Part shown: positions 1-64,000 of the stretch, in pieces | How the letters are laid out: every line of letters begins with the position of its first letter | Position numbering within the stretch: the stretch's first letter is position 1 | Source of the DNA: Oceanicella actignis | GTDB taxonomy: Bacteria; Pseudomonadota; Alphaproteobacteria; Rhodobacterales; Rhodobacteraceae | Assembly (NCBI RefSeq): GCF_008124525.1 | Contig: NZ_VNHJ01000004.1 | Location: 186,001 to 250,000, forward strand | DNA length: 64,000 nt | Reading direction: 5' to 3' | Translations under genes and position numbers: made by a program | The notes under the pieces: generated by a model | Told to the model about the DNA's origin: nothing | Databases searched by the model: none | What the model saw: the letters and a program-made list of their open reading frames with translations, nothing else

Positions 1-2
1 GC

Positions 3-1865
3 CGGCTCGAGCGGCTGGCCGTTCCGGTCGTCGCCGCCATCAACGGCGCGGCGCTGGGCGGCGGATACGAGATCGCGCTGGCCTGCAACCGGCGCATCTG
101 CGTCGACGATCCGGCCGCCGTCACCGGCGTGCCCGAGGTCACGCTGGGCCTTCTGCCGGGCGCGGGAGGCGTGGTGCGCATCACCGCGCTGCTGGGGCTT
201 GAGAAGGCGCTGCCCGTGCTGCTCGAGGGCAAGCCCCACGCCCCCGCCCGCGCGCTCGAGCTGGGCATGATCGACCAGATCGTCCCCGACCGCGAGTCGC
301 TGATCCCCGCCGCCAAGGCCTGGATCAGGGCCAATCCCGACGCCCATGTCCAGCCCTGGGACCGCAAGGGCTTCCGCTATCCGGGCGGCGACGCCGACGC
401 GCCGAACGTGCGCATGACCGCGACCGTCGCCCCGACGCTGCTGATAAGGAAGACCCGCGGCCTGTCGCCGGCGCCCGAAAGGATCCTGGACCTGGCGGTG
501 AACTCGATGCGCATGGGCTTCGACAGCGCCCTGCGCGCGGAAAGCCGGGCCTTTTGCAAGCTGGTCGTCTCGCGCGAGGCGAAGGCGGCGATCTCGACCT
601 TCTTCTTCGGCATGAACGCGCTCAAATCGGGCCGCTTCCGCCCCGAGGGGCCGCGCTGGCGCGCGCGCTCGGCGGCGGTGATCGGGGCGGGCATGATGGG
701 CGCGGGCATCGCCTACGCCCATGCCGAGCGCGGGCTGGAAACCGCGCTGCGCGACGTCTCGGACGAGGCCGCCCGCGCCGGCAAGGCCCGCGCCGGCGCC
801 ATCGCCGAGGCGCGCGCGAAGAAGGGCCGCCTGAGCGCCGCCGAGGCCGAGGCGCTGACGGCGCGCATCCGCCCCACCGCGCAGGACGACTTCGCCGGGG
901 CGGACGTGATCGTCGAGGCGGTGTTCGAAGACCTGGCGCTGAAGGAGAAGGTCATCGCCGACACCTTCCCCCTTCTGTCCGAAGAGGGGATCTACGGCAC
1001 CAACACCTCGACCCTGCCCGTCTCGATCCTGGCCGAGGCCTGCCCGGACCCCGCGCGCTTCATCGGCATCCACTTCTTCTCGCCGGTCGAGAAGATGCAG
1101 CTCGTCGAGCTGATCGCGGGCGAGAAGACCTCGGCCGAGACGATCCGCAAGGCCTGGGACTATGTGCGCCAGATCGGCCGCATCCCCATCGTGGTCAACG
1201 ACTCGCGCGGGTTCTTCACCAGCCGCGTCTTCGGAACCTATCTGGACGAGGGCATGGCGCTGCTGCGCGACGGCATGGCGCCCGCCGCCATCGAGCGCGC
1301 CGCGTGGAAGATCGGCATGCCGGTCGGCCCGCTCCAGGTCCATGACGAGGTCTCGCTCGAGCTGACGATGAAGGTCCACGCCACGCACAAGGCGCTGGAC
1401 GCGCGGCTGGGGGTCGAGAACGGCTTTCCCGCCGACAACGCCGCCACGCTGGCCGTGGCCGGCCCCATGGTCGAGATGGGGCGCCTTGGCCGCAAGGCGG
1501 GCGCGGGGTTCTACGACTACGGCCCCGAGGGCCGGCGCCTGTGGCCGGGGCTGGCGCAGTTCGCGCAGGGGCCGGGCGCGTCCATGCGCGACGCCGAGGA
1601 CCGGCTCTTGTGGCGCCAGGCCATCGAGGCGCTGCGCTGCCTCGACGAGGGGGTCCTGCGCTCGCAGGTCGAGGGCGACATCGGCTCGATCATGGCCATA
1701 GGCTTTCCGCACCACACCGGCGGGGCGCTGCGCTTCATCCGCGGCATGGGGCCCGAGGCCTTCAAGGCCCGCGCCGACCAGCTCGCCGACGCCTGGGGCG
1801 AGCGCTTCCGCCTGTCCGAGCGCGCCCTCGCCCGGCTGCGCGACGACGGCCGCGCCGCCGCCTGA
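3..1865 (+). CDS. Bifunctional enoyl-CoA hydratase / 3-hydroxyacyl-CoA dehydrogenase (FadB/FadJ type), 5' end cut off
   Basis: Beta-oxidation enzyme: hydrates trans-2-enoyl-CoA and then oxidises the 3-hydroxyacyl-CoA with NAD+. The frame is open from base 3, so the true start lies upstream of the window; about 620 residues are visible of a family that usually has 700-750. The first bases encode a crotonase segment (INGAALGGGYE, then PEVTLGLLPGAGG). The dehydrogenase part begins with a Rossmann motif, VIGAGMMGAGIAYAHAERG, near base 678. It continues with NTSTLPV and HFFSPVEKMQLVELI, the usual signature around the catalytic His, and ends in a helical C-terminal dehydrogenase domain. An acyl-CoA dehydrogenase follows after 24 nt, so the two steps are probably co-transcribed. 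FadB and FadJ cannot be told apart here. Confidence 0.93.
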   Translation, partial: RLERLAVPVVAAINGAALGGGYEIALACNRRICVDDPAAVTGVPEVTLGLLPGAGGVVRITALLGLEKALPVLLEGKPHAPARALELGMIDQIVPDRESLIPAAKAWIRANPDAHVQPWDRKGFRYPGGDADAPNVRMTATVAPTLLIRKTRGLSPAPERILDLAVNSMRMGFDSALRAESRAFCKLVVSREAKAAISTFFFGMNALKSGRFRPEGPRWRARSAAVIGAGMMGAGIAYAHAERGLETALRDVSDEAARAGKARAGAIAEARAKKGRLSAAEAEALTARIRPTAQDDFAGADVIVEAVFEDLALKEKVIADTFPLLSEEGIYGTNTSTLPVSILAEACPDPARFIGIHFFSPVEKMQLVELIAGEKTSAETIRKAWDYVRQIGRIPIVVNDSRGFFTSRVFGTYLDEGMALLRDGMAPAAIERAAWKIGMPVGPLQVHDEVSLELTMKVHATHKALDARLGVENGFPADNAATLAVAGPMVEMGRLGRKAGAGFYDYGPEGRRLWPGLAQFAQGPGASMRDAEDRLLWRQAIEALRCLDEGVLRSQVEGDIGSIMAIGFPHHTGGALRFIRGMGPEAFKARADQLADAWGERFRLSERALARLRDDGRAAA

Positions 1866-1889
1866 CCCCTTCGCCGCAAGGAGATTCGC

Positions 1890-3047
1890 ATGCTCAGACG
1901 CCGCATCTACGAGCCCGAGCACGAGATGTTCCGCGACTCGGTCCGCAAATGGGCCGAGGCCGAGGTCTTTCCCCATTCCGAGAAATGGCGCGAAGACGGC
2001 ATGGTCAGCCGCGAGGTCTGGCGCTCGGCCGGCGCCAACGGCTTTCTGTGCATGTATGCCGACGGGAAATACGGCGGCGCGGGGGTCGACGACTTCCGCT
2101 ACGACATGATCCTGACCGAAGAGGTCGGCCCGCGCGAGCCGGGGCTCTTCATCCCGCTGCACAACCGCATCGTCGGCCCCTATCTGCAGCGCTTCGGAAC
2201 CGAGGACCAGCGCGACCGCTACATGCCCGGCGTGGTCTCGGGCGAGACGATCCTGGCCATCGCCATGACCGAGCCCGGCGCGGGCTCGGACCTGGCGGGC
2301 ATCCGCACCCGGGCCGAGGACAGGGGCGATCACTGGGTGCTGAACGGCGCCAAGACCTACATCTCGAACGGACATCTGGCCGATCTGATCGTGGTCGCGG
2401 CGCGCACCGACCCCGCCCGGCCCCACGCCATCGGCCTGTTCCTGGTCGAATCGGGCTATCCCGGCTTTCGCCGCGGGCGGCGGCTGCGCAAGCTGGGGCT
2501 GCGCAGCCAGGACACGGCCGAGCTGTTCTTCGACGACGTCAAGGTGCCGAAGGAGAACGTCATCGGCGACCCCGCCGGGGGCTTCAAGCTGATGATGACC
2601 AACCTTGCCGAGGAGCGCATCACCGGCGCGGTCGGCTACATGGCCAAGGCCCAGCGCGCCTTCGACATCACGCTCGACTGGGTGCAGGAGCGCCGCGCCT
2701 TCGGCAAGCCCATCGGCGCCTTCCAGAACACCCGCTTCAAGATGGCCGAGATGCGCACCAGGATCGACGCCGCCCAGGCCTTCGTGGACCACTGCGCGAT
2801 GGAGCATGTCGCCGGCCGGCTGACGGCCGAGCAGGCGGCGCAGGCCAAGCTTCTGTCCTCGGAGGTCGAGTGCGAGGTGGCCGACGAATGCCTGCAGCTG
2901 CATGGCGGCGCGGGCTACATGGAGGAATACGAGATCTGCCGCATCTACGCCGACGCGCGCGTCAGCCGCATCTATGCCGGCACGTCCGAGATCATGAAGG
3001 AGATCATCGCCCGCGGCCTTGGCCTTGACGAGCGGAGGCGCGACTGA
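1890..3047 (+). CDS. Acyl-CoA dehydrogenase
   Basis: FAD-dependent oxidation of an acyl-CoA to the 2-enoyl-CoA, the step before the hydratase/dehydrogenase encoded just upstream. The 385 residues match the usual 380-390. Visible family features are the AMTEPGAGSDLAGI segment (flavin and substrate binding), the RRAFGKPIGAFQNTRFKMAEM motif, and the C-terminal ECLQLHGGAGYMEEYEICRIYADARVSRIYAGTSEIMKEII. The last stretch includes the GTSEI motif and the Glu of EEYE, a possible catalytic base position. A purine-rich AAGGAGA precedes the ATG. The stop shares one base with the next start (TGATG), so translation is probably coupled to the CoA-transferase gene. Substrate chain length cannot be read from the sequence. 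Confidence 0.94.
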   Translation: MLRRRIYEPEHEMFRDSVRKWAEAEVFPHSEKWREDGMVSREVWRSAGANGFLCMYADGKYGGAGVDDFRYDMILTEEVGPREPGLFIPLHNRIVGPYLQRFGTEDQRDRYMPGVVSGETILAIAMTEPGAGSDLAGIRTRAEDRGDHWVLNGAKTYISNGHLADLIVVAARTDPARPHAIGLFLVESGYPGFRRGRRLRKLGLRSQDTAELFFDDVKVPKENVIGDPAGGFKLMMTNLAEERITGAVGYMAKAQRAFDITLDWVQERRAFGKPIGAFQNTRFKMAEMRTRIDAAQAFVDHCAMEHVAGRLTAEQAAQAKLLSSEVECEVADECLQLHGGAGYMEEYEICRIYADARVSRIYAGTSEIMKEIIARGLGLDERRRD

Positions 3048-4192
3048 TGGCCGCCCCCGCCCCTTCCCGCGGCCCGCTCGAGGGGCTGCGCGTGGTCGAG
3101 ATGGCGGGTCTCGGCCCCTGCCCGCTGGCCGGGCAGCTGCTGGCCGATCTGGGCGCCGAGGTGATCGTGATCGAGCGCGCCTCGGGCGGGCCGCGGCCGC
3201 ATGACGTGAACAACCGCGGCAAGCGCTCGGCGGCGCTGAACCTCAAGACCCCCGAGGGCGTCGAGGCGGCGCTGCGTCTGATCGACCGCGCCGACGCGCT
3301 GATCGAGGGCTTCCGCCCCGGCGTGATGGAGAAGCTGGGCCTCGGCCCCGAGATCTGCCATGCGCGCAATCCCGCGCTGGTCTACGGGCGCATGACCGGC
3401 TGGGGGCAGAGCGGCCCGCTGGCGCGCACGGCCGGGCATGACATCAACTATCTGGCGCTGACCGGCGCGCTCTGGATGATGGGCGAGCGCGACCGCCCGC
3501 CGACGCCGCCGCTGAACCTGGTGGCCGATTACGGCGGCGGCGCGATGTTCCTGCTGCTGGGCGTTCTGGCGGCGCTGTGGGAGCGCGGGCGCTCGGGCCG
3601 CGGCCAGGTGGTGGATGCGGCGATGGTGGACGGGGTGTCGGCCTTCGGCGGCATCTTCCGCATGATGTCGGCGCTGGGCGCGTGGCGAGAAGAACGGCAG
3701 GCCAATCTGCTGGATGGCGGCGCCCCCTTCTACCGCTGCTACGAGACCAGGGACGGCAAGTATCTGGCCGTCGGCCCGCTCGAGCCGCAGTTCTTCGCCC
3801 AGCTGCTCGAACGCGCGGGGCTGCCGGCGGCGCATCTGGCCGACCAGAACGACCGCGCCAACTGGCCCGAGCGCGCGCGCCTTTACGCCGAGGTCTTCCG
3901 CAGCCGCACCCGCGACGAGTGGGAGCGGATCTTCGCCGGCTCGGACGCCTGCGTGGCGCCGGTGCTGGCGCCCTCCGAGGCGCCGGCCCATCCGCACAAC
4001 GCCGCGCGCGGCGCGCATGTCGAGGTCGAGGGCGTGCTTCAGGCCGCCCCCGCCCCGCGCTTCGACCGCACCCCGGCGCCCGCCCCGCGCCCGCCCGCCC
4101 CGGCCGGCGCCGACACCGAAGCGGTTCTGCGCGAGGCCGGGCTGGACGACGCCGCCATCGACGCGCTGCGCCAGGCGGGCGCGCTGACCTGA
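3047..4192 (+). CDS. CaiB/BaiF-family CoA transferase / alpha-methylacyl-CoA racemase-like protein
   Basis: Class III CoA transferase, which moves CoA between carboxylic acids, or an alpha-methylacyl-CoA racemase of the same fold. The 381-residue protein opens with PLEGLRVVEMAGLGPCPLAGQLLADLGAEVIVIER, typical of the family. It then has NRGKRSAALNLKTPEG, RPGVMEKLGLG and GRMTGWGQSGPLARTAGHDINYLALTGAL. The Asp of GHDINYLALTGAL occupies the catalytic Asp position of the family, and AGHDINY is more typical of the racemase branch. It is the last gene of the acyl-CoA operon, with a TGATG junction to the dehydrogenase. It probably activates, recycles or epimerises the acyl-CoA fed to the two upstream enzymes. 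The exact substrate is unknown. Confidence 0.9.
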   Translation: MAAPAPSRGPLEGLRVVEMAGLGPCPLAGQLLADLGAEVIVIERASGGPRPHDVNNRGKRSAALNLKTPEGVEAALRLIDRADALIEGFRPGVMEKLGLGPEICHARNPALVYGRMTGWGQSGPLARTAGHDINYLALTGALWMMGERDRPPTPPLNLVADYGGGAMFLLLGVLAALWERGRSGRGQVVDAAMVDGVSAFGGIFRMMSALGAWREERQANLLDGGAPFYRCYETRDGKYLAVGPLEPQFFAQLLERAGLPAAHLADQNDRANWPERARLYAEVFRSRTRDEWERIFAGSDACVAPVLAPSEAPAHPHNAARGAHVEVEGVLQAAPAPRFDRTPAPAPRPPAPAGADTEAVLREAGLDDAAIDALRQAGALT

Positions 4193-4577
4193 GCGCAACG
4201 CGGCGCGGCGGTGCGGGCGGAATGCGAGCGCCGGCGCGCACGACGCTTGCGCGTCTGCGTCGGGCGGCCCCACTGCGCGGAAAGGGTCGCCGCCGCGCCA
4301 TCGCTCCGCCCGCGCGCCGCGCGGCCCGGCCCGCGAGGGCGTTCCCGGCTGGCCCGGCTGGTTCGCGCCGGGTCAGGCCGCACCCTCCGCGCGCGGGCGC
4401 GCGCGGGCGATCCCTTCTCGGTCACCGCCGCCACCGTCGTTCCGTCGGCCGCCCTCTGCGCGGGTGTTGCGCCTGTTGATCCCGGCGGTGGCGTGCGGGA
4501 GCCCCTGTTTCGCCGCCATGACCCGGCCGCCTTCGGCCTGCGCCCGGCCGCGCGCCCCGGCGCCGCCGCCGGCAGGA
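4193..4577. other. GC-rich gap between convergent operons
   Basis: This lies between the stops of the CoA-transferase gene (plus) and sdhE (minus). I see no convincing gene, no T-tailed hairpin and no repeat. The open frames crossing it are Arg/Ala/Pro-rich on both strands, as expected by chance at this base composition. Confidence 0.5.
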
Positions 4578-4877
4578 TCAGCCGCGCGGCGCGATGCCGT
4601 GAAAGTCGCGCAGCGCCGCGATCATGGGCATGTGCCGCTCGGGCGCGGGCGCGGCGCCGCTGACCCACAGATACAGGTCCTGGTCGTTCTCGGCCATCAG
4701 CGCCTCGAGCGCGTCGAGATCGCACGCGGCCCGGCCCTCGGCCACCGCGTCGGCGAAGGGGCCGAGGATCAGGTCCATCTCCTTGGTTCCGCGCCGCCAG
4801 CAGCGCAGCCGCAGCCGCTTGAGCCGCATGGCCGCGCCCTCGTCCGCCAAGGCGCCGTCGCGCTCGTGTCCCGTCAT
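4578..4877 (-). CDS. sdhE: SdhE, FAD assembly factor for succinate dehydrogenase (DUF339)
   Basis: Small cytoplasmic protein that promotes covalent attachment of FAD to SdhA and related flavoproteins. It has 99 residues, the family size. It carries the diagnostic RRGTKEMD (RGxxE) motif near residues 28-35, followed by DLILGPFADAV and the acidic ALMAENDQDLYLWVSG segment that closes the five-helix fold. The start was chosen because its ATG overlaps the stop of the upstream ROK kinase gene (TCAT on the plus strand, 4874-4877, is ATGA on the coding strand). It is therefore the last gene of a four-gene minus-strand operon, and translation is probably coupled to the kinase. No sdh genes are visible in the window. 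Confidence 0.9.
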   Translation of the reverse strand: MTGHERDGALADEGAAMRLKRLRLRCWRRGTKEMDLILGPFADAVAEGRAACDLDALEALMAENDQDLYLWVSGAAPAPERHMPMIAALRDFHGIAPRG

Positions 4878-5821
4878 GTGTCCCTCGCTTCCTCGTCCCA
4901 AAGCCGGGCGGCGCCGCGCACGCCCGATCCGTCGCCATGCATGTTTCGCCTTATGGCCGTTTCGAACACGTCCGAAAAGACGTGAGGCCGCGTCGCCTCG
5001 CTCAGCCGCGCCTCGATGCCGGGCAGGTTCGACAGCCCCCCGCCCAGGACCACCGCCTCGGGGTCGAGCACGTTCACGATCAGCGCCAGCGCCCGGCCCG
5101 CCCGGTCGAACCAGCGATCGAGCGCGGCGCGGGCGTCCTCGTCGCCCGCCTCGGCCAGCGCCGCGATCTCGGCCGCGTCCGGACCCTCGCCCTCGGCCGC
5201 CCCGACGGCGCGGGCGAAATCGGCCGCCAGCCCCGGCCCCGACAGCCACGTCTCGATGCAGCCGCGCCGGCCGCACCAGCAGCGCGGCGGGTCCAGCTCG
5301 TCGGCGCGCGGGGCGGGAAGGGGGATGTGCCCCCACTCGCCCGCGACGCCGTTGCGCCCGCGCAGCGCGCGCCCCGCGATCACGATCCCCGCGCCAACGC
5401 CGGTGCCCAGGATTGCGCCGAACACGCTGCGCGCCCCCGCGCCCGCCCCATCGGCGGCCTCGGACAGCGCGAAGCAGTCGGCGTCGTTGGCCACGCGCAC
5501 GGGCCGGCCCAGCGCCTGCGCCAGATCGCGCGCCAAGGGGCGGCCCAGCATCCACACCGCGTTGCCGTTGCGCGCCAGCCCGGTGGCCGGCGAGAGCGAG
5601 CCCGGCGCCCCCACGCCCGCGCGCGGCGCGCGCACCCCCGCGCGCGCCTCGAGCGCGGCGGCCAGATCGGCCATCGCGCGCAGGCAGGCCGCGTAGTCAT
5701 GGCGCGGGGTGGGCGCGCGCATGCGCGCAAGCTCGCGCCCGTCGGGGGTCATCAGAACCCCCTCGATCTTCGTGCCGCCGAAGTCGAGGCCAAGGCGGGG
5801 CGCGTCGTCCGCGCCGCTCAT
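4874..5821 (-). CDS. ROK-family sugar kinase
   Basis: Probable ATP-dependent hexose kinase of the ROK family (glucokinase, fructokinase or N-acetylglucosamine kinase). The 315-residue protein starts with the ATP-binding loop LGLDFGGTKIEGVLM. It has the catalytic-Asp segment NDADCFALSEA and GTGVGAGIVIAGRALRGRNGVAGEWGHIPL, in which EWGHIPL matches the ROK substrate-binding E-x-G-H motif. A zinc-binding cluster CWCGRRGCIETWLSGPGL completes the ROK signature. The start at 5821 follows the regulator gene by 34 nt; longer versions of the frame run through that regulator and look like chance extension. The stop overlaps the sdhE start by ATGA. The sugar specificity is not readable. Confidence 0.92.
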   Translation of the reverse strand: MSGADDAPRLGLDFGGTKIEGVLMTPDGRELARMRAPTPRHDYAACLRAMADLAAALEARAGVRAPRAGVGAPGSLSPATGLARNGNAVWMLGRPLARDLAQALGRPVRVANDADCFALSEAADGAGAGARSVFGAILGTGVGAGIVIAGRALRGRNGVAGEWGHIPLPAPRADELDPPRCWCGRRGCIETWLSGPGLAADFARAVGAAEGEGPDAAEIAALAEAGDEDARAALDRWFDRAGRALALIVNVLDPEAVVLGGGLSNLPGIEARLSEATRPHVFSDVFETAIRRNMHGDGSGVRGAARLWDEEARDT

Positions 5822-5855
5822 GCCGCCGCCGGGCGACAGGGACGGGCGGCGCGCA

Positions 5856-6251
5856 TCAGCCCCGCGCCGTCGCCAGCTTGCGCAGGCGCTTCTCCAGATG
5901 GGCCAGCCGGTCGCCCAGCCGCCCATGCTCGGCGCGGATCGCGCGCAGCTCGTCCAGCAGCGCGGCCTCTTCGACCGGGGGCGCATCGGGGCCCTCGTCG
6001 GCGGGCGCCGGCCCCTCGCCGCGGCCGGTCAGCAGCCAGCCCAGCGACACGTTCAGCAAACCGGCCAGCACCTGGAGCCGGTTCGCGCGCGGCTCCGAGC
6101 GGTCGTCCTCCCAGTTGCGCAGCGTGGCGGGGCGCACGCCAAGCCGCGCGGCCAGCTGCGCCTGGCTCAGACCGGCGGCCATGCGCGCGGCGGCCAGGCG
6201 GTCTCCGAGGGTGGCGGCCTCTTCGCCATACCATTCCTGCGGGTCGGTCAT
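5856..6251 (-). CDS. XRE-family helix-turn-helix regulator with C-terminal coiled coil
   Basis: DNA-binding protein of 131 residues. Residues 16-65 form a Cro/C1-type helix-turn-helix: LGDRLAAARMAAGLSQAQLA, then LGVRPATLRNWEDDRSEPRA. A linker rich in Pro and acidic residues follows, and residues 96-130 form a probable short coiled coil (EEAALLDELRAIRAEHGRLG, then RLAHLEKRLRKLA) that could dimerise it. The start overlaps the tatD stop (ATGA, 6248-6251). The ROK kinase starts 34 nt downstream, so the regulator is embedded in the operon it may control. Its DNA site is unknown. Confidence 0.88.
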   Translation of the reverse strand: MTDPQEWYGEEAATLGDRLAAARMAAGLSQAQLAARLGVRPATLRNWEDDRSEPRANRLQVLAGLLNVSLGWLLTGRGEGPAPADEGPDAPPVEEAALLDELRAIRAEHGRLGDRLAHLEKRLRKLATARG

Positions 6252-7084
6252 CGGGCTTCCTCCTCGTGATTTCGTGGCTGTGGCGCCGCCGGCCCCGAGG
6301 GCGCGAAAAACGCCTCGGCCGCGGCGAAGGTCGCGGCGGCCAGGGCCTCGGGGCGCTCGCCGCGCAGGCGGGCGGTCTCCTGGGCGATCCAGACCAGGTT
6401 CGCCGGCTCGTTGCGCGCGCGGCGCGGGCCGCCCGCGTCGGTCCGGGGCATGGAGCGCGGGAACAGATAGGGCGCATCGGTCTCGAGCATCAGCCGCCCG
6501 GCGGGAATGCGGCCGATCAGGCGCACGAGCTCGGCGTTGCGGCGTTCGTCGCAGATCCAGCCCGTGACGCCGAAGCTCAGCCCCAGCTCGAGGCAGGTTT
6601 CGAGCAGCGCCTCGCCGCCGGTGAAGCAATGGAGCGTCGCGCGCGGCAGATCCCGGCCCATCGCGGCGAGCATCCGGCAGAACAGCGCCTCGGCGCCGCG
6701 CTGGTGCAGGAACAGCGGCAGCCCCAGATCGGCCGCCAGGCGCAGCTGCGCCTCGAAGGCGCGGATCTGCGCGTCGCGCGGGGCGTAGGCGCGCTCGAGA
6801 TCCAGCCCGCACTCGCCCACCGCGCGCACCTCGGGGCGGGCCAGCAGCGCACGCACAAGCGGGGCGTCCTCGTCCCAGCGCTCGGCATGGTGGGGATGGA
6901 CGCCGGCGGTCGAGACGAAGCCGAGGCGCGCGGCCAGATCCGCCGAGGCCGCCGAGCCGGGCCCGTCCACGCCGGTCAGGGCCATGCGCGTCACCCCCGC
7001 CCTCTTCGCGCGCGCCACGACCTGATCGCGGTCGCGGTCGAAATGCGACTTGGCCAGGTTCACGCCGATGTCGAACAGCTCCAT
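6248..7084 (-). CDS. TatD-family metal-dependent DNase/hydrolase
   Basis: Amidohydrolase-fold deoxyribonuclease of 278 residues. In family members it trims 3' ends in DNA repair, and some act in D-aminoacyl-tRNA editing. It starts MELFDIGVNLAKSHFDRDRD; the usual metal-binding H-x-H near the N terminus (DTHCHL in most family members) is replaced by DIGVNL, as in the TatD branch proper. Further motifs are STAGVHPHHA, AVGECGLDLERAYAPRDAQ, LPLFLHQRGAEA, LHCFTGGEALLE and LETDAPYLFPRSM. It is the first gene of the minus-strand operon with the XRE regulator, ROK kinase and sdhE. A promoter ending only 7 nt from this ATG is visible, so the message may be leaderless. Confidence 0.92.
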   Translation of the reverse strand: MELFDIGVNLAKSHFDRDRDQVVARAKRAGVTRMALTGVDGPGSAASADLAARLGFVSTAGVHPHHAERWDEDAPLVRALLARPEVRAVGECGLDLERAYAPRDAQIRAFEAQLRLAADLGLPLFLHQRGAEALFCRMLAAMGRDLPRATLHCFTGGEALLETCLELGLSFGVTGWICDERRNAELVRLIGRIPAGRLMLETDAPYLFPRSMPRTDAGGPRRARNEPANLVWIAQETARLRGERPEALAAATFAAAEAFFAPSGPAAPQPRNHEEEAR

Positions 7085-7091
7085 GACGCGC

Positions 7092-7119
7092 AGCCTAATC
7101 ATGCGCGCGCAGGGCGCAA
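7092..7119 (-). promoter_or_regulatory. Candidate promoter of the tatD operon, possibly leaderless
   Basis: On the minus strand TTGCGC (7114-7119) and TAGGCT (7092-7097) are separated by 16 nt. The -10 box ends 7 nt before the tatD ATG, so transcription would begin at or next to the start codon. Assigned by eye only. Confidence 0.45.
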
Positions 7120-7643
7120 GGGGCGCGGCGACGCAGGCGCGCAGCCCTCGGGCCCCTGCCCCGGGCCGGTCCTGGCGCGCCGCGCCGCGCTGCGGCCGGG
7201 GGCGACCGGCGCGGCGGCCCCGAGGCGCCGGAGCGCGGCCGCCCCGGCCTGGCCCGATGCGCCGCACAAGGCCGCGCCGCCGCGCACGGGGCGGGCCGCG
7301 GGGCCGCGCAGCCTTCGCGCCGCGGCGCGCCAAGGGCCGCGCGGCGACGCCCCCGCGGCCGGTCAGGGCCCCCGCCCCGGCCGGTCCGGGCGCGCGGCGC
7401 TCGCGGCGGTCGGGGGGCACGGCTCTCGCCGCGGCCATGAGGCGCCCGGCGCCGCGGCCCCGGCGAGAACGGCGCGCCGCCCTCGCCGCCGGGTCGAGGG
7501 GCGACCCCTCGCAGCGGTCGGGGCGCAGGCGGGGCGCGCGCCTTGACGCCCGCATGCGGGGCGGCGCGCAAGATCCGGGTGGCGGGGGCGGCGCGCGGGG
7601 CGCATGGTCGCCGCACGGAAAGGGAATCAACCATGGAGCCGAC
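7120..7643. other. GC-rich divergent intergenic region
   Basis: This lies between tatD (minus) and the EamA exporter gene (plus). It is almost pure G+C with many short CGCGG/GGCCG runs. I found no gene, no RNA fold of note and no clear promoter for the exporter apart from the purine-rich stretch GGAAAGGGAATCAACC just before its start. Confidence 0.4.
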
Positions 7644-8594
7644 ATGCGCATCACCAACCGCGCCTGGGCCGAGCTGGCGCTCTTGTCGCTGATCTGGGGC
7701 GCCTCCTTTCTGACCATCGCGCTGGCGTTGCGGGCGACGGGGCCGTTCACGGCGGTCTTCTGGCGCGTGTGCCTGGGCGCGGGGGCGCTGTGGGCCGCGG
7801 CGCTGGCGATGCGGCTCGGGGTTCCGCGCGACCTGCGTTTCTGGGGCGCATGCGCGGTCATGGGGCTGCTGAACAACGTCGTTCCCTTCACGCTGATGGC
7901 CTGGGGGCAGACCAGCATCGAGAGCGGCCTGACGGCGATCCTCAACGCGACGACGGCGGTGTTCGGCGCGCTGACCGCGGCGGCCTTCCTGCGCGACGAG
8001 CGCCTGACCGCGGGGCGCGCCGCGGGGGTGGCGCTGGGCCTTGCGGGCGTCGCCGCGATCGTCGGACCCGAGGCGCTGGGCGCGTTCGACATCCGCTCGC
8101 TGGGGCAGCTGGCGGTGCTGGGCGGGGCGCTGAGCTATGCGCTCGCCTCGGTATGGGGGCGCGCGCGGCTGGGCGGGCGCCCGCCCGTGGTGGCGGCGGC
8201 GGGCATGACCAGCGCGGCGACGCTGATGATGGCGCCGCTCATGCTGCTGGTCGAAGGGCCGCCGCGGCTGGATCTGGGCGCCGCGGCATGGGGCGCGATC
8301 CTGTATTACGCACTGATCGGCACGGCGCTGGCCTATCTGCTCTATTACCGCATCCTGGCCATGGCGGGCGCCGCGAACCTGATGCTGGTGACGCTGATGA
8401 TCCCGCCGACCGCGATCGTGCTGGGGCGCGTCGTGCTGGACGAGCGCCTGGCCCCCTCGGCCTATCTGGGCTTCGCGCTGATCGCGCTGGGGCTCATCGC
8501 GATCGACGGCCGGGCCGCGGCGGCGCTGCGGCGCGCGCGCAGGCCCGCCCCGCGCGCCGCGCCGCCGACCAGGGGCCGCCCCGACCGGCCCTGA
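7644..8594 (+). CDS. EamA-family (DMT) transporter
   Basis: Inner-membrane metabolite exporter of the drug/metabolite transporter superfamily. The 316 residues form two EamA repeats with about ten hydrophobic helices. The first repeat starts WAELALLSLIWGASFLTIAL and contains NNVVPFTLMAWGQTSIESGL with AILNATTAVFGALTAA. The second starts LGQLAVLGGALSYALASVWG and contains YYALIGTALAYLLYYRILA. The C-terminal tail is Arg/Pro-rich. The ATG at 7644 begins the first helix directly; an ATG at 7633 is out of frame. The substrate is unknown; relatives export amino acids or other small metabolites. Confidence 0.92.
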   Translation: MRITNRAWAELALLSLIWGASFLTIALALRATGPFTAVFWRVCLGAGALWAAALAMRLGVPRDLRFWGACAVMGLLNNVVPFTLMAWGQTSIESGLTAILNATTAVFGALTAAAFLRDERLTAGRAAGVALGLAGVAAIVGPEALGAFDIRSLGQLAVLGGALSYALASVWGRARLGGRPPVVAAAGMTSAATLMMAPLMLLVEGPPRLDLGAAAWGAILYYALIGTALAYLLYYRILAMAGAANLMLVTLMIPPTAIVLGRVVLDERLAPSAYLGFALIALGLIAIDGRAAAALRRARRPAPRAAPPTRGRPDRP

Positions 8595-8839
8595 GCCGCC
8601 GCGCGGCGCGTGCGGCATCCGGTCCGCGCCGGCCTCGCCCAGCGCGCGCGCCCCGAGGACGGGCGCGCCGCTTGCCGGCCGCGCGCGACGCCGCGCCCGG
8701 CCCGCCCGGCCAAGGACGGCGCAAGGCCGGCGCCCCGCCCGATCCGGCGCCCGATCGCCCCCCGGCCCGTCCCAACCCCGCGCATCGCCGCGCGGCGGGC
8801 GCCATGGCCGGCAAGTTGCCCGCCCTCTCGCGCTTCGCC
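8595..8839. other. GC-rich gap before aspartate aminotransferase
   Basis: Together with the promoter that follows, this is a 304-base gene-free stretch. It contains GC-rich sequence with no terminator, RNA fold or gene that I can support. Confidence 0.4.
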
Positions 8840-10101
<1,262 letters not shown>

Positions 10102-10177
10102 GGCCGAGCGCCTAGGGCCGCAGCCCCGGGTCGAAGCGGCCAGGGCCGACCGGCCCGGGTCGCGGCGCCAAGGTCGC

Positions 10178-10226
10178 TCGGCCGGGGTCTCGCGGCCAGG
10201 GTCGTGCGGCCGGGGTCTTGCGGCCG
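10178..10226. repeat. 14-bp tandem repeat after the aspartate aminotransferase gene
   Basis: Three full 14-bp units run head to tail: TCGGCCGGGGTCTC (10178-10191), GCGGCCAGGGTCGT (10192-10205) and GCGGCCGGGGTCTT (10206-10219), followed by a half unit. More decayed copies of GCGGCCAGGGnCG extend back to about 10135. The array sits in the 318-base gap between two plus-strand genes and encodes nothing I recognise. Confidence 0.7.
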
Positions 10227-10350
10227 CGCGCGGGGGGAGAGGCGGCGCGCGCCCTCGGCCCCGCGCGCCCTAGGCCCCACGCGGCGTCCGGCCCGGCGGC
10301 GCGCGCCGTCGGGCCGGCACGGCGCCCCGTTCCCGCGCGAACCGCGCCCG

Positions 10351-10379
10351 TTGTCCCCTCTGCGCCCCGCCGGTAACGT
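10351..10379 (+). promoter_or_regulatory. Candidate promoter of the YbdK-type ligase gene
   Basis: TTGTCC (10351-10356), a 17-nt spacer and TAACGT (10374-10379). Transcription would start near 10386. That rules out the in-frame ATG at 10381 and supports the ATG at 10420 as the gene start. Confidence 0.5.
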
Positions 10380-10419
10380 CATGACCGCGCGCAGCGAAAA
10401 CCCACGGAGGGGACAGCGG

Positions 10420-11547
10420 ATGGAACGACCCAGCCTGACCGTCGGCATCGAGGAGGAATACCTGATCGTCGACCGCGAGACGCGCGATCTGGTCGCCCGT
10501 CCCGATCCCGCCTTCATGCAGGCCTGCGAGCGGCGCCTGGGCAAGCGCGTGACGGTCGAGTTCCTGCAATGCCAGGTCGAGGTCGGCACCGCCCCGCACG
10601 CCACCGTCCCCGAAGCGGCGGACGAGCTGCGCGCCCTGCGCGCCGCCGTCGCCCAGACGGCGGCCGAGTTCGGCTATGCGCCCATCGCCGCCTCGTCCCA
10701 CCCCTTCGCCCGCTGGCGCGATCAGACCCACACCCGCAAGGAGCGCTACGACGCCCTGCGCGCCGATCTGGGCCAGACCGTGCGCCGGCTGCTGATCTGC
10801 GGGTGCCATGTGCATGTCGGCGTCGAGGACGAGGACCTGCGCATCGACCTGATGAACCAGGCGGCGTATTTCCTGCCCCATCTTCTGGCGCTCAGCTGCT
10901 CGTCCCCGTTCTGGGAGGGCGAGGACACCGGCCTGGCCAGCTACCGGCTGACGGTGTTCGACGCCCTGCCCCGCACCGGGCTGCCCGATCCGCTCGGCTC
11001 GTATTCGGAATACCGGCGCCTGACCGACCAGCTGGTGCGCTCGGGCTGCATCGAGGACGCGACGCGCATCTGGTGGGACATCCGGCCCTCGGACCGCTTC
11101 CCCACGCTCGAGCAGCGGGTCACGGACGTGTGCTCGCTGGCGCGCGACGCGGCGACGGTGGCCGCGCTCTATCAGAGCCTTCTGGCCTATCTGTTCCGCC
11201 TGCGCACGCGCAACCAGCGCTGGCGGCTGTATCCGCACACGCTGATCCGCGAAAACCGCTGGCGCGCCCAGCGCTACGGCGTCTCGGGCGAGCTGGTCGA
11301 TCACGGGCGCGCGCGCCTTGCCCCCATGGCCGACCTGGTCGAGGAGCTGATCGACATGCTCGGCCCCGACGCCGAGGCGCTGGGCTGCGCGGCCGAGCTG
11401 CGCCATGCGCGCGCCATCGCCGCGCAGGGCGTGTCGGCCGACCGGCAGCGGCGCGTGCACGCCGCCGCGCTCGAGGCCGGCGCCGATCCGGCCGAAGCCA
11501 TGCGCGCGGTCGTCGATTCGCTGATCGAGGAATTCGCCGCAGGCTGA
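10420..11547 (+). CDS. YbdK-type carboxylate-amine ligase (glutamate-cysteine ligase 2 family)
   Basis: ATP-dependent ligase of the GCS2 family. E. coli YbdK has weak gamma-glutamyl-cysteine ligase activity, and the physiological substrate is generally unknown. The 375 residues match the usual 370-380. Motifs are TVGIEEEYLIVDRETRDLV at the N terminus, EFLQCQVEVGTAPH, HPFARWRDQTHTRKERY, the metal-site ICGCHVHVGVED, and IWWDIRPSDRFPTLEQRVTD. The start at 10420 was chosen because GGAGGGG lies 8 nt upstream and a promoter at 10351-10379 would place the transcript start after the alternative ATG at 10381. It is followed by its own promoter-bearing neighbour, so it is probably monocistronic. Confidence 0.9.
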   Translation: MERPSLTVGIEEEYLIVDRETRDLVARPDPAFMQACERRLGKRVTVEFLQCQVEVGTAPHATVPEAADELRALRAAVAQTAAEFGYAPIAASSHPFARWRDQTHTRKERYDALRADLGQTVRRLLICGCHVHVGVEDEDLRIDLMNQAAYFLPHLLALSCSSPFWEGEDTGLASYRLTVFDALPRTGLPDPLGSYSEYRRLTDQLVRSGCIEDATRIWWDIRPSDRFPTLEQRVTDVCSLARDAATVAALYQSLLAYLFRLRTRNQRWRLYPHTLIRENRWRAQRYGVSGELVDHGRARLAPMADLVEELIDMLGPDAEALGCAAELRHARAIAAQGVSADRQRRVHAAALEAGADPAEAMRAVVDSLIEEFAAG

Positions 11548-11549
11548 GC

Positions 11550-11588
11550 TTGGCGATCCCCCGCCCGCCGCGCTAACCTTTTGCGCAA
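11550..11588 (+). promoter_or_regulatory. Candidate promoter of the DUF2189 gene with a TTGCGCAA site at the start point
   Basis: TTGGCG (11550-11555), an 18-nt spacer and TAACCT (11574-11579). The palindrome TTGCGCAA (11581-11588) covers the expected transcription start. The same 8-mer recurs at other promoter regions in this window. Confidence 0.45.
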
Positions 11589-11615
11589 CGAAACGAAGAC
11601 GCAGGGGGAAACGCC

Positions 11616-12473
11616 ATGAACGCGCAAACGCCGCGCGCCTATCCGCCCATGCCCAGGGTGCGGCCGCTGAGCTGGGCCGACATCCGCGACGCGGTGGCCA
11701 GGGGGCTGGACGATTTCCGCGCCGCGCCGCTCTACGGGCTGTTCTTCGGCGGCATCTTCGCCGCGGGCGGGCTGTTGATGCTGGCCTTCCTGACGCGGCT
11801 CGAGATGCCGTGGATGATCCTGTTCCTCGGGGTCGGCTTCCCGCTCATCGGACCCTTCGCGGCGGTCGGGCTTTACGAGGTCAGCCGCCGGCGCGAGCTG
11901 GGCCTGCCGCTGAGCTGGCGCGCCGTTCTGGGGGTGGTCTTCGCCCAGAGCCGGCGCGAGCTGGGCTGGATGGCCTTCGTGACGCTCTTCATCTTCTGGG
12001 TGTGGATCTATCAGGTGCGGCTCTTGCTGGCGCTGTTCCTGGGGGGCAAGTCCTTCTCCTCGCTGGACGAGTTCCTGACCGTCGTCGCGACCACCCCCGA
12101 GGGGCTGGGCTTTCTGGCGGTGGGCACGCTCGACGGCGCCTTTCTGGCGACGGTGCTGTTCTCGGCCACGGTGACGGCGATTCCGCTGCTTCTGGACCGC
12201 GAGCGCGACTTCATCACGGCGCTGATCGTCAGCTTCCAGACGGTTTTCCGCTCGCCCGTGGTGATGATCGGCTGGGCGTGGATCGTGACCGCGACGGTGA
12301 TGCTGTCGATGCTGCCGGCCTTTCTGGGGCTGGTGGTGACGCTGCCGGTGCTGGGCCATGCGACCTGGCATCTTTACCGCCGCGCGGTCGAGCCCGACGA
12401 GGCCCCCACGCAGGACGCGGCCGGCGCGCCCCCGGGCGCGGGCGACGCCGACGCGCTGCGCGGGCCGGCCTGA
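11616..12473 (+). CDS. DUF2189 integral membrane protein
   Basis: Inner-membrane protein of 285 residues with no known biochemical function. It shows the DUF2189 pattern: an N-terminal cytoplasmic stretch ending RVRPLSWADIRDAVARGLDD, then LYGLFFGGIFAAGGLLMLAF as helix 1. Further helices follow (MILFLGVGFPLIGPFAAVGL, MAFVTLFIFWVWIYQVRLLL, GAFLATVLFSATVTAIPLLL, WAWIVTATVMLSMLPAFLGL) and a polar, Pro/Ala-rich tail. GCAGGGGGAA precedes the ATG. A hairpin terminator begins 12 nt after the stop. Confidence 0.9.
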   Translation: MNAQTPRAYPPMPRVRPLSWADIRDAVARGLDDFRAAPLYGLFFGGIFAAGGLLMLAFLTRLEMPWMILFLGVGFPLIGPFAAVGLYEVSRRRELGLPLSWRAVLGVVFAQSRRELGWMAFVTLFIFWVWIYQVRLLLALFLGGKSFSSLDEFLTVVATTPEGLGFLAVGTLDGAFLATVLFSATVTAIPLLLDRERDFITALIVSFQTVFRSPVVMIGWAWIVTATVMLSMLPAFLGLVVTLPVLGHATWHLYRRAVEPDEAPTQDAAGAPPGAGDADALRGPA

Positions 12474-12485
12474 GGCACGGGAAAT

Positions 12486-12520
12486 GGCGCGGCGACCCTT
12501 GAGATCGCCGCGCCTGCCTT
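12486..12520 (+). terminator. Hairpin terminator after the DUF2189 gene
   Basis: A perfect 10-bp stem, GGCGCGGCGA (12486-12495) with TCGCCGCGCC (12505-12514), closes a 9-nt loop and is followed by TGCCTTT. The T run is short, so termination may be partial. Confidence 0.6.
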
Positions 12521-12532
12521 TGAATGCGGAAC

Positions 12533-12546
12533 TGAAATCAATTTCA
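12533..12546. other. Inverted repeat TGAAAT-CA-ATTTCA in the convergent gap
   Basis: A perfect 6-bp inverted repeat with a 2-nt spacer in an unusually AT-rich stretch between two convergent genes (gap 12474-12840). No start codon with a ribosome site follows on either strand nearby, so I cannot say whether it is a protein-binding site. Confidence 0.3.
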
Positions 12547-12771
12547 ACCAAGAGGGACCGGCGCGCCCCGCGACGCACGCCTTGTCAAATCAGGCGCCGC
12601 GGCTTTCGCCGCTCCGGTCGGGATCCCGTGGGATCCGTCGATGCCGGCGGCTTCCCCTCCGCCGGTCTTCTCCCCCCATGCGATTGCGTCATCAACGATT
12701 CCGAAACTATCGATTCGTCGTGACAGGATCGTGACGTTGCGTCGGGCGGGCGCGAAAAAACGCCGAAGCGG

Positions 12772-12819
12772 CTGAACCGCCCCCCGAACCGCCGTCCGAA
12801 CCGCCCCGCGAATCGCGCC
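12772..12819. repeat. 12-bp tandem repeat after the FAD dehydrogenase gene
   Basis: Four consecutive 12-bp units of the type CCGAACCGCCCC: 12772-12783, 12784-12795, 12796-12807 and, more decayed, 12808-12819. A further weak copy lies on each side. It lies 22 bases beyond the stop of the minus-strand gene ending at 12841. Confidence 0.65.
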
Positions 12820-12840
12820 CGAAGCGCCCCCGCGCCGGCC

Positions 12841-14499
<1,659 letters not shown>

Positions 14500-14633
14500 G
14501 CGCTCCTCCGCCCTCGCGCCGGTCCCGACGCCGGCTTCGGCGCAAGCGTGCCCCGTCGCCGCGCAGCCCGCAAGACGCCGCCCGGCGCGCGCGGCCGGCC
14601 CCCGCCGAAGCGCCGCCGGGGCGGGGGCGGCCT

Positions 14634-15479
14634 TCAGCCTGGCGGGGGACGGCGGCCCTGCTCGGCGCGGCGGGCGCGGCGCGCGGCGCGCGCGGTCCAC
14701 AGCCGCAGCGCCGGGCGCAGGGCGTCGCCCAGCCGGCCGAGCGCCGCCAGCTCGGCGCCGACGAAGACCTCGGCCCTGCCCCGCGCCATCCCGCGCAGCA
14801 AGGCGCGCGCGACCTCTTCGGCCGAGCGCACCCGCGCCGCGCCCGACAGCGCCGCCAGCTCGGGCGGCTTGAGCGGCCGTTCCGCCGCCAGTTGCGGCGT
14901 GTCCGTGTCGGGCGGATGGCAGATGGTGACGCCGACGCCGAAGGGCGCGCATTCGGCGCGCAGCGTCTCGGCAAGCCCGCGCAGCGCGAACTTGGTCGGC
15001 CCGTAAGCCGCGTAGCCCGGCAGCCCCACAAGCCCCGCGCCCGACCCGACCAGCCCCGCCGCGCCGCGCCTGCGCGCGCGCATTCCCGCAAGCGCCGGGC
15101 GCAGCAGGTTGAGCGCGCCGAAATAGTTCACCTCCATCAAGGCGCGGAACGCCTCGGGCGGCAGCGCCTCGAAACGGCCCGGCAAGGTCGCGCCCGCCGA
15201 CAGGATCAGCGTCTCGACCGGCCCGAATTCGCCCTCGGCCTCGCGCAGCGCTCGCGCCGCCGCCTCGGCGTCGGTCACGTCCAGCGGCGCGACGCGCACC
15301 CGCGCGCCCGGCGCGGCGCGGCGCACGCGCTCGGCGGCGGCGCTCAGCCGCGCCGAGTCGCGGGCGGCCAGGGTCACCGGCGCGCCCCGCCGCGCCAGAA
15401 GCTCGGCCGCGGCAAGGCCGATGCCGCTCGATCCGCCCGAGACGAAGGCGTGGCCGTCGGTCAGGCGCCTGGGGGACAT
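14634..15479 (-). CDS. Short-chain dehydrogenase resembling 3-ketodihydrosphingosine reductase
   Basis: NAD(P)H-dependent reductase of 281 residues. It has the cofactor loop SGGSSGIG near residues 14-21, NADP-type ARDS after strand 2, the active-site Ser in SGAGLVGLPGYAAYGPTK, and the catalytic YGPTK. Unusual for generic SDRs is the segment ICHPPDTDTPQLAAERPLKP followed by AEEVARALLRGMARGRAEVFVG. Eukaryotic 3-ketodihydrosphingosine reductases (KDSR) share the PPDTDTP motif at the same place. This suggests reduction of a long-chain 3-ketone, possibly in sphingoid-base synthesis, but no serine palmitoyltransferase lies in the window. The start follows GGAGGAGCG; an in-frame ATG four codons upstream has a poorer site. 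Confidence 0.85.
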   Translation of the reverse strand: MSPRRLTDGHAFVSGGSSGIGLAAAELLARRGAPVTLAARDSARLSAAAERVRRAAPGARVRVAPLDVTDAEAAARALREAEGEFGPVETLILSAGATLPGRFEALPPEAFRALMEVNYFGALNLLRPALAGMRARRRGAAGLVGSGAGLVGLPGYAAYGPTKFALRGLAETLRAECAPFGVGVTICHPPDTDTPQLAAERPLKPPELAALSGAARVRSAEEVARALLRGMARGRAEVFVGAELAALGRLGDALRPALRLWTARAARRARRAEQGRRPPPG

Positions 15480-15646
15480 GCGCTCCTCCATCGCAGTTGC
15501 GGGCGCGCCAGGGCGCCGGCCGCGCCAGTGGGCGCCGCGGCGGGCGCGGATGTCAACGGCGGGCCGGGGGGCGATCTTGCGTCGCGGGATCGGGGCGCTC
15601 GAGATCGGGGGCCCGAGAGCGCGTCGGTTCGGGGCCGAACTGAAAT

Positions 15647-15661
15647 TGAAAATCATTCTCA
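15647..15661. promoter_or_regulatory. Fur-type operator (Fur/Mur box) upstream of the metal importer
   Basis: TGAAAATCATTCTCA fits the 15-base Fur-family palindrome TGAnAATnATTnTCA at every defined position, with one asymmetry between arms. It ends 6 nt before the -35 box of the troABCD promoter. In alphaproteobacteria such boxes are used by Fur or by its manganese-sensing variant Mur. Repression under metal sufficiency is therefore likely. Confidence 0.75.
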
Positions 15662-15667
15662 TTTATC

Positions 15668-15697
15668 TTGACGCGACGCCGCCCGCGCGCCTAGATG
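15668..15697 (+). promoter_or_regulatory. Candidate troABCD promoter
   Basis: TTGACG (15668-15673), an 18-nt spacer and TAGATG (15692-15697), with AAGGAG and the troA ATG 29 nt further on. The Fur-type box lies directly upstream. Confidence 0.55.
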
Positions 15698-15726
15698 AGA
15701 ACGGCTCGCAAGAAGGAGAACCGCGC

Positions 15727-16734
15727 ATGACCCACCGACGCCTGGCGCAAGCCGCCAACGCCCGCGCCGCCGCGCCGACCCGGCGGGGCCTGCTGGCCGG
15801 CGCCGCAGCGCTGGCGCTGGCGGCGGCCGCGCCGCTGCGCGCGCAGGACAAGCCGCGCGTCGTCTGCACCACCTCGATGCTGGGCGACATGATGCGCAAC
15901 CTCGCCGGCGGCCGGGCCGAGGTCCGGGCGCTCATGGGCCCGGGGATCGATCCGCATTCCTACCGGCAGACGCGCTCGGACGTGGCGCTGATGCTGCGCG
16001 CAGATCTGATGGTGTGGCACGGGCTGTGGCTCGAGGCGCAGATGGACGACTTCCTGCGCGAGCTGGCCCGGCGCAAGCCCGCCGCCGCGCTGGCCGAATC
16101 CCTGCCGCGCGCGCTGCTGCGCCCGCATGACTCCTACCCCGACCGCTGGGACCCGCATGTGTGGATGGACCCGGCCCTGTGGGCGCGCCTGCTGACGCCG
16201 GCGGCGGCGCTGCTTGCGCGCATCGACCCCGAGGGCGCCGACGCCTTCGCCGCCGCGGCCGAGCGGCACGGCGCCGAGATGGCCGCCCTCGACGCCTATG
16301 CGCGCGAGACCCTGGCCACCGTCCCGCCCGAGCGGCGCGTGCTGATCACGGCGCATGACGCCTTCGGCTATTTCGGCCGCGCCTATGGCTTCGAGGTGAT
16401 GGGCGTGCAGGGCATGTCCACCGAGTCCGAGGCCGGCCTGCAGCGCATCCGCCAGCTGGTGGACGTGCTGGTCTCGCGCCGCGTGGGCGCGGTGTTCGTG
16501 GAAAGCTCGGTCTCCGAGCGCAATCTGCGCGCGCTGATCGAGGGCGCGGCCGCGCGCGGGCACGAGGTGCGCGTGGGGGCCGAGCTCTACTCGGACGCCA
16601 TGGGGCCCGAGGGCAGCTACGAGGGCACGTATCTGGGCATGATCGATCACAACGTGACCGCCATCGCCCGCGCGCTGGGCGGACGGGCGCCGGCGCGCGG
16701 CATGCGCGGGCTTCTGCGCGAGGCGCAAACATGA
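15727..16734 (+). CDS. troA: Metal ABC transporter substrate-binding protein, TroA/MntA type
   Basis: Periplasmic protein that captures Mn2+, Zn2+ or Fe2+ for the permease encoded downstream. The 335 residues begin with a signal region, TRRGLLAGAAALALAAAAPLRAQ; the paired Arg allow Tat export. The mature part has the TroA fold. VVCTTSMLGDMMRNLAGG starts lobe 1, metal ligands are likely in GPGIDPHSYRQT and DPHVWMDP, and ITAHDAFGYFGRAYGFEVMGVQGMSTESEAGL joins the lobes. VGAVFVESSVSERNLRALIE and an acidic ligand region GAELYSDAMG follow. This subtype more often carries Mn or Fe than Zn. AAGGAG precedes the ATG; the stop overlaps troB by ATGA. Confidence 0.93.
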   Translation: MTHRRLAQAANARAAAPTRRGLLAGAAALALAAAAPLRAQDKPRVVCTTSMLGDMMRNLAGGRAEVRALMGPGIDPHSYRQTRSDVALMLRADLMVWHGLWLEAQMDDFLRELARRKPAAALAESLPRALLRPHDSYPDRWDPHVWMDPALWARLLTPAAALLARIDPEGADAFAAAAERHGAEMAALDAYARETLATVPPERRVLITAHDAFGYFGRAYGFEVMGVQGMSTESEAGLQRIRQLVDVLVSRRVGAVFVESSVSERNLRALIEGAAARGHEVRVGAELYSDAMGPEGSYEGTYLGMIDHNVTAIARALGGRAPARGMRGLLREAQT

Positions 16735-17570
16735 GCGCCGCCTGCGAAGCCGCCGCGGCGGCCGGACCCGCCCGGCTTGCGCGCGATGCCGCGGCGGGCG
16801 CGGCCGAGAGGGCCGGGACGGCGACCATGGCGCTCGCCCCCGCCCAGGGCATGAGCGTGCGCGGTCTGAGCGTCAGCTACGGGCGCATCCCGGCGATCAT
16901 GGACGTGGACGCCGATTTTCCCCTCGGCGCCATGACCGCCATCATCGGCCCCAACGGCGCGGGCAAGTCGACTCTGCTCAAGGCGGCGCTCGGGCTTGTG
17001 CCGCGGCTGACGGGCGAGGTGCGCGTCCTGGGCCGCCCGCTCGAGCGCGCGCGCGACCTGATCGCCTATGTGCCGCAGCGCGCCTCGGTGGATTGGGAGT
17101 TCCCCGCCCGCGTCATCGACGTGGCGTTGATGGGGCTTTACCGGCGCAAGGGGCTGTGGCGCCTGTTCGACCGGAACGACCGCCGCCGGGCGATGGAATG
17201 CCTGGCCATGGTGGGGATGGAGAGCTTCGCCCGGCGCCAGATCGGCGAGCTGTCGGGCGGCCAGCAGCAGCGCGTGTTCATCGCCCGCGCCCTGGCGCAG
17301 GATGCGCAGGCCTATCTGCTGGACGAGCCCTTCGCCGGCGTCGACGCGGCGACCGAGCGCGCCATCGTCGCGGTTCTGCGCCAGCTGCGCGACGCCGGGC
17401 GGGCGGTGGTCTGCGTGCATCATGATCTGAGCACCGCGCCGGTCTATTTCGACCGGGCGCTGCTGCTCAACCGCGTGGTCGTGGCGCAGGGCCCGACGGC
17501 CGAGACGCTGACCCCGCGCAACCTGCGGCTGGCCTATGGCGGCCGGCTCGAGACCGCGGCGACGCCATGA
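16731..17570 (+). CDS. troB: Metal ABC transporter ATPase, TroB/MntB type
   Basis: Cytoplasmic ATPase of the metal importer, 279 residues. Walker A is IIGPNGAGKST near residues 71-81, the signature is ELSGGQQQR, Walker B is YLLDEPFAGVDA and the switch His is in VCVHHDLST. AYVPQRASVDWEFPARVIDV is typical of TroB/ZnuC ATPases. About 40 Ala-rich residues precede the ABC domain. An internal start at 16827 or 16851 would give the usual length, but the ATGA overlap with troA (16731-16734) favours the long form. Confidence 0.93.
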   Translation: MSAACEAAAAAGPARLARDAAAGAAERAGTATMALAPAQGMSVRGLSVSYGRIPAIMDVDADFPLGAMTAIIGPNGAGKSTLLKAALGLVPRLTGEVRVLGRPLERARDLIAYVPQRASVDWEFPARVIDVALMGLYRRKGLWRLFDRNDRRRAMECLAMVGMESFARRQIGELSGGQQQRVFIARALAQDAQAYLLDEPFAGVDAATERAIVAVLRQLRDAGRAVVCVHHDLSTAPVYFDRALLLNRVVVAQGPTAETLTPRNLRLAYGGRLETAATP

Positions 17571-17716
17571 CCCGCGCGGCCGGGTCCCGCCGCGCGCCGC
17601 AGGACCCTTCCGGGCGCCGCCGCCCCATGCACCCGTTCCTCGCGCGCAGCCCTGCGCCCAAGCTCGCGGCGGGCGAAGGCGCGCGGGGCTGCGCCGCGCG
17701 AAGCAGGGTCTCGTGA
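17567..17716 (+). CDS. Possible 49-residue coupling ORF between troB and troC
   Basis: The ATG overlaps the troB stop (ATGA), and the TGA at 17714-17716 sits directly before the troC start at 17719. The product is Arg/Pro/Ala-rich with no recognisable domain and may be a chance frame. Its position exactly fills the only large gap in the operon, so it could serve to pass ribosomes to troC. Confidence 0.2.
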   Translation: MTRAAGSRRAPQDPSGRRRPMHPFLARSPAPKLAAGEGARGCAARSRVS

Positions 17717-17718
17717 TT

Positions 17719-18948
17719 ATGGACCCGATGAGCGAATTCCTGCGCGCCCTGACCTTGAACGCCGGCTACAACGCCGCGCTGGTCGCCGTCGGCGCGGCGC
17801 TGCTGGGCGCGGCGGGCGGCGCGGCGGGAACCTTCGTCGGCCTCAGGCGGCGCGCCCTGGCCACCGACGCGGCGGCCCATGCCACGCTGCCGGGGGTGGC
17901 GGCGGCGTTCATGCTGATGGCGTGGCTGGGCGGCGACGGGCGCTGGCTGCCGGGGCTGCTGGCGGGCTCGGCGCTGAGCGCGGCGCTGGGCATGTGGCTG
18001 GCCGACCGCATGGCCGCGCGCACGCGCTTGCCCGAGGATGCGGCCATCGGCGCGATCCTGTCCACCTTCTATGGGCTGGGCGTGGTGCTGCTGACGGTGA
18101 TCCAGGGCATGAACGCGGGCAAGGCGGCGGGGCTGTCGGGCTTTCTGCTGGGGCAGACGGCGGGCATGCTGCGCGCCGAGGCGCTGACCATCGCCGCGGC
18201 GGGCGCGCTGGCCGGACTGATCGCCTTTGCGCTGCGCAGGCCGATGACGCTGGTCTGCTTCGATCCGGGCCATGCGGCGGCGATGGGCGTGCCGGTGCGC
18301 GCGGTGGATCTGGCGATCATGGGCCTTGCGGTCGGCGTGACGGTGATCGGGCTCAAGATCGTGGGGCTGGTGCTGGTGGTGGCCTTGCTGATCGTGCCGC
18401 CGGCGGCGGCGCGCTTCTGGACCGACCGGGTCGAAGCGATGACGGCGCTCGCCGCACTGATGGGCGCGGCGGCGGGGTGGATCGGCGCGGCGCTGTCGGC
18501 CTCGGCGCAGGACATGCCCGCGGGGGCGCTCATCGTGCTGACGGCGTTCGGGCTTTTCGCGCTGTCCATGCTGGCGGCGCCGAGGCGCGGCGCGCTGGCC
18601 GCGCTGGCCGCAAGGCGGGCGGTGCGGCGGCGCATGTTGCTGCGCCAGGGCCTGGCCGCCCTGGCGCGCGGCGCCGCCCCGGGCGATGCGGCGCAGCTTC
18701 GCGCGCTGCGCCGGGCCGGCATGATCGGTCCCGACGGCGCGCCCACCGCGCGCGGGCTTGCGGCCGCCGCCGAGGTGGCGCGCGACATGCGCCGACGCAG
18801 CTTTCTGCGCGGGGGCTACGCGCTGGATGCGGGGCTGACCGAGTTCCTGACGCGCGACGACGGGCTGACCCCGCTCGAGCGCATGCTGGCGCCAGATCAG
18901 CTGGCGGCGCTGGACGCGGCCATGGCAAGCGGCGGAGAGGCGCCATGA
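17719..18948 (+). CDS. troC: Metal ABC transporter permease, TroC type, with DtxR-like C-terminal extension
   Basis: Inner-membrane permease of 409 residues. Residues 1-288 form the usual eight or so hydrophobic helices of the ABC-3 family, including RRRALATDAAAHATLPGVAA, FDPGHAAAMGVPVRAVDLAI and GLKIVGLVLVVALLIVPPAA. Residues 289-409 are an added soluble part: a basic stretch, then QLRALRRAGMIGPDGAPTAR, EVARDMRRRSFL and a helical end, LERMLAPDQLAALDAAMA. Its order resembles the winged helix and dimerisation helices of DtxR/MntR repressors. Chlamydial YtgC-YtgR has a comparable permease-repressor fusion. The start at 17719 is uncertain: an in-frame GTG at 17713 and an ATG at 17728 also exist. 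The stop overlaps troD by ATGA. Confidence 0.88.
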   Translation: MDPMSEFLRALTLNAGYNAALVAVGAALLGAAGGAAGTFVGLRRRALATDAAAHATLPGVAAAFMLMAWLGGDGRWLPGLLAGSALSAALGMWLADRMAARTRLPEDAAIGAILSTFYGLGVVLLTVIQGMNAGKAAGLSGFLLGQTAGMLRAEALTIAAAGALAGLIAFALRRPMTLVCFDPGHAAAMGVPVRAVDLAIMGLAVGVTVIGLKIVGLVLVVALLIVPPAAARFWTDRVEAMTALAALMGAAAGWIGAALSASAQDMPAGALIVLTAFGLFALSMLAAPRRGALAALAARRAVRRRMLLRQGLAALARGAAPGDAAQLRALRRAGMIGPDGAPTARGLAAAAEVARDMRRRSFLRGGYALDAGLTEFLTRDDGLTPLERMLAPDQLAALDAAMASGGEAP

Positions 18949-19907
18949 TCGATCCCCTGATCGCCGAGATCTCGAGCCCGGAATTCGTGCAGCTGAGCCT
19001 GCCGCCCATGGTCATCGGCGCGCTGGCGGCGATGAGCTGCGCCCTGCCCGGCAACTTTCTGCTGCTGCGCCGGCAGTCGATGCTGGCCGATGCGGTCTCG
19101 CATGTGGCGCTGCCCGGCATCGTCGCCGCCTTCCTGCTGACCGGCTCGATGGCCGGCGGAACGATGATGCTGGGCGCGGGCGCGGCGGCCCTTGTCGCGG
19201 CGGGCATGATCGAGGCGGTGCGGCGCGTGGGCCGGCTCGAGCCCGGGGCGGCCATGGGCGTGGTGTTCACGGCCATGTTCGCGCTGGGGGTGCTGATGCT
19301 CGAGCGCACGGGCGCCTCGGGCGTGCATCTGGACGTCGAGCACGCGCTTTACGGCAATCTCGAAAGCCTGATCTGGTTCGACGCGACGGGCTGGAGCTCG
19401 GCGGCCGATCCGCGCGCCCTGGCGGGGCTGCCGGCGCCGCTGTGGCGGCTGGCGGCGGCGCTGGCGGCGATGGCGGCGCTGACGCGGCTGTTCTGGAAGG
19501 AGCTGACCATCTCGACCTTCGACCCCGGCCATGCGCAGGTCATCGGCGTGCCGGTGCGCGCGCTGAGCCTGGGCCTGACGGGCGCGACCGCGGCGGCGGC
19601 GGTGGCGGCCTTCGACGCGGTGGGCTCGATCCTGGTCATCGCCATGTTCATCTGCCCGCCCGCGGCGGCGCGGCTGTGCGCGAACACGCTGTCGCGGCAG
19701 GTCTGGCTGAGCATGCTGTTCGCGGCGCTGTCGGCGCTGGTCGGCTATGTGCTGGCTGGCTACGGGCCGCTGTGGCTGGGGGCGCGCGGCTCGGTCAGCG
19801 CGGCGGGGATGATCGCGGTGGTCTCGGGGCTGATCCTGGCGCTGGCCTGCGTGGCCGGGCCGGCGCGGCGGCGCGCGGGCGGGGCGCTCGGCGCCGAGGG
19901 AAGATGA
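18945..19907 (+). CDS. troD: Metal ABC transporter permease, TroD type
   Basis: Second membrane subunit of the importer, 320 residues, all helices of the ABC-3 family and no extra domain. Recognisable segments are NFLLLRRQSMLADAVSHVAL, the acidic VHLDVEHALYGNLESLIWFD, STFDPGHAQVIGVPVRALSL and FDAVGSILVIAMFICPPAAARL. The ATG overlaps the troC stop (18945-18948). Two different permease genes, with binding protein and ATPase first, is the TroABCD/SitABCD arrangement. This supports manganese or iron as the likely cargo over the ZnuABC zinc type, which has one permease. Confidence 0.93.
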   Translation: MIDPLIAEISSPEFVQLSLPPMVIGALAAMSCALPGNFLLLRRQSMLADAVSHVALPGIVAAFLLTGSMAGGTMMLGAGAAALVAAGMIEAVRRVGRLEPGAAMGVVFTAMFALGVLMLERTGASGVHLDVEHALYGNLESLIWFDATGWSSAADPRALAGLPAPLWRLAAALAAMAALTRLFWKELTISTFDPGHAQVIGVPVRALSLGLTGATAAAAVAAFDAVGSILVIAMFICPPAAARLCANTLSRQVWLSMLFAALSALVGYVLAGYGPLWLGARGSVSAAGMIAVVSGLILALACVAGPARRRAGGALGAEGR

Positions 19908-19944
19908 GGGCGCGGGCGGCGGCGATTCCCGCCAAGTCAAGGGC

Positions 19945-19973
19945 TTGACCGTCCGAGCGACTCGGCCTAGCGT
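19945..19973 (+). promoter_or_regulatory. Candidate promoter of the IalB-family gene
   Basis: TTGACC (19945-19950), a 17-nt spacer and TAGCGT (19968-19973). The -35 box lies within the inverted repeat GTCAAG-GG-CTTGAC (19936-19949), which could be an operator. Confidence 0.45.
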
Positions 19974-20192
19974 GCCCTCAGCGATTGGCCGAGCCAGTCC
20001 GACAGGGAAGAGACGACATCCGGAAAACCGGTGCGTGAAAGCGGGCGCCGCCCCACGGCGCTCGCGATTTCCTGCGCGCATTCGCCGGGCGCGGCGGGCT
20101 TTGGCCTTGATTTCGCCGCCGCGCGCGCCCAGACACGAGACGGGCGGCGCCGGCGCCGCTCTTGGCTGGACAAACTCAGGACGACCGACCCC

Positions 20193-20780
20193 ATGACCTC
20201 CACCCTTCGCATCGCGCTCGCCGCGGCGGCCCTCGCCGCAGCCGCCCCCGCCTGGTCGCAGACCGCCGCGCCCCAGCCGGCCCCCCAGCCCGCCGCGCCG
20301 CCGGCGGCGCAGGCCGAGGCGCCCAAGACCGCCCCGGCCGCCCCGCGCGAGGTCGAGGTGGCGCGGCATGGCGACTGGCGCGTGGTCTGCGTGCCCGAGG
20401 GCAAGCCCTGCGTGATGCTGCAGGACGGCTTCAACGCCCAGGGGCAGAAGATCATGCAGGTGCGCATCCGCAAGATCCCGCCCCAGCAGACCCAGGCCGG
20501 CACGGTCGAGGCGGCCATGCAGGTGGCGGTGCCGCTGGGCGTGCTGCTGCCCGCGGGCGTGCGCATCCAGATCGACCGCGACAAGCCCCTGGTCGCCGGC
20601 TACACCATCTGCGACCGCGGCGGGTGCATCCTGCAGCAGCCGGCGCCGAACCGCCTGATCGCGGCCATGAAGAAGGGCGCCAAGGCCACCTTCACCATCG
20701 TCGCCCCGCCCAACCGCGAGATCCCGGTGGACATCTCGCTCACCGGCTTCACCGCGGCGTGGAACGCGCTCGAGCCCTGA
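20193..20780 (+). CDS. Invasion-associated locus B (IalB) family periplasmic protein
   Basis: Secreted protein of 195 residues. Residues 1-23 are a signal peptide (STLRIALAAAALAAAAPAWS, cleavage after WSQ or nearby), followed by a Pro/Ala/Gln-rich linker to about residue 52. The conserved part starts EVEVARHGDWRVVCVPEGKPCVMLQDGF, the IalB pattern of a W-x-V-x-C start with paired cysteines. It continues with VAVPLGVLLPAGVRIQID and CDRGGCILQQ. IalB was named from Bartonella, where it aids erythrocyte invasion. Homologues are widespread in free-living alphaproteobacteria, so no virulence role is implied. The ribosome site is weak (AGGACGA). Confidence 0.88.
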   Translation: MTSTLRIALAAAALAAAAPAWSQTAAPQPAPQPAAPPAAQAEAPKTAPAAPREVEVARHGDWRVVCVPEGKPCVMLQDGFNAQGQKIMQVRIRKIPPQQTQAGTVEAAMQVAVPLGVLLPAGVRIQIDRDKPLVAGYTICDRGGCILQQPAPNRLIAAMKKGAKATFTIVAPPNREIPVDISLTGFTAAWNALEP

Positions 20781-20800
20781 CGCGCCCGCGCCCGGCGCGG

Positions 20801-20829
20801 TTGACTTGCCGGGCCGGGCGGCGTATCTG
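20801..20829 (+). promoter_or_regulatory. Promoter of the ffh operon
   Basis: TTGACT (20801-20806), a 17-nt spacer and TATCTG (20824-20829), one of the best promoter matches in the window. Transcription would start near 20836, leaving a leader of about 145 nt before ffh. Confidence 0.7.
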
Positions 20830-20835
20830 ACGCGG

Positions 20836-20980
20836 GAATCCCCGGAAGCCAACGCTTCCGGTCCCCGCCATGCGCGGGGATCGCCGTCGGCCAGCGCGTT
20901 GCGCCCGCCGGCGCGAAACCGCTTGCCGACGGCCCAGGGGCCGCGGCGCACCGCAACGTTCGCCTCAAGGAGGGGCGCCG
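20836..20980 (+). promoter_or_regulatory. Highly structured 5' leader of ffh (candidate regulatory RNA)
   Basis: Three perfect hairpins follow each other: CCGGAAG/CTTCCGG (20842-20848, 20855-20861, 6-nt loop), TCCCCGC/GCGGGGA (20862-20868, 20874-20880, 5-nt loop) and GCCGTCGGC/GCCGACGGC (20883-20891, 20925-20933) enclosing 33 nt. The ribosome site AAGGAGG (20967-20973) can itself pair as CCTC-AAG-GAGG (20963-20973). I do not recognise a known riboswitch or the SRP RNA tetraloop region here. Confidence 0.55.
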
Positions 20981-22498
20981 ATGTTCGAGAGCCTTTCAGA
21001 GCGCCTTTCGGGCGTGTTCGACAAGCTCACCAGGCAGGGCGCGCTGACCGAGGCCGACGTCTCGGCGGCGCTGCGCGAGGTGCGCGTGGCGCTGCTCGAG
21101 GCGGACGTGTCGCTGCCGGTGGCGCGCGACTTCATCCGTCAGGTGCAGGCCAAGGCCGCCGGCCAGGCGGTCACGCGCTCGGTGACGCCGGGCCAGCAGG
21201 TGGTCAAGATCGTCCATGACGAGCTGGTGGCCATGCTGGCGGGCGACGAGGGCGAGATCGGCGCCCTGCGCATCGACAGCCCGCCCGCGCCGGTGCTGAT
21301 GGTCGGCCTTCAGGGCTCGGGCAAGACGACCACCACCGCCAAGCTCGCCCGCCGCCTGAAGGAGAAGGACCGCAAGAAGGTCCTGATGGCCTCGCTCGAC
21401 ACGCGCCGCCCCGCGGCGATGGAGCAGCTGGCCGTGCTGGGCGCGCAGATCGGGGTGGACGTGCTGCCCATCGTGCCCGGCGAAACGCCGGTGCAGATCG
21501 CCCGGCGCGCGCGCCAGCAGGCCATGCTGGGGGGCTACGACGTCTACCTGCTCGACACCGCCGGGCGCCTGTCCATCGACGACGAGCTGATGGCCGAGGT
21601 CGAGGCCGTGCGCGACGAGGTCAAGCCGCGCGAGACGCTGCTGGTCGTCGACGGCCTGACCGGCCAGGACGCGGTGCACACGGCCGAGAATTTCGACCGC
21701 CGCATCGGCGTCACCGGCGTCGTGCTGACGCGCATGGACGGCGACGGGCGCGGCGGCGCGGCGCTGTCGATGCGCGCCGTCACCGGCAAGCCGATCAAGT
21801 TCGTCGGCCTGGGCGAGAAGATGGACGCGCTCGAGGAATTCCACCCCGAGCGCGTGGCCGGCCGCATCCTGGGCATGGGCGACATCGTCAGCCTGGTCGA
21901 GAAGGCGCAGGAGACGATCGAGCAGGAAGAGGCCGAGCGCATGATGAAGCGGTTCCGTCAGGGCCGCTTCGACATGAACGACCTCAAGACCCAGCTCGAG
22001 CAGATGCTGCGCATGGGCGGCGTCGGCGGCCTGATGTCCATGCTGCCGGGCATGGGCAAGATGCAGAAGCAGCTGGACGCCGCGGGCCTCGACGACAAGG
22101 TGCTGCGGCGCCAGATCGCCATCATCCAGTCCATGACCAAGGCCGAGCGCCGCAACCCCCAGATCATGCAGGCCAGCCGCAAGAAGCGCGTGGCCAGGGG
22201 CTGCGGGCTCGAGGTCTCGGACGTCAACAAGCTTCTGAAGATGCACCGCCAGATGGCGGACATGATGAAGAAAATGGGCAAGATGGGCAAGAAGGGCCTG
22301 CTGCGCGGCGGCCTTGGCGCGCTGCTGGGCAAGGGCGCGCCGGCGCCCGACGCGGCGGGCCTTCCGCCCGGGCTGGCGCCCGGCGCGACGCCCCCGGGCC
22401 TGCCGGGCGGTCTGCCGGGCGGGCTGCCCGGTCTGGGCGGCGGGGCGCTGCCGCCGGGCCTTGCGGGCCTGACGCGCGGAGCGGGCAAGAAGAAATGA
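20981..22498 (+). CDS. ffh: Signal recognition particle protein Ffh
   Basis: GTPase of the signal recognition particle; it binds 4.5S RNA and signal peptides and hands ribosomes to FtsY at the inner membrane. The 505 residues start MFESLSERLSGVFDKLTRQG (N domain). The G domain has VGLQGSGKTTTTAKLARRL, SLDTRRPAAMEQL, LDTAGRLSIDDELM, VVDGLTGQDAV and TRMDGDGRGGAALS. The methionine-rich M domain holds RMGGVGGLMSMLPGMGKMQK and RKKRVARGCGLEVSDVNKLL, with the RNA-binding RxxRVARG-type element. A Gly/Pro/Leu-rich tail follows. The start is set by AAGGAGGGGCGCCG-ATG. The stop overlaps the chorismate mutase start (ATGA). Confidence 0.97.
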   Translation: MFESLSERLSGVFDKLTRQGALTEADVSAALREVRVALLEADVSLPVARDFIRQVQAKAAGQAVTRSVTPGQQVVKIVHDELVAMLAGDEGEIGALRIDSPPAPVLMVGLQGSGKTTTTAKLARRLKEKDRKKVLMASLDTRRPAAMEQLAVLGAQIGVDVLPIVPGETPVQIARRARQQAMLGGYDVYLLDTAGRLSIDDELMAEVEAVRDEVKPRETLLVVDGLTGQDAVHTAENFDRRIGVTGVVLTRMDGDGRGGAALSMRAVTGKPIKFVGLGEKMDALEEFHPERVAGRILGMGDIVSLVEKAQETIEQEEAERMMKRFRQGRFDMNDLKTQLEQMLRMGGVGGLMSMLPGMGKMQKQLDAAGLDDKVLRRQIAIIQSMTKAERRNPQIMQASRKKRVARGCGLEVSDVNKLLKMHRQMADMMKKMGKMGKKGLLRGGLGALLGKGAPAPDAAGLPPGLAPGATPPGLPGGLPGGLPGLGGGALPPGLAGLTRGAGKKK

Positions 22499-22800
22499 GC
22501 GAAATGCACAACGACGCCGCCCGCGCGCAGCAGCTTCTGGCCGCCTACCGCGCCGACATCGACAATCTGGACGCGATCCTGGTCTACACCCTGGCCCAGC
22601 GCTTCAAGGCGACCAAGGCGGTCGGGCGGCTCAAGGCCGAGCACGACCTGCCCCCCGCCGACCCCGCCCGCGAAGAGCGCCAGATCGCCCGCCTGCAGAA
22701 GCTGGCGCAGGACGCCGACCTGGACCCCGAATTCGCGAAGAAGTTCCTGAACTTCATCATTCAGGAAGTCATTCGCCACCACGAGCAGATGCAGAAATAG
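22495..22800 (+). CDS. Chorismate mutase (AroQ class)
   Basis: Converts chorismate to prephenate for Phe and Tyr synthesis. It has 101 residues, an all-helical monofunctional AroQ-class protein. It shows YRADIDNLDAILVYTLAQRF (the R-xx-I-D-xx-D start of helix 1, with a likely active-site Arg), then KAVGRLKAEHDLPPADPAREERQ with the conserved Lys and the D-P-x-R-E motif. The helix LNFIIQEVIRHHEQMQK ends it. It begins inside the ffh stop (ATGA, 22495-22498) and is followed after 39 nt by rpsP. A chorismate mutase at this place in the SRP/ribosomal operon is a known alphaproteobacterial arrangement. Confidence 0.93.
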   Translation: MSEMHNDAARAQQLLAAYRADIDNLDAILVYTLAQRFKATKAVGRLKAEHDLPPADPAREERQIARLQKLAQDADLDPEFAKKFLNFIIQEVIRHHEQMQK

Positions 22801-22839
22801 GGCCTCGGCCCGCCACCGGTCATCCAAGGAGACACGACA

Positions 22840-23202
22840 ATGGCCATCAAGATCCGCCTCGCCCGCGCGGGCTCGAAGAAGCGTCCCTTCTACCGCGTCG
22901 TCGCCGCCGACAGCCGCGCGCCGCGCGACGGCCGCTTCATCGAGAAGCTGGGCACCTACAACCCGCTCCTGCCCAAGGACAGCGAGGACCGCGTCAAGCT
23001 GAACGTCGAGCGCATCATGGAGTGGATCTCCAAGGGCGCGCAGCCGACCGACCGCGTCTCGCGCTTCCTCGAGGCGGCGGGCGCCATCGAGAAGAAGCAG
23101 CGCGCCAACCTCAAGAAGGGCCAGCCGGGCAAGAAGGCGCAGGAGCGCGCCGCCGCCCGCGCCGAGAAGGCCGCCGCCGCCGCCGAGGCTTCGGCCGAGT
23201 AA
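22840..23202 (+). CDS. rpsP: 30S ribosomal protein S16
   Basis: Small-subunit protein that binds 16S rRNA early in assembly. The N-terminal 80 residues are the classic S16 domain: [43 protein letters not shown] and [22 protein letters not shown]. The remaining 40 residues are a Lys/Ala-rich tail, giving 120 residues in all, longer than the 80-90 of E. coli but usual in this class. AAGGAGAC precedes the ATG. It lies in the ffh-rplS operon. Confidence 0.97.
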
Positions 23203-23235
23203 GCCCCGCGCGCCCGCGGCGCAAGGAGGCGGCGC

Positions 23236-23868
23236 ATGGACGTCTTTCCCGACGATTTCCGCGCCCGGCTCGCCGAGCTGATGCGGCTGCGCCGGGACGT
23301 TCGCCGCTTCCGCCCCGACCCGGCGCCGGCCGAGGTCATCGAGGCCATGCTCGCGGCCGCGCGCCTCGCGCCCTCGGTCGGGCTGTCCGAGCCGTGGCGC
23401 TTCGTCCACGTCGCCAGCGAAGCGGCCCGCGCCGCGGCGCTGGCGAATTTCCAGCAGGCCAACGCCCGCGCGCTCGCCGGATATTCGGGCGAGCGCGCGC
23501 GCCTTTACGCCGGGCTCAAGCTGTCGGGCATGCGCGAGGCGCCCGTGCAGCTGGCCGTCTTCTGCGACGAGAGCACGCCCAAGGGCGCGGGTCTGGGCGC
23601 CGCCACCATGCCCGAGACGCGCCGCTACTCGGTGGTGGCGGCGGTGACGAACATGTGGCTGACGGCGCGCGCCGCGGGGCTGGGCATGGGCTGGGTCTCG
23701 ATCCTGGACCCCGAGCGGCTGGCGCGCGATCTGGACGTGCCCGCCGACTGGTCGCTGGTGGCCTATCTGTGCATCGGCTGGCCCGAAGAGAACCTGGAAG
23801 AACCCGAGCTTGAACGCGCGGGCTGGGAGTCGCGCGCCCCCGCGCCGCCCCGCCCGCTGGTCCGCTGA
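23236..23868 (+). CDS. bluB: BluB, 5,6-dimethylbenzimidazole synthase
   Basis: Flavin-destroying enzyme that converts FMNH2 with O2 into 5,6-dimethylbenzimidazole, the lower ligand of vitamin B12. The 210-residue protein has the nitroreductase-like fold with BluB marks. LMRLRRDVRRFRPDPAPAEV opens it (RRDVRRF binds the FMN phosphate), followed by LAAARLAPSVGLSEPWRFV. ARLYAGLKLSGMREAPVQLAVF precedes GAATMPETRRYSVVAAVTNMWLTARAAGLGMGWVSI, and PADWSLVAYLCIGWP ends the fold. CAAGGAGGCGGCGC precedes the ATG. It lies between rpsP and rimM with gaps of 33 and 51 nt, so it is probably transcribed with ribosome genes. No cobalamin riboswitch is seen before it. Confidence 0.92.
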   Translation: MDVFPDDFRARLAELMRLRRDVRRFRPDPAPAEVIEAMLAAARLAPSVGLSEPWRFVHVASEAARAAALANFQQANARALAGYSGERARLYAGLKLSGMREAPVQLAVFCDESTPKGAGLGAATMPETRRYSVVAAVTNMWLTARAAGLGMGWVSILDPERLARDLDVPADWSLVAYLCIGWPEENLEEPELERAGWESRAPAPPRPLVR

Positions 23869-23919
23869 CCGCGCCGGTCCCCGCCGCGCGCGGGGCCGCC
23901 CCGCAAGGAGACGACGCCC

Positions 23920-24555
23920 ATGACCGCATCCAAGGCGCATGACGACGCCCCCGCCGGACATGTCTGCGTCGGCGCCGTGGCCGGCGCCTATGGCGTGCGC
24001 GGCGAGGTGCGGCTCAAATCCTTCTGCGCCGAGCCCGCCGCCATCGCCGACTATGCGCCGCTGGTCGCCGCCGACGGGCGCAGCTTTTCGGTCACGCTGA
24101 TCCGGCCGCTCAAGGACGGCTACGCCGCGCGCCTGTCGGGCGTGAGCACGCGCGAGCAGGCCGAGGCGCTGCGCGGGCTGCGCCTTTACGCCCCGCGCGA
24201 GCGGCTGCCCTCGTTGCCCGAGGACGAATTCTACCACGCCGACCTCATCGGACTCGAGGTGGTCAGCGTCGGCGGCGCCCCCCTTGGGCGGGTGATCGCG
24301 GTGCATGACCACGGCGCGGGCGACTTTCTCGAGATCGCCGGGCCGGGGCTGACGCACACCGCCCTTCTGCCCTTCACCCGCGAGGCGGCGCCGACGGTGG
24401 ATCTTGCCGCCGGGCGCATCGTGGCCGACCCGCCCGAGGGGGTCTTCCCCGCCCGCGGCGACGGCGCGGACGCCGCCCACGGGGCCGACGACGCGGGCGC
24501 TGGCGGCGACGCGCCCGACGCGCTCGACGCGCGCGACGGGGGCGACGGGGCATGA
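23920..24555 (+). CDS. rimM: Ribosome maturation factor RimM
   Basis: 16S rRNA processing and 30S head assembly factor; it binds ribosomal protein S19. The 211 residues begin with a polar stretch, then [21 protein letters not shown], the conserved RimM start. It continues with [42 protein letters not shown] and [24 protein letters not shown] (PRC-barrel end). About 30 residues of Asp/Gly/Ala-rich tail follow and are not part of the fold. AAGGAGACGACGCCC precedes the ATG. The stop overlaps trmD (ATGA, 24552-24555). Confidence 0.95.
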
Positions 24556-25352
24556 AGGCGCCCGCCCCCGGCGTCTGGACCGCGCGGGTGCTGACGCTGT
24601 TTCCGCAGATGTTCCCCGGCCCGCTCGGCATGTCGCTGACCGGCCGGGCGCTGGAGCGCGGGCTGTGGGCGCTCGAGCCCATCGACATCCGCGACTTCGC
24701 CTTCGACCGCCACCGCTCGGTGGACGCGCCGCCGGCGGGGGGCGGGCCGGGCATGGTCATGCGTCCCGACGTGGTGGCGGCGGCCATCGACCACGCCGAT
24801 GCGGGGCTGTCGCGCGAAGAATGGCCGGTCATCTACCTGTCGCCGCGCGGGCGGCGCTTCGATCAGGCCATGGCGCGGCGCCTTGCGGCCTGCCGGGGCG
24901 CGACGCTGCTTTGCGGCCGTTTCGAGGGCGTGGACCAGCGCGTTCTGGACGCGCGCGGCGTCGAGGAGGTGTCGCTGGGCGATTTCGTGCTGACGGGCGG
25001 AGAAATTCCCGCCATGGCATTGATCGACGCCACGGTTCGGCTTATACCCCGCGTTCTCGGGAACGCCGAGTCGACGCAGGAGGAATCGTTCTCTTCCGGT
25101 CTGCTCGAACACCCGCAGTATACGAGGCCGACGGAATGGGAAGGCCGCGCGATACCGGAGGTGCTCCTCTCCGGCCATCACGCGAAGATCGCCGCCTGGC
25201 GGCGCGCCCAGTCCGAACGCCTGACCAAGGAACGTCGTCCCGACCTCTGGCGGGCCCTGTCGGAAGGCAGCGCGGACCCGGAAGGAGAGGCAGAGCTCTC
25301 GGACGCGAAAACCTCCGCCGCGACAGGCGGGCAGAAGAAGGACGAACGCTGA
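24552..25352 (+). CDS. trmD: tRNA (guanine37-N1)-methyltransferase TrmD
   Basis: Makes m1G at position 37 next to the anticodon, preventing +1 frameshifts, using SAM. The 266 residues show the SPOUT trefoil-knot signature: [19 protein letters not shown] at the start, then [17 protein letters not shown] and [51 protein letters not shown]. The Asp of [15 protein letters not shown] lies in the active region. [21 protein letters not shown] follows, and a short Lys/Glu tail ends it. Coupled to rimM by ATGA and to rplS by TGATG. Confidence 0.96.
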
Positions 25353-25726
25353 TGAACCTGCTTCAGCAGATCGAGGCCGAGCACATCAAGGAGCTTGGCA
25401 AGGACATCCCCGATTTCGCCCCGGGCGACACGGTGCGCGTGGGCTTCAAGGTGACCGAGGGCAACCGCACCCGCGTCCAGAACTACGAGGGCGTGTGCAT
25501 CGCGCGCAATGGCGGCTCGGGCCTGGGCGCGTCCTTCACCGTGCGCAAGATCTCGTTCGGCGAGGGCGTCGAGCGCGTGTTCCCGCTGCACTCGCCGCTG
25601 ATCGACAGCATCACCGTGGTGCGCCGCGGCAAGGTGCGCCGCGCCAAGCTCTACTACCTGCGCGCGCGCCGCGGCAAATCGGCCCGCATCGCCGAGCGCA
25701 GCAACTACAAGCCCAAGGAAGACTGA
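25352..25726 (+). CDS. rplS: 50S ribosomal protein L19
   Basis: Large-subunit protein at the 30S/50S interface. The 124 residues match the family: [79 protein letters not shown] and [24 protein letters not shown]. It is the last gene of the ffh operon: its ATG shares a base with the trmD stop, and a strong hairpin terminator begins 40 nt after its own stop. Confidence 0.97.
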
Positions 25727-25766
25727 GCCTTCCAGGGCATGGCGGCGCCCGCGCGGCGCCCGTCTT

Positions 25767-25799
25767 CGCGGCGCCCCCTGTGGGCGCCGCGCGCGTTTT
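25767..25799 (+). terminator. Terminator of the ffh-rplS operon
   Basis: Perfect 10-bp stem CGCGGCGCCC (25767-25776) with GGGCGCCGCG (25782-25791), a 5-nt loop CCTGT, then CGCGTTTT. Typical intrinsic terminator for a GC-rich genome. Confidence 0.75.
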
Positions 25800-25800
25800 G

Positions 25801-26020
25801 AGCGGCATTCGGGGTGCGCGCGTTTAGCGCTGCGCGCGTTCCGGGCCGCAGGCGTTCCGGGCCGCGCGCGTTCGGGGCTGCGCCGGCGCCGCAGGCCGGG
25901 CGCTTGGGGCTGCGTTCGGGGCCGCGCGCGTTTGGGGCTACGCTCAAGCCGAGCGGCGTGCGCGCTGGGCTGCGCGCCAGCCAGGCCGCGGGCGTGCGGG
26001 GCCGCGCGTTTTGGCCTGCG
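25801..26020. repeat. Degenerate GC-rich minisatellite downstream of rplS
   Basis: About ten decayed copies of a unit near TTCGGGGCCGCGCGCG follow one another with variable spacing. The clearest are TTCCGGGCCGCGCGCG (25855-25870) and TTCGGGGCCGCGCGCG (25915-25930), which differ at one base. The rest of the gap to 26257 is similar but more diverged. Read on the minus strand it gives an NARGPER-like periodic peptide with no recognised domain; I regard the stretch as non-coding. Confidence 0.6.
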
Positions 26021-26257
26021 CCAGCGCTCGGCTGCGTGCGTTGCAGGCGGCGCAGCGTCCCGGCCGCGGACGTGCGGAGCGGCGCAGGGTCCGAGCTGCG
26101 CGGGCGCGTCTTCGGGGCCGGGAGCGACGGGTGTGTCCCCGGGGCCGCCGCGCGCCTTGCGGGGCCGAAGCCTTGCGCCAAGGCGCGACGCGCCCCGCGC
26201 CGCGTCCTTCCCCGCCGCCTGACCCGCCCCATCAGGGCCGGACGCCCCCGGCGGCGC

Positions 26258-26743
26258 TCAGATCGGCAGGGCCAGGGTGTTCTTGACCTCGCGCAGGGCG
26301 AAGTTCGACTGCACATGGCTCACATGCGGCAGGTGCAGGATCGAGACCTTGACCACCTGCTCGTACTCCTTCACCGAGCGCACCAGCACGCGCAGGATGT
26401 AGTCGTTCTCGCCCGCCAGCGAGTAGCATTGCAGGATCTCGGGAAGGCGCCGGGCGGCCTCCTCGAAGGCGTTGAGCGCCTCTTCGTCGTGATGCGTCAG
26501 CCGCACCAGGCAGAAGACCGACACCTCGAAGCCCAGCGCGTCGGGGTCCAGCAGCACGGCGCGGCCGCGGATGACGCCGGCTTCCTCCATCTGCTTGATG
26601 CGCCGCCAGCAGGGGGTGTGCGACAGGCCCACGCGCTCGCCCACCTCGGCCACGGTCAGCGCCGGCTCGCTCTGGAGCACGCGCAGGATGCGCAGATCGG
26701 CGTCGTCGAGGGTGCGCGGCGCGGCGCGGCGCGGGGCGCTCAT
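26258..26743 (-). CDS. Lrp/AsnC-family transcriptional regulator
   Basis: Amino-acid-responsive DNA-binding protein of 161 residues. Residues 12-60 are the AsnC helix-turn-helix: LDDADLRILRVLQSEPALTV, then VGERVGLSHTPCWRRIKQME. GVIRGRAVLLDPDALGFEVSVFCLVRL enters the RAM ligand-binding domain, with LPEILQCYSLAGENDYILRVLVRSVKEYEQVV as the usual core. It lies 131 nt downstream of, and on the same strand as, the indolepyruvate ferredoxin oxidoreductase gene. That gene's control region carries repeated TTGCG/CGCAA half-sites, so this regulator is the natural candidate to bind there; this is inferred from position only. Confidence 0.92.
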   Translation of the reverse strand: MSAPRRAAPRTLDDADLRILRVLQSEPALTVAEVGERVGLSHTPCWRRIKQMEEAGVIRGRAVLLDPDALGFEVSVFCLVRLTHHDEEALNAFEEAARRLPEILQCYSLAGENDYILRVLVRSVKEYEQVVKVSILHLPHVSHVQSNFALREVKNTLALPI

Positions 26744-26874
26744 GGCCCCGCGCTCCGGGGCGGGGTGGGCCGGTGGGTCATGGCGCGTCTCCTGGCGCGG
26801 CGAGGGACAGGCCGTCGGGCTTGGCGTCCAGAATGCACCCGCCCCGGCGCGCAGGCAAGCGCCGGGGCGCGCCG

Positions 26875-29800
26875 TCACTGGGCGGCGATGCGGCTTTGGT
26901 CGGGCGCCGCCTCGGGGCCGGGCGCGGCGGGGCTGCGCAGCGCCTCGAGCAGGCGCGCGCGCGCCGCCTCGGCCTTGCGCATGGCTTCGGCCTTGACCGG
27001 ACCGAAGCCGCGGATCTGCTGGGGCAGCGCCAGCAGCGCGCGCGCCGTCTCGGCGGTCTCGGGACGCAGGGCGCCGAGCGCGGTCTCGACATCCTCTTCG
27101 AAGCGGGCGATGAGCCGACGCTCGGCGCGGCGCTCCTCGGAGCGGCCGAAGGGGTCGAGCGGCGTGCCGCGCAGCGCCTTGCCGTGGCGCAGCAGCTTCA
27201 GCAACGGGCGCAGCCACGGACCGAAGACGCGCTTCTTCGGGCGCCCGTTCGCATCCGTCCCGCCCAGGAAGGGCGGCGCAAGATTGTAGCTGAGCGTGAC
27301 TTCGCCGTCGAAACGGGCCTTGAGCCCCGCGATCCAGCCCTGGTCGGACAAGAGCCGCGCCACCTCGTATTCGTCCTTGTAGGCCAGCACCTTGGCGTAG
27401 GACACCGCCGCCGCGCGCGTCAGCGAGCCGGGCGCGTCGGGGTCCATGCCCAGGGCCTGCTCGGCGGCGCGCACGCGCTCGACCAGCGCGCGCCAGCGCC
27501 GCGCCAGGCGCTTGCCCTGATAGGCGGTCAGATGCGCCTCGCGATGGGCGACGATCTGCGCGAGGGTCATGTCCTCGAGCGCCGGCGGCGCGTCGTCGGG
27601 GCGCAGGAGCTCCTTCATCTTCTCGGGCCGCGCGGCCAGCAGCCGCCCCCAGTCGAAGGCCGCCTTGTTGGCCTCGACGGCGACGCCGTTGAGCTCGATC
27701 GCCGCCATGATCGCGTCGAGCGAGATCGGCGCCCAACCCGACTGCCAGGCATGCCCGAGCATCATCACATTGGCGGCGATGGCGTCGCCCGCCGTCGCCT
27801 CGGCCGCGGCGCGGAAGTCGAGGAAGGCCGAGTCGGGCGTCAGCGTCTTGCGCAGCGAAGCCAGCACCGCATGGGCCTTGAAGTCGAAATCGCGGTTGCG
27901 CACGAAATCGGCCACGGGCGTGAGCGCGGTGTTGACCACGCCATGGGTGCGCTCGGGGTCGCACAGGCCCCGCGCCTCGGCCGAGGCGGCGACCACGTCG
28001 TCGGCCGCGATCATCAGATCCGCCGCCCCCGGCACGATGCGCGGCGCAGCCACGTCCTCGGCCCGCCGGCCGATGCGCACATGGCTGAGCACCGCCCCGC
28101 CCTTCTGCGCCAGCCCCGCCATGTCCAGCAGCATCGCCGCCTTGCCGTCCAGATGCGCCGCCATGCCCAGGATCGCGCCGATGGTCAGCACGCCCGTGCC
28201 GCCGACGCCGGCGATGGCGATGTTCCAGGGCTCGTCCACGTCGCGGATCGCGGGCATGGGCAGATCGGCGACCTCGGCCGCGCCGGCGCCGCCGCGGCTT
28301 TTCTTCAGCTTGGCGCCCTCGAGCGTGACGAAGGAGGGGCAGAAGCCCTTCACGCACGAATAGTCCTTGTTGCAGGTGGACTGGTTGATGGTCCGCTTGC
28401 GGCCCATCGGGGTCTCGAGCGGCTCGATAGAGACGCAGTTGGACTGGATCGAGCAATCGCCGCAGCCCTCGCAGACCTCGGGGTTGATGAAGACGCGCTT
28501 TTTGGGGTCCTCCATCAGCCCGCGCTTGCGCCGGCGGCGCTTCTCGGCCGCGCAGGTCTGCACGTAGACGATGGCCGACACGCCCGGAACCTCGCGGATC
28601 TCGCGCTGGAGGCGGTCGAACTCGTCGCGGTGCAGCACCGTCACGCCGGGGGCGAGGTCGGACGCGCCCTCGTAGGTCTCGGGCGCGTCCGAGACCAGAT
28701 AGATGGGCGCCACCCCCTCGTCATGCAGAAGGCGCGTGACCTTGGCCGGGGTCAGCGGCCCGTCCACCACCTGCCCGCCCGTCATCGCCACGGCGTCGTT
28801 GTAGAGGATCTTGTAGGTGACGTTGACCCCCGCGGCCACGGCCTGGCGAATGGCCAGATGACCCGAGTGGAAGAAGGTGCCGTCGCCCAGATTGACGAAG
28901 CGGTGCTTTTCCTCGGTGAAGGGGGCGATGCCGATCCAGGGCACGCCCTCGCCGCCCATCTGGGTGAAGGTCTCGGTGTTGCGGTCCATCCAGGTGACCA
29001 TGTAGTGGCAGCCGATGCCGGCCATGGCCTTCGAGCCCTCGGGCACCTTGGTCGAGGTGTTGTGCGGGCAGCCCGAGCAATAGAAGGGCGTGCGCGCCAC
29101 GGGGGCCTCGTGGGCGCGGGCGCGGGCGGCGCGGGCCTGCAGCGCGCGCAGCCGCTCGGCGATGCGGGCCTTGAGCCCCTCGTCCAGCTCGAGCCGCGCG
29201 ATGCGCGCGCCGATGACGTTGGCCGCGTCCTCGACGGTCAGCGCCTTGGAATGGCTCAGGATCGCGTGGTCGTGGTGGTCGAACTTGCCGATGATCCTGG
29301 GCCGCACGTCGGCGCGCCAGTTGAACAGCTGCTGCTTGATCTGGTTCTCGATGATCTCGCGCCGCTCTTCCAGGATCACCACCTCGTCCAGCCCCTCGGC
29401 GAAATGGCGGATGCCGTGCGGCTCCAGCGGCCAGGGCATGCGCACCTTGTAAAGCCGCAGGCCGATGGCGCGGGCCTCGTCCTCGCCGATCCCGAGCTCG
29501 CGCAGGGCCTGGCGCGCGTCCTCATAGGCCTTGCCCGAGGCGACGATGCCCAAGCGCGCGCCCGGCGCGTCGATGATCGTCTCGTCCAGGCGGTTGGCGC
29601 GCGCGAAGGCCAGCGCGGCGTAGCCCTTGTATTCCTGCAGCCGCAGGTCCTGCTCGAGCGGCGGGTCGGGCCAGCGCAGGTTGAGCCCGCCCGGGGGCAT
29701 CTCGAAATCCTCGGGAATGACGAATTCGCGCCGCTCCTGCGACAGGTCCACGATCGAGCTGGTCTCGACCGTGTCGGCGATCACCTTGAAGCCCACCCAG

Positions 29801-30381
29801 CAGCCCGACCAGCGCGACATGGCGACGCCGAGCAGGCCGTATTCAAGGAATTCATGCACCGAAGAGGGGTAGATCATCGGCATCAGGGCCGACATGAAGG
29901 CGTGGTCCGACTGGTGCGGAATGGTCGAGGACTTGCACGTATGGTCGTCGCCCGCGATGCACAGCACGCCGCCATGGGGGGCCGTGCCGGCGGCGTTGGC
30001 ATGCTTGAAGACGTCGCCGCAGCGATCCACGCCAGGCCCCTTGCCATACCAGATGCCCAGCACCCCGTCCTTCTTCGCCCCGGGCGACAGGTGCAGCTGC
30101 TGCGAGCCCCAGACGGCGGTCGCGGCCAGCTCTTCGTTCACGCCGGGCTGGAAATGGATGTCGAGCGGCGCCAGGTGCTTGCGCGCCTTCGCCAGCTGCT
30201 GGTCGTAGCCCCCCAGCGGCGAGCCGCGATAACCCGAGATGAAGGCCCCGGTGTTGAGCCCCGCCGCGCGGTCGCGGCGCATCTGGGCGATGGGCAGGCG
30301 CACCAGCGCCTGCGTGCCGCTCATGAAGACCTGGCCGCTTTCGGCGGCGTATTTGTCGTCGAGCGTGATGGGCGCGTTCAT
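26875..30381 (-). CDS. Indolepyruvate ferredoxin oxidoreductase, fused alpha/beta/gamma form
   Basis: Large thiamine-diphosphate and iron-sulfur enzyme that oxidatively decarboxylates aryl or branched 2-oxo acids to acyl-CoA. The 1168 residues are the usual length of the fused proteobacterial form. The N-terminal half has FISGYRGSPLGGYDQQLAKA and FQPGVNEELAATAVWGSQQL. The ThDP-binding part is GIGCHYMVTWMDRNTETFTQMGGEGVPWIG with NLGDGTFFHSGHLAIRQAVAAGVNVTYKILYNDAVAMTGGQ. An Fe-S cluster segment CEGCGDCSIQSNC precedes a gamma domain starting IAGVGGTGVLTIGAILG. A further Cys pair near residue 440 (FYCSGCPHN) is typical. GGAG lies 8 nt before the start at 30381; a longer start at 30399 lacks a clear site. 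The likely role is amino-acid catabolism, with the nearby Lrp/AsnC gene as regulator. Confidence 0.94.
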   Translation of the reverse strand: MNAPITLDDKYAAESGQVFMSGTQALVRLPIAQMRRDRAAGLNTGAFISGYRGSPLGGYDQQLAKARKHLAPLDIHFQPGVNEELAATAVWGSQQLHLSPGAKKDGVLGIWYGKGPGVDRCGDVFKHANAAGTAPHGGVLCIAGDDHTCKSSTIPHQSDHAFMSALMPMIYPSSVHEFLEYGLLGVAMSRWSGCWVGFKVIADTVETSSIVDLSQERREFVIPEDFEMPPGGLNLRWPDPPLEQDLRLQEYKGYAALAFARANRLDETIIDAPGARLGIVASGKAYEDARQALRELGIGEDEARAIGLRLYKVRMPWPLEPHGIRHFAEGLDEVVILEERREIIENQIKQQLFNWRADVRPRIIGKFDHHDHAILSHSKALTVEDAANVIGARIARLELDEGLKARIAERLRALQARAARARAHEAPVARTPFYCSGCPHNTSTKVPEGSKAMAGIGCHYMVTWMDRNTETFTQMGGEGVPWIGIAPFTEEKHRFVNLGDGTFFHSGHLAIRQAVAAGVNVTYKILYNDAVAMTGGQVVDGPLTPAKVTRLLHDEGVAPIYLVSDAPETYEGASDLAPGVTVLHRDEFDRLQREIREVPGVSAIVYVQTCAAEKRRRRKRGLMEDPKKRVFINPEVCEGCGDCSIQSNCVSIEPLETPMGRKRTINQSTCNKDYSCVKGFCPSFVTLEGAKLKKSRGGAGAAEVADLPMPAIRDVDEPWNIAIAGVGGTGVLTIGAILGMAAHLDGKAAMLLDMAGLAQKGGAVLSHVRIGRRAEDVAAPRIVPGAADLMIAADDVVAASAEARGLCDPERTHGVVNTALTPVADFVRNRDFDFKAHAVLASLRKTLTPDSAFLDFRAAAEATAGDAIAANVMMLGHAWQSGWAPISLDAIMAAIELNGVAVEANKAAFDWGRLLAARPEKMKELLRPDDAPPALEDMTLAQIVAHREAHLTAYQGKRLARRWRALVERVRAAEQALGMDPDAPGSLTRAAAVSYAKVLAYKDEYEVARLLSDQGWIAGLKARFDGEVTLSYNLAPPFLGGTDANGRPKKRVFGPWLRPLLKLLRHGKALRGTPLDPFGRSEERRAERRLIARFEEDVETALGALRPETAETARALLALPQQIRGFGPVKAEAMRKAEAARARLLEALRSPAAPGPEAAPDQSRIAAQ

Positions 30382-30433
30382 TCGCAATTCTCCCTGCATG
30401 GCGCTTCGGCGGCGCCGCGGCGCCGGCCTGTCC

Positions 30434-30505
30434 TTGCGTCAATCATAGCGCAACGGCGCGAGGCTGGATTTGCGCAAACAGGGCAGCGATTGCGACCTTG
30501 CGCAA
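30434..30505. promoter_or_regulatory. Cluster of TTGCG/CGCAA sites before the indolepyruvate oxidoreductase gene
   Basis: Five elements lie within 72 bases: TTGCG (30434-30438), CGCAA (30449-30453), TTTGCGCAAA (30469-30478), TTGCG (30490-30494) and TTGCGCAA (30498-30505). A minus-strand -10-like TATGAT (30442-30447) sits between the first two, and no good -35 box matches it. This looks like an activator- or repressor-bound promoter. The divergent amidase gene starts at 30667, so both directions could be affected. Confidence 0.5.
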
Positions 30506-30666
30506 CGTCATCCCATGATTGGATTATTTTATGGGTTTTCATCCTATCTTTCGCCATGTTGCGGCGCACAATATTTCGTATCGACGGAAACCGCGCCATC
30601 GCCCGCTTGACCGGCCGGCCGACCCGGCCAAGCATGAGCGCGCCGCCGCCCTGGCAAGGAGCCCGC

Positions 30667-32175
30667 ATGACCGCCCCAGTTCAGCCCTCGCCGCAGGCGC
30701 GAATCGCGCCGAACCCGCCCCCGCCCCCGCCCGCGCCGCCGCCGCCGCTCATGGCGCTCGAGGGTGCCGAGCTGGCGCGGCGTCTCGTCTCGGGCCAGGT
30801 CTCGGCCGAGGCGGCGATGGAGGCCGCGCTCGAGCAGATCGGCCGGCTCAACGGCGCGTGGAACGCGATCGTCTCGCTGCGCCCGGCCGAAGAGCTTCTG
30901 GCCGAGGCGCGCGCCGCCGACCGGCGCCGCGCCCGCAATGGACCCGACGGGCCGCTGCATGGCGTGCCCATGGCGATCAAGGATCTGGCCGATGCGGCGG
31001 GCCTGCCGACAAGCCGCGGCTCGCCGCTGCTGGCGGGCGCGGTGGCGGGGCGCGACGGGCTGCTGGCGGCGCGGCTGCGCAAGGCGGGCGCGATCTTCGT
31101 GGGCAAGACGAACACGCCCGAATGGGGCCTGGGCTCGCAAACCTACAACGGCGTGCACGGGGCGACGGGCTGCGCTTGGGATCCGGCGCGCACGGCGGGC
31201 GGCTCGTCGGGCGGGGCGGCGGCGGCGCTGGCGCTGCGCATGCTGCCGCTGGCCGACGGCAGCGACATGATGGGCTCGCTGCGCAATCCGGCGGCGTTCA
31301 ACAACGTCTACGGGCTGCGGCCCTCGATGGGGCGCGTGCCCGACCCGGACGCGCCCGAGCTGTTCTTCGCCCAGCTCGCCACCGAGGGCCCCATGGGGCG
31401 CACGCCGCGGGACATGGCGCTGCTGATGGACGTGATCGCGGGGCCGCATCCGGGCGCGCCGCTGTCGCTGCCCGCGCAGCGGGGGGGCTATCTTGGCGCG
31501 CTCGGGCGGCCGGCGCGGGGGGCGCGAATCGGCTGGATCGGCGATTGGGACGGGCGCTATGCGCTTGAGCCCGGCGTGGCCGAGCTGTGCGAATCGGCCT
31601 TGGGCGAGATCGAGCGCATGGGCTGCCGCGCGACGCCGGTCCGACCCGACTTCGACCCCGAGCGACTGTGGCGCGCATGGCTCGACCTGCGCAGCTTCTT
31701 CGTGTCGGCCAGGCTGGCGCCGCTGGCGGCCGATCCGCTCAAGCGCGCCGCGCTCAAGCCCGAGGCGCTGTGGGAGGTCGAGCGCGGCGCGGCGCTGACG
31801 GCCGAGCGCCTTCAGGCGGCGGCGCAGGCGCGCTCGGACTGGTTCCGCGCGCTGATGGGGCTGTTCGCGCGCTTCGACGCGCTGGCGCTGCCGGCGGCGC
31901 AGGTCTTCCCCTTCGACATCCGCACCCCCTGGCCCGAGCGCATCGGCGCGCGCGCGATGCAGACCTATCACCAGTGGATGGAGGTCGTGGTTCCGGGCAG
32001 CATGTCGCCCTGCCCCTCGGTCGCCGTGCCGGCGGGGTTCGACGCCCGCGGCCTGCCCATGGGGCTGCAGCTGATCTTTCCGCCGCGCGCGGACCTGGCG
32101 GCGCTGCGCTTCGCCGACGCGTATGAGCGCGCGCGCGCCATGTCCGCCCGCCTGCCGCCGCAGCTGGCGCCATGA
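30667..32175 (+). CDS. Amidase-signature family hydrolase
   Basis: Amide hydrolase of 502 residues with the Ser-cisSer-Lys triad. PLHGVPMAIKDLADAAGLPT provides the Lys, AGGSSGGAAAALALRMLPLA the cis-Ser loop, and DGSDMMGSLRNPAAFNNVYGLRPS the nucleophile region. A Pro-rich run (PPPPPPAPPPP) near residues 18-29 precedes the conserved part. AAGGAG lies 4 nt before the ATG at 30667; the frame is open far upstream but that part is antisense to the oxidoreductase gene. The stop overlaps the next gene (ATGA, 32172-32175), so an exporter of unknown substrate is co-expressed. The substrate is unknown; the family includes fatty-acid, aryl and peptide amidases and GatA. Confidence 0.92.
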   Translation: MTAPVQPSPQARIAPNPPPPPPAPPPPLMALEGAELARRLVSGQVSAEAAMEAALEQIGRLNGAWNAIVSLRPAEELLAEARAADRRRARNGPDGPLHGVPMAIKDLADAAGLPTSRGSPLLAGAVAGRDGLLAARLRKAGAIFVGKTNTPEWGLGSQTYNGVHGATGCAWDPARTAGGSSGGAAAALALRMLPLADGSDMMGSLRNPAAFNNVYGLRPSMGRVPDPDAPELFFAQLATEGPMGRTPRDMALLMDVIAGPHPGAPLSLPAQRGGYLGALGRPARGARIGWIGDWDGRYALEPGVAELCESALGEIERMGCRATPVRPDFDPERLWRAWLDLRSFFVSARLAPLAADPLKRAALKPEALWEVERGAALTAERLQAAAQARSDWFRALMGLFARFDALALPAAQVFPFDIRTPWPERIGARAMQTYHQWMEVVVPGSMSPCPSVAVPAGFDARGLPMGLQLIFPPRADLAALRFADAYERARAMSARLPPQLAP

Positions 32176-33092
32176 GCGTCGCCGAGGGTCCCCCGCACCC
32201 GCCCGCCGGCGCGGCGGCCGAGCGCGACCCGGGCGAGAACGCCCGCGGCGCGGCGCTGATGGTCGCCGCCATGGCCGGTTTCGCGGCCAACGACGCGATC
32301 ATGAAGGGCGTGCTCGAATCGCTGCCGCTGTTCCAGGCGGTGTTCCTGCGGGGGCTGATGGGCACGGCGCTGATGGCGCTGGCGGCCTGGCGGCTGGGGG
32401 CGCTGCGCCTGCCGCGCGGGCGCGACGCGCGGCTGATGGCCTGGCGCACCGCGGCCGAGGCGGGCGCGACGGCGTTCTACCTGACCGCGCTCATGCGCAT
32501 GCCGCTGGCCAACGCGACGGCGATCCTCCAGGCGCTGCCGCTGACGGTGACCTTCGCGGCGGCGCTGTTTCTGGGCGCGCCCGTGGGCTGGCGGCGGTGG
32601 AGCGCCATCGCCGCGGGGTTCGTCGGCGTGCTGGTCATTCTTCGCCCCGGCCCCGAGGGCTTCGGCGCCGGCTCGCTCTGGGTCCTGGCGGCGGTGGCGT
32701 GCATGACCGCGCGCGACCTGCTCAGCCGCAGCCTGTCGCCCGCCCTGCCCTCAGCCACGGCGACGCTGTGGACCATGGCGGCGCTGACGCTGCTGGCCGC
32801 GCCGGCGGCGGCCGCGCAGGGCTGGGCGCCGGTGACGCCGGCGCTGGCGCTGCGGCTGGCGGCGGCGGCCTGCCTGATCCTGGTCGGCTTCGGCTGCGTC
32901 ATCGCGGCCATGCGGGTGGGCGACGTCGCCGCCGTGGCGCCGTTTCGCTACGTGATTCTGGTCTTCGCCATGATTCTGGGCGCGGTCTTCTATGGCGAGC
33001 GCCCCGACGCGCCGATGCTGCTGGGCGCGGCCATCGTGATCGGCGCGGGCCTTTACACCCTGCGCCGCGAGCGCATCCGCGCGCAGGACTGA
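32172..33092 (+). CDS. EamA-family (DMT) transporter
   Basis: Inner-membrane exporter of 306 residues with two EamA repeats and about ten helices. Segments are AALMVAAMAGFAANDAIMKG, LPLFQAVFLRGLMGTALMAL, ANATAILQALPLTVTFAAAL and LGAPVGWRRWSAIAAGFVGVLVILRPGPEG in the first half. VAAVAPFRYVILVFAMILGAVFYGE and AAIVIGAGLYTLRRERIR close the second. This ending is typical of the RhaT/S-adenosylmethionine-type branch, but the cargo is unknown. It is coupled to the amidase gene by ATGA, which suggests export of an amidase product or import of its substrate. Confidence 0.9.
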   Translation: MSVAEGPPHPPAGAAAERDPGENARGAALMVAAMAGFAANDAIMKGVLESLPLFQAVFLRGLMGTALMALAAWRLGALRLPRGRDARLMAWRTAAEAGATAFYLTALMRMPLANATAILQALPLTVTFAAALFLGAPVGWRRWSAIAAGFVGVLVILRPGPEGFGAGSLWVLAAVACMTARDLLSRSLSPALPSATATLWTMAALTLLAAPAAAAQGWAPVTPALALRLAAAACLILVGFGCVIAAMRVGDVAAVAPFRYVILVFAMILGAVFYGERPDAPMLLGAAIVIGAGLYTLRRERIRAQD

Positions 33093-33114
33093 GCCCCGCC
33101 GGGCGAGAATCGAG

Positions 33115-33139
33115 AAAGGCGGGCTCCGGCCCGCCTTTT
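33115..33139. terminator. Bidirectional terminator between the EamA gene and tRNA-Ala
   Basis: AAAGGCGGGC (33115-33124) pairs perfectly with GCCCGCCTTT (33129-33138) around a TCCG loop. It ends in T4 on the plus strand and in TTT on the minus strand, so it can stop both the plus-strand exporter transcript and the minus-strand tRNA transcript. Confidence 0.8.
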
Positions 33140-33177
33140 CAAGAACTCCGTCCCCGTCCGACTTCGCCGGATTGTCT

Positions 33178-33253
<76 letters not shown>

Positions 33254-33263
33254 GTTGCGGCGT

Positions 33264-33292
33264 CTGATAAGCAGTCCGCGGGGGGGTGTCAA
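33264..33292 (-). promoter_or_regulatory. Promoter of tRNA-Ala
   Basis: On the minus strand TTGACA (33287-33292), a 17-nt spacer and TATCAG (33264-33269). Consensus -35 box and ideal spacing; transcription would start a few bases before the mature 5' end at 33253. Confidence 0.8.
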
Positions 33293-33313
33293 GCGCCATC
33301 GCGCAGCCTCGGC

Positions 33314-33342
33314 TTGAAGGATGCGGCCGCGCCCGCTAGGTC
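33314..33342 (+). promoter_or_regulatory. Candidate promoter of the YggT gene
   Basis: TTGAAG (33314-33319), a 17-nt spacer and TAGGTC (33337-33342), back to back with the tRNA promoter on the other strand. Confidence 0.5.
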
Positions 33343-33393
33343 TGTGGCCAGCGCCGGCGAAGGGCCGCGCGCGGCGGAGAAAATCGGGGCGAC

Positions 33394-33681
33394 ATGCATT
33401 CCTTGGCGACGATTCTGCTGATGATCCTCAACCTCGCGTGGTGGATCGTCATCATCCAGGCGGTGATGAGCTGGCTCATCAATTTCGACGTCATCAATCT
33501 GCGCCAGCCGCTGGTCTATCAGATCTGGTCGGGCCTGAACCGCATCACCGAGCCGGTCTACCGGCGCATCCGCGCGGTGATTCCGCCCATGGGCGGGCTG
33601 GACCTGTCGCCCGTGATCGTGCTGATCGGCATCATGGCGCTGCAGGTGATCATTGCCAACAACCTGCTGCACGCCTACTGA
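33394..33681 (+). CDS. YggT-family small membrane protein
   Basis: Inner-membrane protein of 95 residues with two hydrophobic helices: LATILLMILNLAWWIVIIQA with VMSWLI, and SPVIVLIGIMALQVIIANNL. They flank the conserved YggT loop, LNRITEPVYRRIRAVIPPMG followed by GLDLS. Members are linked to osmotic tolerance or to cell-division and photosystem organisation in other bacteria; the function here is unknown. It is followed after 5 nt by a DUF167 gene, a pairing found in many proteobacteria. Confidence 0.93.
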   Translation: MHSLATILLMILNLAWWIVIIQAVMSWLINFDVINLRQPLVYQIWSGLNRITEPVYRRIRAVIPPMGGLDLSPVIVLIGIMALQVIIANNLLHAY

Positions 33682-33686
33682 GCGCC

Positions 33687-34004
33687 ATGAGCGCGCGGCG
33701 CCCATGGCGGCGGGACGCGGGCGGGCTGACGCTGTTCGTGCGGCTGACCCCGCGCGGCGGCCGCGACCGGATCGAGGGCGTGCGCCTTGACGCCGACGGC
33801 CGCCCGACGCTGAGCGCGCGCGTCGCCGCCCCGCCCGCCGAGGGCGCGGCCAACGCCGCGCTGACGGCCCTGCTGGCCAAGGCGCTTGGCGTGCCGCGCG
33901 GCGCGGTGCGCATCGAGCGCGGCGCCCAGGCGCGGGTCAAGCAGGTGGCCGTCGAGGGCGACCCCGACGCGCTCGAGGCCGCGCTTGCGCGCCTCGTCGG
34001 CTGA
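33687..34004 (+). CDS. DUF167 (YggU) family protein
   Basis: Small protein of 105 residues with the YggU alpha/beta fold and no established function. It shows LTLFVRLTPRGGRDRIEGVR, LSARVAAPPAEGAANAALTALLAKALGVPRGAVRIERGAQARVKQVAVEGDP. The A-P-P-x-x-G-x-A-N-x-A-L and G-x-x-x-R-x-K motifs are diagnostic. The start at 33687 lies 5 nt after the YggT stop; the frame is open upstream but that part overlaps YggT. Confidence 0.92.
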   Translation: MSARRPWRRDAGGLTLFVRLTPRGGRDRIEGVRLDADGRPTLSARVAAPPAEGAANAALTALLAKALGVPRGAVRIERGAQARVKQVAVEGDPDALEAALARLVG

Positions 34005-34030
34005 TCGGGGAGCGGCGGGGGCCCCCGCCA

Positions 34031-34059
34031 TTGCCGCGGCCGCCCGGGCGCCCTAATCA
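34031..34059 (+). promoter_or_regulatory. Candidate promoter of the UDP-glucuronate epimerase gene
   Basis: TTGCCG (34031-34036), a 17-nt spacer and TAATCA (34054-34059). A 16-bp GC palindrome, GGCGGGGGCCCCCGCC (34014-34029), lies just before it. Confidence 0.5.
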
Positions 34060-34100
34060 GCCTCCAGCCCCCGACGCCGCGCGCAACCACGGAGCCCGCC

Positions 34101-35144
34101 ATGACCCGAGATCCGCTCGCCGACATTCCCGACGACGCCCCGATCCTTGTGACGGGCGCGGCGGGGTTCATCGGCTATTTCCTGGCGCTGCGCCTGCTCG
34201 AGGCGGGCAAGACGGTGGTCGGGCTCGACAACCTCAACCCCTATTACGACGTGCAGCTCAAGACCGACCGCCTGGCGCAGCTGCGCGAGCGGCCGCGATT
34301 CGCCTTCCACCAGGCCGACATCGCCGACCGCGACGCGCTGCGCGCGGTCTTCGACGCGCACGAGCCGCCCTTCGTGGTCAACCTGGCGGCGCAGGCGGGG
34401 GTGCGCCACTCGATCGACAATCCGCACGCCTACGCCGAATCGAACCTGACCGGCTTTCTCAACGTGCTCGAAGAGTGCCGCCGCACGCAGGTGCGCCACC
34501 TGGTCTACGCCTCGTCCAGCTCGGTCTATGGCGGCAACGTCAAGGCGCCCTTCTCGGTGCGCGACAGCGTCGATCACCCGGTCAGCCTCTACGCCGCGAC
34601 CAAGAAGGCCAACGAGCTGATGGCCCATGCCTATGCCGACCTTTACGGGCTGCCCGCCACGGGTCTGCGCTTCTTCACCGTCTACGGGCCGTGGGGGCGG
34701 CCGGACATGGCGTATTTCAAGTTCGCCAAGGCGATCTTCGAGGGCCGCCCCATCCAGATCTACAACAATGGCGAGATGGAGCGCGACTTCACCTATGTGG
34801 ACGACATCGTCGAGGGGGTCGCGCGGCTGATTCCGCACATCGCCCGTCCGAACCCCGATTTCGACCGCATGAACCCCGATCCCGGCTCGAGCTGGGCGCC
34901 GCACCGGGTCTACAACATCGGCAACCGCCGCAAGGAGCGGCTGATGGACATGGTCCGCATCCTTGAAGAGGCGGCCGGGCGCGAGGCGATCAAGCAGTTC
35001 CTGCCCATGCAGCCGGGCGACGTGCGCTCGACCTGGGCGGACGTGACCGAGCTTGAGCGCGAGGTGGGCTTCCGCCCCGACACGCCGCTCGAGGTCGGGC
35101 TGCGCCGCTTCGTCGACTGGTATCGGGCGCGCTACGCGGTCTGA
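34101..35144 (+). CDS. NAD-dependent epimerase, UDP-glucuronate 4-epimerase type
   Basis: Interconverts UDP-glucuronate and UDP-galacturonate for surface polysaccharide. The 347 residues are typical of the LspL/CapI group. They carry ILVTGAAGFIGYFLALRLLE (NAD loop), VVGLDNLNPYYDVQLKTDRL, the LAAQAGVRHSIDNPHAYAES motif of this branch and ASSSSVYGGN. YAATKKANELMAHAYADLYG holds the catalytic Y-xxx-K, and FFTVYGPWGRPDMAYFKFAK follows. TYVDDIVEGVARL and YNIGNRRKERLMDMVRILEE complete the fold. It has its own promoter and is convergent with the lasso peptidase gene, 48 nt away. Confidence 0.92.
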   Translation: MTRDPLADIPDDAPILVTGAAGFIGYFLALRLLEAGKTVVGLDNLNPYYDVQLKTDRLAQLRERPRFAFHQADIADRDALRAVFDAHEPPFVVNLAAQAGVRHSIDNPHAYAESNLTGFLNVLEECRRTQVRHLVYASSSSVYGGNVKAPFSVRDSVDHPVSLYAATKKANELMAHAYADLYGLPATGLRFFTVYGPWGRPDMAYFKFAKAIFEGRPIQIYNNGEMERDFTYVDDIVEGVARLIPHIARPNPDFDRMNPDPGSSWAPHRVYNIGNRRKERLMDMVRILEEAAGREAIKQFLPMQPGDVRSTWADVTELEREVGFRPDTPLEVGLRRFVDWYRARYAV

Positions 35145-35192
35145 GCGCCCCCGCCCGGCGCGCTCGCGGCGCGGCCGGTCGTCGGCGGCCGG

Positions 35193-35639
35193 CTAGTCTG
35201 GGGCGGCGGGCGGATCCGCGGCCGGCGCGAAGGCGGCAAGCTCGGGGCTGAGCGCGCCGCCCGTCGCCGGCAGGCCGTCCAGCTCGAGCCAGGCATGGGC
35301 GGTCAGCGCGCCGTCGGCGCCGCGCAGAGCCCCAAGGCGCAGCTCGGCGTCGCGCCCCAGCGATTCGAGCCACAGCTTGCCCGCCAGCGCCTGCACCAGG
35401 CAATCGGCCCGCCAGGGCGCGCGCCGCGCCGCCGCCGCCAGCGCCCAGCGCATCTCGTCCGCCGTCGGGGCGCCGGCGCGGGGGCGGCCCGGCGCGCGAG
35501 CGGGCTGGCGCAGGCGGCGCAGCACGGCGGGGGCGTCCATGCGCGCATGCATCATCCGCGCCTGTGCCAGCCGCGCCCAGGCGGCGCAGAACAGGCGCAG
35601 CTCGCGCGCCGTGGGGGGGAAGCGGCGCGCGCGCCTCAT
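35193..35639 (-). CDS. Lasso peptide biosynthesis B2 protein (leader peptidase)
   Basis: Transglutaminase-like cysteine protease that cuts the leader off the lasso precursor. The 148 residues match stand-alone B2 proteins. The catalytic set is visible as RADCLVQALAGKLWLESLG (Cys), LTAHAWLELDG (His, then Asp). The N-terminal half is basic and helical: MRRARRFPPTARELRLFCAA. The start at 35639 was chosen because it overlaps the exporter stop (ATGA, 35636-35639); a longer frame to 35684 lies wholly in the exporter tail. It is the third gene of the A-D-B2 arm and works with B1 (40926-41438), which presents the leader. Confidence 0.92.
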   Translation of the reverse strand: MRRARRFPPTARELRLFCAAWARLAQARMMHARMDAPAVLRRLRQPARAPGRPRAGAPTADEMRWALAAAARRAPWRADCLVQALAGKLWLESLGRDAELRLGALRGADGALTAHAWLELDGLPATGGALSPELAAFAPAADPPAAPD

Positions 35640-37840
35640 CGCCCGGACGAGCCGGCCGCGCGGGCCGGCGCCGGCGCGCCGCAAGCGCCGCGGCCGGTCG
35701 CTGGCGGGGTCCGGGCGTCCGGCGCGCCAGACGGCTGGGCGACGCCGCCGCGCCCTGGCCGCGGCGGCGCACCTTCGCGCGCATCGCCCTCGGCCGGACG
35801 CGGGTTCGCTTCGTCGCCCGGCCGGTCCGAGTCTTCGGTGCCGCCGGACCCCAGCGCCTGCGCCGCGCCTTCACCCGAGACGCCCCCGGCCGGGCGCGGG
35901 TTCGTTTCATCGCCCGGCCGATCCGAGGCTTCGGCGCCGCCGGACCCCGGCGCCTGCGCGGCGCCTTCGGCCTCGACCTCGGCCGCGCGCGGGATCGTCT
36001 CATCATCCCGCCGATCCGAGGCTTCGGCGACGTCGCCCGGATGCGCGCGCCGCGCGGGCGCCTCGTCCAGTCCCGCCGGAGCCTCGGCCGCGGCCATGCG
36101 CCCCAGAAAGCCATGCGCGGCCATCTGCGCTCGCGGGCCCGCGGCGGCCAGGCGCCCCTCCTCGATCACGGCGATGCGGTCGACCCACGCCACCGAGGAC
36201 AGCCGATGCGCGACGACGAGGATGGTCGTCTCGGCCCGCAGCGCGGCAAGCCGCCCGACGATGCGCGCCTCGTCCAGCGGGTTCATCGCCGAGGTCGCCT
36301 CGTCCAGCGCAAGAAAGCGCGGGCGGCGCAGGATCGCGCGCGCCAGGCAGATGCGCTGGCGCTCGCCCGCCGACAGGCGATCGCCCCGGTCGCCCACCTC
36401 GGCGTCCAGCCCGCCCATGGCGCGGGCGCGCTCGGCGAAGCCGACCAGCTCGAGCGCGCGCCACATCGCCGCCTCGTCGGCCTCGGCGGCGCCCATGGCC
36501 AGATTGGCGCGCAGCGTGTCCGGCGCCAGGAAATCGTCGCGGCTGACCAGCGCCACCTGCGCGCGCCAAGCGGCCAGGTCCGATTCGGCCAGCGGCGCGC
36601 CATCGACCAGCACCTGCCCGGCGCTCGGCGCCATCAGACCGCACATGAGGTCGGCGAGAGTCGTCTTGCCCGCGCCCGACAGGCCCATCAGCGCCGTCGC
36701 CGTGCCCGCGGGCAGGTCCAGCGTCACGTCGCGCAGCGCCGGCGTCTGCGCGCCCGGATGCGTGTGCGACAGCGCGCGCACGCTCACCCGCGCGGGGCCG
36801 CGCGCGCGCGCCAGCGCGGCGGCGGGGCCGCGCGGCTCGGCGGCGGCGGCGAAGTCGCGCACCTGGCGCTCGTATTCGGCGAAGGCGGCGGCGACCGAGA
36901 TCAGCTCCTGCAGCAGCTCATGCGCCGACATCAGCCGCGGCAGAAGGCGCATGAACAGGACCGCCATCAGCGCGCCCTCGCCCGCCGTCATGCCCGAATG
37001 CGCCGCGATCCACAGGATCGCCGCCAGCGCCGTCGCGCCGCCCGCCTGATGCGCCAGATCCGAGCGCAGCCCCAGCCGCCGCACCCGCCGCGCCATCTGC
37101 GCCTGCCGGCGCGAGGCGTCCTCGAACGCGGCCGATCCGGTTGCGCCCTGCGCGCCGGGCCGCGCCAGGAAGCGATCGAGCTTCAGATTGTCCAGATACC
37201 GCGCCACATGGTCGTAGAGCCGCGCCGTGCGGCGAAAGACGTCGCGGCTGCCGCGCGCGATCAGGCGGTCGATCCACAGCATCGGCAGCGCCAGCGCCCC
37301 GGCCACGCCCGCCGCCGCCAGCACCACGCGCGGCTCGACCGTCAGCGCCAGCGCGCCCGCCGTCAGCGCCACGCAGCACGCCACGGCAAGGCGCATGGCC
37401 ACGTCCGCGCCATGGGCCAGCTCGTTCGGGGCCATGGTCAGCGCATGGTGCAGGTCGGCCCGCCGCGCGCCCTGCACCTGCGGCCAGCGCGCGCCGGCCA
37501 CCGCGCGATAAAGGCGCATGCGCAGCTTGTGCATCAGCCCGGCCATGATGCGAGCGGCAAGCTCGCCGTACAGATACGCCGCGCCCGCCCGCGCCAGCAC
37601 CGCGGCCAGGAACAACGCCAGCAGCGCCTCGAAGCCCGGCGCGGCGCCCAGCGCGCGCTCGAGCCAGCCGAAGGGGCCGCCCACGGCCGCGCCCTCGAGC
37701 CCGCTTTGCGCCAGCAGGCCGCCAAGGCTGAGCAGCCCGAGCCCCTCGGTCGCCGTGACCAGCGCAAGCAGAACGAGCGCCGGCGCGATGCGCCGACGCT
37801 CGAGCGTCCAGAGGATCCGGGCGAAGCGGAGAATGGTCAT
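35636..37840 (-). CDS. Lasso peptide exporter D (ABC transporter) with repetitive C-terminal tail
   Basis: Membrane and ATPase domains in one 734-residue chain; it would export the mature peptide and give self-immunity. Residues 1-330 are membrane-spanning (ALVLLALVTATEGLGLLSLG near the start). The ATPase has Walker A GLSGAGKTT (about 386-394), signature LSAGERQR (489-496), Walker B FLALDEATSA and H-loop VVAHRLSS. Residues 590-734 are an added acidic/Pro/Gly tail containing three copies of a 31-32-residue unit (SDRPGDE-NPRPA type), encoded by a 93-96-bp DNA repeat. The tail is absent from ordinary D proteins. The start lies 37 nt after the precursor stop; the stop overlaps B2. Confidence 0.93.
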   Translation of the reverse strand: MTILRFARILWTLERRRIAPALVLLALVTATEGLGLLSLGGLLAQSGLEGAAVGGPFGWLERALGAAPGFEALLALFLAAVLARAGAAYLYGELAARIMAGLMHKLRMRLYRAVAGARWPQVQGARRADLHHALTMAPNELAHGADVAMRLAVACCVALTAGALALTVEPRVVLAAAGVAGALALPMLWIDRLIARGSRDVFRRTARLYDHVARYLDNLKLDRFLARPGAQGATGSAAFEDASRRQAQMARRVRRLGLRSDLAHQAGGATALAAILWIAAHSGMTAGEGALMAVLFMRLLPRLMSAHELLQELISVAAAFAEYERQVRDFAAAAEPRGPAAALARARGPARVSVRALSHTHPGAQTPALRDVTLDLPAGTATALMGLSGAGKTTLADLMCGLMAPSAGQVLVDGAPLAESDLAAWRAQVALVSRDDFLAPDTLRANLAMGAAEADEAAMWRALELVGFAERARAMGGLDAEVGDRGDRLSAGERQRICLARAILRRPRFLALDEATSAMNPLDEARIVGRLAALRAETTILVVAHRLSSVAWVDRIAVIEEGRLAAAGPRAQMAAHGFLGRMAAAEAPAGLDEAPARRAHPGDVAEASDRRDDETIPRAAEVEAEGAAQAPGSGGAEASDRPGDETNPRPAGGVSGEGAAQALGSGGTEDSDRPGDEANPRPAEGDAREGAPPRPGRGGVAQPSGAPDARTPPATGRGACGAPAPARAAGSSGR
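35801..36035. repeat. 93-96-bp coding tandem repeat in the exporter tail
   Basis: Copies anchored at CGGGTTCG (35801), CGGGTTCG (35897) and CGGGATCG (35990) are spaced 96 and 93 bases and stay in frame. They share CCGATCCGAGGCTTCGG-type blocks. The third copy is the most diverged. Confidence 0.75.
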
Positions 37841-37877
37841 GCCGTCGCGCGGCGCGGGGCCGCGGCGCGAGCGTGCG

Positions 37878-38018
37878 TCAGGAGCACTTCGCCGTGCTGC
37901 CCAGCGCCGCGTAGCCGCAGGCGTCGCCCGGGTTCTTGGGCTTGCCGTTGCCCTGAGTCGCGGCCTTGACCTCGACCTTGGTCAGCTTGGGGGCCTGCCA
38001 CGCCTGCTTCTCGTTCAT
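37878..38018 (-). CDS. Lasso peptide precursor A (46 residues)
   Basis: Small gene missed by length cut-offs, read directly on the minus strand. The leader has W7-x-x-P10-x-L12, the (Y/W)xxPxL motif recognised by B1-type proteins, then a basic/acidic stretch (KLTKVEVKAAT) and T21-Q22-G23, the usual Thr-x-Gly cleavage context. The C-terminal part from G23 is rich in Gly, Asn, Pro and Lys. It has a single acidic residue (D32), cysteines C34 and C45, and ends in Ser46. D32 must be the ring acceptor if a lasso forms. From G25 the ring would have 8 residues; from G23 it would have 10, which is outside the known 7-9. GAGGACAGG precedes the ATG. It is first in the A-D-B2 operon. Confidence 0.85.
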   Translation of the reverse strand: MNEKQAWQAPKLTKVEVKAATQGNGKPKNPGDACGYAALGSTAKCS

Positions 38019-38050
38019 GTCCTGTCCTCGCAATGCCTACGCCAATGTCT

Positions 38051-38066
38051 TTGCGCTCGGGCGCAA
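38051..38066. promoter_or_regulatory. Inverted repeat TTGCGC-TCGG-GCGCAA at the lasso precursor promoter
   Basis: Perfect 6-bp arms around 4 nt, overlapping the downstream end of the -10 box at 38065-38070. It could be an operator or, once transcribed, a small 5' hairpin. It is a spaced form of the TTGCGCAA palindrome seen at other promoters in the window. Confidence 0.5.
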
Positions 38067-38093
38067 GATAGCACCCTGCGGCGATGAATGAAA
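38065..38093 (-). promoter_or_regulatory. Candidate promoter of the lasso A-D-B2 operon
   Basis: On the minus strand TTTCAT (38088-38093), a 17-nt spacer and TATCTT (38065-38070), about 47 nt before the precursor ATG. The -35 box is weak, as expected if an activator is needed. Confidence 0.5.
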
Positions 38094-38130
38094 GCGCCCA
38101 GAAGCCGGCGCGCGGCCCGGCTCGGGCCGT

Positions 38131-39597
38131 TCAGATCGCGCCGAGGGCGCGCAGAATGCTGAAATCCTGGTGAACGAAGCGTTCAGCGCGCCGGCGCAGC
38201 GCCGCCATGGCCGGCGAGGCCGCCGCCCCCCCTTGCTCCGGCGGTTGCGCGTCGCCCAGCGCCGCGATCAGCGAATCGACGTCCTCGTCCGCGCCGCCCA
38301 GCGCCGCGCCGGCAAGGCGCATGCCCTCGGCGTCGAGCTCGACCGCGCCGCCGATGGCCGGCGCGGCCAGCGCCCGCGGCCCGCCGCGTCCATCGGCCAG
38401 CGCGGCCAATGCGGCGTTGACCGCCCGCACGCGCGGCGGCGCGGCCGGCGGCTCTTCGGGCGCGGGGGCGAGGTCGCCCGAGGACAAGAGCGCCGCCGCC
38501 GCCCGCCGCGCGGCCTCGAGCGTCATGCCCAGCCGCTCGGCGAGCGCGCCCAGCCGCGCCGGGCCGTCGGCGCGCAGCGCCTCGAGCATCGGCCCGTGCA
38601 CGCGCCGCGACAGCGCCGCCGAGCCCAGCAGACCCTCGACCCGCCCCGGCGGCGCCCCGGCCGGCCCCCGCGCCGCAAGGCGCAGCGCCGCCGGATCGGC
38701 CCTGCGCCCGCCGGGCTTGACGAACAGATCCGCACGCCGCAGGCGGCGCGCAAGGATGTCGCCCAGCTCTTCGGCCGCCGGGCCGCCCTGCGGGATGCGC
38801 GCCGCGATCAGGGCCTGCTGCTCGGGGGTGAAATCGAGATCGCGCAGCAGACGCGCCGGGTCGGCCGGCGCCGCCAGCCGCAGTCCCGCCCGCTCAAGCC
38901 GCGCGCACAGCCGCTCCACCCCCTCGGGCGCGGCCGGGCGGCGGAACCAGCGCCGGGCGGCCAGCTCGGGCGGCAGGGCGCGCAGCTCGGCCATCTGGGC
39001 GTCGAACCCGCCATAGCCGCGAAACAGCGCGTGGCTGAGCGCAAGCGCCTCTTCCAGAAGCGCGAGCGCCTGCGCGGCGCGCGCGGCCTCGGAGGCCCCG
39101 GGATCCGTCCGCGCCCAGCACAGGCGGGCCAGCTGGCGCAGGGGCAGCTCCTCGGCCGCGCCGGGAAGGACCTCGTGCGTCAGCATCAACGCGCCGCCCG
39201 GCGCCAGCGCCCGCGCCGCCAGCGCGATCAGGGCCTCGCGCGCGGCCTCGTCCAGCTCCTCCCAGCATTCGGGAACCGCGATCAGGTCGAGCGCGCCGGG
39301 ACCGAACGCCGCCTCGGCCTCGCGCCAGCCGGAATGCACGCGCGCGCCCGACGCGGCGGCCAGCGCGCGCGCGTCCGCGGCCTCGTCCTCGCGCAGGACA
39401 AGGCCGTGCGCCTCGACGCCGCATGCGGACAGGATGGCGGGCGTCACGCCGCGCCCGCAATCGACATGCAGCGCCCGGCGCAACGGGCGGAACGGCGCGC
39501 CGGCCAGGGTCAGCGCGGCCTCGAGGCGCGCGGGCTCGGCCATCGGCAGATGCGCCCAGTGCGAGGCCGCGCCCGCGACATGCGGCGGCGCGCTCAT
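38131..39597 (-). CDS. SAM-dependent methyltransferase with protein-lysine-methyltransferase-type regulatory domain
   Basis: Protein of 488 residues between the two arms of the lasso cluster. Residues 40-140 are a class I methyltransferase fold: motif I ALHVDCGRGVTPAIL, then an acidic strand end (LDLIAVPECWEEL) and ALAPGGALMLTHEVLP. Residues 200-297 resemble the predicted methyltransferase regulatory domain (PF10119): LPPELAARRWFRRPAAPEG, DFTPEQQALIAARI and LARRLRRADLFVKPG. This domain also occurs in rickettsial outer-membrane-protein lysine methyltransferases. The C-terminal 190 residues are Ala-rich and less clear. Motif I is degenerate (HVDCGRGV rather than DxGxGxG), so activity needs testing. 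A role in modifying the lasso peptide is inferred from position. Confidence 0.8.
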   Translation of the reverse strand: MSAPPHVAGAASHWAHLPMAEPARLEAALTLAGAPFRPLRRALHVDCGRGVTPAILSACGVEAHGLVLREDEAADARALAAASGARVHSGWREAEAAFGPGALDLIAVPECWEELDEAAREALIALAARALAPGGALMLTHEVLPGAAEELPLRQLARLCWARTDPGASEAARAAQALALLEEALALSHALFRGYGGFDAQMAELRALPPELAARRWFRRPAAPEGVERLCARLERAGLRLAAPADPARLLRDLDFTPEQQALIAARIPQGGPAAEELGDILARRLRRADLFVKPGGRRADPAALRLAARGPAGAPPGRVEGLLGSAALSRRVHGPMLEALRADGPARLGALAERLGMTLEAARRAAAALLSSGDLAPAPEEPPAAPPRVRAVNAALAALADGRGGPRALAAPAIGGAVELDAEGMRLAGAALGGADEDVDSLIAALGDAQPPEQGGAAASPAMAALRRRAERFVHQDFSILRALGAI

Positions 39598-39753
39598 GGG
39601 CGCGCGCGGCCCGGAGGCGGCGTGATGAAGGCGCTTGCGGTCATGTCCATCCGTTGCGGCGGGCCTGCGGTTGTGCGACGACCATTACGCAAGCCGCCCG
39701 CGCCCGGCAAGCCGGGCCGGCCGCCCGGGCCGCGGACGAGCGCCGAGGATGCC

Positions 39754-40857
39754 ATGACCGAGCCCCCCGAGCAGAACCCCGCGCAGAGCCCCGAGCGGAA
39801 CCCCGACCGCAAGGCCCGACGGAGCGCCGCCCGGCATTCCGCCCCCGATTCCCACCCCGATTCCCACCCCGATTCCCCCGGGCCCTTGACCGGCGGCCCC
39901 GATCCGGGCCCCACCGATCCGGCGCCCGCCCGTCTTCTGAGCGCGCACGGCCTGGTCTTCGCCTGCCCCTTCGACGTGCCCGGCATGGCCCCGGCGCCGC
40001 CCGGAGCGCGGGCCGACGTGACCGCGCGCCTCGGGGCGGTTGCGCCCGCGGCGCTGGCGCGCGCGCCGCTGGCGGGCGATTGCCGCATTCTGGGGCCGGG
40101 CCGGGTCGCCATCGAGGACGCGGCCTTCCGCGCCCTGATCGAGGAGGGCGCGCGCATCACCATCGACCCCTCGCCCGCCGCCGGCCCCGGCGCGGGCGCG
40201 GGTTTCGGCCCGCAGGCGGCGCGGCTGCTGCTGGGCTACGGCGCCAGCGCGGTGCTGCTGCACCAGCGCGGCGGGCTGCCGCTGCACGCGGCCGCCGTCG
40301 CCCTGCCTCGGGGCGCGGCGCTGTTGCTGGGCCCGGCGGGGGCGGGCAAGTCGACCCTGGCCGCGGCGCTGGGCGGGATGGGATTCGCCATGCTGGCCGA
40401 CGATCTGACCGCGCTCGATGACCGCGCGCCCGGCGGGCCGCTGGTTCAGCCCGCCATCGGCACGGTCAAGCTCTGGCCCGACAGCGCCAGGGCCCTGGGT
40501 GGCCCGGGCGCGCGCGTGCCGGTCGAGGGCATGTCCAAGACGATCCTGCGCACGCGCGAGAACGCGCCGGCGCCGGCGCCGCTGCGGGCGATCGTCGTCC
40601 TCGACTGGCTGCATCCGCCCGAGGCCGCCCCCGAGACCAGCGAGATGAACCGCATCGAAGCCCTCGACGCCCTGCGCGGCGCAATCCAGCGCCCGGCTCT
40701 GGCGCGCGCGCTTGGGCGCGAGGGCGAGATCCTGGCGCGGCTGGCGGCCCTGGCCGGCCGCATCCCGGCGCTGCGCCTTGCGCGCCCGCGCCGCTATGGC
40801 GCGATGCCCGAGGTTGCAAAGCTGATCGCGGACTGCATCATCGGCGACGCGTCCTGA
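39754..40857 (+). CDS. HPr-kinase-like protein of the lasso cluster
   Basis: Probable kinase of 367 residues, related to HPr kinase/phosphorylase (HprK) and to the kinases that tailor lasso precursors. Residues 1-60 are disordered (repeated HPDSHPDS, Pro and Glu). The conserved core has LPLHAAAVALPRGAALLLGPAGAGKSTLAAALGGMGFAMLADDLTALDD. In it, GPAGAGKST is the P-loop (about 193-201) and LADDLTALDD the second HprK motif. VEGMSKTILRT and IVVLDWLHPPE follow. The start at 39754 follows GAGGA; an in-frame ATG at 39625 would add 43 unstructured residues. It is first in the plus-strand arm, 68 nt before B1. Confidence 0.85.
   Translation: MTEPPEQNPAQSPERNPDRKARRSAARHSAPDSHPDSHPDSPGPLTGGPDPGPTDPAPARLLSAHGLVFACPFDVPGMAPAPPGARADVTARLGAVAPAALARAPLAGDCRILGPGRVAIEDAAFRALIEEGARITIDPSPAAGPGAGAGFGPQAARLLLGYGASAVLLHQRGGLPLHAAAVALPRGAALLLGPAGAGKSTLAAALGGMGFAMLADDLTALDDRAPGGPLVQPAIGTVKLWPDSARALGGPGARVPVEGMSKTILRTRENAPAPAPLRAIVVLDWLHPPEAAPETSEMNRIEALDALRGAIQRPALARALGREGEILARLAALAGRIPALRLARPRRYGAMPEVAKLIADCIIGDAS
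39845..39877. repeat. 12-bp coding tandem repeat in the kinase N terminus
   Basis: CCGATTCCCACC at 39845-39856 and 39857-39868, then a partial copy to 39877. It encodes repeated HPDS and is in frame. Confidence 0.75.
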
Positions 40858-40925
40858 CGCCCGCCCCGGGGGCGGCGGCGCGGGCGCAGGCGAGGGGCGC
40901 GGCCCCTGACGCGAAAGGAGGGCCG

Positions 40926-41438
40926 ATGATCTTCGACGATGCGGAAAACATGCTCTTGCGCCGCGCTCGGGGCGTGCTCGAAGCGCGCATGAGCGCGGAC
41001 GAGCTGGTGCTGCTGGCCGCGGATGGGCGCGTCTATCTGGACCTTGACCGCATCGGCGCCGAGATCTGGGAGCGCCTGGCCAGGCCGATGCGCCCGGCCG
41101 ATCTGGCGCGGGACCTTGCGCGCGATTTCGACGCGGCGCCCGAGCGCATCGCCGCGGACATCGGTCCGTTTCTGGCCGAGCTGGTCGCCGAGGGCGCGCT
41201 CGAGCTGATCGCAGGCCCCTTGCCGGCCGCGGATGCGGGCGAGGTGGGCGAAGGCGCGGCGGATCGGGGCGCAAGCGATCAGGGCGCCGCGGGCCGGCCC
41301 ATGGCGGATGCGGGCGGCGCGGATGAGGGCGGCGCGGACGCGGGCGCGGCGGCGGACGAGCCCGGCGCGGATGCGGGCGACGCCGGCCGGGGCGGCGCGG
41401 ATACGGGCGACTCAAATGGGGCCCCCGGCCGCGCATGA
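40926..41438 (+). CDS. Lasso peptide biosynthesis B1 protein (PqqD-like leader-recognition protein)
   Basis: RiPP recognition element that binds the precursor leader and delivers it to B2 and C. Residues 1-98 have the PqqD winged-helix pattern: EARMSADELVLLAADGRVYL, LDRIGAEIWERLARPMRPAD, LARDLARDFDAAPERIAADI, GPFLAELVAEGALEL. Residues 99-170 form an Ala/Gly/Asp-rich tail with 15-bp coding repeats that typical B1 proteins (80-100 residues) lack. AAGGAGGGCCG precedes the ATG. The stop overlaps the cyclase gene (ATGA, 41435-41438), so the two are translationally coupled. Confidence 0.9.
   Translation: MIFDDAENMLLRRARGVLEARMSADELVLLAADGRVYLDLDRIGAEIWERLARPMRPADLARDLARDFDAAPERIAADIGPFLAELVAEGALELIAGPLPAADAGEVGEGAADRGASDQGAAGRPMADAGGADEGGADAGAAADEPGADAGDAGRGGADTGDSNGAPGRA
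41301..41345. repeat. 15-bp coding tandem repeat in the B1 tail
   Basis: Three units of the type GGCGCGGATGAGGGC spaced 15 bases, with the core GCGGATGnGGGC at 41304, 41319 and 41334. Weaker copies continue to about 41420. Confidence 0.7.
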
Positions 41439-43456
41439 GCGGCCCGACCGAGGATCCCGACGCGTTCGAGCGCGCGCAGCGCTGGTTCGCCGGCGCCTTC
41501 GACCCGCGCGGACGCGCCGATCTGCTCGAGGCGGCGATGCGCGCCATGCGCGCCGCCCCGCCCGTCGCCGACGCCCCGGGCCTGCGCTGGCGCGAAGCCG
41601 CGCCCAGCCCCTTCCTGCGCGTGGCCGCGGCGGCGGCCGGGGCCGATCCCGCGCCGATGATGACCGCCGCCCCCGCGCCCGATGGCGGGCCCGCCCTGTT
41701 CGCCGCCGGCGACGCGACGCTGTTCGCCCCGGAGTTCGCCCCGGAGTTCGACCAGACGTTCGACCAGGCGTTCGACCCTGATTTCGCCCCGGGGTTCGGC
41801 CAGACGCTCGTCCCGGGTTTCCGCCCGACCGATCCGGCGCGCGACGCGGCCGCCGCGCCTCGGGCCGCGCGCGACCTGCGGCGCCTGGCGGCGCTGGCCG
41901 CCGCCGGCCGGCTGGACGAGGCCGAGGGCGTGTTCGCCGCGCTCATGCACGATCCCCGGCGCCCGGCGCTGACGCTGCTGCGCGATCGCTGGGGCCACGG
42001 GCCGCTCTGGATCGCGCGGCTGGCGGGGGGCGCGACGCTGTTCGCCAGCTCGCCCCACATGCTGCTGGCGGCGCCGGGGGTCTCGCGCACGCCCGATTTC
42101 GCCGCCTGCGCGCTGTTCCTGGCCGCGCGCCAGCCGGGGCCCGAGCACGCCTACTTCGCCGACATCGCCCAGGCGCCGCCGGGCGCGGCGCTGCGCCTTG
42201 GGCCCGAGGGCGAATCGCGCCGCGCCGTCGCCCCGCTGGGCCCCGATCCGGCGCTTGCCGGGCGCTCGGCGGACGAGATCGCGCAGGCCGTGGCCGAGCG
42301 CGCGCGCACGGCCACGCTGGCGCGCGCGCCCGGATCGGGACCGGCGGCGATGATGCTGTCGGGCGGGCTCGATTCGGCGCTGATCGCGGCGCATCTGGCC
42401 GCGCGCGGCCCGGTGGAGGCGTTCGCCTCGGTTCTGGGCCCCGGCGCGGACCCCGCCCTGACCGACGAGCGCGCCCATCAACGCGCGCTGGCGCAAGCCC
42501 TGCCCGGGCTGCGCCTGCACGAGACGCCGGCGGGCGATCTGGACCTGCTGGCGCCCTCGGCGCATTGGTGGCGGCAGGCGGCCTCGCCGAACCCGGACGT
42601 GATGCACGCGACGCAGCTGCTGCTGGCGCAGGCGGCCGCGGATCTGGGCGCGGATGCGCTGTTCAGCGGCTTCGGCGGCGATTTCGCGCTGTCCTCGCAT
42701 GGCGAGCCGGCCTTGTTCGAGTTCCTGGTCACCGGCCGCTGGCGCGCCCTGGCGCCCGAGCTGGCGCGCCGGCGCGCGGCGGGCGGACGCTGGCGCAACA
42801 TCCTGCTGGGCGGCTTCGTCAAGCCGCTGCCGATTTACGAGGCCTGGCGGCGCCTGCGCCCGGACGCCGCCGCGCGCGAGCTGCCGGCCATCCTGCGCAC
42901 GGATCCGGCCATAGCCGCGCGCCTGGCGCAGACCGGGTGCAGCGCGCATCTGCGCTATCATCGCACCGTCGCCGCCGAAGAGGCCGCGGCGCTGGCCGCC
43001 CTGCCGGCCTGGACGGGGCAGGCGCATGACCTGCCGGGCGGTCGGCGCATCGCGCAGCGCCTGCCGCTTCTGGACGCGCGACTGCTGCGCGCCGTGCTGG
43101 CCGCGCCCGTCTCGCTCAAGCTGGGGCGCGGGCCGGACGGCCGATGGCGCAACCGCGCGCTCATCCGCGCGCTGCTGCGCCCCCTGGTTCCGCCCGCCAT
43201 CGCCGAGCGCGAGGACAAGGACCTGTTCCAGCCCGATTTCGGGCGCCTGATGCGCGCCGCCCTGCCCCGCATCCGCGCCGACGCGCCCGAACTGGCGCGC
43301 AGCGAGATCTGGCGCGCGCTGATCGACGCCGAGCGCTGGCGCGCCGCGCTGGACGAGGCCGGGCGCGCGCCCGATGCGGCGCTGCTGTCGCTGGCGCATC
43401 CCATCCTGCTGCCCTGGCAGCTGGGCGACTTCCTGCGCCGCGCGGGCGCGCCCTGA
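41435..43456 (+). CDS. Lasso peptide cyclase C (asparagine-synthetase-like)
   Basis: ATP-dependent enzyme that activates the ring Asp or Glu by adenylation and closes the macrolactam. The 673 residues have an N-terminal glutaminase-like region without the catalytic Cys2 (starts MSG); LLRDRWGHGPLWIARL is the remnant of the D-R-x-G-x-x-P-L motif. The synthetase half has the PP-loop MMLSGGLDSALIAAHLA (about 307-323) and FSGFGGDFALSS. Residues 97-130 are an inserted Phe/Asp/Pro repeat (FAPEFAPEFDQTFDQAF) from a 12-bp DNA repeat. Loss of Cys2 separates it from true AsnB. ATGA overlap with B1. Confidence 0.92.
   Translation: MSGPTEDPDAFERAQRWFAGAFDPRGRADLLEAAMRAMRAAPPVADAPGLRWREAAPSPFLRVAAAAAGADPAPMMTAAPAPDGGPALFAAGDATLFAPEFAPEFDQTFDQAFDPDFAPGFGQTLVPGFRPTDPARDAAAAPRAARDLRRLAALAAAGRLDEAEGVFAALMHDPRRPALTLLRDRWGHGPLWIARLAGGATLFASSPHMLLAAPGVSRTPDFAACALFLAARQPGPEHAYFADIAQAPPGAALRLGPEGESRRAVAPLGPDPALAGRSADEIAQAVAERARTATLARAPGSGPAAMMLSGGLDSALIAAHLAARGPVEAFASVLGPGADPALTDERAHQRALAQALPGLRLHETPAGDLDLLAPSAHWWRQAASPNPDVMHATQLLLAQAAADLGADALFSGFGGDFALSSHGEPALFEFLVTGRWRALAPELARRRAAGGRWRNILLGGFVKPLPIYEAWRRLRPDAAARELPAILRTDPAIAARLAQTGCSAHLRYHRTVAAEEAAALAALPAWTGQAHDLPGGRRIAQRLPLLDARLLRAVLAAPVSLKLGRGPDGRWRNRALIRALLRPLVPPAIAEREDKDLFQPDFGRLMRAALPRIRADAPELARSEIWRALIDAERWRAALDEAGRAPDAALLSLAHPILLPWQLGDFLRRAGAP
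41723..41818. repeat. 12-bp coding tandem repeat (8 units) in the lasso cyclase
   Basis: TTCGCCCCGGAG at 41723-41734 and again at 41735-41746, then TTCGACCAGACG, TTCGACCAGGCG, TTCGACCCTGAT, TTCGCCCCGGGG, TTCGGCCAGACG and CTCGTCCCGGGT in exact 12-base steps. All are in frame. Confidence 0.85.
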
Positions 43457-43540
43457 CGCGGCGGCGCGCGCCCCGCCGCGCAGGATGACCAGGCCGCGCG
43501 CCCGCTTGGACGCGGGCTCGCCGCACGCCCGGCCGCGCGC

Positions 43541-44173
43541 CTACAGGCCGCGCCGCTGGCGCAGCGCGGCGGTGATGGTGCCGTCGTCCAGGTAGTCCAG
43601 CTCGCCCCCGACCGGGACGCCCTGCGCCAGCGAAGTGACGGCGCTCAGCCCCTCGAGCTGCGCGGCGATGTAATGCGCCGTGGTATGCCCGTCCATGGTC
43701 GCGGGCAGGGCCAGGATCACCTCGCGCACCGCGCCCTCGCGCACGCGCCGCGCGAGGTCCGGGATGCGCAGCTCGTCCGGCCCGATCCCGTCAAGCGCCG
43801 ACAGCACGCCGCCCAGGACGTGATAGCGGCCGGCATAGGCGCCCGAGCGCTCCATCGCCCACAGATCCGAGACGTCCTCGACCACGCAGATCAGCCCCGC
43901 GTCGCGGCGCGGATCGGCGCAGATGGCGCAGCGCTCGGCCGTGGCCAGCGCGCCGCACTCGGCGCAGGGGCGCACCGTGCGCGCGACCTCGGCCATGGTC
44001 TGCGCCAGCGGCGCCATGAGCGACTCGCGCCGCTTGAGCAGATGCAGCGCCGCGCGCCGCGCCGAGCGCGGGCCCAGCCCGGGCAGCCTGGCCAGCATCT
44101 CGATCAGCCGATCGACGCCCTCGCCCCCCAGGCCCGGCGCGCCGCCGGGGCGATTCCCAATCTCGTTGCTCAT
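43541..44173 (-). CDS. recR: Recombination mediator protein RecR
   Basis: Works with RecO/RecF to load RecA on gapped DNA. The 210 residues have the helix-hairpin-helix [24 protein letters not shown] and the zinc-finger [22 protein letters not shown]. The Toprim domain is [55 protein letters not shown] and [20 protein letters not shown] form the end. The start at 44173 follows GGGAGGTCGC. The exporter gene of the MsbA type lies 45 nt beyond its start on the same strand. Confidence 0.96.
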
Positions 44174-44218
44174 GCGACCTCCCCTGCGCCCGCGCCCGGC
44201 CCGTCGGGCGGCGCGGGG

Positions 44219-45991
44219 TCAATCCTCATTGAACTGGAGCCTGTGGAGCTCGGCGTAAAGCCCCCCGCGCGCGATCAGCTCTTCATGGCGGCCCTGCTCG
44301 ACCACGCGCCCGCGGTCCAGCGCCACGATCAGATCCGCGTCGCGCACCGTGGACAGGCGGTGGGCGATGACGAAGGTCGTGCGCCCCGCCGCCAGCCGGT
44401 CGAGCGCGGCGCGCACCAGCGCCTCGGATTCGGCGTCGAGCGCCGAGGTCGCCTCGTCCAGCAGCAGGATCGGCGCGTCGCGCAAGATGGCGCGGGCGAT
44501 GGTCAGGCGCTGGCGCTCGCCGCCCGAGAACCGCCCCCCGCGCGGGCCCGCCATGGTCTCGTAGCCCTCGGGCAGCGCCTCGATGAAGTCGGCGGCGTTG
44601 GCGGCGCGGGCGGCGGCGCGGATCTCGTCCATGCTCGCGCCCGGGCGGCCGAAGGCGATGTTGCGCGCCACGGTGTCGTCGAAGATGACCGGCTCCTGGC
44701 TGACCACGGCGATCTGGTCGCGCAGGCTGTCCAGCGTCACGTCGCGCACGTCGCGCCCGTCGATCAGCACGCGCCCCTCGGTGGCGTCGTAAAGGCGCGG
44801 GATGAGGTTGAAGATCGTGCTCTTGCCCGCGCCCGAGCGCCCCACCAGCGCCACGCGCGCGCCCGCCGGCACGGTCAGGTTCACCTCGCTGAGCGCGCGC
44901 GAGCCGTCCTCGTAGACGAAGCCGACATTCTCGAAGCGGATCTCGCCGCGCGCGCGCGGCAGGGGCTCGGCGCCGGGGCGGTCGGCGATGGTCGGGCGGG
45001 CGTCCAGCAGCTCGTAGATGCGCTCGGCCGCCGCCGCGCCCTGCAGCACCTGGGCATAGAGATTGCCGAAGGCGCGCAGCGGCTGCCCCGCGATGAGAAA
45101 GGCCGAGACGAAGGCCATGAAGTCGCCGATGGTGTTGCGCCCCTCGGCGATGCGCATGCCGATGACGTAGAACACCACCGCCAGCCCGATGCCGGCCAGC
45201 GCCTCGAGCGCGGGATCGATGCGCGCGCGCTGGTCGGCGGCCTTGACCTTGAGCTTGCGCAGCGTCTCGAAGCTTTCGCCCGCGCGGCGGGTCAGGTAGT
45301 CCTCGAGCCGGTAGGTCTTGGCCAGGCGGATGCCGCCCAGCCCCTCGTTGACGCGGGCGGTCATCTGCCCCGCCTCCTGCTGCGAGCGGCGCGCGATGCG
45401 CCGCAGCCGCCGCCCGATCGCGGCGATGGGCGCGGCGGCGATGGGCAGCGCCGCCAGGGCGTAGAGCGTCAGCTCCCAGTCGATCCAGAGCAGCGAGGCC
45501 AGCAGCCCGACCACCGTCAGCCCGTCGCGCACCAGCGAGGTGATCAGGCTTTCGAGCGCCGAGCGCACATAGGACACATCGACGGTGAAGCGGCTGGCCG
45601 TGGCGGCCGGCGCCTCGCGATCGAGGCGCGCAAGGTCGGCGCGCACCAGCGTCGCATACATGGCGCGCTGCATGTCGGCCTCGATCTCGGCCAGCACCGA
45701 GTTGGTCAGCATGCGATGCGCGTAAAGCGCCCCCGACTTGAGCAGCACCGCCGCCACCACCACCAGCGGGGCCATGGCGATGATCTCGCGCGAGCGGCGC
45801 TCGAACCCGTCGAGCGCCCACTGGATCACCACCGGATAGGTCGCCGTCGCGCCCGCCACCATGGCGATGAGCGCCAGGTTCAGCGCCAGCCGCCCGCGCC
45901 GCGGCGCCAGCCAGTCGCGCCACAGCCGGCGCAGGATGGGCCACACCCGCGCCTCGGCCCGCGCCTTGTCCTGCGTCTTTTCGCCCGCCAT
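44219..45991 (-). CDS. ABC exporter, MsbA/lipid A flippase type
   Basis: Full half-transporter of 590 residues: a six-helix membrane domain (ALNLALIAMVAGATATYPVV, LVVVAAVLLKSGALYAHRML, VGLLASLLWIDWELTLYALA and others) followed by the ATPase. Walker A is VALVGRSGAGKSTIFNLIPR, the Q-loop IAVVSQEPVIFDDTV, signature RFSGGERQRLTIARAILRD, Walker B ILLLDEATSALDAESEALV and H-loop FVIAHRLSTVRDAD. The domain order and loop sequences fit the MsbA family, which flips lipid A core; other lipid or drug cargo is possible. It lies upstream of recR in the same direction and could be co-transcribed with it. Confidence 0.9.
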   Translation of the reverse strand: MAGEKTQDKARAEARVWPILRRLWRDWLAPRRGRLALNLALIAMVAGATATYPVVIQWALDGFERRSREIIAMAPLVVVAAVLLKSGALYAHRMLTNSVLAEIEADMQRAMYATLVRADLARLDREAPAATASRFTVDVSYVRSALESLITSLVRDGLTVVGLLASLLWIDWELTLYALAALPIAAAPIAAIGRRLRRIARRSQQEAGQMTARVNEGLGGIRLAKTYRLEDYLTRRAGESFETLRKLKVKAADQRARIDPALEALAGIGLAVVFYVIGMRIAEGRNTIGDFMAFVSAFLIAGQPLRAFGNLYAQVLQGAAAAERIYELLDARPTIADRPGAEPLPRARGEIRFENVGFVYEDGSRALSEVNLTVPAGARVALVGRSGAGKSTIFNLIPRLYDATEGRVLIDGRDVRDVTLDSLRDQIAVVSQEPVIFDDTVARNIAFGRPGASMDEIRAAARAANAADFIEALPEGYETMAGPRGGRFSGGERQRLTIARAILRDAPILLLDEATSALDAESEALVRAALDRLAAGRTTFVIAHRLSTVRDADLIVALDRGRVVEQGRHEELIARGGLYAELHRLQFNED

Positions 45992-46172
45992 GCCTCGCTC
46001 CTGCGCCGATCGCGCCCGACCCTTGATGCCCCGGCCCGCGCCCGCGGCCCGTCCCGCCCTGCGGTCGGCGCCGCGCCCGCGCGCGGGGCCCGCGGGCCGT
46101 CGCCGCCGACCGCCGCGGCGCCCGGATGCGGCGCCCGCGCCGGGTCCTGCGGCCGGACGGGTTCCGCGCGCC

Positions 46173-46202
46173 TTGCCGCGGGCGCCGAAAATGGCCTAGC
46201 TG
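46173..46202 (+). promoter_or_regulatory. Candidate promoter of the class V aminotransferase gene
   Basis: TTGCCG (46173-46178), an 18-nt spacer and TAGCTG (46197-46202), 38 nt before the ATG. Confidence 0.4.
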
Positions 46203-46240
46203 GAGCGCGAACGCCAGACCCGCAATGCGAAAGGCCCGTC

Positions 46241-47434
46241 ATGTCCCTCCGTTTCGGCAGAGAATTCGTCGCCATTCCCGGCCCCTCGGTCATTCCCGAC
46301 CGCGTTCTGGCGGCCATGCACCGCCCCGCCCCGAACATCTACGAGGGCGAGATCATCGCCCTGACCGAAAGCGTGCTGGCCGATCTGGCCGAGCTGGCGC
46401 GCACGCGCCAGGCGCGCCCCGTGATCTATGTGGCCAACGGGCATGGCGCGTGGGAGGCGGCGATCGCCAACCTTTTCTCGCGCGGCGACCGGGCGCTGGT
46501 CCTCGACGCGGGCCGCTTCGCCGCCGGCTGGGGCGAGATGGCCGCGCGCATGGGCGTCGAGGTCGAGCTGATCGCCACGGACGGCCGGCGCGCGGTCGAC
46601 CCCCAGGCGCTCGAGGACCGGCTGCGCGCGGACAAGGAGCGGCGCATCAAGGCGGTGCTGACCGTGCAGGTGGACACCGCGTCCTCGGCGCTGAACGACG
46701 TCGCGGCGCTGCGCGCGGCGATCGACGCGGCGGGGCATCCGGCGCTGCTTTGCGTGGACTGCATCGCCTGCCTGGGCTCGATCCCCTTCGAGATGGACGC
46801 CTGGGGCGTGGACGTGATGGTGGGCGCCGGGCAGAAGGGGCTGATGACCCCGCCGGGGCTGGGATTCGTCTGGGTCGGCCCGCGCGCCTGGGCCGCGCAG
46901 GGCGATCTGGTCACCCAATACTGGGACTGGCGCGCGCGCGCCGAGCCCGAGCTCTTCTACCAACGCTTCTGCGGCACCTGCCCCACCCATCACCTGTTCG
47001 CCCTGCGCGAGGCGCTGACCATGCTCTTGCGCGAAGAGGGGCTCGAGGCCGCCTGGCGGCGCCATCGCGCGCTGGCCGAGGCGGTGCGCGCCTGCGTGGC
47101 GGGATGGGCCGAGGGCGGCGCGCTCGAGTTCAACGTGCTGGCGCCCGAGCAGCGCTCGGACGTGGTGACGACGATCCTCGCCCGCGGGGTGGACGCCGAG
47201 GCCATGCGCCTGCGCGCGCATCGCGAGCTGGGGCTGGTGCTGGGGGTGGGGCTGGGGCCCTTCGCCGGGCAGGCCTTCCGCATCGGCCATATGGGGCACC
47301 TGAACCCGCCCATGATCCTCGGGGCGCTGGGCGCGGCCGAGGCGGCGCTGATCGCCCAGGGCGCGCCGCTGCGCAGCGGCCTGGCGGCGGCGGCCGAGAC
47401 CATCGCGCGCCACATGGACAAGGACGGCCGCTGA
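46241..47434 (+). CDS. Class V aminotransferase, serine/alanine-glyoxylate type
   Basis: PLP enzyme of 397 residues that probably converts glyoxylate to glycine with serine or alanine as donor. It starts GREFVAIPGPSVIPDRVLAA, then VIYVANGHGAWEAAIANLFS and VLTVQVDTASSALNDVAALRAAI. The PLP segment is CIACLGSIPFEMDAWGVDVMVGAGQKGLMTPPGLGFVWV, with the Lys of GQKG forming the Schiff base. RIGHMGHLNPPMILGALG is the usual C-terminal Arg segment. The long cognate of serine-glyoxylate aminotransferase in one-carbon bacteria is similar in size; the donor cannot be told from the sequence. It appears to be alone. Confidence 0.91.
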   Translation: MSLRFGREFVAIPGPSVIPDRVLAAMHRPAPNIYEGEIIALTESVLADLAELARTRQARPVIYVANGHGAWEAAIANLFSRGDRALVLDAGRFAAGWGEMAARMGVEVELIATDGRRAVDPQALEDRLRADKERRIKAVLTVQVDTASSALNDVAALRAAIDAAGHPALLCVDCIACLGSIPFEMDAWGVDVMVGAGQKGLMTPPGLGFVWVGPRAWAAQGDLVTQYWDWRARAEPELFYQRFCGTCPTHHLFALREALTMLLREEGLEAAWRRHRALAEAVRACVAGWAEGGALEFNVLAPEQRSDVVTTILARGVDAEAMRLRAHRELGLVLGVGLGPFAGQAFRIGHMGHLNPPMILGALGAAEAALIAQGAPLRSGLAAAAETIARHMDKDGR

Positions 47435-47737
47435 CGCGCGGCCCAGCGCCGGGGCGTGACGAGGGCCGCCGGTCGTGCCGATGGGGGCCGTCGATGGGGG
47501 GCGGGGCGGGCCGCCAAGGCGGGCGCGGCTTCACGCAAGGGCCGACCCGGAGGCGGCCCGGCCTCGGGCGGCTGGGCGGCGGCGCGGCGCAGGGGCGCCG
47601 TTCCCGACCGGCCACGACCGACGCCGCCGGCCGCTTTCGTCATCCCCCGACGCCCCCGAACGCGCCCCGGCGCCGCTCCGCCGCCGGTCCCGCGCCGCGC
47701 CGGTCGAGGCGGGCCGGCGGCGCCGCGCGCGCCGCGT
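47435..47737. other. GC-rich gap between convergent genes
   Basis: This lies between the aminotransferase stop (plus) and the ileS stop (minus). No gene, T-tailed hairpin or repeat array was found. Open frames here are Arg/Pro/Ala-rich and unsupported. Confidence 0.4.
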
Positions 47738-50641
47738 TCAGCCCAGCGCCTTGTCGCAGCGCCCGCACACGCCCGGATGGGCGTGCCGGCCGACATCGGG
47801 CAGGATCTTCCAGCAGCGCAGGCACTTGTCGCCCTCGGCGCGGCGCGGCTCGACGGCGACGCCGGGGACGTCGGGCAGGCGGAAGGCGTCGGCCGGCCCC
47901 TCGCCGGGAACGAGCTCGATCCCGGAGGTGATGCAGACCTCGGCGAAATCGAGCGATTCCAGCAACGCCGCCAGGTCATTGTCGGCCACATGCACCCGCG
48001 GCGCCGCCTCGAGGCTGGCGCCGATGCGCTTCTCGCGCCGCTCGACCTCGAGCGCGCCGGTCACCGCGCGCCGCGCCGCGCGCACCCGCGCCCAGCGCGC
48101 GGCCAGGGCCTCGTCGCGCGGCAGGGGCGCGTCGGGGAAGTCGCGCAGATGCACCGAGTCGTCCTCGGAGGGGAAGCGCGCCAGCCAGACCTCTTCCATG
48201 GTGAAACACAGGATCGGCGCCAGCCACGTGACCAGCCGGTGGAACAGCAGGTCGAGCGTGGTGCGGCAGGCGCGCCGGCGCAGGCTGTCCGGCGCATCGC
48301 AATAGAGCGCGTCCTTGCGGATGTCGAAGTAGAAGGCCGACAGATCGACCGTGCAGAAGTGGAACAGCTTCTGGAACACGGTCGAGAAGGCGTAGGCCTC
48401 GTAGCCCGCGCGCACCTCCTCGTCCAGCTCGGCCAGACGGTGCAGCACGTAGCGCTCGAGCTCGGGCATCTCGGCGGGGTCCACGCGCTCGGCCTCGTCG
48501 AAGCCGTCGAGCGCGCCGAGCATGAAGCGCATGGTGTTGCGCAGGCGCCGGTAGCTGTCGGCGGCGTTCTTGAGGATCTCGGGCCCGATGCGCAGATCGG
48601 CCGAGTAGTCGGACTGCGCCACCCACAGCCGCAGGATGTCGGCGCCATACTGGTTGATCACGTCCTCGGGCGCCACGGTGTTGCCGAGCGACTTGGACAT
48701 CTTCATGCCCTTCTCGTCCAGCGTGAAGCCGTGGGTCAGCACCCCCTTGTAGGGCGCGCGCCCGACGGTGCCGCAGGCCTGCAGCAGCGAGGACTGGAAC
48801 CAGCCGCGATGCTGGTCGGTGCCCTCGAGGTAAAGATCCGCCGGCCAGACGCCGTCGGGGCGGTCGCGCAGCACGAAGGCGTGGGTCGAGCCCGAGTCGA
48901 ACCACACGTCGAGGATGTCCTCGACCTTTTCCCACTCGTCGGGGTTCACGCCCTCGACGCCGCCGAGGAAGCGCTCCTTGGCGTCGTCGCGGAACCAGGC
49001 GTCGGCGCCCTCGGCGCGGAAGGCGGCGGCGATGCGGGCGTTGACCTCGGGGTTGCGCAGCAGCTCGACCTCGCCCGAGGGCAGGCGGCGCATGAAGCAG
49101 GTCAGCGGCACGCCCCAGGCGCGCTGGCGCGACAGCACCCAGTCGGGGCGCGTCTCGATCATCGCGCGCAGGCGGTTGCGGCCCGTCTCGGGGCGGAAGC
49201 GCACCAGCCGGTCGATCGAGGCCAGGGCGCGCTGGCGGATGGTGTCGCCCAGCTCGCCCTTGCCGTCGTCCAGCGGGCGGTCGATGGCCACGAACCATTG
49301 CGGCGTGTTGCGGAAGATCAGCGGCGCCTTCGAGCGCCAGGAATGCGGGTAGGAGTGCGTCACCCGCCCGCGCGCCACCATCGCGCCCTGCGCGGCCAGC
49401 GCCTCGATCACGCGGCGGTTGGCGTCGCCCTCGCGCCCCTTCTGGTCGAAGATCACGGCGCCGCCGAACAGCGGCATGTCGGCGCGCAGCGTGCCGTCCT
49501 CTTCGACGTTGTGGGTCATGGGCAGGCCGTGGCGCAGGCCCAGAAGATAGTCGTCGGCGCCGTGGCTGGGCGCGGTATGCACGAAGCCCGTGCCGGCGTC
49601 GTCGGTGACGTGCTCGCCCGGCAGCATGGGCACGTCGTAGTCCCACTCGCCCGCCGCGCCGGGGGCGCCGCGCAGCGGATGCGCGCAGACCATCCCGGCC
49701 AGCTCGTCGGCCGCGACCGCGCGCAGCCGCGTCCAGGCGCCGGCGCGCGCGGCGCGCATGGTCTCTTCGGCCAGCGCGTCGGCCAGCAGCAGCAGATCGC
49801 CCGCCCTGACCCAGTTGTCCTGCGGCGCCTCGTCCACCCGGTAAAGCCCGTATTCCACCGACGGGTTGTAGGCCACCGCCCGGTTCGAGGGGATGGTCCA
49901 GGGCGTGGTGGTCCAGATCACCGCCGCCGCGCCCGCCGCGTCCTCGCGCGCGCCGCGCGCGACGGGAAAGCGCACCCAGACCGCGGGGCTGACATGGTCG
50001 TGATACTCGACCTCGGCCTCGGCCAGGGCGGTCTTCTCGACCACCGACCACATGACCGGCTTCGAGCCCTGGTAGAGCGCGCCGTTCATGACGAACTTCA
50101 TGAACTCCTCGGCGATGACCGCCTCGGCCTCGAAATCCATGGTCAGATAGGGGTCGTCCCACTTGCCGGCGACGCCGAGGCGCTTGAACTCCTCGCGCTG
50201 GATCTCGACCCATTGCATGGCGAACTTGCGGCACTCGGCGCGGAACTCGTTGACCGGCGCCTCGTCCTTGTTCATGCCCGCGGCGCGGTAGCGCTCTTCG
50301 ATCTTCCACTCGATGGGCAGGCCGTGGCAGTCCCAGCCGGGCACGTAGCGCGCGTCGCGGCCCATCATCTGCTGCGAGCGCACGACGAAATCCTTGAGCA
50401 CCTTGTTCAGCGCGTGCCCGATATGCAGATGGCCGTTGGCGTAGGGCGGGCCGTCATGCAGCACGAAGGGCTGGCGGCCCTTCTTCTCGCGCAGGCGGTC
50501 GTAGATGCGCAGCCGCTCCCAGCGGGCCAGCCATTCGGGCTCGCGCCTGGGCAGGCCGGCGCGCATGGGAAAGTCGGTGCGGGGCAGGAACAGGGTGGAC
50601 TTGTAGTCGGGCGCCGCGGGGCTTGCGTCGTCTGCGCACAT
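47738..50641 (-). CDS. ileS: Isoleucyl-tRNA synthetase
   Basis: Charges tRNA-Ile and edits misactivated valine. The 967 residues contain the class I HIGH motif as [16 protein letters not shown] near residues 65-80 and KMSKS as [18 protein letters not shown]. The editing domain is present ([20 protein letters not shown] and [19 protein letters not shown]). [14 protein letters not shown] and [18 protein letters not shown] are typical, and [23 protein letters not shown] forms the C-terminal zinc site. The eubacterial-type HIGH and zinc end suggest the standard rather than the mupirocin-resistant form. A promoter at 50812-50840 leaves a leader of about 160 nt that holds a hairpin. Confidence 0.97.
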
Positions 50642-50675
50642 CTTGATCGTCCGTCGTCATGAAGGGGGGCTGAGG

Positions 50676-50696
50676 CCTTGCCGTCTTCCGGCAAGG
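50676..50696 (-). promoter_or_regulatory. Hairpin in the ileS leader
   Basis: CCTTGCCG (50676-50683) pairs with CGGCAAGG (50689-50696) around the 5-nt loop TCTTC. It lies about 35 nt before the ileS start in the message. There is no T run and no T-box architecture, so its role is open. Confidence 0.4.
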
Positions 50697-50811
50697 GCGG
50701 CGCGCGTCTCGCATGCGCCTTGTCCCGGCTCTCCCGATCGATCAGGAGGCCGGGCGGATAATTCGGACGGCCAGGGCCGGATCGCGCGTGTGAAGCTGGC
50801 TCATGCGCGCG

Positions 50812-50840
50812 CTTATAGACCCGCGCGGGCGCGCTTGCAA
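50812..50840 (-). promoter_or_regulatory. Promoter of ileS
   Basis: On the minus strand TTGCAA (50835-50840), a 17-nt spacer and TATAAG (50812-50817), with the start point near 50805. It lies in the 317-base divergent gap between ileS and cysQ, where no clear plus-strand promoter was found. Confidence 0.6.
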
Positions 50841-50958
50841 AGCCCCGCCGCCGGCGCGCCCGCCTTTCGCGCGAAGGTTGCGCGCGCGCCGGCGGCGGCC
50901 ATGGACTTGCGCCGCGATCCGGGTAAAAAGGGCCGCGAAACGAAACGGAGCGCAGAGC

Positions 50959-51741
50959 ATGGATTACGCCGCCGTCGCCGCGACGCTGAACCGCCTGGCC
51001 GCCGAGGCCGGGCGGATCGTGATGCAGGTCTACGAAGGCCCCGAATTCGAGGTCGCGCTGAAGGCCGACGACAGCCCCGTCACCATCGCCGACGAGCGCG
51101 CCGACGCGCATATCCGCGCCGGGCTGCGCGACGCCTTTCCCGACATCCCCGTCGTCACCGAGGAGCTGACCGAGAGCCACGCGCTGAGCGCCGAGCGGTT
51201 CTTCATCGTCGATCCGCTCGACGGCACGAAGGAATTCGTCAAGCGCCGCGGCGAGTTCACCGTCAACATCGCCCTGGTCGAGAACGGCGCGCCCACGCGC
51301 GGCGTCGTCTACGCGCCGGCGCTCGACCGCATGTTCTACGTCGACGCCCAGGGCCGCGCCGTCGAGGCGCGCCCCGCGCAGGGCCTTGCGCGCGAGATCT
51401 CGGTCGCCGCGCCCGACAACGCGGCGCTGCGCGTGGTGGCGTCCAAGTCGCACCGCGACGCGGCCACCGACGAATACATCGCCCGCTACGCGGTGAAGGA
51501 TTTCGTCTCGGCGGGCTCGTCGCTGAAGTTCTGCCTGGTGGCGGCGGGCGAGGCCGACCTTTACCCGCGCCTCGGCCGCACCATGGAGTGGGACACCGCC
51601 GCCGGCCACGCCGTGGCCGCCGCCGCCGGCGCCAGGGTCGACCGGCTGGACGGAAGCGGCCCGCTCGCCTACGGCAAGCCGGGCTACGAGAACCCCTTCT
51701 TCATCTGCTACGCCCCGGGGGTGGAGGTGAAGCCGCTGTGA
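50959..51741 (+). CDS. cysQ: 3'(2'),5'-bisphosphate nucleotidase CysQ
   Basis: Removes the 3' phosphate from PAP, the by-product of sulfate activation, in the cytoplasm. The 260 residues belong to the lithium-sensitive phosphatase family. ALKADDSPVTIADERADAHI and PVVTEELTES provide metal ligands; FFIVDPLDGTKEFVKRRGEFTVNIAL has the D-P-L-D-G-T-K-E-F motif. VASKSHRDAATDEYI, SAGSSLKFCLVAAGEADLYPRLGRTMEWDTAAGHAV and YGKPGYENPFFICY complete the CysQ pattern. A GGAG lies upstream of the ATG. Its stop is shared with the GTG start of kdsB. Confidence 0.94.
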   Translation: MDYAAVAATLNRLAAEAGRIVMQVYEGPEFEVALKADDSPVTIADERADAHIRAGLRDAFPDIPVVTEELTESHALSAERFFIVDPLDGTKEFVKRRGEFTVNIALVENGAPTRGVVYAPALDRMFYVDAQGRAVEARPAQGLAREISVAAPDNAALRVVASKSHRDAATDEYIARYAVKDFVSAGSSLKFCLVAAGEADLYPRLGRTMEWDTAAGHAVAAAAGARVDRLDGSGPLAYGKPGYENPFFICYAPGVEVKPL

Positions 51742-52535
51742 CGCGCGTCTCGATCGTCATTCCCGCCCGCCACGCCTCGTCGCGCTTTCCGGGCAAGCCG
51801 CTGCAGCCGCTGCGCGGCGCCGGCGGCAAGGCCAAGCCGCTGATCCGCCGCAGCTGGGAGGCGGCGATGCAGGTGCGCGGCGCGACCGAGGTCGTCGTCG
51901 CCACCGACGACGCGCGCATCGCCGAGGCGGCGCGCGGCTTCGGGGCGCGCGTGGCCATGACCCCCGCCGACTGCCGCAACGGCACCGAGCGCTGCGCCGC
52001 CGCCCTCGGGCAGCTGGCCGCGCCCGACATCGTCGTCAACCTTCAGGGCGACGCGCCGCTGACCCCGCCCTGGTTCGTCGAGGCGCTGATCGCGGCCATG
52101 CTGCGCTCGGGCGCCGAGGCCGCCACCCCGGTGCTGCGCTGCGACGCGGCCGCCCATCGCAGCTTTCTCGAGGACCGCATGGCCGGGCGCGTGGGCGGCA
52201 CGACGGCGGTTTTCGACCGCGCGATGAACGCGCTCTACTTCTCCAAGGAGGTCATCCCCTGGACCGGGCGCAGCTTTGCGCCCGACGAGCGCATTCCCGT
52301 CTTTCATCATGTGGGCTGTTACGCCTACACTCCCGAGGCGCTGCGCCGATACGCCGCCTGGCCCGAGGGCGAGCTGGAAAGGTGCGAGGGGCTCGAGCAG
52401 CTTCGTTTTCTCGAGAACGGCGCGCGCATGCTGTGCGTCGAAGTCGAATCCCGCGGCCGCGTATTCTGGGAGCTGAACAACCCCGCGGACGTCGAGCGCG
52501 TCGAGCGCGCGCTGGCGCAAGCCGGGATCGAATGA
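51738..52535 (+). CDS. kdsB: 3-deoxy-manno-octulosonate cytidylyltransferase (CMP-Kdo synthetase)
   Basis: Activates Kdo with CTP for lipopolysaccharide or capsule. The 265 residues start with GTG (51738) inside the cysQ stop (GTGA); the ORF has no ATG near this point, and the N-terminal VSIVIPARHASSRFPGKPLQPL is the canonical start of the family. It continues with VVVATDDARIAEAARGFGARVAMTPADCRNGTERCAAAL, VVNLQGDAPLTPPWFVEALI, YFSKEVIPW and FHHVGCYAYTPEALRRYAAW. FLENGARMLCVEVE near the end is also typical. Confidence 0.94.
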   Translation: MTRVSIVIPARHASSRFPGKPLQPLRGAGGKAKPLIRRSWEAAMQVRGATEVVVATDDARIAEAARGFGARVAMTPADCRNGTERCAAALGQLAAPDIVVNLQGDAPLTPPWFVEALIAAMLRSGAEAATPVLRCDAAAHRSFLEDRMAGRVGGTTAVFDRAMNALYFSKEVIPWTGRSFAPDERIPVFHHVGCYAYTPEALRRYAAWPEGELERCEGLEQLRFLENGARMLCVEVESRGRVFWELNNPADVERVERALAQAGIE

Positions 52536-52596
52536 TTTCGCCCCGCGCCCGGCGCAGGGGGCCATGCGGCCGCGGCCGCGCAATTTGGAGCACGAG

Positions 52597-53493
52597 ATGC
52601 GCAAGCGAGTGACCAAGGCGATCTTTCCCGTCGCGGGACTGGGCACGCGATTTTTGCCGGCGACCAAGGCCATCCCCAAGGAGGTGCTGCCGCTGGTGGA
52701 CAAGCCGCTGATCCAGTATGCGATCGACGAGGCGCGCGCGGCCGGGATCGAGGAGTTCATCTTCGTCACCGCGCGCGGCAAGTCGGCGCTCGAGGATTAC
52801 TTCGACGCCGCCCCCGAGCTTGAGCGCACCCTTCGGCTGAAGAAGAAGTTCGACCTTCTGGCCGAGGTCGAGAAGTCGAACATGGACAGCGGCGCCATCG
52901 CCTATGTGCGCCAAACCGAGGCGCGCGGCCTTGGCCATGCGGTGTGGTGCGCGCGCCGCCTGATCGCCGACGAGCCCGTGGCCGTGCTGCTGCCCGACGA
53001 CGTGATCGACGCCCCCGGCGCGCCCTGCCTGCAGCAGATGGTCGAGGCGCATCGCGAGACCGGCGGCTGCATGGTCGCGGCGATGGAGGTCGAGGGCGCG
53101 GCCATCTCGGCCTATGGCGTTCTGGACGTCGAATCGCGCGACGGACGGCTGGCGCGGGTGCGCTCGATGGTCGAAAAGCCCGCGCCCGAGCGCGCGCCCT
53201 CGAACCTGGCGGTGATCGGCCGCTACATCCTGACGCCCTCGGTGCTCGACATCCTCAACGAACAGCGCGTGGGCGCGGGCGGCGAGATCCAGCTGACCGA
53301 CGCCATCGCCGCCGAGGCGCTGCGCGGCGGGCGGGTGCATGGCTTCATGTTCGAGGGGCGGCGCTACGATTGCGGCTCGAAGCTGGGCTTCCTGCAGGCC
53401 ACGGTCGCCTTCGGCCTGGCGCGCCCCGAATTCCGCGACGAGCTGACCGCCTTCCTGCGCGACGGCGTCGCGCGCGCCGACGCGGCCGAGTGA
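52597..53493 (+). CDS. galU: UTP-glucose-1-phosphate uridylyltransferase
   Basis: Makes UDP-glucose from glucose-1-phosphate and UTP. The 298 residues start MRKRVTKAIFPVAGLGTRFLPATKAIPKEVLPLVDKPLIQYAIDEA, the GalU nucleotide-binding signature. FVTARGKSALEDYFD, YVRQTEARGLGHAVWCARRLIADEPVAVLLPDDVID and VEKPAPERAPSNLAVIGRYILTPSVLDIL follow. TTGGAGCACGAG precedes the ATG at 52597; an ATG 11 codons upstream has no ribosome site. Its product feeds galE next door and the sugar-nucleotide pathway. Confidence 0.96.
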   Translation: MRKRVTKAIFPVAGLGTRFLPATKAIPKEVLPLVDKPLIQYAIDEARAAGIEEFIFVTARGKSALEDYFDAAPELERTLRLKKKFDLLAEVEKSNMDSGAIAYVRQTEARGLGHAVWCARRLIADEPVAVLLPDDVIDAPGAPCLQQMVEAHRETGGCMVAAMEVEGAAISAYGVLDVESRDGRLARVRSMVEKPAPERAPSNLAVIGRYILTPSVLDILNEQRVGAGGEIQLTDAIAAEALRGGRVHGFMFEGRRYDCGSKLGFLQATVAFGLARPEFRDELTAFLRDGVARADAAE

Positions 53494-53497
53494 CGCC

Positions 53498-54481
53498 ATG
53501 GCGCGGATCCTGGTGACGGGCGGCGCCGGCTATATCGGCGCGCATGCCTGCAAGGCCCTGCGCGCGGCCGGCCACGAGCCGGTGGCGCTGGACGATCTGC
53601 GCACGGGCTGGCGCGAGGCGGTGCGCTTCGGCCCGCTGATCGAGGCGGATCTGAACGATCTCGACGCCACCCGCGCGGCGCTGGCGCAGGCGCGGCCGGA
53701 CGCGGTCATGCACTTCGCCGCGCTCTCGAATGTGGGCGAATCCGTGCGCAGCCCGGGTCTTTACTGGCGCAACAACGTTGGCGGCTCGCTCAACCTGCTC
53801 GAAGCGATGGTCGAGACGGGCGTGCGCGCGATCGTCTTCTCCTCGACCGCGGCCACCTATGGCGAGCCGGATGTGGAGCTGATCGACGAGGACCAGCCCC
53901 AGCGCCCCATCAACCCCTACGGCGCGTCCAAGCTGGCGGTCGAGCGGATGCTGGACGATTTCGAGGCCGCCCACGGGCTGCGCACGGCGGCGCTGCGCTA
54001 TTTCAACGTGGCCGGCGCCGATCCCGAGGCCGAGATCGGCGAACGCCATCAGCCCGAGACCCATCTGATCCCGCTGGTGCTGGACGCGGCCGCCGGCGCG
54101 CGCGAGGCGCTGTCGATCTTCGGGCGCGACTACGACACGCCCGACGGCACCTGCGTGCGCGACTATGTGCATGTGTGGGACCTGATCGAGGCGCATCTGC
54201 TGGCGCTCGAGCGGCTGATGGGCGGCGCGCGGGGCATCCGGCTCAATCTGGGCGTCGGGCGCGGCCACTCGGTGCGCGAGGTGATCGAGGCCGCCGAGCG
54301 CGTGCTGGGCCGCCGCGTGCCGGTGCGCGACGCGCCGCGCCGGCCGGGCGATCCGTCGCGGCTGGTGTGCGACGGATCGCGCGCGCGCGCCGAGCTGGGC
54401 TGGGAGCCGCGCCTGTCCACGCTCGAGCGCATGATCGCCGACGCCTGGCGCTGGCGCTGCTCGGGGGGCTTCGGCCCTTGA
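53498..54481 (+). CDS. galE: UDP-glucose 4-epimerase
   Basis: Interconverts UDP-glucose and UDP-galactose with bound NAD+. The 327 residues have [20 protein letters not shown] (NAD loop), [59 protein letters not shown] with the catalytic Y-xxx-K, and [57 protein letters not shown] is GalE-specific. Only 4 nt separate it from galU, so the two are one operon. Confidence 0.94.
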
Positions 54482-54560
54482 CCGCCGGGCCTTCGTCCGC
54501 GGGGGCGGCGGCGCGCCGCCGCGCGCGACACGCGAACGCATTCACGCTGATGGGGACGAC

Positions 54561-55421
54561 ATGACCGCAGGGACAGGCGCAGAACAAAGGGTGGTGCAGG
54601 TCGCGAATGTGCGCATCGGCAACGCGCTGCCCTTGGCGGTGCTGGCCGGGCCGTGCCAGCTCGAATCTCTCGACCACGCGCTGATGATCGCCGAGCGCAT
54701 GGCCCGCATCTGCGACGATGCGGGGCTGGGCTACGTGTTCAAGGCCAGCTTCGACAAGGCCAACCGCACCTCGCTTTCGGGCAGGCGCGGCGTGGGGATG
54801 GAGGCCGGGCTCGAGATCCTGGCCGCGGTGCGCGCGCGCATCGGCTGCCCGGTGGTGACCGACGTGCACCTGCCCGACCAGTGCGCGCCCGCGGCCGAGG
54901 CGGTGGACATGCTACAGATCCCCGCCTTCCTGTGCCGCCAGACCGACCTTCTGATCGCGGCCGGGCGCACGGGCCGCGCCGTCAACGTCAAGAAGGGCCA
55001 GTTCCTGGCGCCGTGGGACATGCCCAACGTGGCCGCCAAGATCGCCGCCACCGGCAACGAGAACATCCTGCTGTGCGAGCGCGGCACCTCGTTCGGCTAC
55101 AACACCCTCGTCACCGACATGCGCGCCCTGCCCCAGATGGCGGCGACGGGCTATCCGGTGGTGTTCGACGCCACCCATTCGGTGCAGCAGCCCGGCGGGC
55201 TGGGCGGCGCTTCGGGCGGGCAGCGCGAGTTCGCGCCCGTGCTGGCGCGCGCGGCCGTCGCCGTCGGCGTCGCGGCGGTGTTCGTCGAAACGCACGAGAA
55301 CCCCGACGCCGCGCCCTCGGACGGGCCGAACATGATCCCGCTCGCGCGCATGCCCGAGCTGATCGCCGACCTCGCGGCCTTCGACCGCATGGCCAAGGAG
55401 CGGCCGATCCCGCGCCCCTGA
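54561..55421 (+). CDS. kdsA: 3-deoxy-8-phosphooctulonate synthase (Kdo8P synthase)
   Basis: Condenses arabinose-5-phosphate with phosphoenolpyruvate to make Kdo-8-phosphate. The 286 residues contain [74 protein letters not shown] and [53 protein letters not shown] and [20 protein letters not shown] complete it. [11 protein letters not shown] and ETHENPD are the metal and substrate motifs. The GPCQ segment near the start, with Cys, belongs to the metal-dependent class. It supplies the sugar used by kdsB. Confidence 0.96.
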
Positions 55422-55464
55422 ACCCCGTCCCTCGATCCCGCCGCCCATTCGCGCAGGAGCCGCC

Positions 55465-56973
55465 ATGACCGACTCATCCCCTCGTCCCCGCCCCGAGGTC
55501 GCGCGCAACACCTGGGACGAGCTGCGCGAGCCCATGATCGACCCCGCCGGGTTTCGGGAATACGACGTGCGCTGGCGCTATCCCGACCAGATCAACCTGC
55601 CGGGGCTGCAGCTGCTGGGGCTGGGAATCGGCACGCAGATGCACGAAGCGGGCCTGGCGCCGCGCATCGTCGTCGCCAACGATTACCGCAGCTACTCGCT
55701 GGCGGTGAAGCAGGCGCTCAGCATCGGGCTGATGCAGGCGGGGGTCGAGGTGCTGGACATCGGCCCCGCCGTCACGCCCATGGCCTATTTCGCCCAGTTC
55801 CACCTGGACGCGCCCGCCGTGGCCATGGTCACGGCCAGCCACAACCCCAACGGCTGGACCGGGGTCAAGATGGGCTTCGACCGCCCCCTGACCCACGGGC
55901 CCGAAGAGATGGCGCGCCTGCGGCGGATCGTTCTCGAGGGTCAGGGCGTCGAGCGGCCGGGCGGGCGGCTGACGCGGGTCGACGGGCTGCGCGAGGCGTA
56001 TCTGGACGATCTGACCGCCGACCTGCGCCTGACGCGGCCGCTCAAGGTGGTGTGCGCCTGCGGCAACGGCACGGCCTCGGCCTTCGCGCCCGAGGCGCTG
56101 CGGCGCATCGGCGCGCAGGTGATCGAGCGCCACTGCACGCTCGACTACGACTTTCCCAACTACAACCCCAACCCCGAGGCGCTCGAAATGCTGCGCGACA
56201 TGGCCGCCGCCGTGCGCGAAAGCGGCGCCGATCTGGCGCTGGGCTTCGACGGCGACGGCGACCGCTGCGGCGTGGTCGACGACGAGGGCGAAGAGATCTT
56301 CGCCGACAAGGTGGGCGTGCTGCTGGCGCGCGAATTCGCCCGCGCGCATCCGGGCGCGGTGTTCGTGGCGGACGTGAAGTCGACGGGCCTTTTCGTCTCG
56401 GATCCCGAGCTGCGCGAGCTGGGCGCGCGCGCCGAGTATTGGAAGACCGGCCACAGCCACATGAAGCGCCGCGTGCGCGAGCTGGGCGCGCTGGCGGGGT
56501 TCGAGAAATCGGGCCACTACTTCATCGCCGACCCCATCGGCCGCGGCTATGACTGCGGCCTGCGCGCGGCGATCGAGATCTGCCGCATGCTCGACCGTCG
56601 CCCCGACGCGTCGATGTCCGATCTGCGCCGCTCGCTGCCGCGCACCTGGAGCACGCCGACCATGTCGCCCTTCTGCCCGGACGAGGTCAAATACGACGTG
56701 GTCGCGCGCGTGCGCGCGAGGCTCGAGGCCCTGGCCGCGTCGGGCGGCGCGCTGGGCGGGCGGCGCATCGCCGACATCGTGTCGGTGAACGGCGCGCGGG
56801 CCATGCTCGAGAACGGCGCCTGGGCGCTGGTGCGGGCCTCGTCGAACACGCCGAACCTGGTGGTGGTGTGCGAAAGCCCCGACAGCGAGGACGAGATGCG
56901 CGCGATCTTCGCCGATCTGGACGCGATCCTGGCCGAGCAGCCCGAGATCGGCGACTACGACCAGAAGATCTGA
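55465..56973 (+). CDS. Phosphomannomutase/phosphoglucomutase
   Basis: Moves phosphate between C6 and C1 of mannose or glucose, feeding GDP-mannose or UDP-glucose synthesis. The 502 residues show FREYDVRWRYPDQINLPGLQ, the phosphoserine loop MVTASHNPNGWTGVKM, the metal site LGFDGDGDRCGVVDDEGEEI and the sugar-binding GFEKSGHYFIADPIGRGYD. YDVVARVRARLEAL precedes DIVSVNGARAMLENGAWALVRASSNTPNLVVVCE, the C-terminal phosphate-binding R-x-S-N-T-x-P motif. It is of the AlgC/ManB type. The gene lies 43 nt after kdsA and adjoins an SDR. Confidence 0.93.
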   Translation: MTDSSPRPRPEVARNTWDELREPMIDPAGFREYDVRWRYPDQINLPGLQLLGLGIGTQMHEAGLAPRIVVANDYRSYSLAVKQALSIGLMQAGVEVLDIGPAVTPMAYFAQFHLDAPAVAMVTASHNPNGWTGVKMGFDRPLTHGPEEMARLRRIVLEGQGVERPGGRLTRVDGLREAYLDDLTADLRLTRPLKVVCACGNGTASAFAPEALRRIGAQVIERHCTLDYDFPNYNPNPEALEMLRDMAAAVRESGADLALGFDGDGDRCGVVDDEGEEIFADKVGVLLAREFARAHPGAVFVADVKSTGLFVSDPELRELGARAEYWKTGHSHMKRRVRELGALAGFEKSGHYFIADPIGRGYDCGLRAAIEICRMLDRRPDASMSDLRRSLPRTWSTPTMSPFCPDEVKYDVVARVRARLEALAASGGALGGRRIADIVSVNGARAMLENGAWALVRASSNTPNLVVVCESPDSEDEMRAIFADLDAILAEQPEIGDYDQKI

Positions 56974-57008
56974 GCGCCGCCGCCGGCGCGCATTGCGGAG
57001 GAAACGAC

Positions 57009-57701
57009 ATGGCGCTGATGGTGATCGCCGGCGCAAGCCGCGGGATCGGGCTTGAGCTGGCGCGGCAGGCCGCCGCGCGCGGCGACGAGGTGCTGGCCTG
57101 CGCGCGCCGCCCCGACGCGGCGCCCGCGCTTGCGGCGCTGTGCGAGCGGTCGGGGGGGCGGGTGCGCGCGGCGGCGCTGGACGTGACGGACCCCGATTCG
57201 TGCGATCGCGCGGCGCGCGAGCTGGGCGCGCGTCAGGCGGATCTTCTGGTGTGCAATGCGGGCGTGTTCATCGGGCGCGGCGGGCTGGACGATCCGGCGC
57301 TCGACGCCCGGGCCTGGCGCGAGACGCTGATGACCAACGTCGCCGGGCCCTTCTTCGTCGTGCGGGCCTTTCGCGCGCGCATGCGCCGCCCCGGCGGGAA
57401 GATCGCGGTGATCGGCTCGCGCATGGGCTCGAGCGCGGCGGCGTCGGGCGACGCCTACGCCTATCGCGCGTCGAAGGCGGCGGCGGCGAACCTGGCGCTG
57501 AACCTGTCGCGCGAGCTGGCGCCCGAGGGGCTGGCCGTGGGCGTGTGGCATCCCGGCTGGGTGGCGACCGAGATGGGCGGCCCGCGCGCGGCGCTGACGC
57601 CCGAGCGCAGCGCGCGCGATCTGCTGGCGCGCTTCGACGCGCTGACCCTGGCGCGCACCGGCCTGTTCGAGGATCACGAAGGGCGGCCTATTCCGTTCTG
57701 A
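57009..57701 (+). CDS. Short-chain dehydrogenase/reductase
   Basis: NAD(P)-dependent oxidoreductase of 230 residues. MVIAGASRGIGLELARQAAA holds the GxxxGxG loop, VLACARRPDAAP suggests NADPH, ALDVTDPDSCDRAARELG follows and NAGVFIGRG is the N-A-G motif. VIGSRMGSSAAASGDAYAYRASKAAAANL carries the active-site Ser and Y-xxx-K. VGVWHPGWVATEMGG is the usual substrate-loop start. GGAGGAAACGAC precedes the ATG. It is at the end of the envelope sugar operon but has no clear link to it; members of this subtype occur in many roles. The substrate is unknown. Confidence 0.9.
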   Translation: MALMVIAGASRGIGLELARQAAARGDEVLACARRPDAAPALAALCERSGGRVRAAALDVTDPDSCDRAARELGARQADLLVCNAGVFIGRGGLDDPALDARAWRETLMTNVAGPFFVVRAFRARMRRPGGKIAVIGSRMGSSAAASGDAYAYRASKAAAANLALNLSRELAPEGLAVGVWHPGWVATEMGGPRAALTPERSARDLLARFDALTLARTGLFEDHEGRPIPF

Positions 57702-57769
57702 GGGGCCATGGGGGATATGCGTGCGGGGCGTTTGCGGGGCGGGGCGCAGCGCCCGCCTCGGCGCCCGGC

Positions 57770-58384
57770 TCAGGCGTGGCCGCCCTCGCTGGACAGCAGG
57801 GCCGGGTCGACGCCGATGCGCCGCATGGCCGCTTCCCATTTGCGCGCGTCGTCGGGATCGAAGATGAGGTCGTGATCGGCCGGGCATTCCAGCCACCCGT
57901 TCTGCGCCAGCTCGGCCTCGAGCTGCCCCGGCCCCCAGCCCGCATAGCCCAGCGCCAGCAGCGCCTCGCGCGGGCCGCCGCCATTGGCCAGGCTTTCCAG
58001 GATCTCGACGCTGGCGGTCAGGCAAAGCCCGCCCGACAGCTCGCGCGTGCCCTCGGGCAGGCGCATGTCGTCGCTGTGCAGCACGAAGCCGCGGCCCATC
58101 TCGACCGGACCGCCGAAATGCACCTTCAGATCGCGCGTGCGCGGCCCCGGCGCGATGCGCAGCTGCTTGAGCAGCGAGGCGAACTTCAGATCCGGCGCGG
58201 GCTTGTTGACGATCAGGCCCATGGCGCCGTCCTCGTTATGCGCGCACATGTAGATGACCGCGTGCGAAAAGCGCGGATCGGCCAGGCCGGGCATGGCCAG
58301 AAGCATCCGGCCCTCCAGACTGTCGGCGTCCGAGCGGGCCGTGGCGCTTGCGGGCGCGGCGGGATCATGCGGGTTCGTGTTCAT
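57770..58384 (-). CDS. YqgE/AlgH family protein (DUF179)
   Basis: Protein of 204 residues with no assigned activity; homologues are linked to regulation or quality control. Key segments are LEGRMLLAMPGLADPRFSHAVIYMCAHNEDGAMGLIVNKP, HFGGPVEMGRGFVLHSDD and GLCLTASVEILESLANGGGP. REALLALGYAGWGPGQLEAELAQNGWLECPAD, the A-G-W-x-x-G-Q-L-E-x-E motif, is diagnostic. The start at 58384 follows AAGGG; a longer frame to 58420 is possible. It is convergent with the SDR gene, 68 nt away. Confidence 0.92.
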   Translation of the reverse strand: MNTNPHDPAAPASATARSDADSLEGRMLLAMPGLADPRFSHAVIYMCAHNEDGAMGLIVNKPAPDLKFASLLKQLRIAPGPRTRDLKVHFGGPVEMGRGFVLHSDDMRLPEGTRELSGGLCLTASVEILESLANGGGPREALLALGYAGWGPGQLEAELAQNGWLECPADHDLIFDPDDARKWEAAMRRIGVDPALLSSEGGHA

Positions 58385-58824
58385 GCCCTTGATGATGGGG
58401 TCGCGCACGCCCGCAATCAATGGTCAACGCTTGTGCGCGCGAAAATTGCCGCCCCATGCGCCCATCCCGAACGCCCGTGCGGCGCGCCTGCGCGCCCGCT
58501 CCCCGGACCGACGGCCAGGGCGGCGCGGCTTCGCGCCGGCTTCGGGCGCCGCGCCTGAGCACCCGCAAGGCTTGGGCTCGACGCTCCCGCGCCGGCCGCC
58601 CATGGGCGCAGCCGCGGCGCCTGTCGCGGCCCCTGTCGGGGCGCGCCCGCTCGGGCGGCAACCGCTCGCCGCCCCGCGGTCGCGGCCGACGCGGGAACGG
58701 CGCCGCCTGCCCGCGCGCCGTCGGCCGCCTCACGGCCCCTGCGGCCGCTGCCCGTCCCGAAGGCGCCCCCTTGGGCGGGCGGCGCAAGATCGCCCCGGCG
58801 CGCGCTAGCCGACCGCCCCGCGCA
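58385..58824. other. GC-rich divergent region before the DsbD-type gene
   Basis: This is most of the 533-base gap between YqgE (minus) and the DsbD-type gene (plus). It contains short GC inverted repeats such as GCCCG-CT-CGGGC but no gene or clear promoter. The next 36 bases are a 12-bp repeat. Confidence 0.4.
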
Positions 58825-58860
58825 CCGCCCCGCTCGCCGCCCCGCTCACTGCCCCGCTCA
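58825..58860. repeat. 12-bp tandem repeat upstream of the DsbD-type gene
   Basis: Three exact steps of 12 bases: CCGCCCCGCTCG (58825-58836), CCGCCCCGCTCA (58837-58848) and CTGCCCCGCTCA (58849-58860), with a weaker copy before them. Confidence 0.75.
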
Positions 58861-58917
58861 CTTCATTGTGCGCGCGGCGCCCTCGCGATCGGCGGCGCGG
58901 CGCGCTATCTCTGTCGC

Positions 58918-59805
58918 ATGAGAACGCGACGTCCGCCCCGCTCCGCCCCAGGATCCGCCCCTTGGCCCATGGCCCGCGCCGCGCGCCTCGCGCTCGGGCT
59001 GGCCGTCGCCGCGATGGCCGCCGCCGCGCCGCCGCCCCCCGCCGCCCGCGCCGAGCAGGGCGCGCCCGCGACGCTGCGCCTTGTGCCCGCGGGGCGCACG
59101 GCCGACGGCCGACCCATGGCGGCGCTGCTGATGGACCTGGCCGATGGGTGGAAGACCTACTGGCGCGCGCCGGGCGAGGCGGGCGTGCCGCCGCGCATCG
59201 ACTGGAGCGGGTCCGAGAACCTGGCCCGCGCCGAGGCCCTGTGGCCGCGGCCCGACGCGTTCGAGAGCTTCGGCATGCTCACGCTGGGCTACAAGCACGC
59301 GATGACCCTGCCCCTGGCGCTGGCGCCCGAGCGCGCGGACCACCCCATGCGGCTGCGCATGCGGATCGATTACGGCGTGTGCTCGGATATCTGCATGCCC
59401 GGCAGCGCCGAGCTGTCGCTCGAGCTGCCCGCGGGCGGCGCGCCGGCCCCCGAGGCCGTGGCCGCGCGGTTGTCGGCGGCGCTGGCCGACGGGCCGCAGG
59501 ACGCCGCGCGCGCGGGCGTCGCCATGGCGCGCTGCGCCCTCGAGGGCGCGGGCGGCGAGCGGCGCCTGACCGCGCTGCTGCGCCTGCCCGCCGCGATGCG
59601 CGCGCATGCGCCGGCCGTGGTCGTCGAGGGCCCCGAAGGCGTGTGGTTCGACCCGCCGCGCGTCAGCCCCGCCGCCGAGGGAATCGAGATCGCCGCCGAC
59701 GCCTGGCTGGACGATCCGGCGCTGTGGGTGGCGCGCTCGGCGGTGCGGGTGACGGTGCTGGCGGGCTCGGGCTTTTTCGAGCTGACGGGCTGCCCGGCGA
59801 GCTGA
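58918..59805 (+). CDS. Secreted DsbD alpha-domain-like protein without transmembrane part
   Basis: Protein of 295 residues. Residues 17-46 are a signal region (MARAARLALGLAVAAMAAAA, ending PAARAEQ). The mature protein resembles the N-terminal thiol-disulfide interchange domain of DsbD: ALLMDLADGWKTYWRAPGEAGVPPRIDW, then LWPRPDAFESFGMLTLGYKHAMTLPL. RIDYGVCSDICMPGSAELSL carries the redox pair C-x-x-x-C. DsbD normally continues into a membrane domain and a thioredoxin domain; both are missing here and no partner gene lies nearby. The start at 58918 was chosen over the ATG at 58969, which would also give a signal peptide. Confidence 0.82.
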   Translation: MRTRRPPRSAPGSAPWPMARAARLALGLAVAAMAAAAPPPPAARAEQGAPATLRLVPAGRTADGRPMAALLMDLADGWKTYWRAPGEAGVPPRIDWSGSENLARAEALWPRPDAFESFGMLTLGYKHAMTLPLALAPERADHPMRLRMRIDYGVCSDICMPGSAELSLELPAGGAPAPEAVAARLSAALADGPQDAARAGVAMARCALEGAGGERRLTALLRLPAAMRAHAPAVVVEGPEGVWFDPPRVSPAAEGIEIAADAWLDDPALWVARSAVRVTVLAGSGFFELTGCPAS

Positions 59806-59848
59806 GCGGCGGACCAGGACCGGGACCGAACCGCGCGCCTGCCCCGCC

Positions 59849-59867
59849 GCGGCAACAAAATTGCCGC
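59849..59867 (+). terminator. Weak hairpin after the DsbD-type gene
   Basis: GCGGCAA (59849-59855) pairs with TTGCCGC (59861-59867) around CAAAA. No T run follows, so it may not terminate by itself. Confidence 0.35.
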
Positions 59868-59887
59868 ACCCGGTGATTTGGTGACGC

Positions 59888-59903
59888 AATATTGCGCAAT
59901 ATT
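59888..59903. promoter_or_regulatory. 16-bp palindromic operator next to the phaJ promoter
   Basis: AATATTGCGCAATATT is a perfect palindrome with TTGCGCAA at its centre. It is conspicuous in this GC-rich region and ends 1 nt before the phaJ -35 box, a position suited to a repressor or activator dimer. PhaR-type control of polyhydroxyalkanoate genes is one possibility, unproven. Confidence 0.65.
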
Positions 59904-59904
59904 C

Positions 59905-59933
59905 TTGCAAACGCGGCCGCCCCGCGCTATCCC
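59905..59933 (+). promoter_or_regulatory. Promoter of phaJ
   Basis: TTGCAA (59905-59910), a 17-nt spacer and TATCCC (59928-59933), about 70 nt before the ATG. The 16-bp palindrome lies directly upstream. Confidence 0.55.
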
Positions 59934-60004
59934 TTGTGCATCGCAGCATTCCAACGCGGCGCCTCGCCGCCCAAGGGCCGCCACCCATGTCAGGAGAGAC
60001 CGAC

Positions 60005-60448
60005 ATGCTCGACAACCTGCCCCGCGGCACGATCTGCATCGAGGATCTCGAGATCGGCATGTCGCGCCACCTGCGCAAGACGGTGACCGATCGCGACATC
60101 GAGCTGTTCGCCGAGGTCTCGACCGACCGCAACCCCGTGCATCTGGACGAGTCCTACGCGCAGGACACGATCTTCGGCGGGCGCATCGCCCATGGCATGC
60201 TGACGGCGGGCCTGATCTCGGCCGTGATCGGCGAGCAGCTGCCCGGCCACGGCACCGTCTACATGGGCCAGACGCTCAAGTTCCTGGCCCCCGTGCGCCC
60301 CGGCGACACGGTCGAGGCGCGCGTCACCGTCCTTGCCATCGACCATGCGCGGCGCCGCGTCACCCTTGATTGCGTCTGCCGCGTGGGCGATACGGTCGTG
60401 CTGAAGGGAGAGGCGCTGGTGCTGGCGCCGTCCCGCAAGTTCGACTGA
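60005..60448 (+). CDS. phaJ: MaoC-type (R)-specific enoyl-CoA hydratase
   Basis: Hydrates trans-2-enoyl-CoA to (R)-3-hydroxyacyl-CoA, which can link beta-oxidation to polyhydroxyalkanoate synthesis. The 147 residues have the hot-dog fold with the hydratase-2 motif DRNPVHLDESYAQDTIFGGRIAHGMLTAGLISAV, in which the Asp and His are catalytic. HGTVYMGQTLKFLAPVRPGDTVEARVTVLAID follows. AGGAGAGAC lies 7 nt before the ATG at 60005; an ATG at 59987 would add six residues with no ribosome site. It has its own promoter and a striking palindromic operator. No PHA synthase gene is in the window, so other acyl-CoA roles are possible. Confidence 0.88.
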   Translation: MLDNLPRGTICIEDLEIGMSRHLRKTVTDRDIELFAEVSTDRNPVHLDESYAQDTIFGGRIAHGMLTAGLISAVIGEQLPGHGTVYMGQTLKFLAPVRPGDTVEARVTVLAIDHARRRVTLDCVCRVGDTVVLKGEALVLAPSRKFD

Positions 60449-60483
60449 AGCGGCGGGCTCGCCCCGCCCCGGCGGGGGATTTC

Positions 60484-61428
60484 ATGCGCATCATCCGCGG
60501 CCTCGAGCAGGTTCGGCCCGAAGATCGCGGCGCCTCGACGGCGCTGGGCAATTTCGACGGCGTGCATCTGGGCCACCAGGCGGTCATCGACCTGGCGCGC
60601 GCGCCCGACGCGCCGCTGGGCGTGATCACCTTCGAGCCCCACCCGCGCGAGTTCTTCGCCCCCGACGCGCCGCCCTTTCGCCTGATGAACGCGGCCGCGC
60701 GCGCCCATCGGCTCGAGAAGCTGGGCGTCGAGCGCCTGTTCGAGCTGCGCTTCGACGCCGCCCTTGCCGCGCTGAGCGCCGAGGAGTTCGCGCGCAAGGT
60801 GCTGGCCGAGGCTCTGGGCGTGAAGCGGGTGGTGGTCGGGGCCGATTTCCGCTTCGGCAAGGGCCGCGCGGGCGACGCCGAAACCCTGCGCCGGCTGGGC
60901 GACGAGCTGGGCTTCGAGGTGCGCGCCGCGGGGCTGGTGCGCGGCCCTGCGGGCGAAGAGATCTCGTCGACCGCCATCCGCCGCGCCCTGCTCGAGGGCC
61001 GCCCCGAGGATGCGCGCCGCATGCTGGGCCACTGGCACCGCATCGACGGCGAGGTCCGCCACGGCGACAAGCGCGGGCGCGAGCTGGGCTTTCCCACGGC
61101 GAACCTGTCGCTCGAAAGGCTGCTGGTTCCGCGCCATGGCGTCTATGCGGTGCTGGTCGAGGTGCTGGACGGCCCGTTCCGGGGCGTCCGGCAGGGCGCG
61201 GCCAGCATCGGCGTGCGCCCGACCTTCGGCGTCAACGCGCCCAATCTCGAGGTGCATCTGCTGGATTTCTCGGGCGATCTTTACGGCGCGCAGATCTCGG
61301 TGGCGCTGGTCTCGTTCATCCGCCCCGAAGAGAAGTTCGACGACGTCGAGGCGCTGATCGCCCGCATGCGCGAGGACTGCGCCGAGGCGCGCCGCCGCCT
61401 TGCCGCGGCAAGCGCCGCCGCAAGCTGA
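60484..61428 (+). CDS. ribF: Bifunctional riboflavin kinase / FAD synthetase
   Basis: Converts riboflavin to FMN and FMN to FAD. The 314 residues begin with the adenylyltransferase domain: STALGNFDGVHLGHQAVIDL, GVITFEPHPREFFAP and VVVGADFRFGKGRAGDAETL, then ISSTAIRRALLEGRPEDARRML. The kinase domain follows: GEVRHGDKRGRELGFPTANL (P-T-A-N motif), HGVYAVLVEV, GAASIGVRPTFG and EVHLLDFSGDLYGAQISVALVSFIRPEEKFD. The start at 60484 fits the family N terminus. The gene lies 35 nt after phaJ and may share its transcript. Confidence 0.96.
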   Translation: MRIIRGLEQVRPEDRGASTALGNFDGVHLGHQAVIDLARAPDAPLGVITFEPHPREFFAPDAPPFRLMNAAARAHRLEKLGVERLFELRFDAALAALSAEEFARKVLAEALGVKRVVVGADFRFGKGRAGDAETLRRLGDELGFEVRAAGLVRGPAGEEISSTAIRRALLEGRPEDARRMLGHWHRIDGEVRHGDKRGRELGFPTANLSLERLLVPRHGVYAVLVEVLDGPFRGVRQGAASIGVRPTFGVNAPNLEVHLLDFSGDLYGAQISVALVSFIRPEEKFDDVEALIARMREDCAEARRRLAAASAAAS

Positions 61429-61498
61429 GGCGCGCGCGTCCGAACGGGGGCCGCAAGCCCTCTGGACCTGCGGCGCGCGTTGTGCTCGTTTGCCGCCC

Positions 61499-61972
61499 AT
61501 GACCGCAGAACGCCCCTCGCCCGCCGCGCCCGACGCCGAACCCTTCTGGCGCACGACGCCGCTTGCGCGCATGACGCGCGCGCAGTGGGAATCGCTGTGC
61601 GACGGCTGCGGGCGCTGCTGCCTGCTCAAGCTCGAGGACGAAGACGACGGGACCGTCGCCTACGCCAACGTCCATTGCCGCCTGTTCGACCCCGAAACCC
61701 GCCGCTGCGGCGCCTATGCGCGGCGCAAGGCGCTGGTGTCCGGCTGCGTGATCCTTTCGCCGCAGACCATCGACGAGATCAAGGACTGGATGCCCGCGAC
61801 CTGCGCCTATCGGCTTCTGGCCGAGGGCAAGCCGCTGTTCGACTGGCACCCGCTGATCTCGGGCGATCCCGACTCGGTGCGCCGGGCGGGCGTGGCGGTG
61901 CAGGGCTCGGTTCCCGAATACGAGGTGGACGAAGACGATCTGCCCGACCACCTGATCGAAGGAATGCTGTGA
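61499..61972 (+). CDS. YcgN-family cysteine-cluster protein (UPF0260)
   Basis: Protein of 157 residues with conserved cysteines that probably bind metal or an iron-sulfur cluster; no function is established. It has EPFWRTTPLARMTRAQWESLCDGCGRCCLLKLEDEDDG, where C-x-x-C-x-x-C-C is the YcgN signature. YANVHCRLFDPETRRCGAYARRKALVSGCVILSPQTI and DWMPATCAYRLLAEGKPLFDWHPLISGD follow, adding four more cysteines. The stop shares one base with the threonine aldolase start (TGATG). Confidence 0.92.
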   Translation: MTAERPSPAAPDAEPFWRTTPLARMTRAQWESLCDGCGRCCLLKLEDEDDGTVAYANVHCRLFDPETRRCGAYARRKALVSGCVILSPQTIDEIKDWMPATCAYRLLAEGKPLFDWHPLISGDPDSVRRAGVAVQGSVPEYEVDEDDLPDHLIEGML

Positions 61973-63033
61973 TGTGGTTCAGCTCCGACAACGCCGCTCC
62001 CGCCGCCCCGGCCGTGCTCGAGGCGCTGGCCCGCGCCAACGAAGGCCCCGCCGGCTCTTACGGCGCCGATCCGTGGACCGCGCGGGCCACGGCCCTTGTG
62101 CGCGAGATCTTCGAGGCGCCCGAGGCCGTCGTCCTGCCGGTGGTCACGGGCACCGCGGCCAACAGCCTGGCGCTGGCCACGCTGTGCCCGCCCTGGGCGG
62201 CCATCTGCTGCCACGAACACGCCCATGTGCAGGAGGACGAGTGCGGCGCGCCGATCTTCTACACGGGCGGCGCGACGCTGTGGCTGATCCCCGGCGCGCA
62301 TGCGCGCATCGACCCCGAGGCGCTCGAGCGGCGGCTGGCGCAGGCCTGCCATGCGGGCGTGCACAACGTGCAGCGCGGCGCGGTGACGGTGACGCAGGCG
62401 ACCGAGCTGGGCACGCTCTACCGCCCGGCGGATCTGCGCCGCATCGCCGACATCGCCGGCGCGTGGGATCTGCCGCTGCACATGGACGGCGCGCGCTTCG
62501 CCAACGCGGCGGCGCGGCTGGGCGTCAGCCCCGCCGAGCTGACCTGGAAGGCGGGGGTTCAGGCGCTGTCGCTGGGCGCGACGAAGAACGGCGCGCTGGG
62601 GGTCGAGGCGGTCGTCTTCTTCGGCGAAGAGGCCGAGCGCCGCGGCTGGGAGTTCGAGCTGCGGCGCAAGCGCGGCGGCCACCTTCTGTCCAAGATGCGC
62701 TACGCCTCGGCGCAGCTGGCCGCCTGGCTGGAAGACGGGCTGTGGCTCGAGCTGGCCGCCCGCGCCAACGCGGCGGCCGACCGCCTGGCCGAGGGGCTGC
62801 GCGCCTCGGGGCTGGCGCAGATCCCGCATCCGGTCGAGGCGAACATGGTCTTTCCGACCCTTCCGCGCGCGGTGCATGCGCGGCTGCAGGCGGCGGGGGC
62901 GCGCTACTATCCCTGGCCGCACGAACCCGCCCCCGACGGCCCCGATGACGAGCCCATCGGCTGCCGCCTGGTCTGCGCGTGGAACACCGCCGACGAGGAC
63001 ATCGACGCCTTTCTGGCCGCCCTGCGCGGGTGA
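61972..63033 (+). CDS. Threonine aldolase / beta-eliminating lyase family protein
   Basis: PLP enzyme of 353 residues of the low-specificity L-threonine aldolase fold, splitting threonine or phenylserine-type substrates to glycine and an aldehyde. It starts MWFSSDNAAPAAPAVLEALA, has GSYGADPWTARATALVREIF, TGTAANSLALATL and CCHEHAHVQEDECGAPIFYTGGATL. LPLHMDGARFANAAARLG carries the PLP-binding Asp, and ALSLGATKNGALGVEAVVFF the Schiff-base Lys. The first residues follow the stop of YcgN directly (TGATG), so the two are coupled. Stereospecificity is not readable. Confidence 0.92.
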   Translation: MWFSSDNAAPAAPAVLEALARANEGPAGSYGADPWTARATALVREIFEAPEAVVLPVVTGTAANSLALATLCPPWAAICCHEHAHVQEDECGAPIFYTGGATLWLIPGAHARIDPEALERRLAQACHAGVHNVQRGAVTVTQATELGTLYRPADLRRIADIAGAWDLPLHMDGARFANAAARLGVSPAELTWKAGVQALSLGATKNGALGVEAVVFFGEEAERRGWEFELRRKRGGHLLSKMRYASAQLAAWLEDGLWLELAARANAAADRLAEGLRASGLAQIPHPVEANMVFPTLPRAVHARLQAAGARYYPWPHEPAPDGPDDEPIGCRLVCAWNTADEDIDAFLAALRG

Positions 63034-63041
63034 GGCGGCCC

Positions 63042-63806
63042 ATGGCGCGCGAACGCCCCGGCCTCTCGGCCTTCATCATCGCCAAGAACGAGGCCGCGCG
63101 CCTGCCTCGCGCCATCGAGGCCCTGCGCGGCCTGGCGGACGAGGTGGTGGTGGTCGATTCGGGCTCGACCGACGGCACGCCCGAACTGGCCGAGCGGCTG
63201 GGCGCGCGCGTCTTCGTGCGCGACTGGCGCGGCTACGGCCCGCAAAAGCGCTTCGCCGAAGAGCAATGCCGCCATGACTGGCTGCTCAACGTCGACGCGG
63301 ACGAGGTGGTCACCCCCGAGCTGGCCGAAGAGATCCGCCGCGTGGTGCGCGAAGAGCCGCCCTCGGCGTGGAAGGTGCGCATCCTCAACGTCTATCCGGG
63401 CGACGCGCGCCCGCGCCCGCTGGCCAACGACTACAACGTCGTGCGCCTTTACCATGTCGAGGCCGGGCGCTACCGCGACCACCCGCTCTTCGACCGGGTC
63501 GAGACCCTGGCGCCGCCGCGCCAGCTTCGGGGCGCGCTGTGGCACTATCCGTTCCTGACCTGGCACGCGCTGATCCAGAAGCAGAACGCCTACACCACCT
63601 TCCAGGCCCAGGCGGCGCGGCGCCGACCCCTGTGGCTGCTCAAGGCCCGCCTGGCGGTCGAGTTCCCCTACGTCTTCCTCAAGACCTATCTGCTGCGCGG
63701 CCATGCGCTGGGCGGCTGGAAAGGCTTCGCCTTCTCGGTTGCGCTGGCGCATGCGCGCTTCCTGCGCATCGTCAAGCTGATCGAACGCGAAGAGAGCGCC
63801 GATTAA
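63042..63806 (+). CDS. Family 2 glycosyltransferase, WaaE/KdtX type
   Basis: Cytoplasmic glycosyltransferase of 254 residues, GT-A fold. LSAFIIAKNEAARLPRAIEA and EVVVVDSGSTDGTPELAERL bind the nucleotide sugar. WRGYGPQKRFAEEQCRHDWLLNVDADEVV has the D-x-D motif, NVDADE. FDRVETLAPPRQLRGALWHYPFLTWHALIQKQNAYTT is typical of the LPS-core beta-glucosyltransferase group (WaaE/KdtX/LgtF). A C-terminal hydrophobic stretch (PYVFLKTYLLRG) may associate with membrane. It starts 8 nt after the aldolase stop. A role in LPS core or capsule fits the Kdo genes in the window; the acceptor sugar is unknown. Confidence 0.9.
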   Translation: MARERPGLSAFIIAKNEAARLPRAIEALRGLADEVVVVDSGSTDGTPELAERLGARVFVRDWRGYGPQKRFAEEQCRHDWLLNVDADEVVTPELAEEIRRVVREEPPSAWKVRILNVYPGDARPRPLANDYNVVRLYHVEAGRYRDHPLFDRVETLAPPRQLRGALWHYPFLTWHALIQKQNAYTTFQAQAARRRPLWLLKARLAVEFPYVFLKTYLLRGHALGGWKGFAFSVALAHARFLRIVKLIEREESAD

Positions 63807-63885
63807 CCGCGCGTAAGAAAAGCCGCCCTACCCTGCGAATCGGATGCCGCGCCCCGCGCGGCCCGGGGTGCGACGGAGGATCGAC

Positions 63886-64000
63886 ATGGCGGCGCTGGTC
63901 AAAAGCGAAACCGGCTTCGACGAGGATTTCGAGGCGCAGGAGGCCCTGGCGCGCAAGGCCCTCGACCTTGCCCACGCAAGGCGGCTGCCCCCCACGCCGC
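63886..64000 (+). CDS. Unidentified protein, 3' end cut off by the window
   Basis: An ATG at 63886 follows ACGGAGGATCGAC, a good ribosome site, and the frame is open to the window end. The 38 visible residues begin MAALVKSETGFDEDFEAQEA and continue helically (ALARKALDLAHARRLPP). I do not recognise the family from this fragment. Confidence 0.6.
   Translation, partial: MAALVKSETGFDEDFEAQEALARKALDLAHARRLPPTP

Follow-up and report, generated by a model that had tools for sequence, protein, structure and literature searches.

A kinase-bearing lasso-peptide gene cluster of Oceanicella actignis with a diverged PKMT-family methyltransferase of doubtful activity

Do the seven genes flanked on one side by a sugar epimerase gene (34101-35144) and on the other by recR (43541-44173) in a 64 kb stretch of Oceanicella actignis DNA (the window; 74% G+C) form a lasso-peptide pathway, and does the methyltransferase encoded among them act on the same peptide? 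The flanking genes are named from a reading of their translations. Judged from sequence, the interval 35193-43456 is very probably a lasso-peptide cluster.

A putative lasso-peptide cluster in two divergent arms

The minus strand carries the methyltransferase MT (38131-39597), the precursor A (37878-38018), the ABC exporter D (35636-37840) and the transglutaminase-like leader peptidase B2 (35193-35639). The plus strand carries the HprK-like precursor kinase K (39754-40857), the PqqD-like leader-binding protein B1 (40926-41438) and the asparagine-synthetase-like lasso cyclase C (41435-43456). The two arms diverge from a spacer of roughly 156 bp between MT and K (39598-39753). ATGA stop/start overlaps in the sequence couple D to B2 and B1 to C, and the start of B2 is most likely the ATG at 35639, which overlaps the stop of D. 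A promoter scan of the cluster found none, and the one terminator-like stem 3' of MT is at chance level.

The original prediction had called this a complete lasso-peptide cluster with kinase and methyltransferase genes, and all seven genes were indeed found in place; family models confirm B2, B1, C and D, whereas K and MT match weak or general models. The division into two divergent arms that it described also exists, although MT does not stand between them: it is co-directional with A, D and B2, so that the minus arm reads MT-A-D-B2 and the plus arm K-B1-C. Contrary to what had been supposed, such a division is not unusual, since many alphaproteobacterial lasso loci mix strands (e.g. our loci L059, L085, L092 and L112).

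Several of the cluster genes contain in-frame tandem repeats, which lengthen or break up the proteins. The C-terminal extension of D is built from three copies of a 96-bp repeat (35743-36029), the extended N terminus of K contains 12-bp units (39765-39877), the 77-residue Ala/Asp/Gly tail of B1 contains 15-bp units (41253-41409) and an insert in C contains 12/24-bp units (41722-41829). By manual count, six of the 13 arrays in the 64 kb that score at least 70 fall within this 8.3 kb (Poisson P about 0.008). The arrays are denser here than elsewhere in the window, which suggests that the repeat-rich cluster genes evolve fast.

Core enzymes, kinase and precursor

The core enzymes were compared with those of 57 other alphaproteobacterial lasso loci, which a search of whole genomes for B2 had yielded. 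B2 scores 65.5 bits against a cut-off of 33 on the lasso_biosyn_B2 model NF033537, also matches PF13471, and retains C95, H130 and W132, including the catalytic Cys and His that had been predicted. B1 scores 49.5 bits against a cut-off of 23.4 on the PqqD model PF05402. C matches Asn_synthase (PF00733) and, below its cut-off, the lasso cyclase model; in an alignment with 41 lasso cyclases it retains the expected SGGLDS motif (residues 309-314) and other conserved columns, and deviates at two. D is assigned as an ABC exporter by PF00005 and many exporter models. Because B2, K and C keep the residues conserved in their families, the core set looks intact.

K matches HprK_rel_A weakly (E 1e-7, below cut-off). 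It aligns over its whole core with homologues from the 57 loci and has lost none of the columns that at least 75% of them conserve, including H178, GxxGxGKST and D216-D217. Moreover, the spacing of the motif H178-G193-G196-G198-K199-S200-D216-D217 is identical to that of BsfK (PMC10368454). A kinase of this type is present in 35 of the 57 alphaproteobacterial loci and in 18 of 40 further Pseudomonadota loci, and most of the K-linked precursors seen end in Ser, as does that of the window. Lasso kinases phosphorylate the C-terminal Ser of the precursor (PMC9266682, PMC8498205), although BsfK acts on Ser3 instead (PMC10368454). The wide occurrence of K in comparable loci, the published motif and the Ser-ending precursor together make the C-terminal Ser of the window precursor a likely target of K. 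The kinase is, then, not unusual; it is a common and already described helper whose presence belongs to known biology. In L118 a sulfotransferase gene (PF00685; 14643-15497) directly follows the kinase, before B1 and B2 of the lasso cluster, and a 20 kb locus (L099, 1-19900) has matches to three K, three C and two to three B2, and its precursor-like ORFs are of at least three kinds.

The precursor, identified from its translation and a leader-motif scan, reads MNEKQAWQAPKLTKVEVKAATQ followed by the core GNGKPKNPGDACGYAALGSTAKCS. Its ATG is preceded by a Shine-Dalgarno-like GAGGACAGG, and no other ORF with the leader motif was found between 34 and 46 kb. The leader carries the W/YxxPxL motif (as WxxPxL) and a Thr two residues before Gly. 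The core contains a sole acid, Asp, a C-terminal Ser (...AKCS), three Lys (K4, K6 and K22, counted from Gly23) and two Cys, which may form a disulfide. Accepted lasso precursors have a YxxPxL leader, Thr at -2 and an Asp or Glu at core position 7-9 (PMC10368454); in the window precursor the Thr(-2) rule places the sole acid at position 10 (Asp10). Alternative core starts would give a 9-residue ring (from Asn) or an 8-residue ring (from Gly3, the next Gly), and an Asn1 lasso peptide, metanodin, was reported in 2025 (PMC12670498). The neutral monoisotopic masses predicted for the window lasso are 2248.036 (10-residue ring from Gly), 2191.015 (9-residue ring from Asn) and 2076.972 (8-residue ring from Gly3); each phosphate would raise them by 79.966 and each methyl by 14.016, and a disulfide would lower them by 2.016. 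Related Rhodobacteraceae precursors have G1 and D9 with a Tyr at -17, and the window leader is one residue shorter before the Thr. The rule likewise gives an acid at position 10 in a precursor of L098 (14628-14765). The window precursor is a test case that sets ring size against the Thr(-2) rule as determinant of the cut site.

A diverged methyltransferase of the PKMT family

In a Pfam search MT matched generic methyltransferase models weakly, with PF10119 below cut-off, and no PIMT or Methyltransf_2 match was found in Pfam. Its relatives within the host family share 22-29% identity with it, and a profile of MT and these relatives matches Rickettsia PKMT1 (E 3e-34) and PKMT2 (E 8e-32). With the AlphaFold model of MT (pLDDT 80, pTM 0.81) as query, the top eight Foldseek chains were all PKMT1/2, matched over the whole length of the model, and the next was Rv2067c, which is a lysine methyltransferase too (histone H3K79). 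TM-scores of about 0.58 indicate a shared but distant fold, and profile and Foldseek matches both place in MT the PKMT arrangement of a class I SAM domain, a PF10119-like region and a C-terminal domain. Judged by profile and predicted structure, MT is a distant relative of the bacterial protein-lysine methyltransferases (PKMT1/2; KmtA by literature only). A lasso methyltransferase of the StspM type (an MmcR-like O-methyltransferase) or of the PIMT type was ruled out by Pfam and by the Foldseek ranks (PKMT 1, MmcR 35).

A motif scan of GTDB contigs revealed no close orthologs of the window MT, family- and order-level searches gave no full-length match above 30% identity, and the rest of the host genome has no PF10119 match. 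Divergence is also evident at individual positions. Among 29 residues invariant in ten MT relatives, Amylibacter included, the window MT has lost 16 and kept 13. Those lost here and kept in the ten relatives include G46 and D67, of which, by position, the first belongs to SAM motif I and the second is the usual ribose-binding acid, as well as G110, S113, W114, Y141 and the motif Y212-H215-E216-W222; G48, G50, P100 and D104 are among those kept. The loss of invariant residues, SAM-site positions included, makes catalysis doubtful, and on this sequence evidence the enzyme may be inactive or retargeted.

A scan of the lasso loci with the MT profile gave a match in Amylibacter kogurei (L059), and A. 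ulvae (L123/L124) has the same; a genome of the host family carries an MT 100% identical to that of A. kogurei 4G11. Among about 97 Pseudomonadota loci, only the window and these two species have a PKMT-family methyltransferase inside the lasso cluster. In Amylibacter the start of MT overlaps the stop of D, B2 and B1 adjoin, C and a precursor (MKTPYTKPVLTNLSAQKTAQDKGMAAKEMKGMRNVGIAS) are nearby and, in A. kogurei, K lies slightly further on. The best profile match of this MT is PKMT1; its AlphaFold model (pLDDT 59) was of too low confidence to be used in a fold search. In the same residue test the Amylibacter enzymes lose 11 of 25, yet keep G46, D67, S113, W114, Y141 and Y212-H215-E216-W222. 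The two longest branches of the MT tree are those of the window enzyme and of the Amylibacter enzymes, with no supported grouping of the two. On a common origin of the entire cluster with that of Amylibacter the trees differ: in the cyclase tree the window C groups with Amylibacter and L052 with moderate support (88); the kinase tree disagrees, and L052 has no MT.

The cores of the MT-bearing clusters all contain Lys, and the Amylibacter QDKG is conserved in both species. Enrichment in Lys was dropped as a pointer to the MT target: by manual count at least one Lys is also present in about eight of 19 other likely precursors (no significant enrichment), and of the three core Lys of Amylibacter, two differ between the species. 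A member of the MT family near the L105/L118 locus was set aside, as about 7 kb, with an ABC transporter among the intervening genes, separates it from the lasso genes. Further neighbouring genes were noted in the comparison loci. A sugar-transfer-associated ATP-grasp gene (PF14397; L059, 12575-13804) adjoins K in the Amylibacter cluster, and in L113, a lasso cluster from another family of the class, a different methyltransferase, PrmA/MTS-like (12417-13550), lies between C and K; it has a weak PRMT5_C match and, by eye only, a possible PqqD-like tail.

Which role is then to be assigned to MT? With modest confidence, the locus is best explained as a kinase-bearing proteobacterial lasso cluster whose MT acts, or formerly acted, on the same peptide. 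It could instead be a degenerate former enzyme, recruited into or stranded in the cluster and losing its function, the product being simply a phosphorylated lasso peptide. This is rather doubtful, although the 16 lost residues, the extreme branch length (8.1), the relaxed or fast evolution suggested by the repeats of the neighbouring genes and the fact that the other lasso loci offer no ortholog beyond the distant one of Amylibacter would all fit. Against decay of this kind speak an open frame of 488 codons, normal GC by codon position, a confident full-length fold, the retention of G48, G50, P100, D104 and other residues, and the Amylibacter parallel.

An active enzyme could also serve another substrate and adjoin the lasso genes by chance. 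The known substrates of the outer-membrane PKMTs, whose KmtA subfamily extends to Rhodobacterales, are outer-membrane proteins (PMC11784438), and the remaining, free-standing family members of Rhodobacteraceae are located away from lasso genes. Chance placement is nevertheless improbable: the gene is internal to the cluster, with A on one side and K on the other, and co-directional with A; a gene of the family is translationally coupled within the Amylibacter cluster; and the window MT has diverged far beyond the free-standing members. Methylation of a carboxylate, either at the C terminus (as with StspM) or at the ring Asp (as with the aspartimide-forming PIMTs), has the merit that both are published for lasso peptides (PMC9266682, PMC13352647) and that the lysine-methyltransferase signature is gone from the window enzyme. 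It seems very improbable, given that MT belongs to a different family, with PKMTs as its best matches and the StspM template MmcR far behind, and that the sole acid of the core is already needed for the isopeptide. Returning to a role in the lasso pathway, that MT modifies the window peptide is a serious, if tentatively held, possibility; that it methylates Lys specifically is unlikely. Slightly less likely again is the full proposal, namely that a PKMT-family enzyme N-methylates a core Lys of a phosphorylated lasso peptide, here and in Amylibacter, the window core possibly having a ring of 10 residues or starting at Asn1.

The favoured pathway would run as follows; we infer its reactions and the sequence in which they occur, as well as the cut site and the target of MT, whereas gene content, residues, MT family and the Amylibacter recurrence are read from sequence. 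B1 would bind the leader through WxxPxL, K would phosphorylate the linear precursor at its C-terminal Ser and B2 would cleave off the leader. C would then close the isopeptide ring on the sole core Asp and trap the tail, and D would export the product. MT, a fast-evolving offshoot of the PKMT family, would act or have acted on the same peptide, the core Lys being candidate targets.

Comparison with known lasso and methyltransferase systems

What is new here is the presence, in a kinase-bearing lasso cluster, of an unusual methyltransferase, whose activity, from its sequence, is doubtful. The known kinase-bearing clusters (paeninodin PadeK, ThcoK, SyanK; BsfK) share with the window A, B1, B2, C and D, the HprK-like kinase motif and a Ser-ending precursor; the window adds the PKMT-family methyltransferase and differs in ring position and in its Cys pair. 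The closest parallel for MT, the same family within a K-bearing lasso cluster, is that of A. kogurei and A. ulvae. Its gene order is unlike that of the window (B1-B2-D-MT, with C divergent and, in A. kogurei, K after the ATP-grasp gene), its core sequence also differs, and its enzyme, unlike the window MT, keeps the conserved active-site residues.

Clusters for C-terminally methylated lasso peptides (lassomycin LasF, StspM) likewise include a methyltransferase gene. However, StspM was modelled on mitomycin 7-O-methyltransferase, whereas the architecture of the window MT is the larger one of the PKMTs. The PIMT-like aspartimide formers of lihuanodin and cellulonodin-2 also use a methyltransferase as tailoring enzyme, but of another family, and the window precursor has no second ring Asp. 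Described lasso modifications comprise carboxyl methylation, aspartimide formation, acetylation, phosphorylation and others; neither lysine methylation nor a PKMT-family enzyme was found for lasso peptides in the open-access literature searched. The undescribed tailoring pathway of the original prediction therefore survives in part: the MT family (PKMT/KmtA-like) is unreported for lasso peptides in the literature found and recurs in Amylibacter, but the window MT is without many family-invariant residues, so that its activity is only putative, and the kinase was already known.

In published lasso methylations the modified group is a carboxylate, that of the C terminus or of the ring Asp. The presence of a PKMT-family gene inside the clusters of two Rhodobacteraceae genera hints at other side-chain tailoring and suggests that it could be methylation of lysine. 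Amylibacter would be the cleanest system for such tailoring, because its enzyme keeps the active-site residues. Rickettsia PKMT1/2, Acinetobacter KmtA and OM PKMT-A have a domain order and fold like those of the window MT (tested for PKMT1/2, by literature for KmtA). The known PKMTs, of 535-554 aa, modify outer-membrane proteins, whereas the window MT, of 488 aa, is highly diverged and has lost conserved active-site residues.

Follow-up and report, generated by a model that had tools for sequence, protein, structure and literature searches.

A lasso peptide cluster of Oceanicella actignis whose precursor suggests a ten-residue ring

Background

When the motif that marks the cleavage site of a lasso precursor and the position of its ring acceptor contradict each other, which of the two do the maturation enzymes follow? 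Ring size and a threonine at position -2 are the two working rules for predicting lasso structure from sequence. The question is raised by a short open reading frame of Oceanicella actignis, which lies in a stretch of 64,000 nucleotides (positions 186,001 to 250,000 of contig NZ_VNHJ01000004.1), hereafter the window. A sequence-only reading of this DNA had drawn attention to positions 37878-38018, rightly as to the coordinates and leaving the strand unstated, and had noticed that T21-Q22-G23 fits the Thr(-2)-x-Gly cleavage context but places the only available acid, D32, ten residues from G23. It proposed that the peptide has an atypical cleavage site, has a ten-residue ring, or is not a classic lasso peptide at all. 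Its statement that known rings contain 7 to 9 residues agrees with the reviews, in which characterised rings have 7, 8 or 9 residues (PMC13352647, PMC8498205), and we found no description of a lasso peptide with a ten-residue ring in the literature searched. The cleavage context does fit as claimed, but Thr(-2) is not absolute as a rule, Ile at -2 having been shown experimentally (PMC10368454).

Results and discussion

The precursor gene

Translation of the minus strand at 37878-38018 yields a peptide of 46 amino acids, MNEKQAWQAPKLTKVEVKAATQGNGKPKNPGDACGYAALGSTAKCS, and there is no comparable peptide on the plus strand of the same segment. T21, Q22, G23, G25, D32, C34 and C45 stand where the sequence-only reading had put them, and D32 is indeed the sole Asp or Glu downstream of E16. 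The likely leader, M1-Q22, contains the motif W7-Q-A-P10-K-L12 and carries T21 at -2 if the cut falls between Q22 and G23. The core would then be G23-S46 (37881-37952, minus strand; GNGKPKNPGDACGYAALGSTAKCS), with the acceptor D32 at +10, cysteines at C34 and C45 and S46 at the C-terminus. In the Thr(-2) register the core acid thus occupies position 10, and it occupies position 9 or 8 solely with a shifted cut; the ring segment is free of Ser and Thr. A chance open reading frame was ruled out by orthology: homologs occupy the same position in three Albimonas genomes, the Albimonas pacifica precursor is matched at a tblastn E value of 8.5e-5, and a complete cluster surrounds the gene. A search of the host genome for a second precursor of the same kind returned only this single match, and a scan for a sigma-70 site upstream found none.

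The monoisotopic masses that had earlier been computed by hand were reproduced, namely 2076.97 Da (reduced) and 2074.96 Da (with a disulfide) for cyclised G25-S46 and 2248.04 Da (reduced) for cyclised G23-S46. These masses are for unmodified peptides and are a lower bound, because the cluster includes a kinase and a methyltransferase. The predicted masses distinguish products starting at G23, N24 and G25.

The surrounding cluster

A leader peptidase, a PqqD/RRE protein and an Asn-synthase-type cyclase adjoin the short precursor, and by its gene content the window cluster is a complete HprK-type lasso cluster. On the minus strand lie the leader peptidase B2 of the Transglut_core3 family (35193-35684; PF13471, 2.1e-19; NF033537 lasso_biosyn_B2, 65.5 bits against a cut-off of 33), in which the active-site Cys and His are present in alignment, an ABC exporter that is putatively the lasso D gene (35636-37840; PF00005, 6.9e-30) and, beyond the precursor, a SAM methyltransferase that is a candidate tailoring enzyme (38131-39597; PF13649, 0.001, and a weak MethyTransf_Reg match, PF10119, 0.012). 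The plus strand carries an HprK-type lasso kinase (about 39754-40857, start codon uncertain), the PqqD/RRE protein B1 (40926-41438; PF05402, 5.5e-13) and the cyclase C (41435-43456; PF00733, 1e-20). The kinase matches TIGR04352 HprK_rel_A weakly, at 1.1e-7 and under the cut-off; its His, P-loop Lys and Asp-Asp motif, which are the residues reported for lasso kinases (PMC9266682, PMC10368454), are intact in all four orthologs aligned, the window's included. All genes of the cluster are intact and open. With the full machinery present and conserved, the suggestion that the product might not be a classic lasso peptide is unlikely; the three-way dilemma itself is real, and among its horns we favour the ten-residue ring.

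Orthologous clusters in Albimonas

Among 394 same-family genomes, an even draw from a larger group, a close cyclase outside the host was found in one, that of A. pacifica. A scan of the genome collection added Albimonas sp. CAU 1670, and a third Albimonas species also carries the cluster; the genus belongs to the Rhodobacterales, family Paracoccaceae. Searches of plasmids with the cyclase and the precursors gave no matches. All three Albimonas clusters (L026, L054 and L055) share with the window the order B2, precursor, methyltransferase, kinase, RRE and cyclase, and in all four recR and an MsbA-like ABC gene come next; the Albimonas clusters differ from the window in having no ABC gene between B2 and the precursor. 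The window cyclase shares 33-39% identity with its three Albimonas counterparts, and its SGGLDS loop is among the invariant columns.

Each Albimonas precursor (MNKKVWLEPKVSKLSVREMTKGTGGPPSDVCGGSGAIIDCSIP, MSKKVWIEPKVAKMSVKSMTRGTGGPPIDVCGGDGAIIDCS and MGKKVWNRPTVSVVSVKALTRGLDGSGPDGCGKAVVFTDACS) lies between B2 and the methyltransferase. Aligning homologous precursors to see which Gly is invariant relative to the Asp had been proposed with the sequence-only reading, and in this alignment the invariant Gly of the cleavage context is G23, in the same leader register throughout. Across the four precursors M1, K4, W7, P10, V17, T21, G23, D32, C34, G35, C45 and S46 are invariant, the Asp-x-Cys-Gly motif and a Cys-Ser near the C-terminus are common to all, and Thr-x-Gly keeps the same leader register, with a W-to-Thr spacing of 14 in each. 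The C-terminal residue is Ser in the window (S46), L054 and L055, whereas L026 ends S-I-P. The three relatives have Asp at +8 from the Gly of Thr-x-Gly, which corresponds to a normal ring; in the window precursor two extra residues separate the invariant Gly from the Asp, which moves the Asp to +10.

To locate these two residues, one insertion of two residues was moved stepwise through W7-G35 and the BLOSUM62 scores were summed. The comparison places the expansion in the ring and not in the leader, because the scan scores best at K28-N29 (219, against 186 at G23-N24 and 159-163 on the leader side, from A19-A20 to T21-Q22); with the most divergent ortholog, L055, alone, the positions were barely distinguished. 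This placement speaks to ancestry and not to where B2 cuts.

A ten-residue ring is favoured because T21, G23 and D32 are invariant and the Asp stands at +8 in three relatives. We assign a probability of about one half to the reading in which the peptide would be cut between Q22 and G23, closed into a ten-residue macrolactam G23-D32 and bridged by a C34-C45 disulfide. The idea of this disulfide, already raised on sequence grounds, gains from the retention of both cysteines in all four precursors.

The starting residues considered earlier were G23 and G25; a start at N24 was overlooked. Cleavage after G23 would make N24 residue 1 and produce a nine-residue ring N24-D32, within the known size range. 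W7, P10 and L12 would then stand at -17, -14 and -12, where YxxPxL is reported to lie (PMC10368454). For metanodin there is experimental support for Asn at +1 (PMC12670498), which is also predicted in four of the precursors surveyed below (L108, L117b, L136 and L151). However, this start would move the Thr to -3, unlike the three orthologs, which have Thr-x-Gly in the equal leader register, and we regard it as unlikely. Metanodin is, like the window peptide, proteobacterial, and it departs from the rule for residue 1, as the window peptide would with Asn there; unlike the window peptide, it combines Thr at -2 with an ordinary ring.

How rare the conflict is

Lasso precursors were collected around B2 genes from 367 and 369 genomes and in cyclase neighbourhoods from a class-wide search, chosen by a pattern and a leader profile and then read by eye (n = 45). 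Among those with Thr at -2 the first acid falls at position 8 in 14, 9 in 10, 10 in five, 12 in three, and 7 and 5 in one each; the pattern demanded an acid within a set interval, so these counts are a guide and are biased as a rate. An automatic "10" for L158 was discarded, as a reading with V at -2 gives 8. In L094 a second acid stands at 9, an alternative Thr in L085 gives 8, and the automatic picks L085, L093, L097b and L178 are doubtful in that other registers fit. The genuine spacing outliers are the window precursor, the L141/L143 family and three paralogs at L180. The conflict between ring and cleavage site is real, but the view of it as a unique oddity of the window peptide was ruled out: it recurs in L141, L143, L209 and L210 (acid at 10) and in L180 (acid at 12).

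In most of the surveyed precursors the Thr lies 13-15 residues after an aromatic residue. Judging from these sequences, neither the Thr(-2) rule nor the ring-size rule is absolute in such clusters, because in several precursors -2 is Ser, Ala, Val or Ile, or +1 is Asn. Applying the Thr(-2) rule would start the core with Asn, as in metanodin, at L108:3061-3210, L117:10639-10806, L136:8390-8545 and L151:3804-4022. The three precursors at L159:3004-3177, 3442-3690 and 4139-4312 carry Ile or Val at -2 and Asp at +9, and their D-x-C-G-H motif together with a second Cys resembles the Cys pattern of the window peptide. Another HprK-type lasso cluster occurs in the window's own family (genome G144, L187:6981-7205), with an unrelated precursor, YTKPVLTNLSAQKTAQDKGMAAKEMKGMRNVGIAS.

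The three paralogous precursors at L180:9882-10034, 10133-10285 and 10383-10559 have the Thr in its usual place and share an invariant Ser-Gly-Lys, but their first acid comes only after 12 residues; either the ring would be far larger or the cut would lie well past the Thr. This trio bears on a cut between N24 and G25 in the window peptide, since it suggests that a cut past the Thr rule may exist. Such a cut, made directly or by trimming of G23-N24, would give a Gly at +1 and an eight-residue ring G25-D32 of the orthologs' size, with the Thr at -4. It would, however, put W7 at -18, beyond the range of the clear surveyed cases, and G25 is not the Gly of Thr-x-Gly. We know of no trimming step between cleavage and cyclisation, and we consider a G25 start quite improbable.

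A second lineage with Asp at +10

A profile of the L141/L143 precursors had matches in 18 of the 29 genomes of the alphaproteobacterial genus to which genome G1001 belongs, with up to five per genome. The genus is unrelated to the window lineage. We read 26 distinct precursors, L141 included, and found Asp at +9 in 21 and at +10 in five (four genomes). Every one of the 26 has a Tyr 15 residues before Thr(-2), and the leader is the same in the +9 and +10 forms. In the latter the segments are TIFFSPGNRD, TISFARGNRD, TLFTSKGNRD, TIFFARGNRD and TIWTSKGNRD. In these precursors the residue before the presumed cut is variable and the next one, Thr, is invariant, which is the behaviour expected of -1 and +1. 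The two clusters examined, L141 and L143, each contain B2, RRE and cyclase as well as an HprK match. The +10 precursors lie at L143:3284-3511 and 3668-3895, at L141:3640-3852 and at L209 and L210 (G1001, G924, G1354, G1347). Lasso precursors are very dense in this genus (L208-L232), and many have TGRGG or RTR near the end.

The +10 subgroup is a candidate second lineage of ten-residue rings; alternatively, Ile or Leu could be residue 1 in these precursors, which would give a ring of nine. A ten-residue ring becomes more credible because the +10 spacing is maintained in this second lineage.

The window's genus is represented by one genome in the search collection, and the window's +10 form was seen in one genome. 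The latter speaks for a dead or unthreaded product, in which case the insertion would have left a poor substrate, or a linear or branched-cyclic peptide would be all that forms. Engineered ring-size changes are poorly tolerated, a change of one residue usually lowering the yield (PMC13352647). Against such a failed product stand the intact, open genes, the retention of the conserved core residues and the extra exporter in the cluster, and it seems to us rather improbable.

Proposed maturation and known systems

Under the favoured ten-residue reading, the PqqD/RRE protein would bind the leader at W7-x-x-P10-x-L12, and the kinase, following the example of paeninodin (PMC9266682), would phosphorylate a Ser near the C-terminus (near Ser46) while the leader is still attached. 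B2 would cleave after T21-Q22, and the cyclase would adenylate D32 and link it to the G23 amine, so that the ring of a threaded product would be the macrolactam G N G K P K N P G D; C34 and C45 would oxidise to a disulfide in the post-ring segment. The longer ring would derive from the two-residue insertion relative to the Albimonas orthologs with their eight-residue rings. Phosphorylation near Ser46 is probable; by analogy with BsfK, which phosphorylates Ser3 of its own core (PMC10368454), the window kinase could act at a site other than the C-terminal Ser, though the ring of the window peptide offers it neither Ser nor Thr.

The role of the methyltransferase may be in tailoring. The gene is present in all four clusters, with 38-41% identity between the window protein and its Albimonas orthologs. 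In a structural model the catalytic domain resembles class I methyltransferases and the best Foldseek match, a weak one, is Rickettsia PKMT1; the mean pLDDT of 50.5 marks a low-confidence model, too poor for naming the substrate. Methylation of core Lys residues by a PKMT-like enzyme is unsupported, as these vary in Albimonas.

Among the closest known systems are those of the paeninodin type (PadeA/PadeK; SyanK, ThcoK), which likewise have separate B1, B2 and C genes, an HprK-related kinase with the His-Lys-Asp-Asp residues and a precursor ending in Ser. The window cluster differs from them in its extra methyltransferase, its two conserved cysteines, an Asp that stands at +10 when Thr is set at -2, and a kinase homology under the NCBIfam cut-off. 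The class IV lasso peptides LP2006 and pandonodin resemble the window peptide in having one possible disulfide with both cysteines post-ring (predicted for the window peptide), but in the latter the first Cys comes just two residues past the acceptor.

Conclusions

The machinery itself is known; what is new here is the predicted ring size, the combination of kinase and methyltransferase and the conserved Cys pair. We tentatively propose, at somewhat less than even odds, that ten-residue macrolactams may be a natural class of lasso peptides that has arisen at least twice, in the window cluster and, if its subgroup is what it seems, in the G1001 genus, and that has been overlooked through the 7-9 rule. 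In the window peptide the two rules contradict each other and its close relatives obey both, so this substrate can reveal which rule the enzymes read. If the ten-residue ring is true, it would be a larger scaffold and cavity than those known and would offer engineers a cyclase tolerant of larger rings, and mining filters would be overlooking a class of products.
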